DNA of 64,000 nt from Extensimonas perlucida (GTDB lineage Bacteria; Pseudomonadota; Gammaproteobacteria; Burkholderiales; Burkholderiaceae_C): assembly GCF_007655255.1 (NCBI RefSeq), contig NZ_VMYE01000001.1, forward strand, positions 310,001 through 374,000. Direction: 5' to 3'. This document shows positions 1 through 64,000 of this stretch, piece by piece (position 1 is the stretch's first letter; each line of letters opens with the position of its first letter). The notes beneath the pieces are model-generated. The model was not told where the DNA came from and did no database searches. It saw only the letters and a list, made by a program, of their open reading frames with translations. The translations under genes and the position numbers were made by a program.

Positions 1-15
1 GGCCGAGGTTCGCCC

Positions 16-222
16 TTAACCGCTGGTCGGCACCTTGCACGTGCTGCGGCGGATGGATGGCATGCGCCAACCGTGCCCTCCGACCAGGGCCACGGTGAGC
101 GTCGTGGCCACGATCCAGTGGGGCAGATACAGCGTCGCGAAAAGTGCCAGATTCAATATTGCTGGCGGCGTCTGTGGCGACAGGTTGAGCCACAAAAAAA
201 CGGTTGGGTCCAGGGCGGTCAT
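16..222 (-). pseudogene. PAP2-type phosphatase-like N-terminal fragment (probably broken)
   Basis: The reading frame opens with ATG behind a good Shine-Dalgarno sequence (GAGGAG, 8 nt upstream) but stops after 68 codons. Residues 1-53 are hydrophobic and resemble the start of membrane PAP2/BcrC-like undecaprenyl-diphosphatases: a short N-terminal stretch with FLWLN, then a membrane segment. The last 15 residues, from MPSIRRS on, look out of frame, and the catalytic motifs of the family (KxxxxxxRP, SGH) are absent. The rest of the gene would lie beyond the left edge, so a frameshift or truncation just before position 16 is the simplest reading. The family call rests on general resemblance of a short segment and is weak; a genuine short membrane protein is the alternative. 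Confidence 0.3.
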
Positions 223-467
223 GTACGCTGCTCCTCGGAATCGTTGCGCGGAAGTCGCATCGCGCGCAATCTATCGCTACCCTGCTTGCAGTTTTCTTTC
301 AGCTTGCAGTTCATAGTTCAGGGAAAACCCTGAGTTTCGTGCCCGGGTTTGTGGCGACGGGCACGCAAAAAAGGAGCAAGAGCGCACAATCGCCCACTTT
401 CCTCTTGAGCAGGAGCATCGCCTTGCCCTGCGCTGCTGCGCTGCTGAGTGCCTCATCCATTCCATCC

Positions 468-1586
468 ATGCCTACTGCGTCCTCACGCGCGCCCTTGATC
501 GACGTGGTCAAGGGCCTTGCCTGTGTGCTCATCATCGCCCACCACCTCGCGTTTTACGGCCCCATGTCGGACATTGCCGAGTCGCTTGCGCCGCGCTTGC
601 TGGCTTGGCTTTCCAGCCATGGGCGCATGGCCGTGCAGGTGTTTTTGGTGTTGGGCGGCTATTTGGCCGCGGCCAGCCTCGCGCCACAAGGTGTTGCACG
701 CTTTGCGGGTGCCTGGGAACAGGTGGCGCGCCGTTTCGCCCGGTTGGTCGTGCCCTATGCCGTGGCTTTGCTCGTCACGGTGCTCGTGTCGGCGCTGGTG
801 CGACCGTGGCTTGCGCACCATTCGGTGCCCGCCGAGCCCGATTTTGCGCAGTTGCTCGCCAATGCTTTGCTGTTGCAGGACATCCTCGGCTACGAGGCGC
901 TCTCGGCCGGCGTGTGGTACGTGGCCATCGATTTTCAGCTCTTTGCGCTCGCGGTGCTGCTTTTTGCCGCCGTGCGCGCCTGGGCCCGGCGCAGTGGGCG
1001 GATCGATGCGGCGCGCTGGGGGCAGGCAGCGGTGGTGGCAGGTGTGGCGGCGTCGCTGCTGGGCTTCAACCGCTGGCCGCAGCTCGACGCCTGGGCCGTG
1101 TATTTCTGGGGCGCCTACGGCCTGGGGATGATGGCCTACTGGGCCGCGCATGCGCCGCGCGTGCGGCCCTGGCTGTTCATGCTGGTGGCGCTGGGCGTGG
1201 CTGCGTTGGGGGTGGATTTTCGCCCGCGCATCGCTCTGGCTTGGGTCGTGGCGCTGGCGCTCGTCGTGGCCATGCGCACGCCGGCCTTGCGCCAGTGGCA
1301 AGGTGTGCCGGTGCTGAACCGGCTCGGGCAAATGTCGTACTCGGTCTTTTTACTGCACTTTGCTGTGTGCCTGGCGGTGAACGCCGTCGTGACCACGCTG
1401 TGGCCCGAGGCGCCTGGCTGGAATGCGCTGGGCATGCTGCTGGCCGTGCTGCTGTCGCTCGCGGCGGGACGGCTGCTTTACGAGCGCATCGAAAAGCGGG
1501 GCTTTTCGTGGCCGGCCATTCTGCGTTGGCAGGCGGGATTGCTGGGTGCAGGGTGGCTGGCGTCGTTCGTGGGAAATTTTGGCTGA
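468..1586 (+). CDS. Acyltransferase 3 family integral membrane protein
   Basis: The 372-residue protein has about ten hydrophobic segments and the usual opening of acyltransferase family 3 (OafA/NodX type), PLIDVVKGLACVLIIAHHL, where the basic residue and following His belong to the conserved family motif. Such enzymes O-acylate extracellular polysaccharide, lipopolysaccharide or peptidoglycan at the inner membrane; the substrate cannot be told here. The start at 468 is chosen because the family motif begins nine residues later; a longer TTG frame from 204 would add non-homologous sequence. Its last 33 bases, including the stop, recur downstream of higBA, so this 3' end was probably rebuilt by an insertion. 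The 245 bp between this gene and the divergent fragment upstream presumably hold promoters; none is clear. Confidence 0.85.
   Translation: MPTASSRAPLIDVVKGLACVLIIAHHLAFYGPMSDIAESLAPRLLAWLSSHGRMAVQVFLVLGGYLAAASLAPQGVARFAGAWEQVARRFARLVVPYAVALLVTVLVSALVRPWLAHHSVPAEPDFAQLLANALLLQDILGYEALSAGVWYVAIDFQLFALAVLLFAAVRAWARRSGRIDAARWGQAAVVAGVAASLLGFNRWPQLDAWAVYFWGAYGLGMMAYWAAHAPRVRPWLFMLVALGVAALGVDFRPRIALAWVVALALVVAMRTPALRQWQGVPVLNRLGQMSYSVFLLHFAVCLAVNAVVTTLWPEAPGWNALGMLLAVLLSLAAGRLLYERIEKRGFSWPAILRWQAGLLGAGWLASFVGNFG
1554..1586 (+). repeat. Left 33-bp direct repeat flanking higBA (acyltransferase 3' end)
   Basis: The last 33 bases of the acyltransferase gene begin with TGGCTGGCGTCGTTCGTGGG and end with its TGA stop. 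They recur after higBA at 2396-2421 plus 2601-2607 with 31/33 identity; the mismatches are A/G at position 21 and T/A at position 26. The repeat is not explained by coding constraint, because the second copy is non-coding. Confidence 0.85.
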
Positions 1587-1615
1587 GCGCTGAACAGGCG
1601 GCTAGGTCGCTTACA

Positions 1616-1638
1616 ATGATCTCGTTTTGAGATATCAT
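1616..1638. promoter_or_regulatory. Inverted repeat in the higBA promoter region, candidate HigA operator
   Basis: ATGATCTC (1616-1623) and GAGATATCAT (1629-1638) form an imperfect palindrome around GTTTT, seven bases before the higB ATG. HigA-type antitoxins repress their own operon by binding such palindromes at the promoter; binding here is inferred from position and symmetry only. Confidence 0.4.
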
Positions 1639-1644
1639 GAGTCC

Positions 1645-1938
1645 ATGAAAATCATCAGCAACAGCGCTTTGCGGGCCTTTGCTGTCTACCATCCGCAAGC
1701 CGAAGGGCCTTTGCAGGGCTGGCGACGTGTGATCGAAAAGAATCGCTTTGCCAATTGGGCCGAACTCAAAGCAACGTTCAACACCGTAGACAAAGTGGGC
1801 GAATTGACAGTGTTCGACATTGGCGGCAACAAATACCGTCTGATTGCTTACATTCGGTTCGAGAGACAGATCGTTTACATCAAGGCGGTGCTGAGCCACA
1901 GCGACTACGACAAAGGAACATGGAAAACGGGCGCATAA
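1645..1938 (+). CDS. higB: HigB-family type II toxin (mRNA interferase)
   Basis: This 97-residue protein matches the HigB_toxin family (PF09907-like) of ribosome-dependent mRNA interferases in the RelE superfamily. Typical features are SALRAFAVYHP near the start, a central GWRRVIEKNRFANWAELK, the core VFDIGGNKYRLIAYIRF and the end VLSHSDYDKGTWK. It would cleave translated mRNA when not held by its antitoxin. A TTG six codons upstream keeps the frame open, but ATG at 1645 gives the normal family length. The toxin precedes the antitoxin, as usual for hig modules, and higA follows 20 bases later. The module lies between two copies of the end of the neighbouring gene, which suggests recent arrival. 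Confidence 0.9.
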   Translation: MKIISNSALRAFAVYHPQAEGPLQGWRRVIEKNRFANWAELKATFNTVDKVGELTVFDIGGNKYRLIAYIRFERQIVYIKAVLSHSDYDKGTWKTGA

Positions 1939-1958
1939 GCGCTCGAGGAGTTTTCATC

Positions 1959-2372
1959 ATGAATGCACACATCGATATTGAGCGTCTGCTCCCGGTTTGG
2001 GAGCAGTTTCGTGCTGCCACCGATATCGGCCCCATCCGCGACGAAGCGCATTATGCGCAGATGACCCAAGTGCTCGAAGCCTTGCTCGATGAAGCCCAGG
2101 GTGACGAAAACCATCCCGCCATGGGGCTGGTCGATATCGTGGGCGATCTCATCGAAGACTATGAGACAGTGCATCACCCCTTGCCCGATGTCACCGGCGT
2201 CCAGGCCCTGAAGTTTTTGATGCAACAGCATGGCCTGAAACAAAGCGATTTGCCCGAAGTTGGCAGCCAAGGCGTCGTGTCCGAAGTCCTCGCGGGCAAG
2301 CGTGAACTCAACATCCGTCAGGTGCGCGCTTTGAGCGAACGCTTCAGGGTTTCGCCCGCGACATTCGTGTAA
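1959..2372 (+). CDS. higA: HigA-family antitoxin, helix-turn-helix transcriptional regulator
   Basis: The protein has 137 residues. The N-terminal half is acidic (repeated DE and ED pairs, VDIVGDLIEDYE). The C-terminal half is an XRE-like helix-turn-helix (about residues 72-135: ALKFLMQQHGLKQSDL, then GKRELNIRQVRALSERF). This is the arrangement of HigA antitoxins paired with HigB toxins of the upstream type: they neutralise the toxin by direct binding and repress the operon. The start at 1959 has GAGGAG eight bases upstream. The gene is 20 bp from higB and clearly co-transcribed. The likely operator is the palindrome at 1616-1638. Confidence 0.9.
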   Translation: MNAHIDIERLLPVWEQFRAATDIGPIRDEAHYAQMTQVLEALLDEAQGDENHPAMGLVDIVGDLIEDYETVHHPLPDVTGVQALKFLMQQHGLKQSDLPEVGSQGVVSEVLAGKRELNIRQVRALSERFRVSPATFV

Positions 2373-2395
2373 AGCGGGTTTCCACAAGGGTGGGA

Positions 2396-2607
2396 TGGCT
2401 GGCGTCGTTCGTGGGGAATTATCCCAGATTGTCCATTAGGCGGTGCTGCGCACCTACGCGGGCGCTGGCGGGCGCCTGACGGCCATTTTGGCCGCTGCCT
2501 CGGCGTCCATGGCACCGGCCATGGACTTCTCCTCAGCAGCCAAACTGCCTCGCCAGCCACCTCGCCATCATCCCGCGTCCTAATGAACAATCTGGGATTA
2601 TGGCTGA
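2396..2607 (+). repeat. Right direct repeat flanking higBA, split by a palindromic element
   Basis: Bases 2396-2421 match 1554-1579, and bases 2601-2607 (TGGCTGA) match 1580-1586. Joined, they give a second 33-bp copy of the acyltransferase gene end, stop included. The 179 bp between the halves are the palindromic element at 2422-2597 plus one extra TTA. The copy ends 11 bp before the convergent rnk stop, which suggests the ancestral order was acyltransferase followed directly by rnk. Confidence 0.8.
2422..2597. mobile_element. 176-bp palindromic MITE-like element (family B) with TTA target duplication
   Basis: The ends are TCCCAGATTGTCCATTAGG and CCTAATGAACAATCTGGGA, inverted repeats matching at 18 of 19 positions. 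The element is flanked by TTA on both sides (2419-2421, 2598-2600). The interior is also an imperfect palindrome folding around a central GTCCATGGC...GCCATGGAC hairpin near 2507-2528. It encodes no protein. The insertion point is proved by the interrupted 33-bp repeat: removing the element plus one TTA restores that sequence. The transposase family is not identified. Confidence 0.75.
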
Positions 2608-2618
2608 TGGATGCCGGC

Positions 2619-3035
2619 TCAGCGATGTAAGTCGCCCGCGCGTTCTGGTTGATAGACGACCTCTTGCACGCGCACGGTCATCGTTTTGCCGCCGGGCCCT
2701 GGCCAGGTCAGTTCATCGCCCACCGAGAGACCGAGCAAGGCGGCACCCACGGGCGCAAGTATCGAAAGACGGTCCGCGCTGCCATCCATATCACGCGGGT
2801 AAACGAGCGTGAGGCAAAACTCCTTGCCGGTCTCGGCGATCGCGAAGCGCACGGTGGAGTTCATGGTGACGACGGTGGGTGGGATGTCCTGCGGCTCTAC
2901 GACATCGGCCCGGTCAAGTTCTGCTTGCAATTCCGCCTTGCCGGGGAAGACGCTTGCAGGGAGCGCTGCCAGCAAAGCTTCGATGCGTTCCAGGTCCAGA
3001 GACGACAGGGTGATTTGCGGTTTGCTGCGTGCCAT
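2619..3035 (-). CDS. rnk: Rnk, nucleoside diphosphate kinase regulator
   Basis: This 138-residue protein matches Rnk, a GreA/GreB-related factor that binds RNA polymerase through its FKBP-like C-terminal domain. It lacks the long coiled coil of Gre factors, so it is not expected to provoke transcript cleavage. Seen here are a short helical N-terminus (SLDLERIEALLAALP), then the C-terminal domain with STVRFAIAETGKEFCLTLVYP, the typical LSILAPVGAALLGLSVGD and the closing QVEVVYQPE-like strand. E. coli Rnk is about the same length. The gene is transcribed away from the LexA-controlled radical SAM gene, and its stop is 11 bp from the right-hand acyltransferase repeat. Confidence 0.9.
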   Translation of the reverse strand: MARSKPQITLSSLDLERIEALLAALPASVFPGKAELQAELDRADVVEPQDIPPTVVTMNSTVRFAIAETGKEFCLTLVYPRDMDGSADRLSILAPVGAALLGLSVGDELTWPGPGGKTMTVRVQEVVYQPERAGDLHR

Positions 3036-3133
3036 GGTTTCACTGACCTCCTGATGATGCGGACCCACAAAGCGCGGGACTGTAGTCGATCGTGAATCCC
3101 GCACTGCAGCATGCGGCCATGCGAGCGGATTTT

Positions 3134-3149
3134 CTGTATATTCATACAG
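3134..3149. promoter_or_regulatory. LexA (SOS) box
   Basis: CTGTATATTCATACAG is a perfect CTGT-N8-ACAG palindrome, the LexA consensus of beta- and gammaproteobacteria, with an AT-rich spacer as in strong boxes. It ends one base before the ATG of the radical SAM gene, so bound LexA would block its transcription directly. Confidence 0.75.
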
Positions 3150-3150
3150 T

Positions 3151-4326
3151 ATGAAATCCAAAGATCGCATGAACGACTGCGCTGACGAACCCGCGCCGCT
3201 GGTGCGTGTGCCGCTGCAGGCGCTGCGTGGGCGCGGGGCGGCGAGCCGCATTGCGCACCGCTTTGCGCGCGACACGCGGGATCGGCTCGCGGGGGCGGAC
3301 GATGGCTGGCCCGGTGATGCGCATGAAGCGGCAGCGAGCGAAGATGCGCGCGCCGCGCCGCCCGCGACCGAGGTGCTGCACGAGACGGCGCGCAGCGCCT
3401 TGTGCCGCAACGATTCGCCCGACATTCCCTTCATCTACTCGGTCAACCCCTACCGCGGCTGCGAGCACGGCTGCATCTACTGCTACGCGCGGCCCACGCA
3501 CAGCTACCTGAACCTCTCGCCAGGACTGGACTTCGAGACGCGCATCGTCGCCAAGACGAACATCGCCGCGGTGCTGCGGCGCGAGCTCGCGCGCCCCGGC
3601 CATGTGCCCAGCGCGCTGAGCCTGGGCTCAGCCACCGATTGCTACCAACCCGTGGAGCGCGCGCTGCGGCTCACGCGCGGCTTGATCGAAGTGCTGCGCG
3701 ACGCGCGCCACCCCTTCGGCCTCATCACCAAGAGCAGCGGTGTGGAGCGCGACATCGACCTGCTCGCGCCGCTGGCCGAGCGGCGCCTGGTGGCGGTGTA
3801 TGTGACGCTGACCACGCTGGACGCCGAGCTTGCGCGCCGGCTCGAGCCGCGCGCCGCCGCACCGCACCGGCGCCTGCGCACCATCGCCACCTTGGCCGCG
3901 GCGGGTATCCCCGTGGGCGTGAGCGTGGCGCCGCAGATACCGTTCCTCAACGAAAACATGGAACAGGTGCTCGACGCCGCCCACGCGGCCGGGGCGCGCA
4001 GTGCTTTTTATAGCGTGCTGCGCCTGCCCTGGGAGCTCGACGCGCTGTTTCGCGAGTGGCTGGAGCTGCACTACCCGCAGCGCGCGGCGCGCATCCTGGC
4101 GCGCGTGCAAGACGTGCACGGCATCAGCGCCGAGATGCGGCAAGAGGGCAAGAGCTACACGGGCGGCTTTGCCACACGCATGCACGGCAGCGGCCACTGG
4201 GCCGATCTGCTGCGCCAGCGCTTTGCGCTCGCGTGCCGGCGCCTGGGCTTGAACTGCACGCCGCTCGAGCTCGACTACAGCCAGTTCCGCCCGGCGCTCG
4301 CGCGTGGGCAGGGGTGTTTGTTTTGA
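3151..4326 (+). CDS. PA0069-type radical SAM protein (spore photoproduct lyase-like), probably SOS-controlled
   Basis: The 391-residue protein has the radical SAM cluster motif CEHGCIYCY (CxxxCxxC, near residue 107) and resembles the PA0069/Rv2578c group, distantly related to spore photoproduct lyase. Other family landmarks are SVNPYRGCEHG, ALSLGSATDCYQPVE, LITKSS and the C-terminal QLxxxxxGQGCLF-like end. Its reaction is unknown; DNA repair has been proposed for relatives. A perfect LexA box ends just before this ATG, which supports a DNA-damage role. The ATG has no ribosome-binding site because the box occupies that place. Either the message is leaderless or translation starts at the second ATG (3169), which also keeps the whole conserved domain. 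Confidence 0.85.
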   Translation: MKSKDRMNDCADEPAPLVRVPLQALRGRGAASRIAHRFARDTRDRLAGADDGWPGDAHEAAASEDARAAPPATEVLHETARSALCRNDSPDIPFIYSVNPYRGCEHGCIYCYARPTHSYLNLSPGLDFETRIVAKTNIAAVLRRELARPGHVPSALSLGSATDCYQPVERALRLTRGLIEVLRDARHPFGLITKSSGVERDIDLLAPLAERRLVAVYVTLTTLDAELARRLEPRAAAPHRRLRTIATLAAAGIPVGVSVAPQIPFLNENMEQVLDAAHAAGARSAFYSVLRLPWELDALFREWLELHYPQRAARILARVQDVHGISAEMRQEGKSYTGGFATRMHGSGHWADLLRQRFALACRRLGLNCTPLELDYSQFRPALARGQGCLF

Positions 4327-4339
4327 CGGGGGCCGAGGA

Positions 4340-5710
4340 TCAGTCCGCGAGCACGCGTGCACGCCCCGGCAGCGGCAATTGCAGCGATTCGCCGCGCCCG
4401 ATCGCAAAGTAGTGGATGCCTTTGCGCGCCAGGCGCTGCGGGTCGTAGAGGTTGCGCCCGTCGAAGATCACCGGCGCGCGCAGCTGCTGCTTGATGAGCT
4501 CGAAGTCCGGCGCCTTGAACACCTGCCACTCGGTGCAGATCACGAGCGCGTCGGCGCCGGGCAGCACGGCTTCGGGCGTGCCCATGAGGGCCAGGCGCTC
4601 GTCGTGGCCGTAGAGGCGCTGCGCCTCGGCCATGGCCTCAGGGTCGTAGGCGCGCACCTTGGCGCCCGCGGCCCAGAGCGACTCCATGAGCTCGCGGCTC
4701 GGGGCGTCGCGCATGTCGTCGGTGTTGGGCTTGAAGGCCAGGCCCCAGAGCGCGAAAGTGCGGCCCTTGAGGTCGCCCTGGTAATAGGCGTGGATGCGCT
4801 GGAACAGCTTGTGTTTTTGCCGCTCGTTCACGGCTTCCACGGCTTGTAGCAGGTCGCTCGTGCAGCCGGCTTCCTGCGCGGTGTGGATCAGCGCCTTGAT
4901 GTCCTTGGGGAAGCACGAGCCGCCATAGCCGCAGCCGGGGTAGATGAAGTGGTAGCCGATGCGCGGGTCGGCGCCTATGCCCTTGCGGATCGCCTCGATG
5001 TCGGCGCCCAGGTTTTCGGCCAGCTCGGCGATCTGGTTGATGAAGCTGATCTTGGTGGCCAGCATGCAGTTGGCCGCGTACTTGGTGAGCTCGGCGCTGC
5101 GCAGGTTCATGCACAGGATGCGGTCGTGGTTGCGGTTGAAGGGCGCGTAGATTTCGCGCATCACCTCGAGTGCGGCTTCGTCTTCGCCACCGAGGATGAT
5201 GCGGTCGGGGCGGCGGCAGTCGTTGAGCGCCGAGCCTTCCTTGAGGAATTCGGGGTTCGAGACGATGGTGAATGCGAGCTGCTTGCCGCTTTGTGCGAGC
5301 TGCGCTGCGATGTGCGCCTTGAGCCGGTCGCCCGTGCCCACGGGCACGGTGGATTTTTCGACGATGATGACCGGCTCGCTGCGGTGGCGCGCAATGCCCT
5401 CGGCCACGGCAAACACGCCGCTCAGGTCGGCGCCGCCGTCGGGCCCGGGCGGCGTGCCCACGGCGATGAACTGCACCGCGCCGTGCTGCACCGCCTCTGC
5501 CACGTCGTGCGTGAAGCGCAAATGGCCCGCGGCCACGCCTTCGCGCACCAATTCCGCGAGGCCGGGCTCGTAGATGCCGACCTGGCCTTGCTGGAGCTGG
5601 TCGATTTTGGCCTGGTCTATGTCCATGCAGAGCACGTCGTGCCCGACTTCGGCCATGACGGCCGCTTGCACCAGTCCTACATAGCCGGTGCCGAAGATCG
5701 TGAGTTTCAT
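4340..5710 (-). CDS. ugd: UDP-glucose 6-dehydrogenase
   Basis: This enzyme oxidises UDP-glucose to UDP-glucuronic acid with two NAD+, the first committed step towards UDP-L-Ara4N. The 456 residues show the N-terminal Rossmann motif IFGTGYVGLVQAA, the central helix with NPEFLKEGSA, the catalytic Cys in GYGGSCFPKD (about residue 260) and the C-terminal UDP-binding domain (LWGLAFKPNTDDMRDAPS). Length is normal for the family. It is the last gene of the arn operon, 22 bp after arnF, and provides the substrate oxidised by the C-terminal domain of ArnA. Only 13 bp separate its stop from the convergent radical SAM gene, with no clear terminator. Confidence 0.95.
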   Translation of the reverse strand: MKLTIFGTGYVGLVQAAVMAEVGHDVLCMDIDQAKIDQLQQGQVGIYEPGLAELVREGVAAGHLRFTHDVAEAVQHGAVQFIAVGTPPGPDGGADLSGVFAVAEGIARHRSEPVIIVEKSTVPVGTGDRLKAHIAAQLAQSGKQLAFTIVSNPEFLKEGSALNDCRRPDRIILGGEDEAALEVMREIYAPFNRNHDRILCMNLRSAELTKYAANCMLATKISFINQIAELAENLGADIEAIRKGIGADPRIGYHFIYPGCGYGGSCFPKDIKALIHTAQEAGCTSDLLQAVEAVNERQKHKLFQRIHAYYQGDLKGRTFALWGLAFKPNTDDMRDAPSRELMESLWAAGAKVRAYDPEAMAEAQRLYGHDERLALMGTPEAVLPGADALVICTEWQVFKAPDFELIKQQLRAPVIFDGRNLYDPQRLARKGIHYFAIGRGESLQLPLPGRARVLAD

Positions 5711-5732
5711 GGTGATGTGTCGAAGGAAAAAA

Positions 5733-6161
5733 TCAGCGCGAAGAGGTTGTAGGTGCCGCGGGCGCCGCAGGCCGCGCGTGGATCAGCAGCACGCCGCAGA
5801 CGACCAGCGCCACGCCCAGCGCCTTGCCCGCGCTCAGCGTTTCGCCCCAGCCCGGCAGCAGCGCCGCGCCCAGGTGCACCAACGCGTAGCTGAGGCTGAG
5901 CAAGGCGTAAGCGCGCGACAGCGGCAAGTGCTGCAGCGCGCCCAGCCAGCACAGCATCGAAAGCGCGTAGGCCAGGATGCCAGAGCATACGCTGGCGAGC
6001 GCGGCCGCATCGAGCGAGTGCGCTTGCCAGGCCGTGAGCCAATCCATAGGCAGCGGCAGGCGCGCCATGCCCCAGCGCAAAGCGAGTTGCGCGGCGCTGA
6101 CCAAGAGCGTACTCGCGAGCGCCAGGCCCAAGCCCTTGCCCACGCCTTTGCTTTGCTTCAT
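5733..6161 (-). CDS. arnF: ArnF-like subunit of the undecaprenyl-phosphate-Ara4N flippase
   Basis: The 142-residue protein has four hydrophobic segments in the EamA/small multidrug resistance fold. With ArnE it is expected to flip 4-amino-4-deoxy-L-arabinose-phosphoundecaprenol across the inner membrane. Sequence similarity within this group is low, so the assignment depends on its place after arnT and arnE in a full arn operon. Its ATG overlaps the arnE stop (ATGA), indicating translational coupling. The start at 6161 begins with a lysine-rich cytoplasmic segment ([10 protein letters not shown]) followed directly by the first membrane helix. Confidence 0.8.
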
Positions 6162-6502
6162 GCCTGCGCCCCGAGCAGCGCCACGCCCGCCATGATGAGC
6201 GCGACGCCCGCCCAGTGGCGCGCATCGACGGCCTCGTGGAACAGCCAGCGCGCGGCGAGCGTGACGAACACGAAGTTCAGGCTCAGCATGGGGTAGGCCA
6301 GGCCCACGGGCATGCGCTGCAGCAGCAAAAGCCATAGCAGCAAGCCCGCGCCCATACTGCCAAAAGCCAGCAAAAGCCATGGAGACTTGAGCTTGGCCCA
6401 GCCGCCTAGCGCGCGCCCCTGCCAGTGCAGTACCGCGTATTTTTGCGCGATCTGCCCGAGGCAGGTCAGCAGGCAGGCGCCGAGCAGCAGTATCCAGCTC
6501 AT
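6158..6502 (-). CDS. arnE: ArnE-like subunit of the undecaprenyl-phosphate-Ara4N flippase
   Basis: The protein is 114 residues long with four predicted membrane helices. The first contains the GQIAQKYA segment and the third [16 protein letters not shown], typical of EamA/ArnE proteins. It pairs with ArnF as the flippase for undecaprenyl-phosphate-L-Ara4N. Length equals that of enterobacterial ArnE (about 111 residues). The start overlaps the arnT stop by four bases and its stop overlaps the arnF start, so the three genes are translationally coupled. Confidence 0.85.
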
Positions 6503-8139
6503 GGAACGATGGCGATCACGAGCCGGCCCGCGCGATGCACGCGGGCGTCGGGCGGCAGCAGCGCGAGCAGTGGTTCTTCTTCCGCGTCGCCCAGGCGCAG
6601 CACGATGCCCACGGGGCCGTTGCGGCGCGCCTGCGCGAGCCAGGCGGGGAAATCGGCGCGCGTGACGTAGCGCCCCTGCACATCGGGCTGCGACAGGCCG
6701 TAGGCCAGCTCGCCCTGCGTGTCGAGCATGACCACGTCGGTGCGCGCAAGGCGCCAGGCGAGCGCCGCCGCCGTGCCCACGTCGTCGCTCACGAGCGTGT
6801 GCGCGCCGCGCAACGCGTCGCGGTGCGCGAGGATGAACTGGTCGGGCATTTTGTTGTGCACGAGCGCAAGCGGCAGCGCGGCGGGCACGAGCGCGAAAAA
6901 CGTCCATACCCCGAAGGCCGGCGCCGCCCAATGGCGCAGCGGCTGCCAGCACTGCAGCGCGGCGCAGAGCAGCCAAACGCCAAGCACCGCCACGACGAGC
7001 GCGAGGCGCGAACCTTCGCCCGCGGAGTACAGCGGATCGTGCAGTTGCAGCCAGACCAGCCCCGCCACGGCGCCAGCGCCAATCAGCAGGTTGAGCGCGC
7101 CGTTCACGCGCAGGGCGCGCGCAGACCGTTGCGAGCGTGCCTGCACCACAAAGCGCCCGACGCCCAAGGCCAGCGGCGCAAAGCACGGCAGGATGTAGGT
7201 CGGCAGCTTGCCCTTGCTCAGGCTGAAAAAGACGAAAGGCACGGCAAACCACAGCAGCACGAAGGCCGTGGCGCGCTCACCGCGCTGGCTCCAGGCCAGG
7301 CGCAGCGCGGGCGGCAGCAAAGCGGCCCAGGGCAGGGCGCCGGCGAACACGATGGGCACGAAGAACCACCACGGCCGCATGTGTTGCGCGGTGGCGCTCG
7401 CAAAGCGGCGCACATGCTCGTTCCAGAAAAAGAAGTTCCAGAAATCGGGCTCGCGCCAGTGCACCGCGAGCGCCCAGGGCAGGCACACGAGCAGCGCCAC
7501 GCCCACGGCAAGCGGCCCCCAGGCGAGCAGCACGCGCCAGCGGCCCTGCCACAGCGCGTAGGGCAGCGCGACGAGCACCGGCAGCGCGAAGGCCAAAAAA
7601 CCCTTGGTCAGGAAGCCGAGCCCGCAGGCCAAGCCCAAAACAGCCCACCAACGCAGGCGGGACGCGCGCGAGCCGCTCTCGAAAGCGAAGTAAAGCGCGA
7701 CCATGCCCAGCGTGACCCAGAGGTTGAACTGCGGGTCGAGGTTGCTATAGCCCGCCTGCCCGGCGACGAGCGCGCAGCTCAAAAAGACCAGCGCCGCCGC
7801 GATGGCCGTGCGCGCGTCGCGCCACAGGCGCTGCGCAAAGCCGTACACGAGCAGCGTCGTGAGCAGCGTCACGAGCGCCGAGGCAAAGCGCGCGCCAAAC
7901 AGGTTTTCGCCAAAAACCGCCTCGCTGAGCGCGATCAGCCAGTAGCCGCCTATGGGCTTTTCGAAATAGCGCAGGCCCAGAAAATGCGGCGCGATCCAGT
8001 CGCCGCTGCGCAACATCTCCTGCCCGATCTGCGCGTAGCGCGACTCGTCGGGAATCCACAGCCCGTGCAGTCCCAGCGGCACGAGGAAAAAAAGCGCAAA
8101 GACGGCGCCCAGCGCGAGCGCAGCGCGGCGCGGCGTCAT
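6499..8139 (-). CDS. arnT: ArnT, undecaprenyl-phosphate-Ara4N:lipid A transferase
   Basis: This inner-membrane glycosyltransferase of the GT83/PMT type moves L-Ara4N from its lipid carrier to lipid A phosphates on the periplasmic side, lowering negative charge and giving polymyxin resistance. The 546 residues contain about twelve membrane helices. The first periplasmic loop carries the conserved [14 protein letters not shown] with its catalytic acid and [22 protein letters not shown] is the conserved loop further on, and a soluble periplasmic domain follows (from about residue 430). The length fits ArnT (about 550). The gene overlaps arnD and arnE by four bases each. Confidence 0.95.
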
Positions 8140-9038
8140 GCCTGCACCCCCAGCCAGCCCTCGCGTCCAGGAACGCTGCCGCGCGTGAGGCGCCCCGTGG
8201 GCAGCGTGGCGGGGTCGGCGGGCAGCAGCGCGCCGAGCGGCGCGAAGGTGATGGAACGCTCCTGCGCGCGGCGCAGCAGTTCGGCAAAAGCAGGGGCCAT
8301 GAGGATGCCTTCGACCTCGGCGTGGATCGTGTAAACCTGTAGCGCAGACGGCAAGCCCGGTGCGGGCTCAGGCCGGATTTGGCTCAAAATGAAGTCGTTG
8401 AAGTCGGGTGCCGCGAGCTGCGGGCCCACGACTTCGTCGAAGGTGGGCAGCGTGACCGGAATCTGCGGCGTGCCCGGCTGGCCGGATTCAAGCAGCGGCC
8501 GAAACAGGCTGTGGCCGCGACAGTCGCTGTGGTAGCGCAAGGCAAAGTCCTGCTCGACCTCGACCACGCGCTCGTCGGCGCGCCAGCCGGCGACGGCCGA
8601 GCAGTCCACGCGCCGGCCCAGAATGTCGGAAAGCGCGTCCAGCCCGCGCCGGTATTCGGCCGCGAGCCGCGCGCGGCTCCAGTCGCCCGCGTGCGCCTGC
8701 CAGGCGTGGTGATCCCAGGCGTGCAGGCCCACTTCGTGGCCGGCTTCCTGGGCGCGGCGCATCAAGGGGCCCAGGTCGCGCCCGATCGGGCGGCCGGGCC
8801 AGGCCGTGCCCGCGAGCAGAATGTCCCAGCCGTACAGGCTCGCGGCCCTGGAGCGCAGCATCTTCCACAAAAAGCGCGGCTTGACGAGCCGCCACAGATG
8901 CCGGCCCATGTTGTCCGGCCCCACGCAGAAGAAAAACGTCGCCTTGACCTGCGCGGCCGCGAGCAGGTCGAGCAGGCGCGGCACGCCCTCGCGCGTGCCG
9001 CGGTAGGTGTCCACGTCGATGCGCAGGCCGACCGGCAT
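8136..9038 (-). CDS. arnD: ArnD, 4-deoxy-4-formamido-L-arabinose-phosphoundecaprenol deformylase
   Basis: This polysaccharide-deacetylase-family metalloenzyme removes the formyl group from undecaprenyl-phosphate-Ara4FN, giving the amine that is exported. The 300 residues start with [15 protein letters not shown], which holds the catalytic and metal-binding Asp pair. The metal-binding His motif is in [12 protein letters not shown] (about residue 105), and [10 protein letters not shown] supplies the third family motif. The length matches enterobacterial ArnD (about 296). The start overlaps the arnA stop (TGATG) and the stop overlaps the arnT start. Confidence 0.95.
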
Positions 9039-11092
9039 CAGGCGCTCCGCGCCTCCTGTGCGGCTGCTGGTGCGGCGGCGATGGGTTCGTCGCGCTCTTC
9101 TTGCGCGGCGAGCATGCCGGGCTCGGCCAGCGCTTCGCGCAGGAAGAAGTCCAGCGTTTTTTCGATGGTCACGTGCATGGGCACCGTGGGGTTCCAGCCG
9201 AGCAGGCGGCGCGCGTTCTCTATGCTGGGCTTGCGGTGCGACACGTCCTGGTAGCCGGCGCCGTAGAACGAGCGGCTCTCGACGGCGCGAAAGCCAGCGA
9301 ACGGCGGGAAGTGGCCGCGCAGCGGGTGCTGCTCGAACTGGCGCAGCAGCTCGTGGGCGAGTTCGGCGATGCTGGCCTCGTTGTCGGGGTTGCCGATGTT
9401 GATGATTTGCCCGTCGCAGCGCCCGCCCGCGTTCTCGACGATGCGCGCGAGCGCCTCGATGCCGTCGTCCACGTCGGTGAAGCAGCGCTTTTGCGCGCCG
9501 CCATCGACGAGGCGGATCGGCGTGCCTTCGACCAGGTTCAGGATCAGCTGCGTGATCGCGCGCGAGCTGCCGATGCGTGCCGAGTTGAGCCTATCGAGCC
9601 GCGGCCCCATCCAGTTGAACGGGCGAAAGAGGGTAAAGCGCAGGCCCTGCTGCCCGTAAGCCCAGATCACGCGGTCGAGCAGCTGCTTGGAGACGGAATA
9701 AATCCAGCGCTGCTTGTTGATCGGCCCGACCACGAGGTTGGACTTGTCCTCGTCGAAGCGCTCGTCGGTGCACATGCCATAGACCTCGGAGGTCGAGGGG
9801 AAGATCACGCGCTTGCGGTACTTGACGCAGTGGCGCACGAGTTTGAGGTTTTCCTCGAAGTCGAGCTCGAACACGCGCAGCGGGTTGCGCGTGTATTCGA
9901 TGGGCGTGGCGATCGCGACCAGCGGCAGCACCACGTCGCACTTTTTGATGTGGTATTCGATCCACTCGGTGTGGATGCTGATGTCGCCCTCGACAAAGTG
10001 GAAGTCGGGGTTGCTCTTGAGGCGTTCGATCGCGTCCGAGCTTATGTCCATGCCATAGATTTCATAGCGACCGTCGCGCAGCAGGCGCTCCGACAAATGG
10101 TTGCCGATGAAGCCGTTCACGCCCAGGATCAGCACGCGCGTCTTGCGCTGCGGGCCCATCGGGGCTGCGTGCAGGCGCGAGCCCTCGACCAGGCCCAGCT
10201 CCTGCGCGAGCTGCGGGCCGGCCAGGTACAGGCCCGCGTCGCCCTGCTGGCCCGCGAGGATTTCGAGCGCGTCTTCACCGCAGGCGATACAAAGCGGCGC
10301 GGTGCCCAGCACCGTGCCCGGCGCACGCCCGTGCGCACCGGGCACCACGCGCGAGGCCCAGACGATCAGCTTGCGCTCGCCCACCGGCGCAAAGGCGCCC
10401 GGGTAGGGCTGCGTCACGGCGCGCACCAGGTTGTGCAGCGCGCGCGCGGGGCGGCTCCAGTCTATGCGGCCGTCTGCGGGCGTGCGCCGGCCAAAGTAGC
10501 TCGCCTGCGCTTCGTCCTGCGGCACTTCGGGCAGCTCGCCGCGCGCAAGCCGCGGCAGCGCGGCGTCGAGCAGCGTGCGTGCGGCCTCGCGCAGCTTGCC
10601 GTGCAGCGTGTAGGCCGTGTCGTCGTCGGCGATAGGCACGCGCTGCTGCGCAAGGATGGGGCCGGCGTCGGGCCGCTGCACCATGCGGTGCAGGGTCACG
10701 CCGGTTTCCGTTTCGCCGTTCACGAGCACCCAGTTCACCGGCGCGCGCCCGCGGTAGCGCGGCAGCAGCGAGCCGTGCAGGTTGTACGCGCCGCGCCGCG
10801 CGCTCGCGAGCAGCTCTTCGCCGAGCAGGTGGCGGTAGTAGAACGAAAAAATGAAATCCGGCTGCAGCGCGCGCACTTGCTCGATCCACAGCGGGTGGTT
10901 GGGGTCTTCGGGCGCGTGCACGGGGATGCCGTAGCGCGCGCACAGTTGCGCCACCGAGCCGAAAAAGCGGTTTTCCTTCGGGTCGTCGGCGTGCGTGAAG
11001 ACTGCCGCAATGGTGTAGCCCGCGGCGCGCAGCGCTTCGATGCCGGTGCAGCCGATGTCGTGGTAGGCGAAAACGATGGTGTTGAGGCTCAT
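9038..11092 (-). CDS. arnA: ArnA, bifunctional UDP-glucuronate decarboxylase / UDP-Ara4N formyltransferase
   Basis: The 684-residue protein holds both ArnA domains. Residues 1 to about 305 are the N10-formyltetrahydrofolate-dependent formyltransferase ([18 protein letters not shown] with the catalytic Asn and His). Residues from about 317 are an NAD-dependent UDP-glucuronate decarboxylase ([22 protein letters not shown], and [11 protein letters not shown] with the catalytic Tyr and Lys). It oxidatively decarboxylates UDP-GlcA and later N-formylates UDP-Ara4N. The start at 11092 gives [14 protein letters not shown], equivalent to the usual start. The C-terminus runs about 20 residues past the domain, ending in an Ala/Glu-rich tail. 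It lies 4 bp after arnC. Confidence 0.97.
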
Positions 11093-11096
11093 GGAT

Positions 11097-12170
11097 TCAA
11101 GACCCGCAAGAGGGTGGAGTGCAGCAAGGGGCGGGCGTATTCGCCTGGGTGTGCGTGGCGGTTTCGGCAGCGGCAGACGCTGGCAGTGCCGGCGCTGGCA
11201 GCGTAGGGGCGAGTGCTCCACGCGCTATGCGTTCGATGAAAAAGCGTGGCCGCGCGCGCACGTCGTCATACACGCGCCCCAGGTATTCACCGAGCATTCC
11301 CATGCCCAGGAGCTGCACGCCGCTGAAGAAAAACAGCACCGCGAACAGCACGAACAGGCCGTCACCCGCCCACTGCGCGCCAAACACCAGGCGCAGCACC
11401 AGCAGCAGCAGCCCGAAGCCGAAGCCCAGCAGCGCAAGCCCCGCGCCGGCCAGGCTCAACAGGCGCAGCGGCGCCGTGGTCATGCAGGTGACCAGGTCGA
11501 ACATCAGGTTGATGAGGCGCAAAAAGTCGTACTTGGACGTGCCGTGCTCGCGCTCTGCGTGGCCGACCTCGATCTCGGTGGTGTGGCGCGCAAAGCTGTT
11601 GGCCAGAATCGGGATGAAGGTGCTGCGCTCGGGGCAGGCGAGCATGGCCTGCACTACGCTGCGGCGGTAGGCGCGCAGCATGCAGCCGTAGTCGCTCATG
11701 CCCACGCCCGTGGCGCGGCGCACGGCCCAGTTGATGAGGCGCGAGGGCCAGCGGCGCAGCGCCGAATCCTGACGGTTTTTGCGCACGCTGCCGACCACGT
11801 CGTAGCCCAGCGCGGCCTGCTGCACCAGGCGCGGGATTTCTTCGGGCGGGTTTTGCAGGTCGGCGTCGAGCGTGATGACCAGGTCGCCGCGGCACTGCGC
11901 AAAGCCCGCCATGATGGCCGCGTGCTGGCCATAGTTGCGGTTCAGGAGCACGGCGACGACGTGGCTGCCCGGCGCGGCCGCGGCTTCGAGCAGCAGCTCG
12001 GCCGAGCGGTCGCGGCTGCCATCGTCGATCAGCACGATTTCGTAGTTGCGCCCCAGGCTCTCGCAGGCCGCCGTGGTGCGCCGCAGCAGCTCGGGCAGGC
12101 TTTCCTGCTCGTTATAGACCGGGATGACCACCGAAACGCAGCTTATCGGGTAGGGCTTGAGCGTGTTCAT
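11097..12170 (-). CDS. arnC: ArnC, undecaprenyl-phosphate Ara4FN transferase
   Basis: This GT2-family glycosyltransferase transfers 4-formamido-arabinose from UDP to undecaprenyl phosphate on the cytoplasmic face. The 357 residues contain the GT-A core ([38 protein letters not shown] with the metal-binding DAD) and [13 protein letters not shown]. Two membrane helices follow (about residues 235-310, [20 protein letters not shown] and [13 protein letters not shown]) and [19 protein letters not shown] Pro/Ala/Thr-rich tail of about 35 residues extends beyond enterobacterial ArnC and is probably disordered. The start overlaps the arnB stop by four bases. Confidence 0.95.
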
Positions 12171-13306
12171 GCAACGATGCTTTCGATGGCGCTCACCACG
12201 CGGTCGATGTCGGCCTGCGTCATGTCCGGGAACAGCGGAATCGAGCACAGGCGCGCCGAGTTCCACTCGGTGTGCGGCAATTGCACCTGCGGGAATTGTT
12301 GCCGGTACCAGGTGTGCAGGTGCGCGCCGATGAAGTGGATGCCCGTGCCGATGTGCTGCTGCTGCAGCGCCTGCATGAAGCCGTCGCGGCTGATGCCGCA
12401 GCGCTCGGCGTCTATGCGCAGGATGAACAAATGCCAGGCGTGCTGCTGCGGGTAGGCCGGCAGCGCGAGCGGCTGCACGGGCAATGCGGCCAGGCGTTGC
12501 AGGTATTGCGCGGCAATCTCGGCGCGGCGCGCGTTGATGGCGGCGAGGCGCTCGAGCTGCACCAGCGCGATCGCGGCGTTGATGTCGGCGAGGTTGTATT
12601 TGAAGCCCGGCTGCTGCACCATCGCCTGCGGCTTGCGCCCGTGCGTGTGGCGGTCGTAGGCATCGACGCCCAGGCCGTGGAACTTGAGCATGCGCACCTT
12701 TTGCGCGAGCGCCGCGTCGTCGGTGACGAACATGCCGCCTTCGGCGCAGGTCATGTTCTTGATCGCATGGAACGAAAAAATCGCTGTGCCCTGCGCGCCC
12801 ACGGGCCGGCCGCGGTACAGCGTGCCGGCGGCGTGCGCGGCGTCCTCGATCAGCGCAATGCCGTGCCGGTGCGCGAGGGCGTAGAGCGGGTCGAGGTCGA
12901 GCGCCGCGCCCGCGTAGTGCACGGGCACGATGGCGCGCGTGCGCGGCGTGATCGCGGCCTCGACGCGCGCAGCATCGACCATCAGCGTGTCGCGGTCCAC
13001 ATCGACGAACACCGGCGTCGCGCCCAGCAGGCAGATCATATTGAGCGTGGAAACCCAGGTCTGCGACGGCGTGATCACCTCGTCGCCCGGCCCTATGCCC
13101 AGCGCGAGCAGCGCCAGGTGCATGCCGCCCGTGGCCGAGCTCACGGCGACCGCGTGTTGGCAGCCGAAATGCGCGCAAAAACGCTGCTCGAGCTCCTGGT
13201 TCTTGGGGCCGGTGGTGATCCAGCCCGAGCGCAGCACCTGCGCGACGGCCTCGATCTCGGCCTCGCCCATGCTGGGGCGCGAAAAGGGGAGAAAGGGAAG
13301 TTCCAT
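12167..13306 (-). CDS. arnB: ArnB, UDP-4-amino-4-deoxy-L-arabinose aminotransferase
   Basis: This PLP-dependent sugar aminotransferase (DegT/DnrJ/EryC1 family) converts UDP-Ara4O to UDP-Ara4N with glutamate. The 379 residues show [15 protein letters not shown] at the start, the cofactor-binding [10 protein letters not shown] and the Schiff-base Lys in [13 protein letters not shown] (about residue 188). The length equals that of Salmonella ArnB (about 379). It is the first gene of the operon, read away from glk. The 272 bp between arnB and glk show no convincing PmrA box (CTTAAG repeats), so control of lipid A modification here is unknown. Confidence 0.96.
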
Positions 13307-13578
13307 GGGGCTGGTTTTGCGCAGAAAGAAAGCGGCGCGGCGCTGACGGTGGCGGCAAAAGTCGGATGGCGGGCGAGGGCGTGGTACACACTTTCCCGAA
13401 AGGGGCCGTAGGATGAGGGCGGGCCTTGGTGCAGCTGCCTGCAACCGTGGCCAAACGGCGTCCCACCAGCGGGGCGGGCGGCAGTTTAACAGGCGCGCGG
13501 GACGGTTTCGGGGCTGTCCGCTGCAGCCGCCCAGCGCGCGGGGCTGCCTGCATTCGACAGATTTTTGAAAGGGAAACT

Positions 13579-14724
13579 ATGGCGCACACGCGCTTGCTCG
13601 CCGACATCGGCGGCACCAATATCCGCCTGGCCTGGCAGGCCGGGGCCGGCGACGCCTTGCACGACCTGTGGGTGCGGCCCTGCGCGCAGTTTGCCTCGCT
13701 CGAAGCGGCGATCCGCGCCTATGTGGCCGAGGTGGGCATCTCCGTGCCCGAGGAGGCTGCGCTGGGCATCGCCAACCCCGTGACGGGCGACGCGGTGCGC
13801 ATGACCAACCGCGACTGGAGCTTTTCGCAAAGCGCATTGCACGCGGCGCTGGGGCTGCGGCGGCTCGTCGTGCTCAACGACTTCACGGCGCTCGCGCTTG
13901 CCATTCCATTGCTCACGCCGCAGATGCTGCGCCAGGTCGGCGGCGGCGCGCCGCAAGCGGGGGCGGCCGTGGGGCTGCTCGGGCCGGGCACGGGGCTGGG
14001 CGTGTCGGGGCTGGTGTTTGCGCCCGACGGCAAGGACATCCCTCTCGCAGGCGAGGGCGGTCACGCCACGCTGGCCGCGCAGACGCCGCTCGAATGGGAG
14101 CTGCTGCGCATCCTGCAGCGGCGCTACGGCCACGTATCGGCCGAGCGCGTGCTCAGCGGCCAGGGGCTGGTTGATCTGTACCACGCGCTGCGCGAACACG
14201 CGGGCCTAGGAGCCTGTCGGACTTTGGGCGTCGATAGCGAGAATGCGCCCCGGCGAGGCCAGTTTTTGCCGGATTCGCCGCCCCATAGTGCTGCTATGGG
14301 GCAAGAAGACGGTAAAAAATGGGCCGCTGCGGCGCATTCGCAGCCGACGATTCCAAAGTCCGACAGGCTCCCAGGCGGCGCGGAGGTGACTGAAGCGGCG
14401 CAGGTCACGGCGCTGGCCTTCGATGCGGGTGACGCGCGCGACGCGCTGGCTTTGCAGGCGCTCGAACTGTTTTGCGGCTTTTTGGGTACGGTGGCGGGCG
14501 ATTTGGCGCTCACGCTGGGCGCGCGCGGCGGCATGTATCTGGGCGGCGGCATCGTGCCGCGCCTGGGCACGTGGTTCGAGCAGTCGGGCTTTCGCGCGCG
14601 CTTCGAGGCCAAAGGGCGCTTTCAGGCGTACCTGGCGCCGATTCCCTGCTGGGTCATAGACCCCGACGCGGCCCCGGCACTGTACGGCGCGGCACGCGCG
14701 CTCGATCGGCCGCAGCCGTCTTAG
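13579..14724 (+). CDS. glk: Glucokinase carrying a 55-residue in-frame palindromic-element insert
   Basis: Glk phosphorylates glucose with ATP. The frame shows the ATP-binding [14 protein letters not shown] near the N-terminus, [13 protein letters not shown] with the catalytic Asp, [13 protein letters not shown], the GEGGHATLA motif and a C-terminal GGIVPRLG. The protein is 381 residues, against about 320-335 for the family. The excess is residues 211-265, encoded exactly by a 163-bp palindromic element plus a TA duplication (14209-14371). The insert sits in the variable segment after [12 protein letters not shown], where E. coli Glk has a loop, and both flanks align normally. Without it the protein would be 326 residues. 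No stop or frameshift is present, so the enzyme is probably active. Confidence 0.92.
14209..14371 (+). mobile_element. 163-bp palindromic MITE-like element (family A), in frame within glk
   Basis: The element begins GGAGCCTGTCGGACTTTGG and ends CCAAAGTCCGACAGGCTCC, perfect 19-bp inverted repeats. Left flank is TA (14207-14208) and right flank CA (14372-14373), consistent with a TA target duplication changed by one base. The interior also pairs end to end, around a CCCCATAG...CTATGGGG hairpin at about 14281-14300. The second copy lies in rimM (156 of 163 bases identical). Inserted length with the TA is 165 bp, i.e. 55 codons. The element and TA fit the size and structure of non-autonomous IS630/Tc1-mariner derivatives; that family assignment is inference. 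Confidence 0.9.
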
Positions 14725-14731
14725 CAATTCA

Positions 14732-14788
14732 TATCATTTTGGCCGTTTGCGCAGATGCAGCAAGCGCTGGCTGCTAGCTTTTTGAATA
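14732..14788. repeat. Degenerate intergenic hairpin repeat (AGCGCT type)
   Basis: The region between glk and zwf holds TTTGGCCGTTTGCGCAGATG followed by CAAGCGCTGGCTGCTAGC and a T-run. It resembles the AGCGCTT...AAGCGCT hairpins at 20248, 42537 and 44841. It lies between convergent gene ends, where such a structure could also act as a bidirectional terminator. The match is looser than for the other copies. Confidence 0.4.
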
Positions 14789-14821
14789 ATTGGAATCTGA
14801 CCCCAATTTCTGCAGCCGGGC

Positions 14822-16279
14822 TCACACCTCCTCGCTCCAGCAAAAGCCGTCGCGCGCGATCATGGCGCTCGCGGCGCTTGGGCCCCAGCTGCCGGCGGCG
14901 TAGGGGCGCGGGCCTGTGGGGTCGCGGCGCCAGTGCTCGAGGATGGGTTCGACCCAGCGCCAGGCTTCTTCCTGCTCGTCGCTGCGCACGAACAGGTTCA
15001 GGCGCCCGGCGATCACGTCGAGCAGCAGGCGTTCGTAGGCGCCCACGCGCTCGGTGCCGAAGCGCTGGGCGAAGTCGAGGTTCAGGCTCACTGGCGTGAG
15101 GATGGTTTCGACGCTCTGCGCTTGCGTCGCGCCCTGCGCGAGCAGGCGCAAGTCCAGGCCGTCCTGCGGCTGCAGGTGGATCACGAGGCGGTTGGCCGCG
15201 TCCACCGGGGTTTTGAAGATGTGGTGCGGCACGGGGCGAAAGTGCACCATGATCTGCGCGCTGCGCTCGGCCAGGCGCTTGCCGGTGCGCAGGTAAAACG
15301 GCACGCCCGCCCAGCGCCAGTTCATGATCTCGGTGCGCAGCGCGACGAAGGTTTCGGTGTTGCTGTCCGGCGCCACGCCTTTTTCTTCACGGTAGCCGGG
15401 CACGGGCTGGCCGCGCACCATGCCTGCGGCGTATTGGCCGCGGATCACGTTCTGGCCTATGGTGGCCTCGTCCCAGGGCTTGAGCGATTGCAGCACCTTG
15501 AGCTTTTCGTCGCGGATGGCGTTGGCGCTGGCGTTGATCGGCGGCTCCATGCCGATCGCGCACAGCAGCTGCAGCGCGTGGTTTTGGATCATGTCGCGCA
15601 GCGCGCCGGTCTGGTCGTAAAAGGCGCCGCGCGTTTCCACGCCCAGGTCTTCGGCGATGGTGATCTCGATGTTGGCGATGGTCTCGCGCCGCCACAGCGG
15701 TTCGAACAAAGCGTTGCCAAAGCGCATCGCAAACAGGTTTTGCACCGAGGGCTTGCCCAGGTAATGGTCGATGCGAAAGACCTGGTCTTCGCGCAGCACG
15801 CGGCGCAAGGTGGCGTTGATGGCCTGGTTCGAGGCCAGATCGTGCCCCAGCGGTTTTTCGAGCACCACGCGCGTCGCCGGGCCGTTGAGCCCTGCGGCGG
15901 CGATTTGCTCGCACACGGTGGTGAACAGGCTGGGCGCGGTCGCCACGTACATCACCACGGTGTCGGCCTGGCGCGCCTGCAGCAGCGCGGCGAGCTGCGC
16001 GTAGTCCTGCGGCTGCGACAAGTCCATGCGCAGGTAGTGCAGCAGCTGCGCAAAGCGTGCGAATTCGTCGGGCGTAGGGCGTTTGGCGAGCTCGACCTTG
16101 TCGAAGCGCTCGTACATCAGGCGGCGGTATTGTTCGTCGCTGAGCGTGTCGCGCGCCACGGCGATGATGCGCCCGCCTGCGGGCAGCGTGCCGTGGCGAA
16201 AGGCCTGGAACAAGGCCGGCATGAGCTTGCGCCAGGCCAGATCGCCCGTGCCGCCGAACAAGACGAGGTCGAATCCCAT
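14822..16279 (-). CDS. zwf: Glucose-6-phosphate 1-dehydrogenase
   Basis: Zwf oxidises glucose-6-phosphate to 6-phosphogluconolactone with NADP+ or NAD+, feeding the pentose phosphate or Entner-Doudoroff routes. The 485 residues contain the N-terminal dinucleotide-binding FGGTGDLAWRKL (about residues 8-19), VLEKPLGHDLASN and the active-site signature RIDHYLGKPSVQNL (about residue 173). In that signature the usual Glu after Lys is Pro. The start at 16279 gives MGFDLVLFGGTGD, as in relatives. The gene is divergent from pgi, with 172 bp between them and no recognised operator; both genes act on the product of the nearby glk. Confidence 0.95.
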   Translation of the reverse strand: MGFDLVLFGGTGDLAWRKLMPALFQAFRHGTLPAGGRIIAVARDTLSDEQYRRLMYERFDKVELAKRPTPDEFARFAQLLHYLRMDLSQPQDYAQLAALLQARQADTVVMYVATAPSLFTTVCEQIAAAGLNGPATRVVLEKPLGHDLASNQAINATLRRVLREDQVFRIDHYLGKPSVQNLFAMRFGNALFEPLWRRETIANIEITIAEDLGVETRGAFYDQTGALRDMIQNHALQLLCAIGMEPPINASANAIRDEKLKVLQSLKPWDEATIGQNVIRGQYAAGMVRGQPVPGYREEKGVAPDSNTETFVALRTEIMNWRWAGVPFYLRTGKRLAERSAQIMVHFRPVPHHIFKTPVDAANRLVIHLQPQDGLDLRLLAQGATQAQSVETILTPVSLNLDFAQRFGTERVGAYERLLLDVIAGRLNLFVRSDEQEEAWRWVEPILEHWRRDPTGPRPYAAGSWGPSAASAMIARDGFCWSEEV

Positions 16280-16451
16280 GGGGTGCTCCTGCGCGTGCGG
16301 CCATCCGTCACGAAAGGCCCTGCGGCGCAGTGTACCCTTGCCATGTGGCATGCGGCTGCCCCGGTGTGTCATGCCCTTGCAGCGCCTGCCAATACTCTGA
16401 AAATGGAAGCTGCTTGCGCCTTACCCATAAGCCTTGGAGTGCTTTTTGACC

Positions 16452-18044
16452 ATGAACCCTACGAGCTCCCTGCCGCCCTTTGTGCCCTGCGACCACGCGC
16501 CCGAGTGGCCGCGCCTGCAAGCCTTGTTTGCCGCGCAGGGGCCAGGCTTCGACCTGCGCCGCGCCTTTGCCGAAGACGCGGGGCGCTTTGCGCACTTCAG
16601 CCAGGAGGCGCCGCACCTGTTCGCCGACCTGTCGAAGAACCTCTGGAACCGCGAGGCCGAGGCGCTGCTGCTCGCGCTCGCGCAGTCTTGCCGCCTCGCC
16701 GAGCGGCGCGATGCGATGTTTGCGGGCGCACCCATCAACACCACCGAGGGCCGCGCCGTGCTGCACACCTTGCTGCGCCGCCCCAAAGGGCTGGCGCTGC
16801 CCGGCGACTTGCCGCAGGTGGCGCAGGAGCTCGCGCAGGTGCACGCCACGCTCGACGCGATGCTCGCCTACGCCGAGGCGCAGCGTGCCGACGCGGCCAT
16901 CACCGACGTGGTCAACATCGGCATCGGCGGCTCCGACCTCGGCCCGCAGATGGCCGTGCTCGCGCTCGAGGCGCAGCGCATTGCGGGCAAGCGCTTTCAT
17001 TTCGTCTCGAACGTCGATGGGCACGAGCTGCACACCACGCTGCAGACGCTGCGCCCCGAGCGCACGCTGTTTCTGATCGCCTCCAAGACCTTTACCACCA
17101 TCGAGACCATGACCAACGCACATTCGGCGCTGGCCTGGTTTGCCGCGCAGGGCGGGCGCGACGTGGCGCGCCACTTTGCGGCGCTTACTACCAATGTTGA
17201 AGCGGCGCGCGCGCTGGGCATCACCACCACCTTCGGCTTTTGGGACTGGGTGGGCGGGCGCTATTCGCTGTGGTCGGCCATCGGCTTGTCGCTCGCGATC
17301 GCCATCGGCGCCGAGGGCTTTCGCGCGCTGCTCGCGGGCGCGCACGCGATGGACGAGCACTTTCGCAGCGCGCCTTGGGCCGCCAACCTGCCCGTGCGCT
17401 TAGGCTTGCTCGACCTGTGGTATCGCAATTTTCACGGCTTCACGAGCCGCTGCGTCGCGCCCTACCACGCGGCGCTGCGGCGCCTGCCCGCGTATTTGCA
17501 GCAGCTCGAAATGGAGAGCAACGGCAAGCGCGTGGGGCTGGACGGCAAGCCGCTCGCGCTCGGCACGGCGCCTGTACTGTGGGGCGAGCCCGGCACCAAC
17601 GGCCAGCATGCGTTTTTCCAGATGCTGCACCAGGGCAGCGACGTGGTGCCGCTCGAATTCATCGCCGTGCGCACGCCCACGCACCCGCTGCCCGGCCACC
17701 ACGAAAAGCTGCTCGCCAACGCCCTGGCGCAGGCGCAGGCGCTGATGCAGGGCAAGATGGTGGGCGACGGGCACCGCGACTTTCCGGGCAATCGGCCCAG
17801 CACCTTCATCGTGCTCGACGCGCTCACGCCCACCGCGCTCGGCGCCTTGCTCGCCCTGCAGGAGCACCGCGTGTTCGTGAGCGGCAGCCTCTGGGGCATC
17901 AACAGCTTCGACCAGTGGGGCGTGGAACTCGGCAAGGTACTCGCGCGCGAGCTCGAGCCGCGCCTGGCAAGCGGTGACGCGACGGGCCTGGACGCCTCGA
18001 CCGCGGGGCTGTTGCAGCGGTTGCGCCGCCGAGAGGGAGTGTGA
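16452..18044 (+). CDS. pgi: Glucose-6-phosphate isomerase
   Basis: Pgi interconverts glucose-6-phosphate and fructose-6-phosphate. The 530-residue protein has the family signatures VNIGIGGSDLGPQM (about residue 155), SKTFTTIETMTNA, the FGFWDWVGGRYSLWSAIGL block, the ESNGKRV segment and SLWGINSFDQWGVELGK near the end, which carries the C-terminal active-site Lys. Length fits bacterial Pgi of about 540. It stops 4 bp before the GTG of the following DUF486 gene, so the two are probably co-transcribed. Confidence 0.97.
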   Translation: MNPTSSLPPFVPCDHAPEWPRLQALFAAQGPGFDLRRAFAEDAGRFAHFSQEAPHLFADLSKNLWNREAEALLLALAQSCRLAERRDAMFAGAPINTTEGRAVLHTLLRRPKGLALPGDLPQVAQELAQVHATLDAMLAYAEAQRADAAITDVVNIGIGGSDLGPQMAVLALEAQRIAGKRFHFVSNVDGHELHTTLQTLRPERTLFLIASKTFTTIETMTNAHSALAWFAAQGGRDVARHFAALTTNVEAARALGITTTFGFWDWVGGRYSLWSAIGLSLAIAIGAEGFRALLAGAHAMDEHFRSAPWAANLPVRLGLLDLWYRNFHGFTSRCVAPYHAALRRLPAYLQQLEMESNGKRVGLDGKPLALGTAPVLWGEPGTNGQHAFFQMLHQGSDVVPLEFIAVRTPTHPLPGHHEKLLANALAQAQALMQGKMVGDGHRDFPGNRPSTFIVLDALTPTALGALLALQEHRVFVSGSLWGINSFDQWGVELGKVLARELEPRLASGDATGLDASTAGLLQRLRRREGV

Positions 18045-18048
18045 ATCC

Positions 18049-18411
18049 GTGCAGCTCTTCCAGTCCCTGCCCGTTCCTTTGCAGACCGTGCTGCTGCTCG
18101 TGGCCAGCAATGTCTTCATGACCTTTGCGTGGTACGGGCATCTGAAGAACCTTGCCACCGCGCCCTGGTATGTGGCCGCGCTCGTGAGCTGGGGCATCGC
18201 CTTGTTCGAGTACCTGCTGCAGGTGCCGGCAAACCGCATCGGCTTCACCCGGTTCGACGTGGGGCAGCTCAAGATCCTGCAGGAGGTCGTCACGCTCACG
18301 GTGTTCATGCCGTTTGCGGTGTTCTACCTCGGTCAGCCGCTGCGTTGGGACTACCTCTGGGCGGCACTGTGCATGGTCGGTGCGGTGCATTTCGTTTTTC
18401 GCGGGGCCTGA
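18049..18411 (+). CDS. DMT-family (DUF486) small membrane protein
   Basis: The 120-residue protein has four hydrophobic segments and the DUF486/DMT landmarks NVFMTFAWYGHLK, EYLLQVPANRIG and LKILQEVVTLTVFMPFA. The last two are strongly conserved in this small-transporter-like family of unknown substrate. GTG at 18049 is preferred: it follows GAGGGAG closely and gives the usual length. Its position 4 bp after pgi suggests one transcript, but no functional link to glycolysis is known. Confidence 0.85.
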   Translation: MQLFQSLPVPLQTVLLLVASNVFMTFAWYGHLKNLATAPWYVAALVSWGIALFEYLLQVPANRIGFTRFDVGQLKILQEVVTLTVFMPFAVFYLGQPLRWDYLWAALCMVGAVHFVFRGA

Positions 18412-18471
18412 CGCAGAGCAGCAGTGGTTTCGCAGCTCGGTTTTCCGCGCAATCTGCGCGGTTAAACTCGT

Positions 18472-18490
18472 GTGTCACGAAATTGTCACA
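18472..18490. promoter_or_regulatory. Possible Pho box upstream of the DUF47-pit pair
   Basis: TGTCAC (18473-18478) is repeated 11 bp later (18484-18489) with an AT-rich GAAAT spacer, the spacing of the PhoB box (two CTGTCAT-like half-sites). It sits 67 bp before the DUF47 gene of a phosphate transport pair. In Sinorhizobium meliloti the equivalent orfA-pit operon is repressed by PhoB in phosphate starvation. PhoB control here is inference. Confidence 0.45.
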
Positions 18491-18556
18491 AGTCTTCACC
18501 CTCGCCGACCCGTCTTGGGCTCGCGAAACCCATGTTTTCCCACAGGAGCCCCGCCC

Positions 18557-19204
18557 ATGCTGTTTGGCAAGCTGTTGCCACGCGAAGGCAATTTTTTCAA
18601 GATGTTCGACCAGCATGCCGAGCGCATCGTCGAGGCTGCCCATGCCTTTGCCCAGTTGGTGGCGCATTACAACGACCTGCACCTGCGCGAAAAATACAAC
18701 CAGGATGTCGATAACGCCGAACGTGCCGCGGATCGCGTAACGCACGAGGTCAACAAAAGCATCCACAAGACCTTCATCACACCCATAGACCGCGAGCAGA
18801 TCCACTCGCTCATCAACACCATGGACGACGTGGCCGATTTGATCCAGGACTCGGCCGAGACCATGGCGCTGTATGACGTGCGCCACATGACGGTCGAGAT
18901 TTCGCGCCTCACCGATCTGAGCGTCAAGTGCTGCGAGCGCCTGCGCGACGCCGTGCACCTGCTCGAAAAAATCGCCGAGCCCGCCGTGGCCGAGGCCGCA
19001 CTCAAGACCTGCGAAGAAATCGACCGCCTCGAAAGCGATGCCGACCGCGTGATGCGCGCGGCCATGAGCAAACTGTTCCGTGAGGAACCCGATGTGCGCG
19101 AGGTGATCAAGCTCAAGGCCATCTACGAGCTGCTCGAAACCATCACCGACAAGTGCGAAGACGTGGCCAACATCATCGAGGGCATCGTCCTCGAAAACTC
19201 CTGA
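18557..19204 (+). CDS. DUF47 family PhoU-like accessory protein of the Pit transporter
   Basis: This 215-residue protein, almost all helical, matches the DUF47/TIGR00153 family, structurally related to PhoU. The conserved stretch ITPIDREQIHSLINTMDDVADLI and the late ELLETITDKCEDVANIIEGIVLENS are diagnostic; their acidic residues probably bind metal. Members are encoded next to Pit transporters and are thought to control their activity. AGGAG lies 8 nt before the ATG at 18557. The pit gene follows after 22 bp. A direct repeat resembling a Pho box is found upstream. Confidence 0.93.
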   Translation: MLFGKLLPREGNFFKMFDQHAERIVEAAHAFAQLVAHYNDLHLREKYNQDVDNAERAADRVTHEVNKSIHKTFITPIDREQIHSLINTMDDVADLIQDSAETMALYDVRHMTVEISRLTDLSVKCCERLRDAVHLLEKIAEPAVAEAALKTCEEIDRLESDADRVMRAAMSKLFREEPDVREVIKLKAIYELLETITDKCEDVANIIEGIVLENS

Positions 19205-19226
19205 GCAGGGCAGGGAGCCAAGGCGC

Positions 19227-20237
19227 ATGCAAACCGTCCCTACAGCCCTTTGGGTGGTGATTCTGCTGGTCGCGCTCGCGATCCTGTTCGACTTCATGAA
19301 CGGCTTTCACGACGCCGCGAATTCGATCGCCACGGTCGTTTCTACCGGCGTGCTCAAGCCTGCGCAGGCGGTGTTGTTCGCGGCGTTTTTCAACGTGGTG
19401 GCGGTGTTCGTGTTCCACCTCAGCGTGGCCGCCACGATCGGCAAGGGCATCGTGCAGCCAGGGGTGGTCGATACCCACGTGGTGTTCGGCGCCCTCGTGG
19501 GTGCCATCACCTGGAACATCGTCACCTGGCTGTACGGCATTCCGAGCAGCTCCTCGCACGCACTCATCGGCGGCATCGTGGGCGCGGTGATCGCCAAGAC
19601 CGGCGCGGGCGCGCTGATTGGCGCGGGCATCCTCAAGACGGTGCTGTTCATTTTCGTCTCGCCGCTGCTCGGCTTTTTGCTCGGCTCGCTCATGATGGTG
19701 CTGGTTGCCTGGATTTTCCGGCGCACGCGCCCGAGCCGCGTCGACCATTGGTTTCGGCGCCTGCAACTGCTGTCGGCGGGCGCGTACAGCCTTGGGCATG
19801 GCGGCAACGACGCGCAAAAGACCATGGGCATGATCTGGCTGCTGTTGATCGCCACGGGCTATGCCTCTGCGGGCGATGCGGCGCCGCCTACATGGGTCAT
19901 AGTGAGCTGCTACCTGGCCATAGGCCTGGGCACCATGTTTGGTGGCTGGCGCATCGTCAAGACCATGGGCCAGCGTATCACCAAGCTCAAGCCCGTGGGC
20001 GGCTTTTGCGCGGAAACGGGCGGGGCGCTGACGCTGTTTCTCGCGACCGCGCTCGGTATTCCGGTGTCGACCACGCACACCATCACGGGCGCCATCGTCG
20101 GCGTAGGCTCGACGCAACGCGCAAGCGCGGTGCGCTGGGGCGTGGCGGGCAACATCATCTGGGCGTGGATATTGACCATCCCGGCGAGCGCCTTCGTCGC
20201 CGCCATTGCGTATTGGCTGAGCTTGCAGCTTTATTGA
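19227..20237 (+). CDS. pit: Low-affinity inorganic phosphate transporter, PiT family
   Basis: The 336-residue membrane protein carries both PiT signature repeats. The N-terminal one is FDFMNGFHDAANSIATVVSTGVL and the C-terminal one is TALGIPVSTTHTITGAIVGVG, with the GHGGNDAQKTMG motif in the second half. It is expected to import metal-phosphate by proton symport across the inner membrane. It forms an operon with the preceding DUF47 gene. The length is that of the short PiT proteins (about 330-340) rather than the E. coli form of about 500. Confidence 0.95.
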   Translation: MQTVPTALWVVILLVALAILFDFMNGFHDAANSIATVVSTGVLKPAQAVLFAAFFNVVAVFVFHLSVAATIGKGIVQPGVVDTHVVFGALVGAITWNIVTWLYGIPSSSSHALIGGIVGAVIAKTGAGALIGAGILKTVLFIFVSPLLGFLLGSLMMVLVAWIFRRTRPSRVDHWFRRLQLLSAGAYSLGHGGNDAQKTMGMIWLLLIATGYASAGDAAPPTWVIVSCYLAIGLGTMFGGWRIVKTMGQRITKLKPVGGFCAETGGALTLFLATALGIPVSTTHTITGAIVGVGSTQRASAVRWGVAGNIIWAWILTIPASAFVAAIAYWLSLQLY

Positions 20238-20247
20238 TTGCTCTTCT

Positions 20248-20295
20248 ATTGATAGCTTTTGGCGCTTGATGGATAAGCGCTAAAGCCATGTTTCA
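20248..20295. repeat. Intergenic hairpin repeat (AGCGCT type)
   Basis: GATAGCTTTTGGCGCTT, then a GATGGAT loop, then AAGCGCTAAAGCC, forms an imperfect hairpin between the convergent pit and TM2 genes. Similar structures occur at 42537-42568 and 44841-44890. Position after pit suggests it could end transcription. Confidence 0.6.
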
Positions 20296-20310
20296 TTAGT
20301 ATTTTCGAGC

Positions 20311-20778
20311 TCACTGCGAAATGCGGCGTGCCTCTTCGATCTGGTACTCGAAATAACGCTGAAAGCTGAACGCGATGCTCGCCATCAGCACCGCCGTGCC
20401 CACCATCAGCGCGCCCGCGATGGCGAAGATCGTGAACCAGTTCGTGCGCCCAGGTGCGGCGTCGGGCGCGATCTGCGGGTTGAAGCGCGCGTTCCATTTC
20501 TCGGGCGTCATGAGCCCGTACAGGATGGCGCGCAGCGCGCAGCCCGCGATCGTGAAGCCCAGCAGCGGGATCAGCAGCCAGCTCAGCGCGTCGTCCTGCC
20601 CCAGCTGCTGCACGCGCTCCATGCCATAGAGCCCGAGCGCCGTGGGAATGGGCAACAGCCAGCCAAGCCAGTCGCCCAGGCCGTGCAGGTAAAAACGGTG
20701 CAGCCCCAGCGGCCCGCCCACGAAGGCGAGCCAGGCGGCGATGGTTTTGTTCTTGGTTGTGGGTTTTTTCGTGGACAT
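20311..20778 (-). CDS. TM2-domain-like membrane protein of unknown function
   Basis: The 155-residue protein starts with a Lys/Thr-rich segment and then AAWLAFVGGPLGLHRFYLHGLGDWLGW. This resembles the TM2 domain pattern (gGxfGaHrFYlG) of small membrane proteins. Further hydrophobic segments lie near residues 33-50, 68-90 and 113-140. The role is unknown. It ends a two-gene minus-strand unit behind the GNAT gene (9 bp gap). Confidence 0.7.
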   Translation of the reverse strand: MSTKKPTTKNKTIAAWLAFVGGPLGLHRFYLHGLGDWLGWLLPIPTALGLYGMERVQQLGQDDALSWLLIPLLGFTIAGCALRAILYGLMTPEKWNARFNPQIAPDAAPGRTNWFTIFAIAGALMVGTAVLMASIAFSFQRYFEYQIEEARRISQ

Positions 20779-20787
20779 GGTGCGCGA

Positions 20788-21309
20788 TTATTCCGGCGAA
20801 CTGCGGTCGCCATCGCCCAGGGGCTTTTCCATGAGCACGATGTCGCGCCAGGCGCCAAACTTCCAGCCGGCCGAGCGCACGATGCCCACGTCGGTGAAAC
20901 CCAGCGCCCGGTGCACGCCGATCGAGCCCGCGTTGGCCGAGTCGCCGATCACCGCGAGCAGCTTGCGCACGCCGCGGGCCTTGCATTGCTCGACCAGCCC
21001 CGCGAGCAGCACCCGCCCCAGCCCCTGGCCGCGTGCCGCGTCTGCGAGGTAGATCGAATCCTCGCAGCAATAGCGGTAGGCCGGGCGCGGCTTGAACCAG
21101 TTGGCGTAGGCAAAGCCCAGGACTTGCCCCTCGTTTTCCGCTACCAGCCAGGGCAGCCCGCGGGCTTGCACCTCGGCGTGGCGCCGCAACATTTCGGCGG
21201 CGTCGGGCGGCTCGATTTCGAAGGTGCCCGTGCCGTGCAGCACATGGTGGGCATAGATGGCGGTGACGGCAGCCAGGTCGTCAGAGGAGCAGGGGCGGAT
21301 GGAGAGCAT
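20788..21309 (-). CDS. GNAT-family N-acetyltransferase (phosphinothricin/methionine sulfone acetyltransferase-like)
   Basis: The 173-residue protein matches the Pat/MnaT subgroup of GNAT enzymes. Seen are IRPCSSDDLAAVTAIYAHHVLHGTGTFE at the N-terminus, the substrate-side FAYANWFKPRPAYRYCCEDSIYL, the acetyl-CoA-binding ARGQGLGRVLL (R/Q-x-x-G-x-G/A motif, about residue 95) and the closing GFTDVGIVRSAGWKFGAWRDIVLMEKPL. Relatives acetylate phosphinothricin, methionine sulfone or similar amino acid analogues; the natural substrate is uncertain. Confidence 0.88.
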   Translation of the reverse strand: MLSIRPCSSDDLAAVTAIYAHHVLHGTGTFEIEPPDAAEMLRRHAEVQARGLPWLVAENEGQVLGFAYANWFKPRPAYRYCCEDSIYLADAARGQGLGRVLLAGLVEQCKARGVRKLLAVIGDSANAGSIGVHRALGFTDVGIVRSAGWKFGAWRDIVLMEKPLGDGDRSSPE

Positions 21310-21355
21310 GGAGTGCGAGCGGGGAAAACCAGGAATGTCAATCGGCCGGACTCGA

Positions 21356-21361
21356 TATAAT
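21356..21361 (+). promoter_or_regulatory. Candidate -10 element of the rpsP-rimM-trmD-rplS promoter
   Basis: A perfect TATAAT lies 178 bp before rpsP. No good -35 hexamer is seen at 16-18 bp; ATGTCA at 21335-21340 is the nearest. The long leader could hold regulatory structure, but no known riboswitch was recognised. Confidence 0.4.
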
Positions 21362-21539
21362 CAGCGGCTTTGCAGCGTGTGGCTGGCTGGGTGGTCATGC
21401 CGCGTGTCTCAACGCTGCGCAATCGCCGTTTTGGGTCATGGCTTTGGCTCAGGGCGGCATGAAACCGAGGCTCGACGCATACAGACGGTTTTTGCTGGGT
21501 TTGTGGCGCGAGTTTTTGTACCCCCGAGGATAAATCAAC

Positions 21540-21791
21540 ATGGTCGTCATTCGACTCTCCCGCGGCGGCTCCAAGGGCCGTCCGTTTTACAACATCGTCG
21601 TTGCCGACAAGCGTGTGCGCCGCGACGGGCGCTTCATCGAGCGCTTGGGCTTTTACAACCCCGTAGCCAAAGAAGGCGAAGAGGGTTTGCGTATCGCCCA
21701 GGACCGGCTGGCCTACTGGAAGAGTGTGGGCGCACAAGCCTCGCCCACGGTCGATCGCCTGATCAAGCAAGCTGCCAAGCAGGCAGCCTGA
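21540..21791 (+). CDS. rpsP: 30S ribosomal protein S16
   Basis: The 83-residue protein is a typical S16: it opens with [20 protein letters not shown], followed by [20 protein letters not shown] and a C-terminal [21 protein letters not shown]16 stabilises the 5' domain of 16S rRNA in the small subunit. It is the first gene of the conserved rpsP-rimM-trmD-rplS operon. Confidence 0.98.
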
Positions 21792-21822
21792 GCTTTGGCG
21801 CGCGCAGCGGGCTCCGTTGGCT

Positions 21823-21844
21823 CGGGCTGACGGGCCCGTTTTTT
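21823..21844 (+). terminator. Small hairpin with T-run between rpsP and rimM (attenuator-like)
   Basis: CGGGC (21823-21827) pairs with GCCCG (21834-21838) and is followed by six T residues. The 5-bp stem is short, so partial termination that lowers rimM and trmD relative to rpsP is more likely than a full stop. Lower expression of the middle genes is known for the E. coli operon. Confidence 0.5.
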
Positions 21845-21875
21845 CTTTTCCCTGGGGCTTCGTTCCTTCTTTGTT

Positions 21876-22610
21876 ATGTCCGCCGCCTTGCCGCTCGATC
21901 TGGTTGACCTGCCCGCCGACGCCGTGGAAGTCGGGCGCATCGCGGACGCGTGGGGTGTGAAGGGCTGGTTCAAGGTGCTGCCCTACAGCGCCGCGCCCGA
22001 GGCCTTGTTTTCGTCCAAGCGCTGGTACTTGCAGCCCGCAGAGCGCGGCGTGCGCGGCTTCGAAGGCACGCGCCTGTTGCGCATCCGCGAGGCCAAGGAG
22101 CACGCGGACACCATCGTCGCCTGGGCGCAGGACATCCCCGACCGCGGCGCTGCCGAAGCCCTGCGCGGCGCGCGCGTCTTCGTGCCGCGCTCGAGCTTCC
22201 CGAGCACCGGCGCCGACGAATACTACTGGGTCGATCTCATCGGCCTGGCCGTGGTCAACCGTGAAGGCGTGGAGCTGGGCGAAGTGCGCGAACTGCTCTC
22301 CACAGGCCCGCAAACCGTGCTCGTGCTGAGCTACCAGCAAGAAGGCAAAGCGCAAGGAGTCGGTCGGACTTTGGGCGTCGAAAGCGAGAATGCGCCCCAG
22401 CGAGGCCAGTTTTTGCCGGATTCGCCGCTCCATAGTGGTGCTATGGGGCAAGAAGACAGTAAAAAATGGGCCGCTGCGGCGCATTCGCAGCCGACGATTC
22501 CAAAGTCCGACAGGCTCCTAGAGCGCATGATTCCCTTCGTCTCGGCCTACGTCGATCGGGTCGATCTCGCGGCGCGGCGCATCTTCGTCGATTGGCAGCC
22601 CGATTACTGA
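21876..22610 (+). CDS. rimM: Ribosome maturation factor RimM carrying a 55-residue in-frame palindromic-element insert
   Basis: RimM assists 30S head assembly and binds S19. Residues to about 115 form the N-terminal RimM domain (VEVGRIADAWGVKGWFKVLPYS). The C-terminal PRC-barrel domain starts near YYWVDLIGLAVVN and ends ERMIPFVSAYVDRVDL...VDWQPDY. At 244 residues it exceeds the usual 170-190. The extra residues 161-215 are encoded exactly by the 163-bp element at 22356-22518 plus a TA duplication, inside the loop before ERMIPF. Removing it restores a normal 189-residue RimM. The frame is intact, so a functional protein with a long loop is likely. Confidence 0.93.
   Translation: MSAALPLDLVDLPADAVEVGRIADAWGVKGWFKVLPYSAAPEALFSSKRWYLQPAERGVRGFEGTRLLRIREAKEHADTIVAWAQDIPDRGAAEALRGARVFVPRSSFPSTGADEYYWVDLIGLAVVNREGVELGEVRELLSTGPQTVLVLSYQQEGKAQGVGRTLGVESENAPQRGQFLPDSPLHSGAMGQEDSKKWAAAAHSQPTIPKSDRLLERMIPFVSAYVDRVDLAARRIFVDWQPDY
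22356..22518 (+). mobile_element. 163-bp palindromic MITE-like element (family A), in frame within rimM
   Basis: This is the second copy of the glk element, same length, same orientation and same reading frame. The right end, CCAAAGTCCGACAGGCTCC, is intact. The left end differs at two bases (GGAGTCGGTCGGACTTTGG). Flanks are AA on the left and TA on the right, consistent with TA duplication and one mutation. There are seven differences from the glk copy: A/V, C/G, D/E, R/Q, P/L, A/G and G/S in translation, with no silent ones. The pre-insertion codons would read GCG CTA GAG. Confidence 0.9.
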
Positions 22611-22647
22611 GCCCCTTGGGCCCCGATAGTCTTGCTCAGACTGCCGC

Positions 22648-23430
22648 ATGCGCTTCGACATCATCACCTTGTTCCCCGAGCTGTTTGCGCCCTTTCTGGC
22701 CATTGGCGTGACGCGCCGCGCCTACGCCAGTGGCCAGGTGCAGGTGCAGTTGTGGAACCCGCGTGACTATGCCGAGGGCGCGTACCGCCGCGTCGATGAC
22801 CGGCCCTTCGGCGGCGGGCCGGGCATGGTGATGCTGGCCGAGCCGCTCGCGCGCTGCCTTGCGGCAATCCGCGCGGCGCGGCGCGAAGGCGAAGGCGCAC
22901 AGGCGCCTGTGCTGCTGTTTTCGCCTATAGGCAAGACGCTGAACCAGGCGCAGGTCGAGCGCTGGGCCGCGAGCAGCGGCGCCATCCTGCTGTGCGGCCG
23001 CTATGAGGGCATAGACCAGCGCTTCATCGACGCGCACGTCGATGTGCAGATCAGCCTGGGTGACTTTGTGCTCTCCGGCGGCGAGATCGCCGCCATGGCC
23101 CTGCTCGACGCCGTGGCGCGCTTGCAACCCGGCGTGTTGCACGACGCCCAAAGCCACGCCTACGACAGCTTCAGCCAGGCGCTCGATGGGCTGCTCGACT
23201 GCCCGCACTACACCCGCCCCGAAGAATGGGCCGGTCGCGCCGTGCCCGCCGTGCTGCTGTCCGGCCACCACGCCGAGATCGAGCGCTGGCGGCGCGCCGA
23301 GCGTCTGAGCCTCACGGCCAGGCACCGCCCCGACCTGATCGATGCGACGCGTACGGCGGGGCGCCTGAGTGCCGAGGATGAGGCCATTCTTGCAAAAACC
23401 CTGCAAGAAAATACGGCGGGCTTGCTATAA
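22648..23430 (+). CDS. trmD: tRNA (guanine37-N1)-methyltransferase
   Basis: TrmD is the SPOUT-class knotted methyltransferase that makes m1G37 in tRNAs reading CNN codons, preventing +1 frameshifts. The 260 residues include [12 protein letters not shown], the [11 protein letters not shown] loop, the trefoil-knot motif [31 protein letters not shown] split over the AdoMet site (about residues 115-145), and [12 protein letters not shown]. Length is normal. It follows rimM by 37 bp. Confidence 0.97.
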
Positions 23431-23558
23431 TCGCCGGCTTTTCGATCCTCTGTCCGGCCGTTTTGCGAGCAAAATCGCATAATTGCTCTTGTAAAACATC
23501 GAAGCGTCAATCCCGGCGCAGCCACTCTTGGCGCGGACATGATCCTTGGATGGCACAC

Positions 23559-23948
23559 ATGAACCTGATTCAAATCCTCGAAGCGGAAGAAATCGCCCGC
23601 CTCAACAAGAACATCCCCGAATTCGGCCCCGGCGACACCGTGGTCGTGAACGTCAACGTGGTCGAAGGCACGCGCAAGCGCGTGCAGGCCTACGAAGGCG
23701 TGGTCATCGCCAAGCGCAACCGCGGGCTCAACAGCGGCTTCACGGTGCGCAAGATATCCAGCGGTGAAGGCGTTGAGCGCACTTTCCAGACCTACAGCCC
23801 GCTGATCGCGAGCATCGAAGTCAAGCGCCGCGGCGACGTGCGCCGCGCCAAGCTCTACTACCTGCGCGAGCGCAGCGGCAAGTCGGCACGCATCAAGGAA
23901 AAGCTGCCGGCACGCAAGGCCTCGGCCAGCGCTGCAGCCGCCGAATAA
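23559..23948 (+). CDS. rplS: 50S ribosomal protein L19
   Basis: The 129-residue protein is L19, located at the interface of the two subunits. It starts [12 protein letters not shown], then [26 protein letters not shown], the signature [17 protein letters not shown] and [16 protein letters not shown]. An in-frame ATG three codons earlier (23550) is also possible. The last gene of its operon, it ends at a strong terminator. A TATAAT at 23426-23431, over the trmD stop, could provide an extra promoter. Confidence 0.97.
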
Positions 23949-23970
23949 GCCGCAGGCGCCATCGCGCACA

Positions 23971-24003
23971 AGCCGCTACAGTAGGTGCTGTAGCGGCTTT
24001 TTT
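23971..24003 (+). terminator. Rho-independent terminator of the rpsP-rplS operon
   Basis: AGCCGCTACAG (23971-23981) pairs perfectly with CTGTAGCGGCT (23988-23998) around a 6-nt loop, followed by a run of T residues. The 11-bp stem is the strongest intrinsic terminator in the window. Confidence 0.93.
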
Positions 24004-24031
24004 ATTTGTGCCGCGGCTTTTACTCTTTGCC

Positions 24032-24748
24032 GTGACTTCTTCTGACTCTTCCTCTACCAACGCGCGCGCGCCTTCCTTGACCCAGCCTGGTTTCGATCCG
24101 CGCCAAGTTCCTGTTTCCGGTATTGATACCCACTTGCCTGCCGTGCCAGCGCAACTGCAGACGCCCGAGGCCCTGCGTGCGCGCTTTGCCATGCCGCCGC
24201 AATGGACGCCCGAAGTGGCGCAGGAGCCGGTGTTTGCCAACCGCCCGCTGGCGCAGGCGGCGGTGCTGCTGCCCATCGTCTTGCGCGACGAGCCCACGGT
24301 GTTGCTCACACAGCGCACGCCGCACCTGTCTTCGCATTCAGGGCAGGTGGCCTTTCCGGGTGGGCGTGTCGATCCTGAAGACGCCTCGCTCGTGCATACC
24401 GCCTTGCGCGAGGCGCAGGAAGAGGTGGGGCTGCCGCCCGAGGTCGTCGAAGTGCTGGGTTTGCTTCCAACCTACATCACGGGCTCGGCCTTTGCCGTCT
24501 CGCCCGTGGTGGCGCTGGTACAGCCGCCAGGTCAGCTGCAGCCAAACCCGCATGAAGTGGCCGAGGTTTTCGAAGTGCCGCTGGCATTTTTGCTGAACCC
24601 GGCACACCATCGGCGCCATGTGTACGAATCTGGCGGAATCCGGCGTGAATGGTTCTCCATGCCCTATGAATATGGAAGCAAGAGCTACTACATCTGGGGC
24701 GCCACGGCAGGCATGCTGCGCAATTTTTACCGGTTTCTGATGGCCTGA
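24032..24748 (+). CDS. Nudix hydrolase, CoA pyrophosphatase-like
   Basis: The 238-residue protein has a complete Nudix box, GGRVDPEDASLVHTALREAQEEVGL split as Gx5Ex7REUXEEXGU (about residues 108-131), preceded by the UPF0035-type LLTQRTPHLSSHSGQVAFPGG. This marks CoA pyrophosphatases (NudL-like), which hydrolyse CoA and derivatives. The start is uncertain. GTG at 24008 directly follows the T-run of the upstream terminator and is unlikely, so GTG at 24032 is used. Its stop codon falls within the left end of the palindromic element at 24744. Confidence 0.85.
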   Translation: MTSSDSSSTNARAPSLTQPGFDPRQVPVSGIDTHLPAVPAQLQTPEALRARFAMPPQWTPEVAQEPVFANRPLAQAAVLLPIVLRDEPTVLLTQRTPHLSSHSGQVAFPGGRVDPEDASLVHTALREAQEEVGLPPEVVEVLGLLPTYITGSAFAVSPVVALVQPPGQLQPNPHEVAEVFEVPLAFLLNPAHHRRHVYESGGIRREWFSMPYEYGSKSYYIWGATAGMLRNFYRFLMA

Positions 24749-24912
24749 GAGGCTGAGAGTCTTTCGTCCACTGCCGCCTTGCACACCAAAACACCCCCGC
24801 TCATCGTTGCAAATGCTCGCCATAGCCCGAGCTATGGCTGCGCTTTGCGCCTCGATCGGTGGCGTTTTGATGCGCCTTTCGGCCACGGCCGAAAAACTCT
24901 CAGTCTCTGAGG
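24744..24912. mobile_element. 169-bp palindromic MITE-like element (family C)
   Basis: The left end, CCTGAGAGGCTGAGAGTCTT, and the reverse complement of the right end match at 20 of 23 positions. The arms continue to pair across the element (for example CAAAACACC with GGCGTTTTG) down to a central GCCATAGC...GCTATGGC hairpin near 24821-24838. Size and fold match family A, including a central CCATAG...CTATGG, but the ends differ in sequence. It overlaps the Nudix stop codon and fills the gap before the CobD/CbiB-like gene. No target duplication is evident. Confidence 0.65.
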
Positions 24913-24959
24913 TGCAGCGGGCGATGGGCGCTCGCCCGACCTCAGTATGATTCCGGCCC

Positions 24960-25946
24960 ATGAGCTTTTTCGCCATTTTGCTGGCCTTGCTGATCGAGCA
25001 GGCGCGCCCGCTTGCCCGTAGCAACCCTATCCATGCTGCTTTGCGCGCCTGGGTCTTGACCGTGGGCCGCAACTTCGACGCCGGCAAAGCCCACCATGGC
25101 TGGGTGGTGTGGAGCCTCACGGTGCTGCCGCCCGCATTGCTGGCGCTGCTCGTGCACTGGCTGCTGCTGGAGTGGGTGGGCTGGCCTGTGGCGGTGCTGT
25201 GGAACGTGGCCGTGCTCTACGTCACGCTGGGGTTCCGCCAGTTCAGCCACCACTTCACGCGCATCCGTGATGCCCTCGAAGAAGGCGACGAAGACACGGC
25301 ACGCGCGCGTCTCGCGCATTGGCAGCAGGTCGATGTCGGTGACTTGCCGCGCAGCGAGATCGTGCGCCATGTGATCGAATATTCGGTGCTGGCCGCGCAC
25401 CGCCATGTGTTTGGCGTGCTCGCCTGTTATTCCTTGCTGGCGGCTTTCGGCCTCGGGCCCGCGGGGGCCGTGCTCTACCGCATGGCCGAATTTGTCGCGC
25501 GCTTTTGGCGCCACAAAAACGTCAGCTTGGTCCAGCCGGCAAGCGAGGCTTTGCAGCGCGCGGCAATGCAGGCGTGGGCATTCATCGATTGGCTGCCGGC
25601 CCGCTTGACCGCGCTCAGCTTTGCCGTGGTGGGTGACTTCGAGGAGGCCGTGGAGGGCTGGCGTTTTTATGCGCAGCGTTTTCCGAACGACAACGACGGC
25701 GTGATCCTGGCAGCCACGGCGGGCGCGATCGACGTGCGCCTGGGGGGCGCCGCGCTCAAAGCCCGTGCCGAAGTGCCGTCGTTGCAGGACTTCGAAGCCG
25801 ATGCGGACATGGGCGACAGCGGCAGCACGCCAGGGCGCGAGGCCGAACTCGGTCATTTGCGCAGTGTGGTGGGCTTGGTGTGGCGCTCGGTGGTCGTCTG
25901 GCTGCTGTTGCTGGCCTTGCTGACTTTGGCGCGCTTGCTCGGCTGA
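24960..25946 (+). CDS. CobD/CbiB family membrane protein
   Basis: The 328-residue protein has several hydrophobic segments and matches the CobD/CbiB-like family found widely in betaproteobacteria. Landmarks are SFFAILLALLIEQARPL at the start, LEEGDEDTARARLAHW and a second half with ALSFAVVGDFEEAVEGWRFYAQ, equivalent to the CbiB motif that precedes its last helices. True CbiB makes adenosylcobinamide phosphate. No cobalamin genes are nearby and this subgroup may have another role. Confidence 0.8.
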   Translation: MSFFAILLALLIEQARPLARSNPIHAALRAWVLTVGRNFDAGKAHHGWVVWSLTVLPPALLALLVHWLLLEWVGWPVAVLWNVAVLYVTLGFRQFSHHFTRIRDALEEGDEDTARARLAHWQQVDVGDLPRSEIVRHVIEYSVLAAHRHVFGVLACYSLLAAFGLGPAGAVLYRMAEFVARFWRHKNVSLVQPASEALQRAAMQAWAFIDWLPARLTALSFAVVGDFEEAVEGWRFYAQRFPNDNDGVILAATAGAIDVRLGGAALKARAEVPSLQDFEADADMGDSGSTPGREAELGHLRSVVGLVWRSVVVWLLLLALLTLARLLG

Positions 25947-26041
25947 GGGCACACAAAGTTACGTCCTTTATGCGCCGTGGTGCTTGGGCCCGCGCCTGGT
26001 TTGCTCCAAACGGCGGCCATCACTTTTTTGGGAGGAACATC

Positions 26042-26542
26042 GTGAAGCTTCGATTTTTGGGGTGCCCTGCGTGGGCCGGCGCTTTGGCCTTGACGGCTCT
26101 GACAGTGGCCCATGGTGCCCACGCGCAGACTTACATCAACGCGACCGTCGGCGGCGAACTGTCGCCGGGCGTCTATGGCCGCGTCGATATCGGCAACGGG
26201 CCGCCACCTGCGGTGATCTATCCGCAACCGGTGATCATCCATCGCCCTGCCGTGCTGCTGCCGCGCTCGCCGATCTATCTCTACGTGCCGCCGGGCCATG
26301 CAAAAAACTGGAGCCGTTACTGCTCTCGCTACGCCGCATGCGATCAGCCAGTGTATTTTGTGAAAGAGCCGTCGCGCCGCGCGCCTCCAGCCTATGGGCC
26401 AGCGCCTGCGTACCGTCACGATGGCTACGGCCCCCACGAGAATCCTCATGACCGTGGGCGCAAAAATGGCCGTGATCATGGGGACGAGCGTGGCAAGGGC
26501 CATGGCAATGGCCGTGGAAACGGGGCCGGCCGCCACGACTGA
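26042..26542 (+). CDS. Secreted basic protein of unknown function
   Basis: The 166-residue product begins at GTG behind a strong GGGAGGA site. It has a signal peptide (about residues 1-29, ending AHGAHAQ) and a conserved-looking domain TYINATVGGELSPGVYGRVDIGNGPPPAVIY, with CSRYAACDQPVYFV where two Cys may pair. The last 45 residues are rich in Gly, Arg, His, Asp and Asn (GKGHGNGRGNGAG) and probably disordered. Export to the periplasm is inferred. Similar proteins are common in Comamonadaceae but I know no function. Confidence 0.7.
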   Translation: MKLRFLGCPAWAGALALTALTVAHGAHAQTYINATVGGELSPGVYGRVDIGNGPPPAVIYPQPVIIHRPAVLLPRSPIYLYVPPGHAKNWSRYCSRYAACDQPVYFVKEPSRRAPPAYGPAPAYRHDGYGPHENPHDRGRKNGRDHGDERGKGHGNGRGNGAGRHD

Positions 26543-26600
26543 GCCGGGCGCTGTGGAGGCCGGTTCCTGGGTCCCGGTTCTTCTTTCCCGCCTCCCGGCG

Positions 26601-27023
26601 CTACTCCACCACTTCACCGCGCAGCGCGCGCACTTCGGCGCGCAGCACGCGCACATCCTCGCGCAGCAAAATGAGTTCCTGCATCAGCGCTTCTTCGATC
26701 TGATTTTCTTCGACCTCCACCTTTTTCTCGACGAAGATCGCCGCGAGCGAGGCCGTGGCGATCGACAGCACGGCCAGCCCGAGCAGCACCACGATGACGG
26801 CAAACACGCGCGAAAAATGGGTGCTCGGAACCAGATCGCCATAACCCACCGTGGCGGCGGTGGTGAAGGCAAGCCATAAGCCGTCTGAAAAGGTTTCGAC
26901 CTGGGGGTCGAGCATCCAAAAACCCATGCCGCCCAAGCCCAGGATCAGCGAACACAAAATCAGTGAATAAACCACGCCCTGCCGGGCCAGGTGGATTCTT
27001 TTGGATGGGGCGGGTCGTTTCAT
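26601..27023 (-). CDS. Two-helix potassium channel family protein
   Basis: The 140-residue protein fits the Ion_trans_2 pattern. A first membrane helix (about residues 17-40) is followed by a pore loop with the K+ selectivity sequence TVGYGD, then a second helix (about 70-95) and a charged coiled coil of about 45 residues with repeated LRxEVRxLRGEV. It would form a tetrameric K+ channel in the inner membrane. No RCK domain is present. An in-frame ATG at 27044 would add seven residues; neither start has a decisive ribosome-binding site. Confidence 0.85.
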   Translation of the reverse strand: MKRPAPSKRIHLARQGVVYSLILCSLILGLGGMGFWMLDPQVETFSDGLWLAFTTAATVGYGDLVPSTHFSRVFAVIVVLLGLAVLSIATASLAAIFVEKKVEVEENQIEEALMQELILLREDVRVLRAEVRALRGEVVE

Positions 27024-27127
27024 GGTGGCAGTGGGGGCGCGCATGCGGTATGCCCGCACATTATTGATTGCCTGGCTGAGCGACAATAGCCGCGCCGCAT
27101 TCACTATGCTTTTGGGAATTTTCTACG

Positions 27128-28273
27128 ATGAAACGCTTCTGGCTGCTGTTTGCCCAAACCGTTACGGTATGCGTCGCGGTGTATTTCGTGATCGCCACCT
27201 TGCAGCCAGGCTGGGTACGGCAATCTCCCTGGTCATCCGGGGCCGGCGTGGCGCTGTTCGAGGCACCACCCAGTGCCAGCACTGCGCCCCCGCCGGGGAG
27301 CTTCCGTGCCGCGGTGCACAAGGCCCTGCCGGCCGTGGTGAGCATCACCACGAGCAAAGAGGTGCGCACTCCACGGGCCAACGACCCGTGGTTCCGCTTT
27401 TTCTTCGGTGACATCCCCAACCAGACCCAGATCGGTTTGGGCAGCGGCGTGATCGTCAGCGCGACAGGCTACGTCCTCACCAATAATCACGTCGTCGAAG
27501 GCGCGGACGAGATCGACGTCTCGCTCATGGACGGGCGCCGCAGCCGTGCGCGCGTGGTGGGCACGGACCCGGACACCGACCTTGCCGTGCTCAAGATCGA
27601 CCTCGACAAACTGCCCGTGATCGTGCTGGGCCATTCCGACGGCCTCGATGTGGGCGATCAGGTGCTGGCCATAGGCAACCCTTTCGGCGTCGGCCAGACC
27701 GTCACGGGCGGCATCGTGAGCGCGCTGGGGCGCAACCAGCTCGGCATCAACACGTTCGAAAACTTCATCCAGACCGACGCTGCGATCAACCCGGGCAACT
27801 CGGGTGGCGCGCTGATCGACGTGCAGGGCAACCTCGTGGGCATCAACACCGCCATTTATTCGCGTTCGGGCGGCAGCATGGGCATAGGCTTTGCCATTCC
27901 CGTGGCCACGGCCAGGCAGGTGCTCGAAGGCATCGTCAAAGAGGGCCAGGTGACGCGCGGCTGGATCGGCGTGGAGCCCAATGAACTCTCGCCCGAACTG
28001 GCCCAGACCTTCGGCGTCAAGGCAAACCGGGGCGTGATCATCACGGGTGTGTTGCAGGGCGGCCCGGCCGCACGCGCGGGCATACGCCCTGGCGACGTGA
28101 TTTTGCAGGTGGACGGAAAGCCCGTTTCGCACGTGCCCGAGCTGCTCAACATGGTCGCGGCGCTCAAGCCGGGGGCACCTAGCACTTTCGCCGTGCAGCG
28201 CGGTGATGAAACGCTGGAGCTCAAGGTCGTGCCGGACCTGCGCCCGCGCATGCCACGCCCGGCGCTGCGTTAG
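27128..28273 (+). CDS. DegS/DegQ-like periplasmic serine protease with one PDZ domain
   Basis: This HtrA-family protease has 381 residues: a single N-terminal membrane anchor (about residues 5-26), a trypsin-like domain with the triad His121 (TNNHVVEG), Asp151 (DTDLAVLK) and Ser225 (GNSGGAL), and one PDZ domain (from about 285, GVIITGVLQGGPAARAGIRPGD). One PDZ and a retained anchor make it closer to DegS than to DegP. DegS-type enzymes cut the anti-sigma factor RseA in the envelope stress response; its target here is not shown. The last 53 bp overlap the end of the convergent mnmH. Confidence 0.92.
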   Translation: MKRFWLLFAQTVTVCVAVYFVIATLQPGWVRQSPWSSGAGVALFEAPPSASTAPPPGSFRAAVHKALPAVVSITTSKEVRTPRANDPWFRFFFGDIPNQTQIGLGSGVIVSATGYVLTNNHVVEGADEIDVSLMDGRRSRARVVGTDPDTDLAVLKIDLDKLPVIVLGHSDGLDVGDQVLAIGNPFGVGQTVTGGIVSALGRNQLGINTFENFIQTDAAINPGNSGGALIDVQGNLVGINTAIYSRSGGSMGIGFAIPVATARQVLEGIVKEGQVTRGWIGVEPNELSPELAQTFGVKANRGVIITGVLQGGPAARAGIRPGDVILQVDGKPVSHVPELLNMVAALKPGAPSTFAVQRGDETLELKVVPDLRPRMPRPALR

Positions 28274-29345
28274 TCAGCTGTCGGTCAGCTGTTTCCAGGG
28301 CGAGAATCTGCCGCGCCAGTGTGTCTATGTGCGCTGGCGTGAGGGCCTCCGTGTTCACAGTGTGGCGTTGCGGCCATTGGTAAAGGTGGGTGTTTTGCGA
28401 GCGCGCGTACAGCGGGTCGTAGTGCAGCGCTATCAGCTCGGCAAACAGTGGCGCCAAGGCGCGCTCCTGCGCCCAGGCTTGCCAGCGTGCGATCACCTGC
28501 TTGCCGTGCAATTCCTTGAGCGCCGCGATGCGCTTGGCCAGCAGCGCGGGGTCGTCGCCCAGGTGCGCGTAGTCGCGCAGCAAAAAATCCAGCCGTGCGG
28601 GCGTGTCGGCCTGGATTTCGATGCAAGGGCTGGCGCGCAGGCGCTGCACCAGGGGCTGCGGCACATTCAGGCAGCCTATGCGTGCGCTCTCGGCTTCGAT
28701 GAAGATGGGGCGGCGCGTGTCCAGCGCCTGCATGGCATGTGCGAGCCGGGTTTCAAAGGCGGTCTGCGTGGGCTGGGCCACGCCGGGCAGGGCGCCCAGC
28801 ACCGAGCCGCGGTGCTGCGCGAGCGCTTCCAGGTCCAGCACCTGCGCGCCTTGCGCCGCCAGCGCCTGCAGCACACGCGTTTTGGCGCTCCCCGTGGGGC
28901 CGCAGAGCACGCGCAGGTCGAGCCGCGGCGGCAGGGTTGCTAGCTGGTGCAGCACGTGCCGGCGCCAGGTCTTGTAGCCGCCCGCCAGTTGCTGGGCATC
29001 CCAGCCCACCATGCGCAGCCAGGTCACCATAGCGCCGCTGCGCAGACCGCCGCGCCAGCAATACACGAGCGGACGCCATTGCGCCGGGCGCTCGGCAAAC
29101 TGCGTGCGCAGGTGGTGCGCCAGATTGGCCGCCACCATGGCCGCGCCCACGCGCCGCGCCTCGAAAGGGCCTTGCTGTTTGTAAAGAGTGCCGACGATGC
29201 GGCGCTCTTCGTCATCGAGCACGGGGCAATTGATGGCACCGGGGATGTGGTCGCGCGCAAATTCTGCCGGCGAGCGTGCGTCGATGATGGCATCGAAGCG
29301 GTGGAGCGCATCCACGGAAACGGGGCCACGCTGGTTCATGGCCAT
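28221..29345 (-). CDS. mnmH: tRNA 2-selenouridine synthase
   Basis: MnmH (SelU/YbbB) replaces sulfur by selenium at the wobble 2-thiouridine of tRNA-Lys, -Glu and -Gln, using selenophosphate and a geranylated intermediate. The 374 residues hold an N-terminal rhodanese domain with the catalytic Cys in YCWRGGLRSGAM (about residue 96) and a P-loop domain with LCGPTGSAKT (about residue 150). The last residues (from about 357) are read from DNA that also encodes the DegS-like C-terminus on the other strand and probably have no fixed function. It is divergent from selD, whose product supplies its substrate. Confidence 0.95.
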   Translation of the reverse strand: MAMNQRGPVSVDALHRFDAIIDARSPAEFARDHIPGAINCPVLDDEERRIVGTLYKQQGPFEARRVGAAMVAANLAHHLRTQFAERPAQWRPLVYCWRGGLRSGAMVTWLRMVGWDAQQLAGGYKTWRRHVLHQLATLPPRLDLRVLCGPTGSAKTRVLQALAAQGAQVLDLEALAQHRGSVLGALPGVAQPTQTAFETRLAHAMQALDTRRPIFIEAESARIGCLNVPQPLVQRLRASPCIEIQADTPARLDFLLRDYAHLGDDPALLAKRIAALKELHGKQVIARWQAWAQERALAPLFAELIALHYDPLYARSQNTHLYQWPQRHTVNTEALTPAHIDTLARQILALETADRQLTNAAPGVACAGAGPARP

Positions 29346-29369
29346 GGCGCAAAAGCAAGGGCTGGCAAA

Positions 29370-30446
29370 ATGACTGGCACTATGACGGAGTTACAAAACA
29401 TTCGACTGACGCAATTTGCGCATGGAGGTGGCTGCGGCTGCAAGATCGCGCCGGGCCTGCTCAGCGAGATTCTGGCACGTGCGCCGCAGGGCCTGGTGCC
29501 GCCCGAGCTGATCGTGGGCACCGAAACCAGCGACGACGCGGCCGTGTACCGGCTGAACGCCGAGCAGGCGCTGGTGGCGACGACGGACTTTTTCACGCCC
29601 ATCGTCGATGATCCGTATGACTTTGGCCGCATTGCCGCCACGAATGCGCTCTCCGACATCTACGCCATGGGCGCGCGCCCCATTTTGGCGCTCGCGCTCG
29701 TGGGCATGCCCATCGCCAAGCTGCCGCCCGAAGTCATAGGCCGCGTGCTCGAAGGTGGGGCGGCCGTGTGCCGCGACGCCGGCATCCCCATTGCGGGCGG
29801 GCATTCGATCGACGTGCTCGAGCCGATCTACGGTCTGGTCGCGCTGGGCCTGGTACACCCCGAGCGCGTGCGCCGCAACGCCGATGCGCAGCCGGGTGAC
29901 GCGCTCGTGCTGGGCAAACCGCTGGGCGTGGGCGTGCTGTCGGCCGCGCTCAAGCAAGGGCTGCTGGACGAAGCCGGCTACGCCGAGATGCTGCGCCACA
30001 CCACCCAGCTCAACCGCGTGGGCGCGGCGCTGGGCGAGCTCGCGGGCGTGCACGCGATGACCGACGTCACCGGCTTTGGTCTGGGCGGGCATTTGCTTGA
30101 AATGTGCCGCGGCTCGGGCCTGTCGGCACGCCTGCATCTGGCGCAACTGCCCTTGATTGCCGCCGCCCAGGGCTTTGTCGCGCAAGGCGTGGTCACGGGC
30201 GCGTCGGGCCGCAACTGGGCATCGTACGGCGCGCAGGTGCAGTGGCCCGAGGCCGCCCCGCCGTGGTTGCGCCACATGATCACCGACCCGCAAACCAGCG
30301 GCGGCCTGCTCGTGAGCTGTGCGCCCGAGGCGCTGGGCGCGGTGCTGCAAGCCTTCCACGAAGCAGGCTTTGCGCACGCCGCCGCCATCGGTGAAATGTG
30401 TCAACCATTGGAAAGCTCGGCAGCGGGAATTGAGTGCGTGCTCTGA
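29370..30446 (+). CDS. selD: Selenide, water dikinase (selenophosphate synthetase)
   Basis: SelD makes selenophosphate from selenide and ATP. The 358-residue protein has the active-site loop FAHGGGCGCKIAP (Cys22 and Lys25, equivalent to Cys17 and Lys20 of E. coli; Cys, not selenocysteine), then TETSDDAAVY, TTDFFTPIVDDPYDFGRIAATNALSD split over the ATP site, GGHSIDVLEPIYGL and TDVTGFGLGGHL. The start at 29370 has AAGG upstream at good spacing; ATG at 29382 is also possible. Only 24 bp separate it from divergent mnmH, so their promoters overlap. No selA or selB is in the window. Confidence 0.96.
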   Translation: MTGTMTELQNIRLTQFAHGGGCGCKIAPGLLSEILARAPQGLVPPELIVGTETSDDAAVYRLNAEQALVATTDFFTPIVDDPYDFGRIAATNALSDIYAMGARPILALALVGMPIAKLPPEVIGRVLEGGAAVCRDAGIPIAGGHSIDVLEPIYGLVALGLVHPERVRRNADAQPGDALVLGKPLGVGVLSAALKQGLLDEAGYAEMLRHTTQLNRVGAALGELAGVHAMTDVTGFGLGGHLLEMCRGSGLSARLHLAQLPLIAAAQGFVAQGVVTGASGRNWASYGAQVQWPEAAPPWLRHMITDPQTSGGLLVSCAPEALGAVLQAFHEAGFAHAAAIGEMCQPLESSAAGIECVL

Positions 30447-30526
30447 ATGAGAGAGCGAACGGGCGGCCCGGCAGCAGCCAGCCCCCGTGCAGGGGTACGA
30501 AGCGCTACCGCTGGGTCTATCAGGAT

Positions 30527-31162
30527 TCAGGCGGCGCGCGCTGGCGGTGGCGCTTCCAGCATGCGCGCCACGTAGCGCGCAATCAAGTCCACTTCGAGGT
30601 TCACGCGCGCACCGGCCTGCAGATACTGCAAGGCCGTGTTCTGCACCGTGTGCGGGATCAGGTTGATGCTGAGCTCGCAGCCAGCGGGCAAGTCGGCGGT
30701 GCGGTTCACGGTCAGGCTCACGCCGTTGACGGTGATCGAGCCCTTGTAGGCCAGATAGCGCGCGAGCTCCTGCGGCGCCAGGATGCGCAGCTCCCAGCTT
30801 TCGCCCACGGGCGCAAAGTGGCGCACCTGCCCGATGCCATCGACGTGGCCCGAAACCAAATGGCCCCCGAGCCGGTCGTTGGCGCGCAGGGCTTTCTCGA
30901 GGTTCACCGGGCCCGGCGCGTCGAGCCCCGCGGTCTTGGCGAGCGATTCGGCCGAGACATCGACGCTGAATTGCTGCTGCGCCGCGTCCAGCGCGGTCAC
31001 GGTCATGCAGGCCCCGTTGAGTGCGATGCTGTCGCCCAAACCCACGTCGTCGAGGTAGTGCGCCGGGGTTGCGATGGTCAAGCGCTTGCCATGCGTGGGC
31101 GAATCGCCCAGGGTTTGCACGGTGGTGATGCGGCCTAGGCCGGTGATGATGCCTGTGAACAT
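30527..31162 (-). CDS. ribE: Riboflavin synthase, alpha chain
   Basis: It dismutates two 6,7-dimethyl-8-ribityllumazines into riboflavin. The 211 residues consist of two lumazine-binding repeats: MFTGIITGLGRI, NGACMTV and GGHLVSGHVDGIG in the first half, and the second repeat with YKGSITVNGVSLTVN. The length is typical. It lies 52 bp after ribD on the minus strand. No FMN riboswitch was recognised upstream. Confidence 0.96.
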   Translation of the reverse strand: MFTGIITGLGRITTVQTLGDSPTHGKRLTIATPAHYLDDVGLGDSIALNGACMTVTALDAAQQQFSVDVSAESLAKTAGLDAPGPVNLEKALRANDRLGGHLVSGHVDGIGQVRHFAPVGESWELRILAPQELARYLAYKGSITVNGVSLTVNRTADLPAGCELSINLIPHTVQNTALQYLQAGARVNLEVDLIARYVARMLEAPPPARAA

Positions 31163-31214
31163 GGCGCTATTCTCTCTCGAATCTGGCGTAACCCCGTCGC
31201 CGTTCAACGCGTTG

Positions 31215-32384
31215 TCAAGGCGCCGCAGGCGTGCCGCCCTGGCGGAGTGGGGTCTCAAACTGGTCGCGCCCGGGGAGGCGCGCCAGCACGCGCAGGTCTG
31301 GGCCCAGCATATCGGCCGACTTGAACTCCAGCGCAATGCCCTGCGCCAGCTCGGTCAGGGGCGCCCAATCGGCCATGCCTCGGCCAGGGCCCAGCAGCTT
31401 GGGGGCCAGGTAAATCAGCAGCTCATCCACCAGGCCTTCTTGTAGCAGCGCGCCATTGAGCTGGTGTCCGGCCTCCACATGCAATTCATTGACCTCACGC
31501 TGGCCCAAATCGCGCAGCATGGCCGCGAGGTCCACCTTGCCGGCCTTGGCCGGGCGTTGGTCTGGCAGCAAGATCACCGTAGCACCGCGTGCCTCCAGGG
31601 CGGCCTGCCTGGCGGCATGCGGCACAGCGGCATAAATGAACACACCGCGGCCGGGGACGAAAAGCTGCGCGTCGGGCGGTGTCTGCAGGCGACTGTCCAC
31701 CACCACCACGTGCGGCTGGCGCGGCGCTTCCACCAGGCGCACATCCAGCCGTGGGTCGTCTGCCAGCACCGTGCCTATCCCCGTCAGCACGGCGCTGGCA
31801 CGGGCGCGCCAGGCGTGGCCGTCGGTGCGTGCCAGTGCGGAAGTGATCCATTGGCTGTTGCCATTGTGCAAGGCGGTGGTGCCGTCGAGCGATGCGGCCA
31901 CTTTCAGCCGCACCCAGGGCGTTTGGCGCAGCATACGGCTGAAAAAACCGATGTTGAGCTCGCGCGTGGCCACGGCCAGCGGATCGTCGGGTGCCAGCAC
32001 ATGCGCCGTTATGCCCGCCGCCTGCAGGCGCGCAATGCCTTGACCCGCCACGCGCGGGTTCGGGTCTTGCTGGGCCACCACAACCTTGGCAATGCCGGAG
32101 CGGATCAGCGCATCGCAGCATGGGGGCGTGCGGCCAAAGTGGGAGCAAGGCTCGAGCGTGACGAACGCCGTGGCGCCACGCACGTCGTGACCATGCTCTT
32201 GCGCCGCACGCAAGGCCATGACTTCGGCATGCGGGCCACCGACGCGCTGCGTGTGTCCCTGGCCGAGCACCTGGCCGTGCGCATCGACGATCACGCAGCC
32301 CACGCGTGGATTGGGGTTGGAGAGAAATGTCGCCTGCTCGGCCAATTGCAGCGCTTGCTGCATGAAGTGGAAAGTGCTTGCCAT
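31215..32384 (-). CDS. ribD: Bifunctional riboflavin biosynthesis deaminase/reductase
   Basis: RibD deaminates and then reduces the pyrimidine intermediate after GTP cyclohydrolase II. The 389 residues comprise an N-terminal deaminase domain with the zinc motifs PHAEVMAL and PCSHFGRTPPCCDAL (about residues 51-90). A C-terminal reductase domain follows from about residue 150 (RLKVAASLDGTTAL, GIGTVLADDPRLDVR, ELHVEAGHQLNGALL). Length is slightly above the family usual of about 370. It is the first gene of a ribD-ribE pair. Confidence 0.96.
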   Translation of the reverse strand: MASTFHFMQQALQLAEQATFLSNPNPRVGCVIVDAHGQVLGQGHTQRVGGPHAEVMALRAAQEHGHDVRGATAFVTLEPCSHFGRTPPCCDALIRSGIAKVVVAQQDPNPRVAGQGIARLQAAGITAHVLAPDDPLAVATRELNIGFFSRMLRQTPWVRLKVAASLDGTTALHNGNSQWITSALARTDGHAWRARASAVLTGIGTVLADDPRLDVRLVEAPRQPHVVVVDSRLQTPPDAQLFVPGRGVFIYAAVPHAARQAALEARGATVILLPDQRPAKAGKVDLAAMLRDLGQREVNELHVEAGHQLNGALLQEGLVDELLIYLAPKLLGPGRGMADWAPLTELAQGIALEFKSADMLGPDLRVLARLPGRDQFETPLRQGGTPAAP

Positions 32385-32423
32385 GGGGCCGAATGCTAAG
32401 GCAGCACGCTGAGGTAGGCTTCT

Positions 32424-32879
32424 TTATTTGTCCCAACACTCTGCAATGGCGTTGGCTGCAGGCACGGTGGCAGAAGCGACGCCGCGTACCCCCGTGTGTG
32501 TCAACGTCAGGTTGCCACACTTATCGCCCACCTGCCCATTCGCAGGAGTCGCCGTCAACGTGAAGGCAGTGCCTGACGCGGCGCTGGCGGGCGGAGATTG
32601 GACGGCTACGGTGTAACGCCCTGACGGTACGCTAGTGAGTGTGGTAGGGAAAGAAGCCGTCAAAGGATAGGTGCCTGTTGCCGTGGCCGCACGTTCCATC
32701 CACTGAGCCCCCTGCAAGAGGGCGCCACGGGCTTCGGCGCGGTAACCGCGGCGCACGTACTCTCTGTAGCTTGGAAGGGCAATTGCCGCCAGAATGGCCA
32801 CGACTGCAACCACGATCATCAATTCGATTAGCGTAAAACCGCGTTGACTTTCATTGCGCAAATTCAGACATTTCATCAA
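32424..32879 (-). CDS. pilE: Type IV pilin PilE-like protein
   Basis: The 151-residue protein has a short prepilin leader cut in [25 protein letters not shown], with Glu5 present, then the hydrophobic assembly helix and a small globular domain. Two Cys near the end (CGN...AECWDK) may form the D-loop disulfide. PilD would process it. It is the last gene of the minor-pilin operon, 27 bp after pilY1, the place of PilE-type minor pilins that prime pilus assembly. It is probably not the major pilin. Confidence 0.9.
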
Positions 32880-32906
32880 ATTGCTCCGGTTGTTCAGGCG
32901 AGCGCT

Positions 32907-35900
32907 TCATTGCAATTGACGCCAATTGATCGTTGTGGCCGGTTTCGGCAAGTCTTTGACAGTGCGGTTTTTATTGTCGGAGCCTATGCGCACCTTTTTT
33001 CCGGGGGCATTCAAGACGATTTCTTCCGGGCTCGTCGTGGTTCTATTTACGCTGTTGTCGTTGCTTGCGGCAGCATTGAAAATTCCATCACCATTGGCAT
33101 CGAGCAATTGCACGACGGGCTTGAGTCCCTGCTCTATCCCCATCAGAGTCAAAAAGGATTTGGCCGCTGTAGGGCTGGGCGAACACGATTCCGTCGCCAA
33201 ATCCACGCCGCCGCCTGATGCAGGTATGGTGCTTTTGATTTGCAGAACATTGCTTCCGCTGAGAAACTCGGGTGTTTGCAGCAAGCGCTCACCTGTTGCG
33301 GGGAAATCGAAATACCATCCTTTCTTTGCACTGTCGCCACTATAAGCAAAAGCCGTCTGCCCTGTGGTCATGTTCCAAAAACCTTCGCCGGCACTGATGC
33401 CAGCTCCATTGATGCGGGAGCTATTGAAGGTGCGTGCTGTCAAGTTGCTGCGACCTGAGCCAATGGCTGTCGGGGTTGCTGCGTCCGTATCTACTAGCAC
33501 TTTTCCTTTGTTGGTCCCAGTTGCCGTATCGATCTTGTATTTGGTGTTGTCCAGCAAGGCATAAAAAGTTTGTACGGCGGTGTCCGTCCGGTCGGCTTCC
33601 GTCAAATTCTTACCCGTGCCAAAGGCAACCATCATCCCGCCAAGGCCAGGAACGGCGCGGATATTGGGCGCAGCGGTAATCGGTTGGGCAGTGCCGCTGT
33701 AGGTGGCGGTATAAAAGGGCGTACAGGGAGAGGCAGTGCTACCGCAACCGGCACTCGAAAAAGCCACACCCCATTTCGTACGGTCTGAATTTGCAACGTC
33801 GAATTTCCACAGATTGCCCTTCAAATCACCAGCATAGACCACATCGGGCGTGCCGTCGCCGTTCAAATCAACGGGCCTGGGGGTAGAGAGCCCGTTAGCC
33901 ACTGCATTGCCTGCCGTACCTGTTGCAGCAGCGATTTTGACGAGTGAGGGTGAGCCGCCATCCAGGTATTGGATGACCAGCACAGGGTCCTCATTTGTGC
34001 TGTTGTAACCGTTGCCAAATAACACAGCCCAGCGGCCGTCGTTCATGCGGGCAATTTGCGTTGCCATATACGGGTTGAGATCGGCTGTGGTGGGGTCGCC
34101 AAAGATAGAGCCTATGTCGGCATCCGTTCCGTCGGTCTTGTCCATGCGCACTACTGCGGCGGCATTGGCATCGTTGTTGGTGAAATTACTCGAAGGGCCA
34201 TCCGTAGCGCCCGATTTGAGCCCCGGTTTGGTGACGTCGAGCACGAAATAACCTTTGCCACCGGCGCCCAATGTGCCGACCAGCAGAGTGCGCCAATCGG
34301 GGGACGCGTCACTGCCAACGTTGACATCGCCAGTGAAGGGCGAGCCATCGACATAATATTTGTGGTTGTTTTGGTAATCCGTTTGGGTCAATAATTTGAG
34401 GTTCGGGTAAAGCCCTTGCGGGATATAAGCAATTTTCTCGCTGCCATTTTCGGCTGAAAAGCCGTGCAACATGCCGTCATTGCCGCCCACATAAATCATG
34501 GGTAGGCGGTTTTTATTGGTGCTTGCAAAACTGCTGTATCCAGCAAGGGTGTAGCCACTCGCTGGGCGGCCTGTGTACCAAAGGGTCGAATTGACGATGT
34601 CGCCCTCGCGGGAGATGCGGTCTCGCAACGTGCCGCCGTTGGCTATTTCCTGGCTTCGATCGCCGCGCAAAAAATTCAGCCGGTTTTGTCCAACGGTATC
34701 CGAATCGCCAGCCTTCAAAAGGGCTTGCTGCCCACCTGTCGTCGTGCTGAGCTTGCTCCACAAAAATTGCTGCCCACCGCCGTTGTAGGTATAAATCACG
34801 CGCTGGGATACATCACCGAGCGCATCCAAAATGTCGCCCGTGCTTTTTGGCTTACCTGCGCCAGTGACGCCCCACGCGGTGTTGGGGGTAAGGGCGCCGG
34901 TACTTTGGGCGGCTGTATATGAAACGACACCGCCTTTCCAGCCTGTGGCGCTGTATTGCGATTGGTAAACTGTCGTGCCGCTGCTGACGATAGAACTCGA
35001 TGCACTGGCAAACCCTGTAATAGGTGTGCTCGTGTCGGCGACGATGATGTTCAGAATTTCCCGGAAAGCATTGGCGAGTGCATTGGCATCGCGTGCAGGG
35101 TAATATTTCCCTCGGCCATTTAAGGCCATATGCCAAAGTTCAGCCGGGCGATAATCTTCCCCTAGCGAAATTACACTGGGCCATTCCACTTGGTTGTTCA
35201 CGAGTTTGGCGTAGTCACCGGCATAGTTGTTGTCGGTGGTGTTGTCCCATTGTGGATTACCTGGCCAATTTGTTGCGGCGGTACCGAATCCGATGGTATA
35301 GGTAGTCACGTGCTGCCAAGTGGCAGGATCATTTTTGGGATTCCAAAATTCCTGTAGAGTTACGCTGTGCGTGCTATCTGAGCTTATGGTTTCCGTACTC
35401 GATTTTCGAATCAATGGACGAACGCCATTGTCAATGGAAGGCTGAAAATCCTCTGCCCAGCTTTTGAATGCGAAGTCTGCGAGCGTGCTCAAGCTGGTGC
35501 TGCCATAGGTGTCCGCATAAGCCTGGGTTTGATTAGAAGTGGGATCATATGGCGAGCCATCGCCCAGGTTTTGTGAAGTACCGTCTGCGTTGGCTGGTGA
35601 TGTGTGTTGATTGGACTCGGTATTCCATGCGCCATCCGTCATGAAAATATGGTAGGTCCGGCGACATTCGGCGCCCTTATCATAGGTGGAGCTTCTTTGA
35701 CTTGGGTCGTCTGACCATGGGTTGTAATCGCTGCTTTTCGCTGTCTTCATGTAGTTATAGACACTTTGCATCATGGAGTGCGATGGTGTGCCGTTATAAC
35801 CTTTCAAATTATTGACAAAACTCGAGAAGTCTCTTCTGTGGTCACCTGATAAATAACCAAGAGAATTTGTTATTCCAGTAGTGATAGGGGGGGCTCCGGG

Positions 35901-36317
35901 GGCTTTGGTGGTATTCCACATGGATTGCCAACCCAGGCGAATGGAATTGTCAGGGGTTCTTCCTGTGGTAGAGGGAGATGCGGTGGCGTCGCCAAATTGT
36001 GAAATCAACGCGGCTCTGAGAGATGCTAACCTAGATGGATTCGGGTTTTTTGATTTTGGGCGGGGACACCCGGAAGGGGGGCTGCCATAGTCATCATCGG
36101 TTTCTGCTGTGTAACAACCATTGAGATCAAAGCTCATGCTTCCCGAGTTGTCGATCGAAATAATGACATTAGGCGTCGGCTCCTTCACTGCTGACCCCGC
36201 GGGATATTGTGCCAGACTTAAAAAGTCCCCTGCCATGGCCCCATGGTGTATACCCATGCTGCCAATCAGCAAGCTGAGTGCGGTGCGGCGGGTGTGGCGC
36301 GGATGTTTCTTGGACAT
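32907..36317 (-). CDS. pilY1: PilY1-like type IV pilus tip adhesin
   Basis: This 1136-residue secreted protein has a signal peptide (to about residue 30). A von Willebrand A-like N-terminal half follows, with the MIDAS sequence DNSGSM near residue 55, and the C-terminal half has the PilY1 beta-propeller pattern (MIYVGGNDGMLHGF, DLNGDGTPDVVYAGDLKGNLWKF split). Calcium-type DxNxDG loops are seen in DLNGDGTPD and DANGDGIF. PilY1 caps the pilus with minor pilins, promotes extension and often mediates adhesion or surface sensing. ATG at 36317 follows AGGGAG; an upstream TTG is less likely. Base composition is visibly more AT-rich than in neighbouring genes. Confidence 0.92.
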   Translation of the reverse strand: MSKKHPRHTRRTALSLLIGSMGIHHGAMAGDFLSLAQYPAGSAVKEPTPNVIISIDNSGSMSFDLNGCYTAETDDDYGSPPSGCPRPKSKNPNPSRLASLRAALISQFGDATASPSTTGRTPDNSIRLGWQSMWNTTKAPGAPPITTGITNSLGYLSGDHRRDFSSFVNNLKGYNGTPSHSMMQSVYNYMKTAKSSDYNPWSDDPSQRSSTYDKGAECRRTYHIFMTDGAWNTESNQHTSPANADGTSQNLGDGSPYDPTSNQTQAYADTYGSTSLSTLADFAFKSWAEDFQPSIDNGVRPLIRKSSTETISSDSTHSVTLQEFWNPKNDPATWQHVTTYTIGFGTAATNWPGNPQWDNTTDNNYAGDYAKLVNNQVEWPSVISLGEDYRPAELWHMALNGRGKYYPARDANALANAFREILNIIVADTSTPITGFASASSSIVSSGTTVYQSQYSATGWKGGVVSYTAAQSTGALTPNTAWGVTGAGKPKSTGDILDALGDVSQRVIYTYNGGGQQFLWSKLSTTTGGQQALLKAGDSDTVGQNRLNFLRGDRSQEIANGGTLRDRISREGDIVNSTLWYTGRPASGYTLAGYSSFASTNKNRLPMIYVGGNDGMLHGFSAENGSEKIAYIPQGLYPNLKLLTQTDYQNNHKYYVDGSPFTGDVNVGSDASPDWRTLLVGTLGAGGKGYFVLDVTKPGLKSGATDGPSSNFTNNDANAAAVVRMDKTDGTDADIGSIFGDPTTADLNPYMATQIARMNDGRWAVLFGNGYNSTNEDPVLVIQYLDGGSPSLVKIAAATGTAGNAVANGLSTPRPVDLNGDGTPDVVYAGDLKGNLWKFDVANSDRTKWGVAFSSAGCGSTASPCTPFYTATYSGTAQPITAAPNIRAVPGLGGMMVAFGTGKNLTEADRTDTAVQTFYALLDNTKYKIDTATGTNKGKVLVDTDAATPTAIGSGRSNLTARTFNSSRINGAGISAGEGFWNMTTGQTAFAYSGDSAKKGWYFDFPATGERLLQTPEFLSGSNVLQIKSTIPASGGGVDLATESCSPSPTAAKSFLTLMGIEQGLKPVVQLLDANGDGIFNAAASNDNSVNRTTTSPEEIVLNAPGKKVRIGSDNKNRTVKDLPKPATTINWRQLQ

Positions 36318-36342
36318 GGCTTGCTCCCTGAAAGAGAATGGT

Positions 36343-37029
36343 TCATTCACCCGCAATGGCGGGAAAAGCTGCGGTGGTCTGCAAAACCACCTGCGATGCG
36401 GGTTTGAGGCCGCGGGCGATGGCGGTGATGCGGTAGATCAGCTTGGCGTTGACGGCGCCTGCGGAGGTTGCATTGGTGAGCAGACCACCGGTGCCGCTGG
36501 GGTTGTTTTTCATGACTTCTATCCAATACCAGGCGCCGCGTCCTGCGCTCGTGTCAGCCAAAATGGGATTGCCGGTGGTTCCGGCCGTAGCGCCCGTGTA
36601 TTGGCCGTAACGGGCTCCTACATCTGTAGCAACCATGTTGTTGAAGATGGTGGAATCGTTCCAGAAGTCCTGCGCGCCAGTGATTTTTTCGCAAATGGCG
36701 TGCAGACACTTGGTGGTTTGCGACTCCAGGGTGCCATCGATGAAGTTGTCGAAGGCAGCATCGTCGTCAGGCGGGAACAGGGTCTTGGCGTTGTCCACTC
36801 TGGGGTAGGGGCTGGCACCGTTGGTTTGCATCATGATGTCGGTTTTGGCGTCTTCAAGCATAGCCTGCGCGGCTTCGTAGGCGCGTTGGTAGTCGGCGTC
36901 GTTGCCAACGATGAGTTCGTTGAAGATGGCGGTGCGTGAGGCCCACAGTGCCAGCAGCATCGTCAGCAAGACCAGTACGATGATGACGTACAGCGCAATG
37001 CCGCGTTGGTTTTTGCGTGCGTTTTTCAT
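36343..37029 (-). CDS. pilX: Minor pilin PilX-like assembly protein
   Basis: The 228-residue protein has the prepilin site QRG/IALYVIIVLVLLTMLLALWAS, lacking Glu5 of ordinary pilins as is usual in PilX. The conserved FNELIVGNDADYQRAYEAAQAMLEDA after the helix identifies the family. Two Cys (CLHAIC) lie midway. It belongs to the core minor-pilin complex with PilV, PilW and PilY1. The gene is 25 bp before pilY1. Confidence 0.88.
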   Translation of the reverse strand: MKNARKNQRGIALYVIIVLVLLTMLLALWASRTAIFNELIVGNDADYQRAYEAAQAMLEDAKTDIMMQTNGASPYPRVDNAKTLFPPDDDAAFDNFIDGTLESQTTKCLHAICEKITGAQDFWNDSTIFNNMVATDVGARYGQYTGATAGTTGNPILADTSAGRGAWYWIEVMKNNPSGTGGLLTNATSAGAVNAKLIYRITAIARGLKPASQVVLQTTAAFPAIAGE

Positions 37030-37047
37030 GTCGATCGGTCCGCTTGC

Positions 37048-37887
37048 TCAAATGCCCGCAGCCGGCCAGGCTTGGTTGCGGATATAAAAGGTGTTGCGGA
37101 ACACCATGCGCAACTTGTTGCCACGGCTGGCGCTGCTGCCGTCGCATTTGGTGTAGGTGCTGCCTACGGTGTCTATGGCTTCGGTGCCTTCAAGCTCCAG
37201 ACAGACCTCTACGGCATAGACGCTTGGCCAGTCAGTGCTTGTGAGGGCGGTCGCCGATGCGTAACGGAATTGGGGTTGCAAGGTGGCTGCATCCAATGTC
37301 TGCTGTAGATAGGTCACCCGAAAATCCTTCACGCCGCTGATCAAGGGCTGGGCGCTGCCATTGCCGGCGCAGACGAGGTTGCCATTGGCATCGAGCGTGA
37401 ATCGGCTGGTGATGAGTGGGTCACTGGCAATATCGTGCGATTCGCCGAGGCAGTCGCGCATCAAATAGCCATTTGTGGGGGTGGAGCCGCCGGAATACGT
37501 GGGCTCTTGCACGTTTTGGTAGGTGACGGTGAGTTTGTATTCATTGCTGGCTGGCGAGTCCATTCCAGCGACGGACAAAGGAGTACTTGCCGGCAATGAG
37601 AGGAATACGACAACGTCTTTGGCACCCGTCGTAGGATCGATACTCAACCCGCCGGACTGGCGTAATTGTTGGCCGATGACTCGGAAGGCGTAGGCGGCTT
37701 GCTGTTGCAATTGGCTGGAGTCGCTCACGGTGCCGCTGATGCTGCGTGAAACCATGAGCGCACCCACGGCGGCGGCCACGGTCAGCAGGCCAATGGCGAT
37801 ACCCACCATGAGTTCGACCAAAGTGGCGCCCTTTTGCCGCCAGCGTGAGGGCCGGCCGCGGTGAGGGACAAGCAAGGGTGCGGGCAT
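37048..37887 (-). CDS. pilW: Minor pilin PilW-like assembly protein
   Basis: The 279-residue protein has a longer basic leader (to about residue 20) and the site QKG/ATLVELMVGIAIGLL with Glu5. It then has the PilW-type helix AVGALMVSRSISGTVSDSSQLQQQAAYAFRVIGQQLRQSGG, given here in part, and a Cys-containing globular domain. It is a core minor pilin of the priming complex. It is 18 bp from pilX. Confidence 0.88.
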   Translation of the reverse strand: MPAPLLVPHRGRPSRWRQKGATLVELMVGIAIGLLTVAAAVGALMVSRSISGTVSDSSQLQQQAAYAFRVIGQQLRQSGGLSIDPTTGAKDVVVFLSLPASTPLSVAGMDSPASNEYKLTVTYQNVQEPTYSGGSTPTNGYLMRDCLGESHDIASDPLITSRFTLDANGNLVCAGNGSAQPLISGVKDFRVTYLQQTLDAATLQPQFRYASATALTSTDWPSVYAVEVCLELEGTEAIDTVGSTYTKCDGSSASRGNKLRMVFRNTFYIRNQAWPAAGI

Positions 37888-37908
37888 GTTGGGACGATGA
37901 AATAGGGG

Positions 37909-38532
37909 TTACTCAGGGCAATACACCATGCTGGAACTGGCGGCATCGGGCAGGCAGCGTTGCGTGAGGCTGATGTATTGCAGATGGCAAATCTTGCCCG
38001 CCGGGCAGTTGATGGCGGCCCCGCCGGTGCTGGCGGGTGCGAAGACGCTTGTGTATGCACTGTCCGAAGCGCTGTCGCCGCGTTCGTTGGCGCGCCAGGC
38101 GATCATCACGCCGAGTTCTCGCGTGTCGCTGGGAGATATGAAAATGGCGGCGTCACCCAAAGGTAAGGCGGCGCGTACCGAACGAATCCAGCGGTCTTTG
38201 TCATATGCGGCGAGTTGTGCGGGGGCGCATTTGGTACCAGGAAAGCCGGTTGCAATGGAGCAATTGGTCGGAGTGGAAAGTGTGGCGCCCCAACTGGATA
38301 CATAGGCGCTCGCATTGCCGATGGCATCGGGATTGGCCTTGAGGCGTTCGCTCAAGTCTTCAATCAAGCGCACGGCTTGCGCGCGCCGCACGCCCGTCTG
38401 GTTGTCGGTCAGGGTACGCAGCTGTACCCCCAAAATGCCCAAAATACCGAGCGCCATGACGACGATGGCCACCATGGCTTCTATCAGGCTGAAGCCGCGT
38501 TGTAATGGAATGGGACTGTGTTTCAGGCGCAT
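37909..38532 (-). CDS. pilV: Minor pilin PilV-like assembly protein
   Basis: The 207-residue protein carries QRG/FSLIEAMVAIVVMALGILG, the PilV-type start with the following QLRTLTDNQTGVRRAQAV. PilV-like proteins join PilW, PilX and PilY1 at the pilus tip. Cys residues late in the protein (CPAGKICHLQY, CLPDA, YCPE) suggest disulfides. The start overlaps the preceding pseudopilin gene by 10 bp. Confidence 0.88.
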   Translation of the reverse strand: MRLKHSPIPLQRGFSLIEAMVAIVVMALGILGILGVQLRTLTDNQTGVRRAQAVRLIEDLSERLKANPDAIGNASAYVSSWGATLSTPTNCSIATGFPGTKCAPAQLAAYDKDRWIRSVRAALPLGDAAIFISPSDTRELGVMIAWRANERGDSASDSAYTSVFAPASTGGAAINCPAGKICHLQYISLTQRCLPDAASSSMVYCPE

Positions 38533-39110
38533 GGAATGTCCTCTATGACCCGAATGCGGCCGCCAGATGCCATGCAAATGCCGCGCGTGGCTGGGGAGCT
38601 AATGCCTGCGGGATCGGGAGAAAAAGAAAAACCTTTGGCGTTGAGCCCGCTCATCTTGCCGTACCGATCCACCTTGATTTTTGCGCCGCCAGAGTGGTGA
38701 ATGACGTTGACTTTTGCGGGCGTGGAATAGGTTTGCAGGATTTCTTCACCGCTGTTCCATGTGCCGTTGTTGTTGCTGTCATGGAAGACGAACCAGCCGC
38801 AACTCCATTCTTCGTTGGTGGAAGCCAAGCTGCAGCCGTTGGTGTTGTTGGCGTTTTTCTGGATGCCTATGCGGCCACCGCGCTTCACGGCTTCGGAGCG
38901 GGCATAGTAGAGCGTTGACTTCATTGCCTCTACGGCTTGCTGTACGCGCCAGCGTTCAATGAGCGATTGAAAGCCTGGGACAGCCAAGGCCATCAAGAGG
39001 GACAAAATACTGAGCACAGTCAAAAGTTCAATTGCACTCATGCCGGTAACCTTTGCCATTCTTTGCGAAATAGCCATCACTTGATGGGGTATGGCGGTAT
39101 TCATGGGCAT
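38523..39110 (-). CDS. GspH/FimT-type pseudopilin
   Basis: The 195-residue protein has the cleavage segment VTG/MSAIELLTVLSILSLLMALAVPGF with Glu at +5 or so, then the GspH/FimT pattern (WRVQQAVEAMKSTLYYARSEAVKRGGRIGI, CSWGWFVF-like SCGWFVFHDSNNNG). The start at 39110 has GGGGGGAG seven bases upstream; further in-frame ATGs exist. FimT-type pilins assist natural DNA uptake in some species. It is a clear paralogue of the upstream gene and shares a 10-bp overlap with it. Confidence 0.85.
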   Translation of the reverse strand: MPMNTAIPHQVMAISQRMAKVTGMSAIELLTVLSILSLLMALAVPGFQSLIERWRVQQAVEAMKSTLYYARSEAVKRGGRIGIQKNANNTNGCSLASTNEEWSCGWFVFHDSNNNGTWNSGEEILQTYSTPAKVNVIHHSGGAKIKVDRYGKMSGLNAKGFSFSPDPAGISSPATRGICMASGGRIRVIEDIPCA

Positions 39111-39706
39111 GTGCTGCTCCCCCCATCCATGCGTTTGATTTGCCCGCCGGGCTTCACGCATACGGTTTCGGCTGCAGGGTGCGCAGTGCTCGCACCTTGT
39201 GGATAAAGCCGGAATGCGGCGGTTTTGTTGCCGTTGTTGTCAAACTGGCCCCAGCGGTCTATGTGCAAATAACCATTGCTGCTGGTCAGCGTCACTTGCG
39301 TATTGGATGGCACGGAAACCATTTGCAGGCTATCTTCTGCCGGGGTTTGGCCCGAATCTTGGGCTCCGTTGTTGTTGGTGTCGATGAAAACCGTCCAACC
39401 GCAACTCCAATCGGTGGTGGCACTAGCGCAATTGCTTTTGATGGAAACATTCCCGCCGCGTTTGATGGCTTCGGATCGCCCCAGGTACAAGGAGGACTGC
39501 AAACTTTCTGCAGCTTGCCGCACGCGCCATCGCTGCATCAGGGGTGTGAATGCGGGCCCTGCGAGGGCCGCGAGTATGGCGAGTATGGCCACCACGACCA
39601 TGGCTTCGATCAAGGTGATGCCTGCGGCGTTACCCATCAGACGCGATGACGAGCGCGTGCGGCGGGTTTTTTGTGTGCAGACATACGAAGATGCAAGCGA
39701 TTGCAT
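39101..39706 (-). CDS. GspH/FimT-type pseudopilin, paralogue of the next gene
   Basis: The 201-residue protein is the first gene of the pilin operon. It has a long basic leader (about 29 residues), the site AAG/ITLIEAMVVVAILAILAALAG, and the same GspH/FimT domain as the next gene (WRVRQAAESLQSSLYLGRSEAIKRGG, CGWTVFIDTNNNG, HIDRWGQFDNNG). The pair probably arose by tandem duplication. The start at 39706 is the last ATG that keeps the whole leader; the exact start is uncertain. Confidence 0.83.
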   Translation of the reverse strand: MQSLASSYVCTQKTRRTRSSSRLMGNAAGITLIEAMVVVAILAILAALAGPAFTPLMQRWRVRQAAESLQSSLYLGRSEAIKRGGNVSIKSNCASATTDWSCGWTVFIDTNNNGAQDSGQTPAEDSLQMVSVPSNTQVTLTSSNGYLHIDRWGQFDNNGNKTAAFRLYPQGASTAHPAAETVCVKPGGQIKRMDGGSSTCP

Positions 39707-39795
39707 GGGGCGATGGTAATCAATATCCCATGTGCTGCATGTGGCAAGCGACGGATGGCCTGCGCAGGCCGATGAGCGGCGGGAATTATGTGGCG

Positions 39796-40131
39796 CTATC
39801 GCCCGGTGTACCCCAAGCACGCCCCCGCATTCGGCATGCCGCGGCATTCGCGGTACAGGCGGCGGTCGCGCTCGGCGGTGGTTTCTTCGCTGGGGCTGCG
39901 CTGGTGGGTGATGCGCACGCTGTGCTTTTTCTTGCTTGCCGTGCCGGTGTTGCCGGATGTCGTGGCCGTGGTGTCGCTGGATTGGGATTTTTTGCTTGCG
40001 GCGAAGGCCGACGAGGGCAGGGCGCTGAGGCTCACGATAAAACACAAGGCAAAAAGGGCTTTTATCGAGGAGCGGCGTGCGTGAGTTGCTACGTTTGTTG
40101 CATATTTTTGGGCGGTAGTGGGCATGGGCAT
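39796..40131 (-). CDS. Small secreted basic protein of unknown function
   Basis: The 111-residue product has an N-terminal signal peptide (RRSSIKALFALCFIVSLSA, cleavage near AFA/ASKK). A Ser/Thr/Lys-rich stretch follows, then a short C-terminal domain with two Cys (YRECRGMPNAGACLGY). It resembles small periplasmic proteins of Burkholderiales with a C-terminal CxxxPNAGxC-type motif. I cannot assign a function. ATG at 40131 or 40125 would serve. Confidence 0.6.
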   Translation of the reverse strand: MPMPTTAQKYATNVATHARRSSIKALFALCFIVSLSALPSSAFAASKKSQSSDTTATTSGNTGTASKKKHSVRITHQRSPSEETTAERDRRLYRECRGMPNAGACLGYTGR

Positions 40132-40207
40132 TCCAAAAAGACGAGGGTGAAGTGTGAAGGGCAGGCGGTAGGATGGAGGATCATTCCGCTCCATTTCACA
40201 TACTGCC

Positions 40208-41416
40208 ATGCGCCAAGCCGTTTTGAACCTCGAGGAATCCCGTATCCGTGAAGTGGCCAACGCTGGCCTGGGGCGCAGCGACGTGCTGGCGTTCTGGTTT
40301 GGCGAGAGCGACGAGGGCACGCCCGCGGTGGTGCGCCAGGCGGCGGTGGCCTCGATCGAGCGCGGCGAGACTTTTTATTCGCACAACCTCGGTCTGCCCG
40401 AGCTGCGCGCAGCCATTGCCGCCTACATGAGCGATCTGCATCGCGCCGTGGCGCCCGAGCGCGTCGTCGTGACCTCGGGCGGCGTGAATGCGCTGATGCT
40501 GGCCGTGCAGGCGCTCGTCGATGCGGGCGACGAGGTGGTCGCCGTGACGCCCGTGTGGCCCAATCTGACGGCGCAGCCGCAGATCATGGGCGCGCGCCTG
40601 CAGTGCGTGGCGCTGCGCCCGCAGCCGGGTGGGGCGTGGGCGCTCGACCTGGACGCCTTGCTGGCCGCCATCACGCCGCGCACGCGCTTGCTGATCCTCA
40701 ACGCGCCCAACAACCCCACGGGCTGGACTTTGCGCCCCGAGGAGCAGCGCGCGATCCTCGCGCATTGCCGCCGCACGGGCACCTGGATTCTGGCCGACGA
40801 GGTGTACGAGCGCCTGTATTACGCGCCCTCGCCAAAGGCTTGCGCGCCGAGCTTCCTCGACCTGGCCGAGCCCGAAGACCGGCTGGTGGTGGTGCACAGC
40901 TTTTCCAAGAGCTTTTTGATGACGGGCTGGCGCCTGGGCTGGCTGGTGCTGCCGCCCGCGGCGGTGCACCACGTGGGCAAATTGGTGGAGTTCAACACCT
41001 CGTGCACGAGCGTGTTCACGCAGCGCGCGGGCATCGCGGCGCTGCAGCACGCCGACGAGATCACGCCGCGCGTGGTGGCGCACCTGCGCGCGTGCCGCGA
41101 TACCCTGCTGCCCTTGTTGCAGGCGCTACCGGGCGTCGAGGTGGCTACGCCGCTGGGCGGCATGTATGCGTTTTTCCGCCTGCATGGGCAAGGCGACTCC
41201 CTCGCCACGGCCAAGCGCCTGGTCACCGAGGCCGGGCTGGGCCTGGCCCCCGGCAACGCCTTCGGCCCCGAGGGGCAGGGCTGGCTGCGCTGGTGCTTCG
41301 CCTCGCACGATCCTGAGCGTCTGGTGCAGGGGGTGGAGCGGCTGAAGGCTTGGTTGCAGGTGCAAAGTGTGCGCCAGGGAGGATACGTTGGTGATATACA
41401 AAAATGCTCGACCTGA
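40208..41416 (+). CDS. Pyridoxal-phosphate-dependent aminotransferase, class I/II
   Basis: The 402-residue fold-type I enzyme has YSHNLGLPELRAAIAAYM, the cofactor-binding VTSGGVNALM, NAPNNPTGW, ILADEVYERL and the Schiff-base Lys in SFSKSFLMTGWRLGW (about residue 239). The substrate is not evident. The last 15 or so residues (VRQGGYVGDIQKCST) extend past the family's usual end and overlap the brnT start by 13 bp, so the tail may result from arrival of the toxin-antitoxin genes. Confidence 0.9.
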   Translation: MRQAVLNLEESRIREVANAGLGRSDVLAFWFGESDEGTPAVVRQAAVASIERGETFYSHNLGLPELRAAIAAYMSDLHRAVAPERVVVTSGGVNALMLAVQALVDAGDEVVAVTPVWPNLTAQPQIMGARLQCVALRPQPGGAWALDLDALLAAITPRTRLLILNAPNNPTGWTLRPEEQRAILAHCRRTGTWILADEVYERLYYAPSPKACAPSFLDLAEPEDRLVVVHSFSKSFLMTGWRLGWLVLPPAAVHHVGKLVEFNTSCTSVFTQRAGIAALQHADEITPRVVAHLRACRDTLLPLLQALPGVEVATPLGGMYAFFRLHGQGDSLATAKRLVTEAGLGLAPGNAFGPEGQGWLRWCFASHDPERLVQGVERLKAWLQVQSVRQGGYVGDIQKCST

Positions 41417-41703
41417 GCAAGATCACGGGGTTCGACCGGGATGATGGCAATGCCCGAAAGAACGAAAAACATGGCGTATCCATGGCCGAGGCCGAACAGG
41501 TCTTTTTCAGCACGCCTTTGTTGTTCGTGGAAGATGCGGTGCACAGTCTGAACGAGCCGCGTTTTCACGCGCTGGGGAAAACGGACAAAGGAAGGCCGCT
41601 GCACCTCACTTTCACGTTGCGGCATGCTGGCACGCTGATTCGCGTGATTTCCGCGCGAGACATGCATCGGAAAGAGAGGCTCATCTATGCACAAGCCCGC
41701 TAA
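41404..41703 (+). CDS. brnT: BrnT-family toxin (ribonuclease)
   Basis: The 99-residue protein matches BrnT, a RelE-fold ribonuclease toxin: FDRDDGNARKNEKHGVSMAEAEQVFF at the start, then HALGKTDKGRPLHLTFTLR and the C-terminal [16 protein letters not shown], which carries the conserved R-x-M-x-x-x-E segment. The toxin gene precedes its antitoxin, as is usual for brnTA. It overlaps the aminotransferase gene by 13 bp at its start and brnA by 17 bp at its end. Confidence 0.93.
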   Translation: MLDLSKITGFDRDDGNARKNEKHGVSMAEAEQVFFSTPLLFVEDAVHSLNEPRFHALGKTDKGRPLHLTFTLRHAGTLIRVISARDMHRKERLIYAQAR

Positions 41704-41953
41704 ACCTGTTCCCAAGTTTGCTTCCGAAGACGAGGAGCGCGCCTATTGGGAGTCGCATGACTCCACGGATCATGTGGACTGGTCCAAGGCCCAGAGAGTG
41801 ACCTTGCCAAACCTGAAGCCCACGACCAAAACTATCTCATTGCGGCTGCCGCAACACCTGCTGGATTCGCTCAAGGCTGCCGCCAACGCACGGGACGTGC
41901 CCTACCAGTCTTTGATCAAGGTGTGGCTGCAAGAGAAGTTGCAGGAGCATTGA
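41687..41953 (+). CDS. brnA: BrnA-family antitoxin
   Basis: The 88-residue protein has the BrnA pattern. The N-terminal acidic region [23 protein letters not shown] probably binds the toxin, and the C-terminal ribbon-helix-helix-like part [34 protein letters not shown] binds DNA; both are quoted in part. BrnA neutralises BrnT and represses the operon. It overlaps brnT, so translation is coupled. The rpsO promoter follows within 35 bp. Confidence 0.92.
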
Positions 41954-41985
41954 GCGCGGCCGAATGGGCAGAAAAACCGAGCAGC

Positions 41986-41991
41986 TATAAT
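41986..41991 (+). promoter_or_regulatory. Candidate -10 element of the rpsO promoter
   Basis: A perfect TATAAT lies 124 bp before the rpsO ATG, just after brnA. No clear -35 hexamer is present. Confidence 0.4.
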
Positions 41992-41997
41992 CCACAG

Positions 41998-42016
41998 GTT
42001 TTGCATGGTGCAAAAC
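41998..42016 (+). promoter_or_regulatory. Perfect 8-bp hairpin in the rpsO leader
   Basis: GTTTTGCA, a TGG loop and TGCAAAAC form a perfect hairpin 7 bp after the TATAAT. It could be part of an S15 autoregulatory leader or a protein-binding palindrome. A similar TTTTGC-GA-GCAAAA palindrome lies at 23461-23474 upstream of rplS. Confidence 0.35.
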
Positions 42017-42114
42017 GCACGCCGCGTGGCTCGTTCCGGCCGCTGGCGCAAGTCAAAACCCGGGTTGCAAGGGCTCATGCCCATCGTCTGCGCCCGATTC
42101 TTTCAGGAAAACCC

Positions 42115-42381
42115 ATGATCGCATCTTCCATCAAGGCCGAAGTCATCCAGGCCAACGCCCGTTCTGCCAACGACACCGGCAGCCCCGAGGTTCAAGTCGC
42201 GCTGCTCACCGCGCGCATCAACGAGCTCACCCCGCACTTCAAGACCCACGCCAAGGACCACCACGGCCGCCGCGGTCTGCTGCGCATGGTGAGTCGCCGC
42301 CGCAAGCTGCTCGACTACCTCAAAGCCAAGGACGCCGACCGCTACACCGCGCTGATCGCCAAGCTGGGGCTGCGCAAGTAA
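42115..42381 (+). CDS. rpsO: 30S ribosomal protein S15
   Basis: The 88-residue protein is S15, a primary binder of 16S rRNA helices 20-22. It shows [46 protein letters not shown] and a final [10 protein letters not shown]. Next to pnp as in most proteobacteria. Confidence 0.98.
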
Positions 42382-42401
42382 TTCGACGTTGTACGCATGG
42401 G

Positions 42402-42439
42402 ACGCCTGGGTTAGTCATACGCTAGCTCAGGCGTTTTTT
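42402..42439 (+). terminator. Intrinsic terminator after rpsO
   Basis: ACGCCTG (42402-42408) pairs with CAGGCGT (42428-42434), with partial pairing in the 19-nt interval, followed by TTTTTT. It separates rpsO from pnp, perhaps with read-through. Confidence 0.75.
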
Positions 42440-42473
42440 GCTTCGGAGTCACCACTGCAGAGCGAAGCTGTGT

Positions 42474-42513
42474 CATTCCAATGGCCTTGTCCTGGCGCAG
42501 GGCCACTGGAATG
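42474..42513 (+). promoter_or_regulatory. Long hairpin in the pnp leader, candidate RNase III autoregulation site
   Basis: CATTCCA-A-TGGCC pairs with GGCCA-C-TGGAATG around a 14-nt loop that can add CCT/AGG pairs. The hairpin lies 70 bp before pnp, after the rpsO terminator. In E. coli, RNase III cuts a leader hairpin of pnp mRNA and PNPase then degrades the message; an equivalent role here is inference. Confidence 0.5.
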
Positions 42514-42536
42514 GCATCGTGTTCTGAATGGGGCTC

Positions 42537-42568
42537 TGGCGCTTGATAGGTATGCGCTTTTAGCTATT
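42537..42568. repeat. Intergenic hairpin repeat (AGCGCT type) before pnp
   Basis: TGGCGCTT, a short loop, then GCGCTTTTAGCTATT forms an imperfect copy of the repeats at 20248-20295 and 44841-44890. It ends 6 bp before the pnp ribosome-binding site GGAG. Confidence 0.5.
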
Positions 42569-42583
42569 TAATTTGGAGCATTT

Positions 42584-44827
42584 ATGAGTCTGTTCAACAA
42601 AGTCACCAAGTCCTTCCAGTGGGGCGAGCACCAAGTCACCCTGGAAACGGGCGAGATCGCCCGCCAGGCCACCGGCGCCGTGCTGGTCAACATGGACGAT
42701 ACCGTGGTGCTGGCCACGGTGGCCGCGTCCAAGTCGCCCAAGCCGGGGCAGGATTTTTTCCCGCTCACCGTGGATTACATCGAAAAAGCCTACGCCGCGG
42801 GCAAGATTCCGGGCAGCTTTTTCAAGCGCGAGGCCAAGCCCAGCGAGTATGAAACGCTCACGAGCCGCTTGATCGACCGCCCGATCCGTCCGCTGTTCCC
42901 CGAGGGCTTTTTCAACGAGGTGCACGTGGTCGTGCACACCTTGTCGCTGAACCCCGAGGTCGATGCCGACATCCCCGCCATGCTCGCCACCAGCGCGGCG
43001 CTGGCCGTCTCGGGCATCCCGTTCAACGGCCCGATCGGTGCCGCGCGCGTGGGCTATGTCAATGGCGCCTATGTGCTCAACCCCGGCCAGACGGCGCGCA
43101 AGCAAAGCCAGCTCGACCTGGTCGTGGCCGGCACCGAGGCAGCCGTGCTCATGGTCGAGTCCGAGGCGCAGCAGTTGCCTGAGGAGGTCATGCTCGGCGC
43201 CGTGGTGTTCGGCCACGAGCAGAGCAACATCGCGATCAACGCCATCCACGAATTGGTGCGCGAGGCCGGCAAGCCGCTGTGGGACTGGCAGCCGCCGCAG
43301 CGTGACGAAGCCTTGATCGCCAAGGTGACCGAATTCGGTGAAGAGCGCCTGCGCGCCGCCTACCAGATCCGCAACAAGCAGGCGCGCACCCAGGCCTGCC
43401 GCGAGGCCTACGCCGTGGTCATGGCCGATTTGCGCGAAGCCGGGCTGGAGTTCGACCCGGTGAAGGTCGAGGGCCTGCTGTTCGAGATCGAGGCGCGCAT
43501 CGTGCGCAGCCAGATCCTCGCGGGCGAGCCGCGCATCGACGGGCGCGACACGCGCACCGTGCGCCCGATCGAAATCCGCACCTCGGTGCTGCCGCGCACG
43601 CACGGCTCGGCGCTGTTCACGCGCGGCGAGACGCAGGCGCTGGCCGTGGCCACGCTGGGCACCGAGCGCGACGCGCAGCGCATCGACGCCTTGCTGGGCG
43701 AGTACGAAGACCGCTTCATGCTGCACTACAACATGCCGCCGTTCGCCACGGGCGAAGCCGGGCGCATGGGCAGCACCAAGCGCCGCGAGATCGGCCACGG
43801 TCGCCTCGCCAAGCGCGCGCTCACGGCCGTGCTGCCCGAGAAGGACGAATTTCCCTACACCATGCGCGTGGTGTCCGAAATCACTGAATCGAACGGATCC
43901 TCGTCCATGGCCTCGGTCTGCGGCGGCTGCCTCGCGCTGATGGACGCGGGCGTGCCGCTGAGGGCGCATGTCGCAGGCATCGCCATGGGTTTGATCAAGG
44001 AAGACAACCGCTTCGCCGTGCTGACCGACATCCTCGGTGATGAAGATCACCTTGGCGACATGGACTTCAAGGTCGCGGGCACCACGAGCGGCATCACGGC
44101 GCTGCAAATGGACATCAAGATCCAGGGCATCACCAAAGAAATCATGCAGGTGGCGCTGGCGCAGGCCAAGGAGGCGCGCATGCACATTCTGGGCAAGATG
44201 CAGGGGGCCATGGCCGGCGCCAATACCGAGGTCAGCAGCTTTGCGCCCAAGCTCTTCACGATGAAGATCAACCCCGAGAAGATCCGCGACGTGATCGGCA
44301 AGGGCGGCGCCGTGATCCGCGCGCTGACCGAGGAAACCGGCACGCAGATCGACATCGCCGAAGACGGCACCATCACCATCGCCGCGACCGACGGTGCCAA
44401 GGCCGAGGAGGCCAAGCGGCGCATCGAGCAGCTCACGGCAGAGGTCGAGGTGGGGCAGGTCTATGAAGGGCCGGTGGTCAAGATTCTGGACTTTGGCGCA
44501 CTGGTCAACGTGTTGCCGGGCAAGGATGGCCTGTTGCACATCAGCCAGATCGCCAACGAGCGTGTCGAGCGCGTGAGCGACTACCTCAGCGAGGGCCAGA
44601 TCGTCAAGGTCAAGGTGCTCGAGACCGACGACAAGGGGCGCGTCAAGCTGTCGATGAAGGCGCTCTCCGATCGGCCCGCGGGCAATGGTGAACGCGCCGA
44701 GCGTGGCGAACGCACCGAGCGCGGTGAACGCGGTGAGCGCGAACGCCGTGAAGGCGGCCGCGGCGCCGGCCGCGCGCCTGCGCCGCAAGCTGCGCCCGAA
44801 GAGGGTTCAGCGCCTGAGGAAGTTTGA
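42584..44827 (+). CDS. pnp: Polynucleotide phosphorylase
   Basis: PNPase is the trimeric 3'-5' phosphorolytic exoribonuclease of the RNA degradosome. The 747 residues include two RNase PH domains (the second active, with the phosphate- and substrate-site segments [13 protein letters not shown] near residue 435), a KH domain ([21 protein letters not shown], about 560-580) and an S1 domain (from about 620, [23 protein letters not shown]). The last 45 residues are an Arg/Glu/Gly-rich repeat ([19 protein letters not shown]) and then Ala/Pro/Glu. That charged tail is unusual in sequence and may bind RNA or degradosome partners. Confidence 0.97.
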
Positions 44828-44840
44828 GCTTTTTGCTCAT

Positions 44841-44890
44841 TCAATGAGAGCTGCTAGCGCTTGTCATTCAAGCGCTATTAGCATTTTTCA
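44841..44890. repeat. Intergenic hairpin repeat (AGCGCT type) after pnp
   Basis: GAGCTGCTAGCGCTT (44848-44862), loop GTCATTC, then AAGCGCTATTAGC and a T-run form a 7-bp core stem with extended pairing. It is the best-preserved copy in the window. The T-run makes it a possible terminator of pnp. Confidence 0.65.
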
Positions 44891-44917
44891 TCCATACAAA
44901 ATTGCTATGGTTTTTGT

Positions 44918-45904
44918 ATGCGTGTCGTAGAAATACCTGCCTTTGGCAAGCCCGAAGTCCTGCGTCTGGCCGAGCGCCCGCAGCCCCAGCCGGGCGCGGG
45001 CGAGGTGCTGATCCGCGTGCGCGCGAGCGGCGTCAACCGGCCCGACGTGCTGCAGCGCAAAGGTCATTACCCGCCGCCGCCGGGCGCGTCCGACCTGCCG
45101 GGCCTCGAAGTTGCGGGCGTGATCGAAGGCGGTGACGCGGCTGCGCTGGCCGAAGCGGGCTTCCAGGTGGGCGACCGCGTGTGTGCGCTGGTGGCTGGCG
45201 GTGGCTACGCCGAATACTGCGTCGCGCCCGTGGCGCAGTGCCTGCCCGTGCCCGAGGGTTTGAGCGATGCCGAAGCGGCTTCTTTGCCCGAGACCTTTTT
45301 CACCGTCTGGAGCAACGTGTTCGACCGGGGCCGCCTGCAGGCCGGCGAAACCCTGCTCGTGCAAGGCGGCACCAGTGGCATAGGCGTTACGGCGATCCAG
45401 CTGGCGCGCGCTTTCGGTGCGACCGTGATCGCCACCGCCGGCAGCGAGCAAAAATGCCAGGCCTGCGTGGAGCTCGGCGCAAGCCACGCGATCCACTACA
45501 AAAACCAAGACTTCGCCGCCGAGTGTCTGCGCCTCACGCAAGGCAGGGGCGTGGACGTGATCCTCGACATCGTCGCGGGCGATTACGTCGCGCGCGAGGT
45601 CGAATGCCTGGCCGAAGACGGGCGCCTGCTCATCATCGCCGTGCAAGGTGGCACTAAAAGCAGTTTCGATGCCTCCTTGGTGCTGCGCCGGCGGCTCGTC
45701 ATCACGGGCTCCACGCTGCGCCCGCGCCCCGTGGCGTTCAAGGGCGCGATCGCACGCGCTCTGCGCGAGCGCGTCTGGCCGCTCATCGCCGCAGGCAAGA
45801 TACGCCCCGTCGTGCATCGCACTTTTGCAGCGGCCGACGCCGCCCAGGCGCATGCGTTGATGGAGTCCAACCAACATATAGGCAAGATCGTTTTGACGTG
45901 GTAA
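44918..45904 (+). CDS. NAD(P)H:quinone oxidoreductase, zeta-crystallin/PIG3-type
   Basis: The 328-residue protein belongs to the medium-chain dehydrogenase superfamily, TP53I3/QOR subgroup, without catalytic zinc. Seen are [33 protein letters not shown] (quoted in part in other members as well), the cofactor-binding [34 protein letters not shown] and the C-terminal GKIVLTW. It would reduce quinones with NADPH. It overlaps nothing but ends only 2 bp before tpiA. Confidence 0.9.
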
Positions 45905-45906
45905 CC

Positions 45907-46656
45907 ATGAAAAAGAAGCTCATTGCAGGCAACTGGAAGATGAACGGCAGCCTGGCCAGCAACGAGGCGCTGCTGCGCGCCGTGCTCGACGGCATGGCGC
46001 AGCAGGCGCCCGCCTGTGACGTGGCCGTGGCGGCGCCCGCGCCGTATCTCGCGCAGGTGCAGGCGCTCACCGCCGGCTCGTCGCTGGCCGTGGCGGCGCA
46101 GGACGTATCGGCGCACGAGGCCGGGGCCTACACCGGCGAGGTGTCGGCCGCGATGCTCAAGGAATTTTCCGTGCGCTACGTGCTCGTCGGGCATTCCGAA
46201 CGGCGCCAATACCACCACGAGAACGACTCCCTCGTCGCCATCAAGGCGCAGAGGGCGCTCGCCGCGGGCATCACGCCCATCGTCTGCCTGGGCGAAACCA
46301 TGCAGGAGCGTGAGGCCGGCCTGACCGAAGCCGTGGTCAAGCGCCAGCTCGCCGCGGTGATCCACCTCAACGGCCACTGCATCAGCGAAATCGTGGTGGC
46401 CTACGAGCCCGTCTGGGCCATAGGCACGGGGCTCACGGCCACGCCCGAACAGGCGCAGGAGGTGCACGCCGTGCTGCGCAGCCAGCTTGCGGCCGCAACC
46501 GAGCAGCCTGACCGCATCCGCCTGCTCTACGGCGGCAGCATGAATGCGGGCAACGCCGCGGCCCTGCTGGCCCAGCCTGACATCGACGGCGGCCTGATCG
46601 GCGGCGCTTCATTGAAAGCGCCCGATTTTTTGCAAATCATCGCTTCAGTCAAGTGA
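45907..46656 (+). CDS. tpiA: Triosephosphate isomerase
   Basis: TpiA interconverts dihydroxyacetone phosphate and glyceraldehyde-3-phosphate. The 249 residues contain Lys in IAGNWKMNG, the catalytic His in VGHSERRQY, the catalytic Glu in [11 protein letters not shown], and the phosphate-binding YGGSMNAGN. The ATG at 45907 is preferred over the GTG at 45898, which is inside the preceding stop region. Confidence 0.98.
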
Positions 46657-46697
46657 AAATCAGCGTAAGAAGCTATTGAAAAAGGAGTAAAAATACA

Positions 46698-47066
46698 ATG
46701 AATGTGCTCGTCAACGTGATCTTGGTCGTGCAGATGCTCGCGGCCGTGGGCATGATCGGTCTGGTGCTGGTGCAGCATGGCAAAGGCGCGGACATGGGGG
46801 CCGCCTTTGGCAGCGGTGGCGCAGGCAGCCTGTTCGGCGCCAGCGGCAGCGCGAACTTCCTCTCGCGCTCGACCGCAGTGCTCGCGACCGTCTTCTTCGT
46901 CGCCACGCTGGCGCTGGCGTACTTCGGCAATGCGCGCCCCACGAGCTCCAACAGCGTGCTCGAATCCGCCGCTGTCGCGCCTGCTGCGCCTGCGGCCCCA
47001 GCGTCCGCTGCAGCCTCCGCGCCTGCTACCGCTGCCTCGGGGGCGGCGCAGATTCCCACCAAATAA
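46698..47066 (+). CDS. secG: Protein-export membrane protein SecG
   Basis: SecG is the small subunit of the SecYEG translocon. The 122 residues have two membrane helices (about 3-25 and 52-75) linked by the conserved VQHGKGADMGAAFGSGGAGSLFG (shown in part in most SecGs). The tail of about 45 residues is Ala/Pro/Ser-rich. It follows tpiA by 41 bp and precedes tRNA-Leu, an arrangement seen in other betaproteobacteria. The gap to tpiA has a faint AGCGT...GAAGCT remnant of the hairpin repeats. Confidence 0.95.
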   Translation: MNVLVNVILVVQMLAAVGMIGLVLVQHGKGADMGAAFGSGGAGSLFGASGSANFLSRSTAVLATVFFVATLALAYFGNARPTSSNSVLESAAVAPAAPAAPASAAASAPATAASGAAQIPTK

Positions 47067-47170
47067 TCTGCAGCAAAAGACGCCCGAAGCCGGCGAATGA
47101 GGGTTTTTCCGGGTTAGAATTTGCGTCTGTCTGGAGCGCAAGCCTCAAGCCATCCAGTCAGCAAAAAACC

Positions 47171-47255
47171 GCCGTCGTGGTGAAATTGGTAGACACGCTA
47201 TCTTGAGGGGGTAGTGGCGAAAGCTGTGCGAGTTCGAGTCTCGCCGACGGCACCA
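47171..47255 (+). tRNA. tRNA-Leu (anticodon GAG)
   Basis: The 85-nt gene has a perfect acceptor stem (GCCGTCG with CGACGGC), an encoded CCA end, the class II D-arm GGTGAAATTGGTAGACACGC, an anticodon loop TTGAGGG giving GAG, a long variable arm and a T-arm with GTTCGAGTC. It would read CUC and CUU codons. It sits between secG and nuoA and may be co-transcribed with the nuo operon. Confidence 0.97.
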
Positions 47256-47330
47256 TACAAAAACCCGCCTGTTGCTCGCGTCCGTCGAGTTTCTTGCAGG
47301 CGCGGCTACAGCGGTGAGCAAATCCACAAG

Positions 47331-47690
47331 ATGAACCTCGATCAATACCTCCCCGTTTTGTTGTTCATCTTGGTCGGCATCGCCATCGGTGTCGTCCCTC
47401 TGGTTCTCGGTTATGTGCTGGGGCCGAACCGGCCCGATGCGGCCAAAAATTCTGCGTACGAGTGCGGCTTCGAGGCCTTCGAAGACGCGCGCATGAAGTT
47501 CGATGTACGCTACTACCTCGTCGCCATCCTGTTCATTCTGTTCGACCTCGAGGTTGCCTTTCTCTTCCCCTGGGCGGTGGTGATGCGCGAAGTCGGTCTG
47601 ACCGGCTTTATCGCTGCGCTGATCTTTCTCGCCATCCTGGTCGTGGGCTTCGTCTACGAGTGGAAAAAAGGCGCCCTCGACTGGGAATGA
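47331..47690 (+). CDS. nuoA: NADH-quinone oxidoreductase subunit A
   Basis: NuoA is a membrane subunit of complex I with three helices. The 119 residues show [15 protein letters not shown], the cytoplasmic-loop motif [27 protein letters not shown] (shown in part elsewhere as ECGF) and the ending [12 protein letters not shown]. It starts the fourteen-gene nuo operon. Confidence 0.97.
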
Positions 47691-47720
47691 GCGCGACAGG
47701 CTTCAACGAGGACGGATCTG

Positions 47721-48200
47721 ATGATTGAAGGCGTAATGAAAGAAGGCTTCGTCACCACGAGCTATGACGCGGTGGTGAACTGGGCCAAAACGGGTTCGCT
47801 GTGGCCCATGACGTTTGGTTTGGCCTGCTGCGCTGTCGAGATGATGCACGCGGCTGCTGCACGCTACGACATCGGGCGTTTCGGTGCCGAGGTCTTTCGC
47901 GCCAGTCCGCGCCAGTCCGACCTGATGATCGTCGCTGGGACGCTGTGCAACAAAATGGCGCCAGCCCTGCGCAAGGTTTACGACCAGATGGCCGAGCCGC
48001 GCTGGGTGCTTTCCATGGGCTCCTGCGCCAATGGCGGGGGCTACTACCACTACAGTTATTCGGTGGTGCGCGGCTGCGACCGTATCGTGCCGGTCGATGT
48101 GTACGTGCCCGGTTGCCCGCCCACGGCCGAGGCTTTGCTCTACGGCATCATCCAGCTGCAGCAGAAAATCCGCCGCACCCACACCATCGCACGGGTTTGA
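47721..48200 (+). CDS. nuoB: NADH-quinone oxidoreductase subunit B
   Basis: NuoB carries cluster N2, the last Fe-S cluster before quinone. The 159 residues hold the four ligands: tandem Cys in [12 protein letters not shown], then Cys in [14 protein letters not shown] and [14 protein letters not shown]. Length is as usual. 30 bp after nuoA. Confidence 0.98.
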
Positions 48201-48210
48201 AGGGTTGACG

Positions 48211-48828
48211 ATGACAGAAACAGCCATTCGGCCCGAACAGCTCCAGGAAACCATCGCCAGCGTATTGGGTGATGCTGCACGCAGCATTTCCATTCGCCTC
48301 GGAGAAGTCACGGTACAAGTGACGGCCGCTGACTATCTTGGTGTGATGCAGCGCTTGCGTGATGCCGATGCCTGCCGTTTCGAGCAGCTCATCGACTTGT
48401 GCGGTATGGACTACGCAGACTTTGCAGGGCAAGAAAGCCCCCGCTTCGGCGTCGTGGTGCATTTGTTGTCGCTGAGCCTGAATCAGCGCGTGCGCGTCAA
48501 AGTGCGTTGCCCCGACGACGATCTTCCGGTGCTGCCCTCGGTCTCGCAATTGTGGGCCTCGGCGAACTGGTTCGAGCGCGAGGCGTTCGACCTGTATGGC
48601 ATCGTCTTCGAGGGGCACGACGACCTGCGCCGCATCCTCACCGACTATGGCTTTGCGGGTCACCCGTTCCGCAAGGATTTCCCGCTCTCGGGGCATGTCG
48701 AAATGCGCTACGACGAGGAGCGGCGCCGGGTGGTCTATGAGCCGGTCTCGATCGAGCCGCGCGAAAACACGCCGCGCATCGTCCGTGAAGACAAATACGC
48801 CGGCCTGGGTGCGGCGCGCCGTTTGTGA
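48211..48828 (+). CDS. nuoC: NADH-quinone oxidoreductase subunit C
   Basis: NuoC is a 30-kDa-type peripheral arm subunit, here 205 residues and separate from NuoD, unlike the fused NuoCD of E. coli. The signature [31 protein letters not shown] and [20 protein letters not shown], quoted in part, identify it. ATG at 48211 follows nuoB by 10 bp. Confidence 0.97.
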
Positions 48829-48834
48829 TCCACC

Positions 48835-50088
48835 ATGGCTGAAATCAAAAACTATTCGCTGAACTTCGGCCCCCAGCACCCGGCAGCGCACGGCGTGCTG
48901 CGCCTCGTGCTCGAACTCGACGGTGAAGTCGTGCAGCGCGCCGACCCGCATATCGGCCTGCTGCACCGCGCGACGGAAAAGCTCGCCGAGCACAAGACTT
49001 TCATCCAGTCGCTGCCCTACATGGACCGGCTCGACTACGTGTCCATGATGTGCAACGAGCACGCATACTGCCTCGCGATCGAAAAGCTGCTGGGCATAGA
49101 GGTGCCGCTGCGCGCGCAATACATCCGCGTGATGTTCGCCGAAATCACGCGCCTCTTGAACCACCTGATGTGGCTGGGCTCGCACGGCAACGACTGCGGC
49201 AGCTCCACGATCCTGATCTACACCTTCCGCGAGCGTGAAGACCTGTTCGACATGTACGAGGCCGTGTCCGGCGCGCGCATGCACGCGGCGTACTTCCGCC
49301 CTGGCGGCGTTTACCGCGACCTGCCCGACAGCATGCCGCAATTCAAGGTCAGCAAGATCAAAGGGCCGAAAGAGCTCGCGGAACTCAATCGCAACCGCCA
49401 GGGCTCTTTGCTCGACTTCATCGATGATTTCACGCAGCGCTTTCCGAAGTGCGTCGATGAATACGAAACCCTGCTCACCGACAACCGCATCTGGAAACAG
49501 CGCACCGTCGGAATCGGCGTCGTCACGCCCGAGCGCGCGCTCAATCTTGGCATGACCGGCCCCATGCTGCGGGGCTCCGGCATCGCCTGGGACTTGCGCA
49601 AAAAGCAGCCTTATGAAGTCTATGAGCGCATGGATTTCGATATTCCCGTGGGCAAAACGGGCGACTGCTACGACCGCTACCTCGTGCGCGTACATGAGAT
49701 GCGCGAGTCCAACCGCATCATCAAGCAGTGTGTCGATTGGCTGCGCGCCAACCCCGGCCCGGTGATCACCGACAACCACAAGGTGGCCCCGCCATCGCGC
49801 GAGGCCATGAAGTCCAACATGGAAGAGCTGATCCACCACTTCAAGCTCTTCACCGAAGGCTTCCATGTGCCCGAAGGCGAGGCGTACGCGGCCGTCGAGC
49901 ATCCCAAAGGCGAATTCGGCATCTATCTCGTCAGCGATGGCGCCAATAAGCCGTACCGGCTGAAGATTCGCGCGCCGGGCTTTGTGCACTTGTCCGCACT
50001 CGATGAAATCGCGCGGGGCCACATGCTCGCCGACGCCGTGGCCATCATAGGCACCCTGGATATCGTGTTCGGAGAGATTGACCGATGA
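48835..50088 (+). CDS. nuoD: NADH-quinone oxidoreductase subunit D
   Basis: NuoD (49-kDa type) forms the quinone pocket with NuoB. The 417 residues begin [19 protein letters not shown], with the quinone-site His in GPQHPAAHG, followed by [19 protein letters not shown] context, and end with [12 protein letters not shown], the usual C-terminus. Overlaps nuoE by four bases. Confidence 0.98.
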
Positions 50089-50576
50089 TTTCTGAAGCGA
50101 CCAAAGCCCGCTTTGCACGCGAAGTGGCCAAGTACCCCGCCGAGCAAAGACAGTCTGCCGTGATGGCCTGCCTGTCTATCGTGCAGCAGGAACAGGGCTG
50201 GGTGAGCCCCGAAGCCGAGCAGGACGTGGCCGAATACCTCGGCATGCCCACCATCGCCGTGCACGAGGTCACGACTTTCTACAACATGTTCAACCAGGCG
50301 CCGGTGGGCCGTTTCAAGCTCAACGTCTGCACGAATCTGCCCTGCCAACTGCGCGACGGTCTCAAGGCGCTGCACCATTTGGAGCAAAAACTCGGTATCC
50401 AGATGGGTGAAACCACGGCCGACGGCATGTTCACGCTGCAGCAATGCGAATGCTTGGGCGCATGCGCAGACGCCCCTGTGATGCTGGTCAACGACCGCAC
50501 CATGTGCAGCTTTATGGACGACGAAAAGCTCGACCAACTGATCGATGGCCTGCGCCAGGCTGAGGAGCGCCCATGA
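50085..50576 (+). CDS. nuoE: NADH-quinone oxidoreductase subunit E
   Basis: NuoE holds the [2Fe-2S] cluster N1a. The 163 residues contain the ligand sets CTNLPC (Cx4C) and CECLGAC (with Cx3C), after the thioredoxin-like helix region [17 protein letters not shown]. Overlaps both nuoD and nuoF by ATGA. Confidence 0.97.
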
Positions 50577-51943
50577 CCACGGCAGCACAAATTCTGGCGC
50601 AGTTCCAGGCCACAGGCGTACAGACCTGTTTTCACGGGCGCCACATCAATCCGCAGATATACGCCGGGCTGGACGGCAGCAACTGGAGCCTCAAGGATTA
50701 CGAGGCGCGCGGTGGCTACCAGGCTTTGCGCAAAATTCTCGGCAAGGATGGCGGCGAAGGGCTCACGCAGGACCAGGTCATTGCCACGGTGAAGGATTCG
50801 GGCCTGCGCGGACGCGGTGGTGCGGGCTTTCCCACGGGCTTGAAGTGGAGCTTCATGCCACGCCAGTTCCCGGGGCAAAAATATCTGGTGTGCAACTCCG
50901 ATGAAGGCGAGCCGGGTACCTGTAAAGACCGCGACATCCTGCGCTACAACCCGCATACCGTCATCGAGGGCATGATCATCGCGGCTTATGCCATGGGCAT
51001 TAGCGTAGGCTACAACTACATTCACGGCGAGATTTTCCAGGTGTATGAGCGCTTCGAAGCGGCGCTCGAAGAAGCGCGTGCTGCCGGCTACCTCGGTGAG
51101 CGCATTCTGGGTAGCGATTTCAGCTTCCAGTTGCACGCCGCGCATGGTTTTGGTGCCTACATCTGCGGCGAGGAAACCGCCTTGCTCGAGTCGCTCGAAG
51201 GCAAAAAAGGCCAGCCGCGCTTCAAGCCACCTTTCCCTGCAAGTTTCGGTTTGTACGGCAAGCCCACGACGATCAACAACACCGAAACTTTTGCGGCCGT
51301 GCCTTGGATCATCCGCAATGGTGGCGCAGCCTATCTGGCGTGCGGCAAGCCCAACAATGGTGGCACCAAGATTTTTTCCGTCAGTGGCGACGTAGAAAAT
51401 CCCGGCAATTACGAGATTCCACTCGGCACGCCATTTGCCAAATTGCTCGAATTGGCGGGCGGCGTGCGCAAAGGGCGCCAGCTCAAAGCCGTGATCCCGG
51501 GGGGGTCTTCAGCGCCGGTGCTGCCAGCAGCCATCATGATGGAGTGCACCATGGACTACGACTCCATCTCCAAGGCCGGCTCCATGCTGGGCTCGGGCGC
51601 CGTCATCGTGATGGACGACACGCGCTGCATGGTCGAAAGCCTGCTGCGACTGTCCTACTTCTATGCCCACGAATCCTGCGGCCAATGCACGCCGTGCCGT
51701 GAGGGTACGGGCTGGTTATGGCGCATCGTCGATCGCATCCACAAAGGACAAGGCCGCGAGGGTGACCTGGAACTGCTCGACTCGGTCGGCGAAAACATCA
51801 TGGGCCGTACGATTTGCGCGCTCGGCGATGCTGCGGCCATGCCGGTGCGCGCCATGCTCAAACATTTCCGTCCCGAGTTTGAGGCAAAGATCCGCAATAA
51901 GGCCGGGCAGGGTGCTGTTTCCGTCAACTCCGCGTCTGCCTGA
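50573..51943 (+). CDS. nuoF: NADH-quinone oxidoreductase subunit F
   Basis: NuoF binds NADH, FMN and cluster N3. The 456 residues show the FMN/NADH loop [47 protein letters not shown], and the N3 ligands [15 protein letters not shown] plus a Cys in [12 protein letters not shown]. Length is typical. Confidence 0.98.
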
Positions 51944-51957
51944 TCGCGAGAACGAAT

Positions 51958-54102
51958 ATGGTTGAAATTGAACTGGACGGTCAGAAAGTGGAAGTCGCCG
52001 AAGGCAGCATGGTGATGCATGCGGCCGAAAAGGCGGGCACCTACATTCCCCATTTCTGCTACCACAAGAAGCTCTCGATCGCGGCCAATTGCCGCATGTG
52101 CCTCGTGGATGTGGAGAAGGCGCCCAAGCCCGTGCCGGCGTGCGCGACGCCGGTCACGCAGGGGATGATTGTGCGCACCACGAGCGAGAAGGCCATCAAG
52201 GCCCAAAAGTCCGTGATGGAGTTCTTGCTTATCAACCACCCGCTCGACTGTCCGATTTGCGACCAGGGCGGTGAATGCCAGTTGCAAGACTTGGCCGTGG
52301 GTTATGGCGGCTCGGCCTCGCGCTACCAGGAAGAAAAGCGCGTGGTGTTCCACAAGGACGTGGGCCCATTGATCTCCATGGAGGAGATGAGCCGCTGCAT
52401 CCATTGCACGCGCTGCGTGCGTTTCGGCCAGGAAATCGCCGGCGTCATGGAGTTGGGCATGATCCACCGTGGCGAGCATTCCGAAATCACCACGGTATCC
52501 GGCAGCACGGTCGATTCGGAACTGTCGGGCAACATGATAGACATTTGCCCCGTTGGTGCCTTGACGAGCAAACCGTTTCGCTACAGCGCGCGCACCTGGG
52601 AGCTTTCGCGCCGCAAGTCCATCAGCCCGCACGATTCCACCGGGGCAAACCTGATCGTGCAGGTCAAAAACCACAAGGTCATGCGCGTCGTTCCCTTCGA
52701 GAACGAAGAAGTCAACGAATGCTGGATCGCGGATCGCGACCGCTTTTCCTATGAAGCGCTCAATAGCGCAGAGCGCTTGACCCAGCCCATGCTCAAACAG
52801 GGGGGCGTCTGGAAAGAGGTCAACTGGCAGACTGCGCTCGAATACGTGGCAAATGGCCTGCAAGACATCAAGAAAAAACAAGGCGCCGCGAGCATAGGCG
52901 CTTTGGTCAGCCCACACAGCACGCTCGAAGAACTCTATCTCGCCGCAGAGTTCATGCGCGGTCTGGGCAGTGACAACATAGACCATCGCTTGCGCCATGC
53001 GGAGTTCCCGCCCTTTGCGGGGGTGCGCTGGCTGGGCACGCTGATTGCATCGCTCTCGAAGCTGCAGCGTGTCTTGGTCGTTGGTTCGAATTTGCGCAAA
53101 GACCACCCGCTTTTCGCCCAGCGTATTCGCCAGGCAACGCGCCAGGGCTGTGTGGTCAGCATGATCGATGTCCAGCAGCGCGACTGGGCCATGCCGGTGG
53201 CCCATACGTTGCTGCAGCCAGCTGCCGACTGGGTGCAGGCATTGGCCCAGGTGGCGGCGGCGATTGCCGAGGCAAAAGGGGTGCCGCTGCCTGCGGGTGC
53301 AAGCGCTTCTTTTGATGCCACAGCGCAGGCGATCGCGCAATCGCTGCTCGGCGGCGAGCGCAAGGCCGTGCTGCTGGGCAATGCGGCTGCACACCATGCG
53401 CAAGCCTCGCGTTTGTTGGCCCTCGCGCACTGGATCGGTACACAGACAGGTGCATCGGTCGGCTATCTGACCGAAGCCGCCAACACCGTGGGCGCCCAGT
53501 TCGTGCGTGCTCAGCCATTGCAGGGAGGCCAAAATGCCGCGCAAATGCTTGCGGGTGGACTGAAAGCTGCGCTATTGCTGAATACCGAGCCTGTCTTTGA
53601 CTCCGCAGCGGGTGCCAAAGCCGTTGCCGCCCTGGACGCCGCAGACATGGTCGTGACCATGAGTCCCTTCAAGGCGAACATGGAGTTCAGCGATGTGCTT
53701 CTTCCGATCGCGCCGTTCACGGAGACTTCCGGGAGTTTCGTGAATGCCGAAGGGCGTTTGCAGAGCTTTCATGCCGTGGTGCGGCCTTTGGGCGAGACGC
53801 GCCCGGCCTGGAAGGTGTTGCGTGTGCTGGCAAACATGCTCGGACTTCCCGGCTTCGAGTTCGAGTCCTCGCAGGAAGTGCTGATGCTGGCAACCAAGAC
53901 TCCGGTCGGGCAGGAGCCCGTCATTGCCACCTCCGCATTGAGCAATCAGCCGGCCCAAGGAAGCGACGGGGGCGAGGCTGCCAGCAGCGCGGCTGACCCT
54001 GTGGTGGCATCCATTTACCAACTCGACGGCTTGGTGCGCCGCGCTCCCGCTTTGCAGCGCACTGCCGATGCGCGCAGCGCAAGGGAAGGGGGTATGGCAT
54101 GA
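51958..54102 (+). CDS. nuoG: NADH-quinone oxidoreductase subunit G
   Basis: NuoG is the large peripheral Fe-S subunit. The 714 residues have an N-terminal ferredoxin domain ([22 protein letters not shown], ligands of N1b), [14 protein letters not shown] with the His-Cys ligands of N5, [14 protein letters not shown] for N4, and a molybdopterin-oxidoreductase-like C-terminal domain. It is shorter than E. coli NuoG (about 908), as is usual in betaproteobacteria. It overlaps nuoH by four bases. Confidence 0.97.
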
Positions 54103-55181
54103 TCGATGCGCTCTACAACGCAGGGCTCGGTTTGAGTGGCCAGGGATGGTGGATGAACGCCGGCTGGCCTGTTGTCTGGACACTGCTCAAGATCGTCGCC
54201 GTGCTGATCCCGCTGCTGCTCGCAGTCGCGTACCTTACGCTGTGGGAGCGCAAGCTGTTGGGCTTCATGCAGGTGCGCTACGGCCCCAATCGCGTGGGTC
54301 CCATGGGCTTGCTGCAGCCGATCGCCGATGCGCTGAAGTTGCTGACCAAAGAGATCATTCAGCCGACAGCGGCTGACAAAGGGCTGTTCGTTCTCGGCCC
54401 TGTCATGGCCATTATGCCTGCGCTTGCGGCCTGGGTTGTGATTCCTTTTGGCCCGCACGTGGCCTTGGCCGACGTGAATGCCGGTTTGTTGCTGATGATG
54501 GCCATCACTTCCATAGAGGTGTATGGCGTGATCATCGCAGGCTGGTCGTCAAATTCCAAATATGCCTTTCTAGGTGCACTGCGTGCTTCGGCGCAAATGG
54601 TGAGCTATGAAATTGCCATGGGTTTTTGCTTTCTCGTGGTCATCATGGTTTCCGGCAGCATGAACCTCACGGACATCGTCATGGCGCAATCGCGTGGTAT
54701 GGCTGCGGACATGGGGTTGGCGTTTTTGTCGTGGAACTGGCTGCCGCTGTTGCCTATGTTCATGGTGTATTTGATTTCCGGCGTCGCCGAAACCAACCGG
54801 CATCCGTTCGATGTGGTCGAAGGCGAAGCGGAAATCGTCGCCGGTCATATGGTCGAATATTCGGGCATGGGATTCGCCATCTTTTTCCTGGCCGAATACG
54901 CGAGCATGTGGCTGGTGTCGATTCTTGCGGTGCTCATGTTCCTCGGCGGATGGCTCTCGCCCATCAACACCGAATTTTTCAATGCCATTCCAGGGTGGAT
55001 CTGGCTGGGCCTCAAGACTTTCGTCGTGGTTTCCATGTTCATCTGGATTCGCGCCACCTTCCCGCGTTTCCGGTATGACCAGATCATGCGTCTGGGGTGG
55101 AAAATATTCATTCCAGTGACGCTGGTGTGGCTTCTCGTCGTTGGCGCGTGGTTGCTTTCGCCCTGGAATATCTGGAAGTAA
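54099..55181 (+). CDS. nuoH: NADH-quinone oxidoreductase subunit H
   Basis: NuoH is the eight-helix membrane subunit facing the quinone channel. The 360 residues include [62 protein letters not shown] (given elsewhere in part) and [18 protein letters not shown]. Length and motifs are typical. Confidence 0.97.
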
Positions 55182-55193
55182 GCGGGGACACAA

Positions 55194-55703
55194 ATGGCTG
55201 CTGTTGCTGCTACACCTTTTTCGCTCAAGGATTTTTTCAAGAGCTTTTTGCTAGTCGAATTGTTCAAGGGCATGGCCTTGACAGGGCGTTATGCGTTTCG
55301 CCGCAAGGTTACCGTGCAATATCCCGAGGAGAAGACGCCGCTGTCACCGCGGTTTCGTGGCTTGCACGCTTTGCGCCGCTACGAAAACGGCGAAGAGCGT
55401 TGCATCGCCTGCAAACTTTGCGAGGCCGTGTGTCCTGCGATGGCCATCACCATAGAATCGCAACAACGCGAAGATGGCACCCGTCGCACCACGCGCTATG
55501 ACATCGACCTGACCAAATGCATTTTCTGCGGGTTTTGCGAGGAAAGCTGCCCGGTCGATTCGATCGTCGAAACCCATATCCTCGAATACCACGGCGAGAA
55601 GCGCGGCGATCTGTATTTCACCAAAGAGATGTTGCTGGCCGTCGGCGACAAATACGAAGCGGAAATTGCTGCGGCCAAGGCTGCAGACGCAAAATACCGC
55701 TGA
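55194..55703 (+). CDS. nuoI: NADH-quinone oxidoreductase subunit I
   Basis: NuoI carries [4Fe-4S] clusters N6a and N6b. The 169 residues have two ferredoxin motifs, [16 protein letters not shown] and [16 protein letters not shown], after [18 protein letters not shown]. Length is typical of the betaproteobacterial form. Confidence 0.98.
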
Positions 55704-55751
55704 AGCGGCGCGACCAAAAACTGGGCCAGACTTTCTATAAAGAACCGATTC

Positions 55752-56414
55752 ATGGACGCCAAGACTGGTTTTTTCTATTTTTTCTCGATCGTACTGCTGT
55801 TTGCGGCCTTTCGGGTGGTGACGGCGCGCAACCCCGTGCATGCGGTGCTGTATTTGATACTGGCCTTTGCCCAGGCAGCTGGGCTTTGGATGTTGCTGAA
55901 GGCAGAGTTTCTCGCCATTGCGCTCGTGCTCGTGTATTTGGGTGCGGTGATGGTGCTGTTTCTTTTCGTGGTGATGATGCTGGACATTCGCGTTGACACC
56001 GTCCGCAAGGGATTCTGGAATCATTTTCCCTTGGCGGCGACGGTGGGCGCGCTGATCGCGCTTGAAATGGCCGCCGTGCTGATGGGTGGTTTCCGCGGTG
56101 TCGGGGAGCCTAAGTCCACGTCTGTCGTCGCGGATGCGGCGGGACACGCGGTACAGGCATCCAATGTGAAGGCCTTGGGGAAGCTGCTTTATACGGAGTA
56201 TCTTTTCCCGATTGAAATTGCTGCCGTCATCCTCCTGGTGGCCATGCTTGCCGCCATTGCCTTGACTCTGCGTCAGCGCAAAGACAGCAAGGCGATAGAC
56301 CCATCCGAACAGGTGCATGTGCGCGCCGCAGATCGGCTGGAAGTGTTGAAGATCGCGGCAATCCCGCGAGCTGCGCCGGCCAGCGATGTGCCGGTCGAGG
56401 AGAAAAAAGTATGA
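55752..56414 (+). CDS. nuoJ: NADH-quinone oxidoreductase subunit J
   Basis: NuoJ is a five-helix membrane subunit. The 220 residues show [48 protein letters not shown] (shown in part in families) and a hydrophilic C-terminal tail ([15 protein letters not shown]) that extends beyond E. coli NuoJ. Overlaps nuoK by four bases. Confidence 0.96.
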
Positions 56415-56719
56415 CCTTGACCTTGGGGCATTATCTTTCACTGGGGGCAATGCTTTTTGCGCTTGCGGCGATCGGCATTTTCTTGAATCGCAAGAATCTC
56501 ATTGTGCTGCTCATGGCCATAGAACTCATGCTGTTGGCGGTGAACACCAACTTCGTGGCTTTTTCGCATTACCTTGGCGACATGCACGGTCAGGTGTTCG
56601 TATTTTTCATTCTGACGGTCGCGGCTGCTGAGTCAGCCATTGGTCTGGCCATTCTGGTGCTTTTGTTCCGCAACAAGGCCAGCATCGATGCGGAAGATCT
56701 CAATACCCTCAAGGGTTGA
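56411..56719 (+). CDS. nuoK: NADH-quinone oxidoreductase subunit K
   Basis: NuoK is a three-helix subunit related to MrpC. The 102 residues include the two conserved membrane Glu regions, [20 protein letters not shown] and [19 protein letters not shown], which take part in proton movement. Confidence 0.97.
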
Positions 56720-56747
56720 GTCGTAGCCCTACGCAAGGTCCTCTAGA

Positions 56748-58772
56748 ATGAGTCAAACCCTCTCTGCTTCCACGCTTCTGACCGTGCCGTTGGCGCCGCT
56801 CGCCGGCGCCGTGCTGGTAGGTATTTTCGGCACTTCCTTCGGTGGAAACAAAATTGGCCGCACCCTGAGTCATGGCCTGACGATTTTGGGTGTCCTCGTG
56901 GCCTTCATTCTGTCGGTCATGACGCTCAAGAGCGTGGCGCTCGATGGTGCGCGCTTCAATGAAACCATCTACACCTGGATGGTGGCGGGCGGCTTGAAGA
57001 TGGAAGTGGGCTTTTGGGTGGACAGCTTGACGGCGATGATGATGGTCGTCGTGACCTTTGTTTCGCTCATGGTGCATGTTTATACGATTGGCTACATGGC
57101 AGAGGACGAGGGCTACGATCGATTTTTTGCCTATATTTCCCTGTTTACTTTCTCGATGCTCATGCTGGTCATGAGCAACAACCTGCTGCAGCTGTTTTTC
57201 GGCTGGGAAGCCGTGGGATTGGTTTCCTATCTGCTCATTGGATTCTGGTTCAACAAGCCATCCGCAATTTTTGCCAACATGAAGGCCTTTTTGGTCAACC
57301 GGGTTGGCGACTTCGGGTTCATTCTGGGAATTGGTTTGATTGCTGCTTATGCAGGCACTCTGAATTACGGCGAGATTTTCGCCAAAGCGCATGTGCTGGC
57401 GGAATTAGGATTCCCAGGAACGGACTGGCTGCTCATTACCGTGATCTGCATCTGTCTGTTCATCGGTGCAATGGGTAAGAGTGCGCAGTTTCCTCTGCAT
57501 GTGTGGCTGCCGGATTCCATGGAAGGTCCGACACCCATCTCCGCGCTGATTCATGCAGCCACCATGGTCACGGCGGGGATTTTCATGGTCGCGCGCATGT
57601 CGCCATTGTTCGAGCTTTCGGATACCGCGCTCAATTTCATCCTCATCATTGGGGGCGTCACGGCCCTGTTCATGGGCTTGCTGGGCATCATTCAGAACGA
57701 TATCAAGCGCGTGGTGGCATACTCCACCTTGTCGCAGCTGGGGTATATGACGGTGGCGCTGGGCGCGTCCGCATATTCGGTGGCGGTATTTCACTTGATG
57801 ACCCATGCGTTTTTCAAGGCGCTGCTGTTCCTGGGCGCAGGTTCGGTCATCATGGGCTTGCATCACAACCAGGACATTCGCTGGATGGGCGGGGTGCGCA
57901 AATACATGCCGATCACGTGGATCACTTTCCTGTTGGCATCTTTGGCGTTGATCGGTACGCCTTTCTTTTCCGGGTTTTATTCCAAAGACAGCATTATCGA
58001 GGCCGTGCACGCCAGCCACTTGCCAGCCGCTGGATTCGCGCATTTCGCAGTGCTCGCAGGGGTTTTCATTACCGCTTTTTATTCGTTTCGCCTCTATTTT
58101 CTGGTCTTTCATGGCAAGGAGCGGTATGACCAGAATCCCGACGCACATGAGACGGAAGCGCACGCGCACGGGCATGATGCACACCACCATGCGCCGCACG
58201 AGTCCCCGTGGGTGGTGACGGTACCTTTGGTGTTGCTCGCGATTCCTTCGGTGGTGTCAGGCTTCCTGTTCATCGGACCCATGTTGTTTGGTGACTTCTT
58301 CAAAGATGCCATTTTTGTCGATCTTGCCAAGCATCCCGCGATGGCAGAACTTGCGCAGGCGTTTCATGGGCCGGTTGCCATGGCATTGCATGGGTTGCAG
58401 GCGGCGCCGTTTTGGCTTGCCTTGGCGGGCGTTGCCCTTGCTTACTACATGTATCTGGTGAATCCGGCCTTGCCTGCTGCGATCAAGCGGCGTCTGCATC
58501 CGCTATACGTCCTGATGGACAACAAATACTACCTGGATTGGATCAACGAGAACATCATTGCGCGTGCAGCCAGAATTCTGGGTACGGTTCTCTGGAAGGG
58601 TGGCGATCGCGCCATCATCGATGGTGCCGTGGTGAATGGCTCCTGGAAAATCGTGGGTTGGGTGGCCGGTGTCGTGCGCTGGGTGCAGTCTGGGTACGTT
58701 TACCACTATGCTTTGTTCATGATTTTGGGCGTCTTCGTGTTCTTGACGTATTTTGTCTGGCTCAACAAGTAG
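56748..58772 (+). CDS. nuoL: NADH-quinone oxidoreductase subunit L
   Basis: NuoL is the distal antiporter-like proton-pumping subunit. The 674 residues show the GWEAVGLVSYLLIGFWF motif, AMGKSAQFPLHVWLPDSMEGPTPISALIHAATMV (pump Lys and channel region), LIGTPFFSGFYSKDSI and the long lateral helix near the C-terminus. A His-rich loop (HETEAHAHGHDAHHHAPHE) near residue 470 is longer than usual and could bind metal, though no function is known. Confidence 0.97.
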   Translation: MSQTLSASTLLTVPLAPLAGAVLVGIFGTSFGGNKIGRTLSHGLTILGVLVAFILSVMTLKSVALDGARFNETIYTWMVAGGLKMEVGFWVDSLTAMMMVVVTFVSLMVHVYTIGYMAEDEGYDRFFAYISLFTFSMLMLVMSNNLLQLFFGWEAVGLVSYLLIGFWFNKPSAIFANMKAFLVNRVGDFGFILGIGLIAAYAGTLNYGEIFAKAHVLAELGFPGTDWLLITVICICLFIGAMGKSAQFPLHVWLPDSMEGPTPISALIHAATMVTAGIFMVARMSPLFELSDTALNFILIIGGVTALFMGLLGIIQNDIKRVVAYSTLSQLGYMTVALGASAYSVAVFHLMTHAFFKALLFLGAGSVIMGLHHNQDIRWMGGVRKYMPITWITFLLASLALIGTPFFSGFYSKDSIIEAVHASHLPAAGFAHFAVLAGVFITAFYSFRLYFLVFHGKERYDQNPDAHETEAHAHGHDAHHHAPHESPWVVTVPLVLLAIPSVVSGFLFIGPMLFGDFFKDAIFVDLAKHPAMAELAQAFHGPVAMALHGLQAAPFWLALAGVALAYYMYLVNPALPAAIKRRLHPLYVLMDNKYYLDWINENIIARAARILGTVLWKGGDRAIIDGAVVNGSWKIVGWVAGVVRWVQSGYVYHYALFMILGVFVFLTYFVWLNK

Positions 58773-58785
58773 GAGAAAAAGAAAA

Positions 58786-60261
58786 ATGGGACTGTTGAGT
58801 CTTGCTATTTGGGTGCCCATTGGCTTTGGCACCCTGCTGCTGGCCATGGGACGTGAGGGTCAGGTAGCCGCTGTGCGCTGGCTTGCCCTGCTGGGCGCGT
58901 TTCTGGGCCTTTTGGTCACCTTGCCCTTGTACGAAGGGTTCAAACTTGGAACTGCGGCGATGCAGTTCGTCGAAAAGACGAGCTGGATCGAAAGCTTTAA
59001 CATTTACTACCATCTTGGGCTGGACGGCATTTCGTTCTGGTTCGTGCCGCTCACGGCGTTCATCACGCTGATCGTGGTGATTGCCTCATGGGAGTCGGTG
59101 ACGGAGCGTGTAAACCAGTACATGGGCGCCTTTCTGATTCTTTCGGGCCTGATGATCGGCGTTTTTTCCGCGCTTGATGGCATGCTGTTTTACGTGTTCT
59201 TCGAGGCCACGCTGATACCCATGTACCTTATCATTGGTATTTGGGGTGGGCCGAACAAGATTTATGCTGCTTTCAAATTCTTTCTCTACACCCTGCTCGG
59301 CTCTTTGTTGATGCTGGTAGCGCTGGTCTACCTCTATAACCAGTCTGGTGGTAGTTTCGATATCGCTACCTGGCACAAGATGCCTTTGGGTGCCACCGCG
59401 CAAACCTTGCTGTTTTTCGCGTTTTTCGCTGCGTTTGCGGTCAAGGTGCCCATGTGGCCAGTGCATACCTGGCTACCGGACGTGCACGTGGAGGCGCCGA
59501 CCGGTGGCTCCGCAGTGCTTGCCGCCATCATGCTCAAACTTGGCGCGTATGGTTTTTTGCGCTTCTCCCTGCCTGTCACCCCGGACGCAGCCCATGAGTG
59601 GGCCTGGCTGATGGTGGCGCTGTCGCTGATTGCGGTCGTTTACGTGGGGCTCGTTGCCTTGGTGCAGACCGACATGAAAAAGCTCGTGGCCTATTCTTCG
59701 GTGGCGCACATGGGTTTTGTGACGCTGGGCTTTTTCGTGTTCAATGACCTCGGGGTGTCGGGTGGCCTGGTGCAAATGATCGCCCACGGATTTGTGTCGG
59801 GTGCGATGTTTTTGGCGATCGGTGTTTTGTACGATCGCGTTCATTCTCGCGAAATTGCCGCCTATGGTGGCGTTATCAATACCATGCCCAGGTTCGCGGC
59901 ATTTGCCTTGCTTTTCTTCATGGCCAACTGCGGTTTGCCTGGAACGGCGGGTTTCGTCGGTGAGTGGATGGTGATTCTTGCCGCCGTGCAATCGAATTTC
60001 TGGATTGGCCTGACCGCAGCCACGGCACTCATACTGGGTGCGGCTTATACCTTGTGGATGTTCAAGCGGGTGTATTTGGGGCCGATTGCCAATGAAAACG
60101 TGCGTAGCCTCAGCGATATCGGGAGCCGGGAGTTTTTGATCTTGGCATTGCTCGCTCTGGCGGTATTGGCGATGGGTATTTATCCCCGTCCCTTTACCGA
60201 CGTGATGAATGCTTCCGTCACGGAACTGCTGCGCCATGTGGCCCTGTCCAAGCTAAACTGA
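58786..60261 (+). CDS. nuoM: NADH-quinone oxidoreductase subunit M
   Basis: NuoM is the second antiporter-like subunit. The 491 residues include FEATLIPMYLIIGIWGG (with the conserved Glu), FAVKVPMWPVHTWLPDVHVEAPTGGS (Lys of the channel), SSVAHMGFVTLG and GLPGTAGFVGE. ATG at 58786 follows TAGGAG; an upstream frame overlapping nuoL is not used. Confidence 0.97.
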   Translation: MGLLSLAIWVPIGFGTLLLAMGREGQVAAVRWLALLGAFLGLLVTLPLYEGFKLGTAAMQFVEKTSWIESFNIYYHLGLDGISFWFVPLTAFITLIVVIASWESVTERVNQYMGAFLILSGLMIGVFSALDGMLFYVFFEATLIPMYLIIGIWGGPNKIYAAFKFFLYTLLGSLLMLVALVYLYNQSGGSFDIATWHKMPLGATAQTLLFFAFFAAFAVKVPMWPVHTWLPDVHVEAPTGGSAVLAAIMLKLGAYGFLRFSLPVTPDAAHEWAWLMVALSLIAVVYVGLVALVQTDMKKLVAYSSVAHMGFVTLGFFVFNDLGVSGGLVQMIAHGFVSGAMFLAIGVLYDRVHSREIAAYGGVINTMPRFAAFALLFFMANCGLPGTAGFVGEWMVILAAVQSNFWIGLTAATALILGAAYTLWMFKRVYLGPIANENVRSLSDIGSREFLILALLALAVLAMGIYPRPFTDVMNASVTELLRHVALSKLN

Positions 60262-60285
60262 CAAGACTGAACCGAAAGATTCGAG

Positions 60286-61779
60286 ATGATTGATAACATC
60301 AGCTGGCTTGCCGTTTACCCAGAGATTGTGCTGCTGGTGATGGCGTGCGTGATCGCGTTGGTCGACTTGGGTGTGCGCAGCCACCGCCGGACGGGAACCT
60401 ATGTGCTGACGCTGTTGACGCTGGCGGTCGTGGCTGCATTGCAGGCCATGTACGCGCGCAACGGGAGTACGTTTTACGGCTTTGGCAACATGGTGGTCAG
60501 TGACGCCATGGGAAATTGGCTCAAGTGCTTCGCCACGATCGCGGTCATGGTGACCTTGGTCTATGGCCGGTCCTATGCGGCTGATCGAGACATGCTGCGC
60601 GGCGGCGAGTTGTTCACCTTGTCGATGTTCGCCTTGCTCGGCATGTTCATCATGATTTCAGGCAACCATCTGCTGGTGATCTACCTCGGTTTGGAATTGC
60701 TCACCCTATCGAGCTATGCGCTGGTCGCCCTGCGGCGTGACGATGTCAGAGCGACGGAGGCGGCAATGAAGTATTTCGTGCTTGGTGCCATGGCCAGTGG
60801 GTTCCTGCTGTATGGCTTGTCCATGCTTTACGGAGCGACGGGGTCTTTGGACATCGGACAGGTGTTCAAGGCGGTCATTTCTGGACAGGTGCGCCATCAG
60901 GTGCTGGTTTTTGGGCTGGTGTTCGTGGTGAGTGGCTTGGCTTTCAAACTGGGCGTGGTGCCGTTTCACCTCTGGATTCCCGATGTGTACCATGGTGCGC
61001 CTACGGCAATCACCCTGATGATTGGCGCGGCCCCTAAACTTGCGGCATTCGCGATCACCATTCGCCTATTGGTGGATGGGCTTTTGCCGATGGCGATCGA
61101 TTGGCAGCAGATGCTGGCGATCATGGCGATTGCTTCATTGCTTTTGGGAAATTTGGCAGCCATTGCGCAAACCAATCTGAAGCGTATGCTGGCCTATTCC
61201 ACCATTGCGCAAATGGGTTTCGTGCTGCTGGGTTTGCTGTCGGGCGTGGTGAATGGTCAGGTGGAGGCCATTGCGGTACAAACTGCCTATAGCTCTGCCA
61301 TGTTTTATGTGGTGACTTATGTGTTGACAACCTTGGCGAGCTTCGGCGTGATTTTGTTGCTAGCGCGTGAAGGCTTCGAGAGTGAGGAGATTTCTGATTT
61401 TGCGGGCCTGAACCAGCGCAGCCCCTTGTATGCTGCCGTGATGGCAATTTGTCTGTTCTCTTTGGCGGGCATTCCGCCTCTGGTGGGTTTTTACGCAAAA
61501 CTTGCGGTTTTGCAGGCCTTGATCGCGTCGGGGCAGGCGGCTTACATTGCTTTGGCCGTGTTTGCGGTCATCATGTCGCTGGTCGGTGCGTTCTATTATT
61601 TGCGGGTCATCAAGGTGATGTATTTCGATGCACCGCTAACGGCCACAAGCGTGTCTGCGGGCCCGGATGTGCGGGTGGTGCTTACGCTCAATGGTGCGCT
61701 GGTGCTTTTGCTGGGCCTGTTGCCTGGCGGGCTGATGGCTTTGTGCTCGGATGCGGTGTTGCGCGCGTTGGTCACCTGA
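60286..61779 (+). CDS. nuoN: NADH-quinone oxidoreductase subunit N
   Basis: NuoN is the antiporter-like subunit next to NuoK. The 497 residues show [18 protein letters not shown]-like [52 protein letters not shown] and [14 protein letters not shown]. It ends the complex I genes; two small genes follow closely. Confidence 0.97.
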
Positions 61780-61800
61780 TTTGTAGGCTTTCATTCCCTC

Positions 61801-62112
61801 ATGAGCCAGACTGCATCGATATGGCTGGTGATATTGGCCGCCGCACTGGCGGCCAATTTGCCTTTTTTGAGCCAGCGTTATTTCTTTGTCGGCCCGCGGG
61901 CGGGAGGAAAAAAAACCTTGTGGCTGCGCCTCCTGGAATTGCTCGTCTTGTATTTTTGCGTGGGCGCACTGGCCTTGCTGCTGGAGCGACGCTTGGGCCA
62001 GATCAGTCCGCAGACCTGGGAGTTTTATGCCGTGACGGGAACATTGTTTTTGACACTCGCGTTTCCGGGTTTCGTTTATCGTTATCTGTTGCGTCGCTAT
62101 GAAGGTGCTTGA
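61801..62112 (+). CDS. DUF2818 family membrane protein
   Basis: The 103-residue protein has three hydrophobic segments and the DUF2818 sequence AANLPFLSQRYFFVG, LELLVLYFCVGALALLLERRLGQ (in part) and GFVYRYL. It is found after nuoN in many Burkholderiales and may assist complex I, but no function is known. It overlaps the next gene by 14 bp. Confidence 0.88.
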   Translation: MSQTASIWLVILAAALAANLPFLSQRYFFVGPRAGGKKTLWLRLLELLVLYFCVGALALLLERRLGQISPQTWEFYAVTGTLFLTLAFPGFVYRYLLRRYEGA

Positions 62113-62569
62113 CCTGAAGTGTGGGCAAGACCATTCCTTTGAGGGCTGGTTTGCATCCGAAACGGACTTTCAGGAGCAGGTGCACAAGGGCTTGCTGCAG
62201 TGCCCTTTGTGTGGCGACACGGGTGTGGACAAGCAGCTCAGTGCTCCGCGCCTGAATCTTGGTGCCAAAGCGCCTCGTGCTGTAGGCGCGTCAGACGAAG
62301 ATTCGTTGCCTGCGGCAAATGCCTCGCTCGAGGGAGTGACAGCTGCCGTGCAGGGCGCCTGGCTTGCGTTGACGCGCGAAATCATGGCGCATACTGAAGA
62401 CGTTGGGGAGCGATTTCCTGAGGAGGCGCGGCGTATGCATAGCGGTGCGGCCCAGGAGCGGGCGATCCGCGGCCAAGCCTGCGCTGAGGAGATCGCGCAA
62501 TTGCGCGCGGAGGGCATTCCCGTGATCCCGTGGATGGTGCCCCCGGCACTCAAGGAAACGCTGCAATAG
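62099..62569 (+). CDS. DUF1178 family protein with a zinc-ribbon-like motif
   Basis: The 156-residue protein starts KVLDLKCGQDHSFEGWFAS and has LQCPLCGDTGVDKQLSAPRL. The early Cys-His and the CPLC pair suggest a metal site. The C-terminal half contains EDVGERFPEEARRMHSGAAQERAIRG, the conserved DUF1178 region, and ends near PWMVPPALKE. Function unknown. Its stop overlaps the end of the convergent HD-domain gene by 20 bp. Confidence 0.88.
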   Translation: MKVLDLKCGQDHSFEGWFASETDFQEQVHKGLLQCPLCGDTGVDKQLSAPRLNLGAKAPRAVGASDEDSLPAANASLEGVTAAVQGAWLALTREIMAHTEDVGERFPEEARRMHSGAAQERAIRGQACAEEIAQLRAEGIPVIPWMVPPALKETLQ

Positions 62570-63572
62570 GGTGCGGCTTGACGAGTTCCAGGCTGCGCTG
62601 CGCGGCATAAAGACCCAGGCGCACCATCGTTCTGTGATCCTGCTTCAACAGCACGGCGGCGCGCGGCAGCGATGACTCGATGCGCGGTTTGCCGCCCGCG
62701 GTCTCGTAAATCGACGGCTTGGGGTAGCTCTTGCCGCTGCGATCCAGCAAACTGGCGACGAGGGGATGGTTGGTGGCCGTGCCGCGCCGCAACACGAGTG
62801 CGGTGTCACCATTGTCCATGCGCACAAAAACGCCTGGCGGGCACAGGCCAAGCGCACGCACTAGCGCGCGATTGACTTCGTCTGTGGCTTCAGTGCTGCG
62901 GCTGAAAATGGCACGCACCGATTCCGTGATGCTGCGGCCGGCGCGGCTCTGGCGGGGGCTGATCATTGCGGCGTAACGGTCTATGGTGCTCAGGATACGC
63001 ACGAGTCGCTCTTGCGGCGCTTGTGCCGACAAGGCGTTGCCCGGCGGGGGGAGGTGGGTATGGTGCAGTTGCACCACGCGCAGCCAGAGTTCGTCTTGCA
63101 CGCGCAGGCGCTCGAGCAAGTCGCGCCCATTTTCTGCATGCGCCCGGATCGCGTTTTGCTGTGCTGCGCTGGGTTTTTCGCGCTGTTGTGCTAATTCATC
63201 CTGGAGCGCAGTCATGCCGATGTTCATCGTGAGTGCCGCATGCACCAGGCTGTCGCGCTCACGCTGGCCGAGTTGCAGCTCTTGCGCCAGCACGTGGCAC
63301 AGCGTGCCACACACCAGGGCATGCGAGGTGCTGTAGCCCACGGTGGAGGTGCTGGCGAGTTGAAACATGAGGTAGAGCCCGGCGTCGGTGTCATGCGCCA
63401 TCAGGTCCTGCAGCCAACGGTCGAGCTGGCGCACCTTGTCTGCAAAGTGCAGCGCTTGCAAGGGTGCAGACAACAAGATCGCGAGGGCGGATTCCAGGTC
63501 GGCCCAGAGGCCGAGCAAGTCCTCGTACTCGCCATCGTGGCCGCGGTGGCTGAAGGCAGACGGTGGTGACAT
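62550..63572 (-). CDS. Degenerate HD-GYP-like domain protein
   Basis: The 340-residue protein resembles HD-GYP phosphodiesterases: SHALVCGTLCHVLAQEL (first His), then a helix where HDIGK should occur but HAALTMNIGM is seen, HAENGRDLLERL (the HPxxG-like His) and VVQLHHTHLPPPG in place of the HHE motif. With the HD pair changed to MN and no GYP, hydrolysis of cyclic di-GMP is doubtful; a binding or structural role is more likely. The C-terminal part (from about residue 245) is a variable domain. It is followed on this strand by nothing within the window. Confidence 0.75.
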   Translation of the reverse strand: MSPPSAFSHRGHDGEYEDLLGLWADLESALAILLSAPLQALHFADKVRQLDRWLQDLMAHDTDAGLYLMFQLASTSTVGYSTSHALVCGTLCHVLAQELQLGQRERDSLVHAALTMNIGMTALQDELAQQREKPSAAQQNAIRAHAENGRDLLERLRVQDELWLRVVQLHHTHLPPPGNALSAQAPQERLVRILSTIDRYAAMISPRQSRAGRSITESVRAIFSRSTEATDEVNRALVRALGLCPPGVFVRMDNGDTALVLRRGTATNHPLVASLLDRSGKSYPKPSIYETAGGKPRIESSLPRAAVLLKQDHRTMVRLGLYAAQRSLELVKPHPIAAFP

Positions 63573-63590
63573 GGGTGCCAGGCCAGTGAC

Positions 63591-64000
63591 TCAGCGCTTT
63601 TCCAGCACCATCCGGTCGTTCATTCGGGTCATTTGGAACTCTTCGAGAATGCTGTTGCCTAGCAGCACGAAGGGCATGGGCTGGGGTGTGACGATGGCGT
63701 CGATGCCGAAAACCTCGACGTCGCCAATGCGCACGGAGTCCAGCTTGATGCGCCAGCCTTGCGCAATGCCGTTTGCGGTGCTCAAGCGCACGGGCTGGCC
63801 ATTTTGATAGTTCAAGCCGAGGCGTTCGGCGTCGGGGCGGCCGATTGCGACCATGGAAGCCCCAGTGTCCACCACGAAGTCCATGGTGCGTCCATTGATG
63901 GTGCCATTGCCCACGAAATGACCGCGTCCGTCGGCGAGCAGTGTGACACGCCGGCCGCTGCCGCCCTGCCTGCCCACGCTCACCGGGGCCTCTCCGAGCC
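63591..64000 (-). CDS. Retropepsin-like aspartic protease, TIGR02281 family (partial, cut by window edge)
   Basis: The visible 135 or so residues contain the clan AA active site DFVVDTGASMVAIG, the flap-like ADGRGHFVGNGTINGR before it, and the typical end FVLLGNSILEEFQMTRMNDRMVLEKR (in part). The frame stays open to the last base through LGEAPVSVG, which relatives have in their N-terminal half, so the gene runs past 64000. An internal GTG at 63983 is not the true start. These proteins are usually exported; the signal peptide would lie outside the window. It ends 18 bp after the HD-like gene start. Confidence 0.88.
   Translation of the reverse strand, partial: LGEAPVSVGRQGGSGRRVTLLADGRGHFVGNGTINGRTMDFVVDTGASMVAIGRPDAERLGLNYQNGQPVRLSTANGIAQGWRIKLDSVRIGDVEVFGIDAIVTPQPMPFVLLGNSILEEFQMTRMNDRMVLEKR

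Follow-up and report, generated by a model that had tools for sequence, protein, structure and literature searches.

A 64,000-nucleotide stretch of the genome of Extensimonas perlucida (contig NZ_VMYE01000001.1, positions 310,001 to 374,000; hereafter the window) contains a glucokinase gene, glk, whose reading frame runs through a segment with the inverted ends of a mobile element. What is this segment, how did it enter the gene of a conserved enzyme, and how is it carried there? The first-pass annotation, made from the sequence alone, described a palindromic element of 163 bp that had duplicated a TA target in the manner of mariner-type MITEs and resembled the in-frame palindromic elements of Rickettsia. 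Here we follow that proposal through three Extensimonas genomes.

The glk insert and its family

The glk frame is open over its full length, straight across the insert, and the claim of a mobile palindrome lying in frame within the gene proved real: the 18-base end occurs 4 times in the window against 0.05 expected, and the element strand folds end to end with a predicted energy of -131.9 kcal/mol (none of 200 shuffles as good; z = -13), far above chance on both counts. Element and one CTAG copy together make up 165 bp, or 55 codons, corresponding to residues 211-265 of Glk, precisely the residues originally named. The initial figure of 165 bp for the whole insertion likewise stands, but the element proper is a core of 161 rather than 163 bp (Table 1), with terminal inverted repeats identical over 18 bases and, counted further outwards (14204-14227 and 14353-14376), inverted ends of 24 nt that are 96% complementary. 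The wording 'palindromic throughout' is right for the end-to-end fold but not base for base, since only 86 of 161 positions match the element's own reverse complement without gaps, making it an imperfect palindrome; and the core has four open frames out of six, two per strand, instead of the three first counted (two forward, one reverse).

Table 1. Features of the glk and rimM loci, in window coordinates
Feature	Position	Strand	Remark
glk, glucokinase	13579..14724	+	381 aa including the insert; TIGR00749 spans residues 6-372
Left copy of the target duplication, CTAG	14206..14209	.	
Palindromic non-autonomous element (IS1182-type MITE), 161 bp	14210..14370	+	
Left terminal inverted repeat, GAGCCTGTCGGACTTTGG	14210..14227	+	
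Right terminal inverted repeat	14353..14370	-	
Right copy of the target duplication, now CCAG	14371..14374	.	
rimM with in-frame copy, residues 161-215	21876..22610	+	PRC-barrel match ends at the insert; empty site GCGCTAGAGCG in sister species
Further copy of the element, in frame in rimM and flanked by CAAG / CTAG	22357..22517	+	

The segment is absent from glk in both sister species, Extensimonas vulgaris and Extensimonas sp. H3M7-6 (E. soli; PMC11936349), each of which represents the empty site and again yields a net difference of 165 bp, and it is absent from all nine further Glk relatives aligned; it is thus no ancestral part of the enzyme. Over 130 bases at the insertion region of the glk locus, E. 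vulgaris corresponds to genome G002 and H3M7-6 to G001, with E. perlucida as G000. Among the matches listed, the E. perlucida genome has a single Glk gene, the remaining matches being copies of the element. AlphaFold gives pLDDT <50 in Glk for one segment alone, residues 213-266, and its predicted structure aligns with that of E. coli Glk (1q18) at a TM-score of 0.85 by target length; on this prediction, the insert is most readily pictured as a disordered loop added to an otherwise intact Glk fold.

Throughout the 3.58-Mb E. perlucida genome, the 16-base end with at most two mismatches gave 119 + 116 matches, against 0 + 1 for the reversed control, and these 235 ends correspond to roughly 115 copies of the element. 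The 18-base end is about equally frequent in the three Extensimonas genomes (113 + 115 in E. perlucida, 95 + 99 and 112 + 116 in the other two). Fetched stretches of E. perlucida contained 93 full copies, a sample collected with exact patterns and through resemblance to the glk copy, of which 86 are exactly 161 bp long; many of the sister-genome copies, also a sample, were picked through the peptide of the open frame. Between 1 and 7 positions separate each of the 29 copies aligned first from their consensus. All gene counts rest on full copies, with the 20 partial BLAST pieces excluded.

Several copies have a different structure. Two are longer variants of ~180-182 bp with a common extra stretch of ~21 bp (L031 and L038), and three are short forms with an internal deletion (L032, L060 and L090). 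The halves of one further copy lie near the ends of contigs C4 and C10 (L045 and L053), and look as though another insertion sequence, with a putative 9-bp duplication, GCACCACTA, had separated them, which may explain the contig break. The only Rfam match to the element had an E-value of 0.93, far under the gathering score; a distant-mode search of plasmid sequences returned no match, nor did a narrow query of viral contigs with a 24-base exact pattern. Identity with REPs, units of 20-40 bp with a GTAG or CGTC tag (PMC3733652), was rejected, the unit here being 161 bp.

Copies inside genes and the reading frame

Location in genes was defined by a codon score trained on the window rather than by annotation. 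By this measure, 25 of the 93 full copies are read through, the frame having a coding score to the left and to the right of the insert, and 23 of these 25 are read in one and the same frame, yielding nearly the same mostly polar 55-residue peptide; four weaker read-through cases, including rimM, EarP and the start of tsaD, were kept outside the 25. The first-pass suggestion of a betaproteobacterial host with Rickettsia-like insertion behaviour is thus borne out for the genus Extensimonas, with many further copies in frame in genes and others between genes.

For 17 of the 25 hosts, one family model either spans the insert or matches in at least two stretches (the best stretch alone being displayed, except for MurD and PdxA, where both sides are). 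These hosts are glucokinase, MurD, Mpl, PdxA, SerB, PepN, CysN, a CorC-type protein, a CoA ligase, a YbaL-type transporter, a Sua5 C-terminal domain, an MFS carrier, a pirin, a transaminase, a HAD hydrolase, a DUF2944 protein and a nitronate monooxygenase. Six more have a family match on one side of the insert or separate flanking domains (L058, L065, L064, L054, L018 and L009), and no family was matched by the remaining two, L030 and L004. MurD is encoded by one gene above the cut-off in the genome, and this gene bears the insert, with MurD pieces on both sides in a single open frame and the sister-species MurD aligning to both; PdxA has a second, weaker homologue. At four loci (L016, L050, L066 and L074), the boundary CTAG is placed such that its TAG would terminate the upstream gene, and a further coding frame follows. 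The tsaD frame has a copy at its 5' end (L037, with sister counterparts L165 and L156), which may extend the N-terminus or precede the true start.

Because 161 bp and a 4-bp duplication add up to 165 bp, a multiple of three, insertion keeps the frame. Within genes, CTAG can be read as CTA-G or nCT-AGn, the third phase being a stop, and in the consensus element each of these phases leaves one orientation open while the other meets a TAG in the hairpin loop, so that half of the in-frame insertions would be open by chance. We applied a uniform rule, by which both 300-bp flanks had to score best in the same continuing frame with a score >8. Among 172 unique copies from the three genomes, 36 were open and 4 had a stop (P = 9e-8 against one half), orthologous insertions being counted per genome in this figure; the single-genome result is therefore safer, with 20 open and 3 stopped in E. 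perlucida (P = 2.4e-4). Other flank lengths gave 32 to 0 (150 bp) and 34 to 1 (240 bp). Among the 93 E. perlucida copies, the 300-bp flanks were clearly coding on neither side in 20, on one side only in 36, on both sides but on opposite strands in 8, and on both sides and the same strand in 29; the last group comprised 19 in-frame copies without a stop, 3 with one, and 7 copies out of frame. The copy in the nitronate monooxygenase gene is read in the frame that usually carries the TAG, where its codon gives W.

The coding stretches examined offer 8 CTA-G and 3 nCT-AGn sites per 58,935 codons, and this supply may explain the preference for one frame, as the observed bias of 32:2 compared with 8:3 gave a Fisher P of 0.085.

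The 18-base end was found in 110 of 299 genomes of the bacterial family, mostly with one or two matches, about the level of the reversed control, and in a few with many. Element classes there measure 162 bp (G166), 266 bp (G103, G205, G233 and G174) and 42-47 bp (G233, G063 and G251); the smallest, examined at L218, L219, L259, L260 and L263 in other genera, are barely more than two inverted ends with CTAG or near-CTAG flanks. Outside Extensimonas, 26 elements were examined, one of which (200 bp, L252) is an overlapping chance pair, and they include two open and one stopped case in genes. In this small sample, the heavy load in genes looks particular to Extensimonas.

Is the element itself adapted to coding sequence? 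Its length of 3n minus 4, its open frame and its polar peptide could be adaptations for living in genes, and at least six further genera of the family do have relatives of 161 bp with CTAG or near-CTAG flanks, the same frame being free of stops in 8 of 9 sequences compared. Among distinct variants of 173 copies, however, the host frame showed no shortage of stops or amino-acid changes (4 stops among 96 singleton variants, 3.2 expected), and substitutions in the relatives from other genera are spread evenly over the three codon positions. An apparent depletion of stops in pooled counts (0 of 267 changed codons in genes, 4 of 797 outside) came from shared variants counted several times and vanished with distinct or singleton variants. 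The lengths of 161 and 266 bp, which with 4 bp duplicated are both multiples of three, suggest a rule, but the 162-, 157-, 46- and 42-bp classes break it, and only 3 of the 26 elements outside Extensimonas lie in genes. We therefore regard selection of the element for compatibility with coding as unlikely.

Less likely still is a co-option of the peptide in some hosts, for instance as a linker or regulatory loop. Insertions common to two species, as in pdxA, mpl, a transaminase and the DUF2944 gene, and to more in the case of the tsaD start, would be compatible with such a role, but the differences between orthologous in-gene copies mostly change amino acids, with synonymous to nonsynonymous ratios of 1:6 (transaminase), 0:10 (DUF2944), 1:4 (mpl) and 2:3 (tsaD), near the neutral expectation of about one quarter synonymous, and glk of both sister species does without the insert. 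The insert is probably a neutral passenger.

Target site and the probable IS1182 partner

We assembled 37 candidate empty sites and excluded 10 with poor flanks or gaps, both glk comparisons among them, leaving 27 pairs. The net gain was one element plus 4 bp in 25 of these pairs, and CTAG stands on both sides of 61 of the 93 full copies. The duplication is thus the 4-bp CTAG and not the TA assumed at first. In the empty relative, CTAG itself is present at 8 of the 27 sites, such as rimM, and the other 19 differ from it. Ordinary CTAG sites, examined as a control, were kept in 29 of 91 comparisons between species, whereas the corresponding figures for the same species are 223 of 257 with TCGA and 152 of 189 with GATC. 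The fraction of 8 in 27 is close to that of ordinary CTAG sites, indicating that the element inserts into CTAG rather than carrying it. This control also disposes of the possibility, raised by the 19 sites lacking CTAG, that the element brings its own CTAG and overwrites 4 bp of target.

CTAG sites turn over fast in Extensimonas genomes. The motif is rare in genes, with 11 occurrences in 58,935 codons of the window and the fetched loci, and it disappears between species much more quickly than other 4-base palindromes do. Two pairs of head-to-tail copies share a single CTAG (L067, C23:1635-1966; L086, C47:17937-18270), as expected if a flanking CTAG is reused.

The 19 empty sites without CTAG could also be read as replacement of a target hairpin rather than insertion with duplication, the mode proposed for IS1272, which belongs to the same transposase family (PMC5678879). 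Replacement is highly improbable here: at 25 of 27 sites nothing was lost, the flanks of 165 sites show no excess of inverted-repeat context, and the missing CTAGs are accounted for by fast turnover. An artefact of assembly or contamination, conceivable for a draft of 50 contigs with a contamination estimate of 2.12%, can be dismissed, as the family is present in three genomes, two of which match named public records, and orthologous insertions are shared among them.

A search of the three genomes for DDE_Tnp_1 transposases gave 14 matches. At 4 of these loci, one in E. perlucida (L273), two in G001 and one in G002 (the sister loci being L269, L271 and L272), the first 15 bases of GAGCCTGTCGGACTTTGG, with G or C as base 1, stand at both termini and are flanked by CTAG. 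Each of the four loci reads CTAG, 15-base end, transposase gene, inverted end, CTAG; the transposase of L273 is an intact frame of 457 residues that scores 370 bits against the IS1182 model NF033551 (cut-off 270) and carries the DUF772 (PF05598), PF01609 and DDE_Tnp_1_6 (PF13751) domains. A complete IS1182-family insertion sequence with the ends of the element and CTAG flanks is present in each of the three genomes. None of the 10 loci with rve-type transposases has paired element ends, and the mariner-type origin first suggested gives way to the IS1182 family as the one whose ends match. At L271 and L272, a 161-bp copy abuts the insertion sequence, with a single CTAG common to both. The sequence shared by the two is confined to the ends, amounting to 19 bases including CTAG and, for the sister copies of the insertion sequence, as many as 30 bases at 83%, and no inner homology between the insertion sequence and the 161-bp element was found, so that mobilisation in trans is deduced from ends and target. 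Judged by these sequences, the element is most plausibly a MITE mobilised by IS1182: it is short, lacks a transposase gene, has inverted ends, many copies and a target duplication, and shares its ends with an autonomous element. The family is a real, young and high-copy one of IS1182-type MITEs in a betaproteobacterial genus, and it behaves like the Rickettsia palindromic elements (RPEs).

Taken together, an IS1182-type MITE that inserts into CTAG and adds 165 bp each time, with selection leaving the open-frame copies and a 55-residue peptide carried as a neutral passenger, is in our estimation the best explanation, with a probability of about 0.9. An IS1182-family transposase would act in trans on the terminal repeats and move the 161-bp element into CTAG, each insertion duplicating 4 bp and so lengthening the site by 165 bp. 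About half of the insertions into genes would keep the frame open, there being one open orientation per CTAG phase, and selection after insertion would remove most of those that close it. The outcome would be proteins, the sole MurD among them, with a mostly polar insert of 55 residues, modelled in Glk as a disordered loop. The insertion sequence identified here presumably moved the element, and the insert-bearing proteins are probably made and working.

Relation to known systems

Most work on palindromic elements lying in frame within genes concerns Rickettsia, which are hard to grow, and no transposase is known for the RPEs. In Extensimonas, similar behaviour comes with high copy number; sister species offer the empty sites, the genome itself encodes a candidate transposase, and the genus has cultured type strains, E. 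vulgaris and E. soli (PMC11936349). Two old questions hence become testable, namely how such elements enter genes and how conserved enzymes tolerate the sudden insertion of 55 residues. There is a caution here as well: an insert that breaks up a domain in one of these genomes can stem from mobile DNA instead of being a lineage-specific protein domain. A bolder idea, which we hold to be doubtful but worth stating, is that this MITE lineage is a protein-tolerated parasite, whose length, open frame and polar, disordered peptide open up the conserved domains of housekeeping enzymes, such that genes would be its main habitat and not a hazard. If true, this would hold for some host enzymes without a second copy, and in a bacterium whose way of life is not that of a parasite such as Rickettsia.

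No published description of the Extensimonas family was found in a search of the titles and abstracts of the open-licence literature. A close parallel, one of behaviour, is with the RPEs, of which ten families are described; R. conorii has 44 integrations, and nearly half of these can form translational fusions (PMC10969869). RPEs are also palindromic, ~150 bp long, present in many copies and in frame in unrelated metabolic genes. The Extensimonas element differs from them in its host class and in that a CTAG target and an IS1182 partner have been identified here. With IS1272 of Staphylococcus, an IS1182-family member reported to replace hairpin targets without duplication (PMC5678879), it has the transposase family in common, but CTAG is duplicated in Extensimonas. 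MITEPye1 of Paracoccus yeei (PMC11578231) is likewise non-autonomous, with IS1182-like 18-bp ends, 4-bp direct repeats and an RNA hairpin; however, it is reported at 1-3 copies per chromosome, preferentially between genes, whereas the Extensimonas element reaches ~115 copies, with about a quarter of those examined in genes and in frame. Finally, the enterobacterial RU-1 (127 bp), RU-2 and RU-3 are MITE-like units of 103-168 bp with open frames fused to genes, and Delihas reported no RU inside the conserved domains of superfamily proteins (PMC2759123); the Extensimonas inserts, in contrast, interrupt the conserved domains of Glk, MurD, PdxA, PepN and others.
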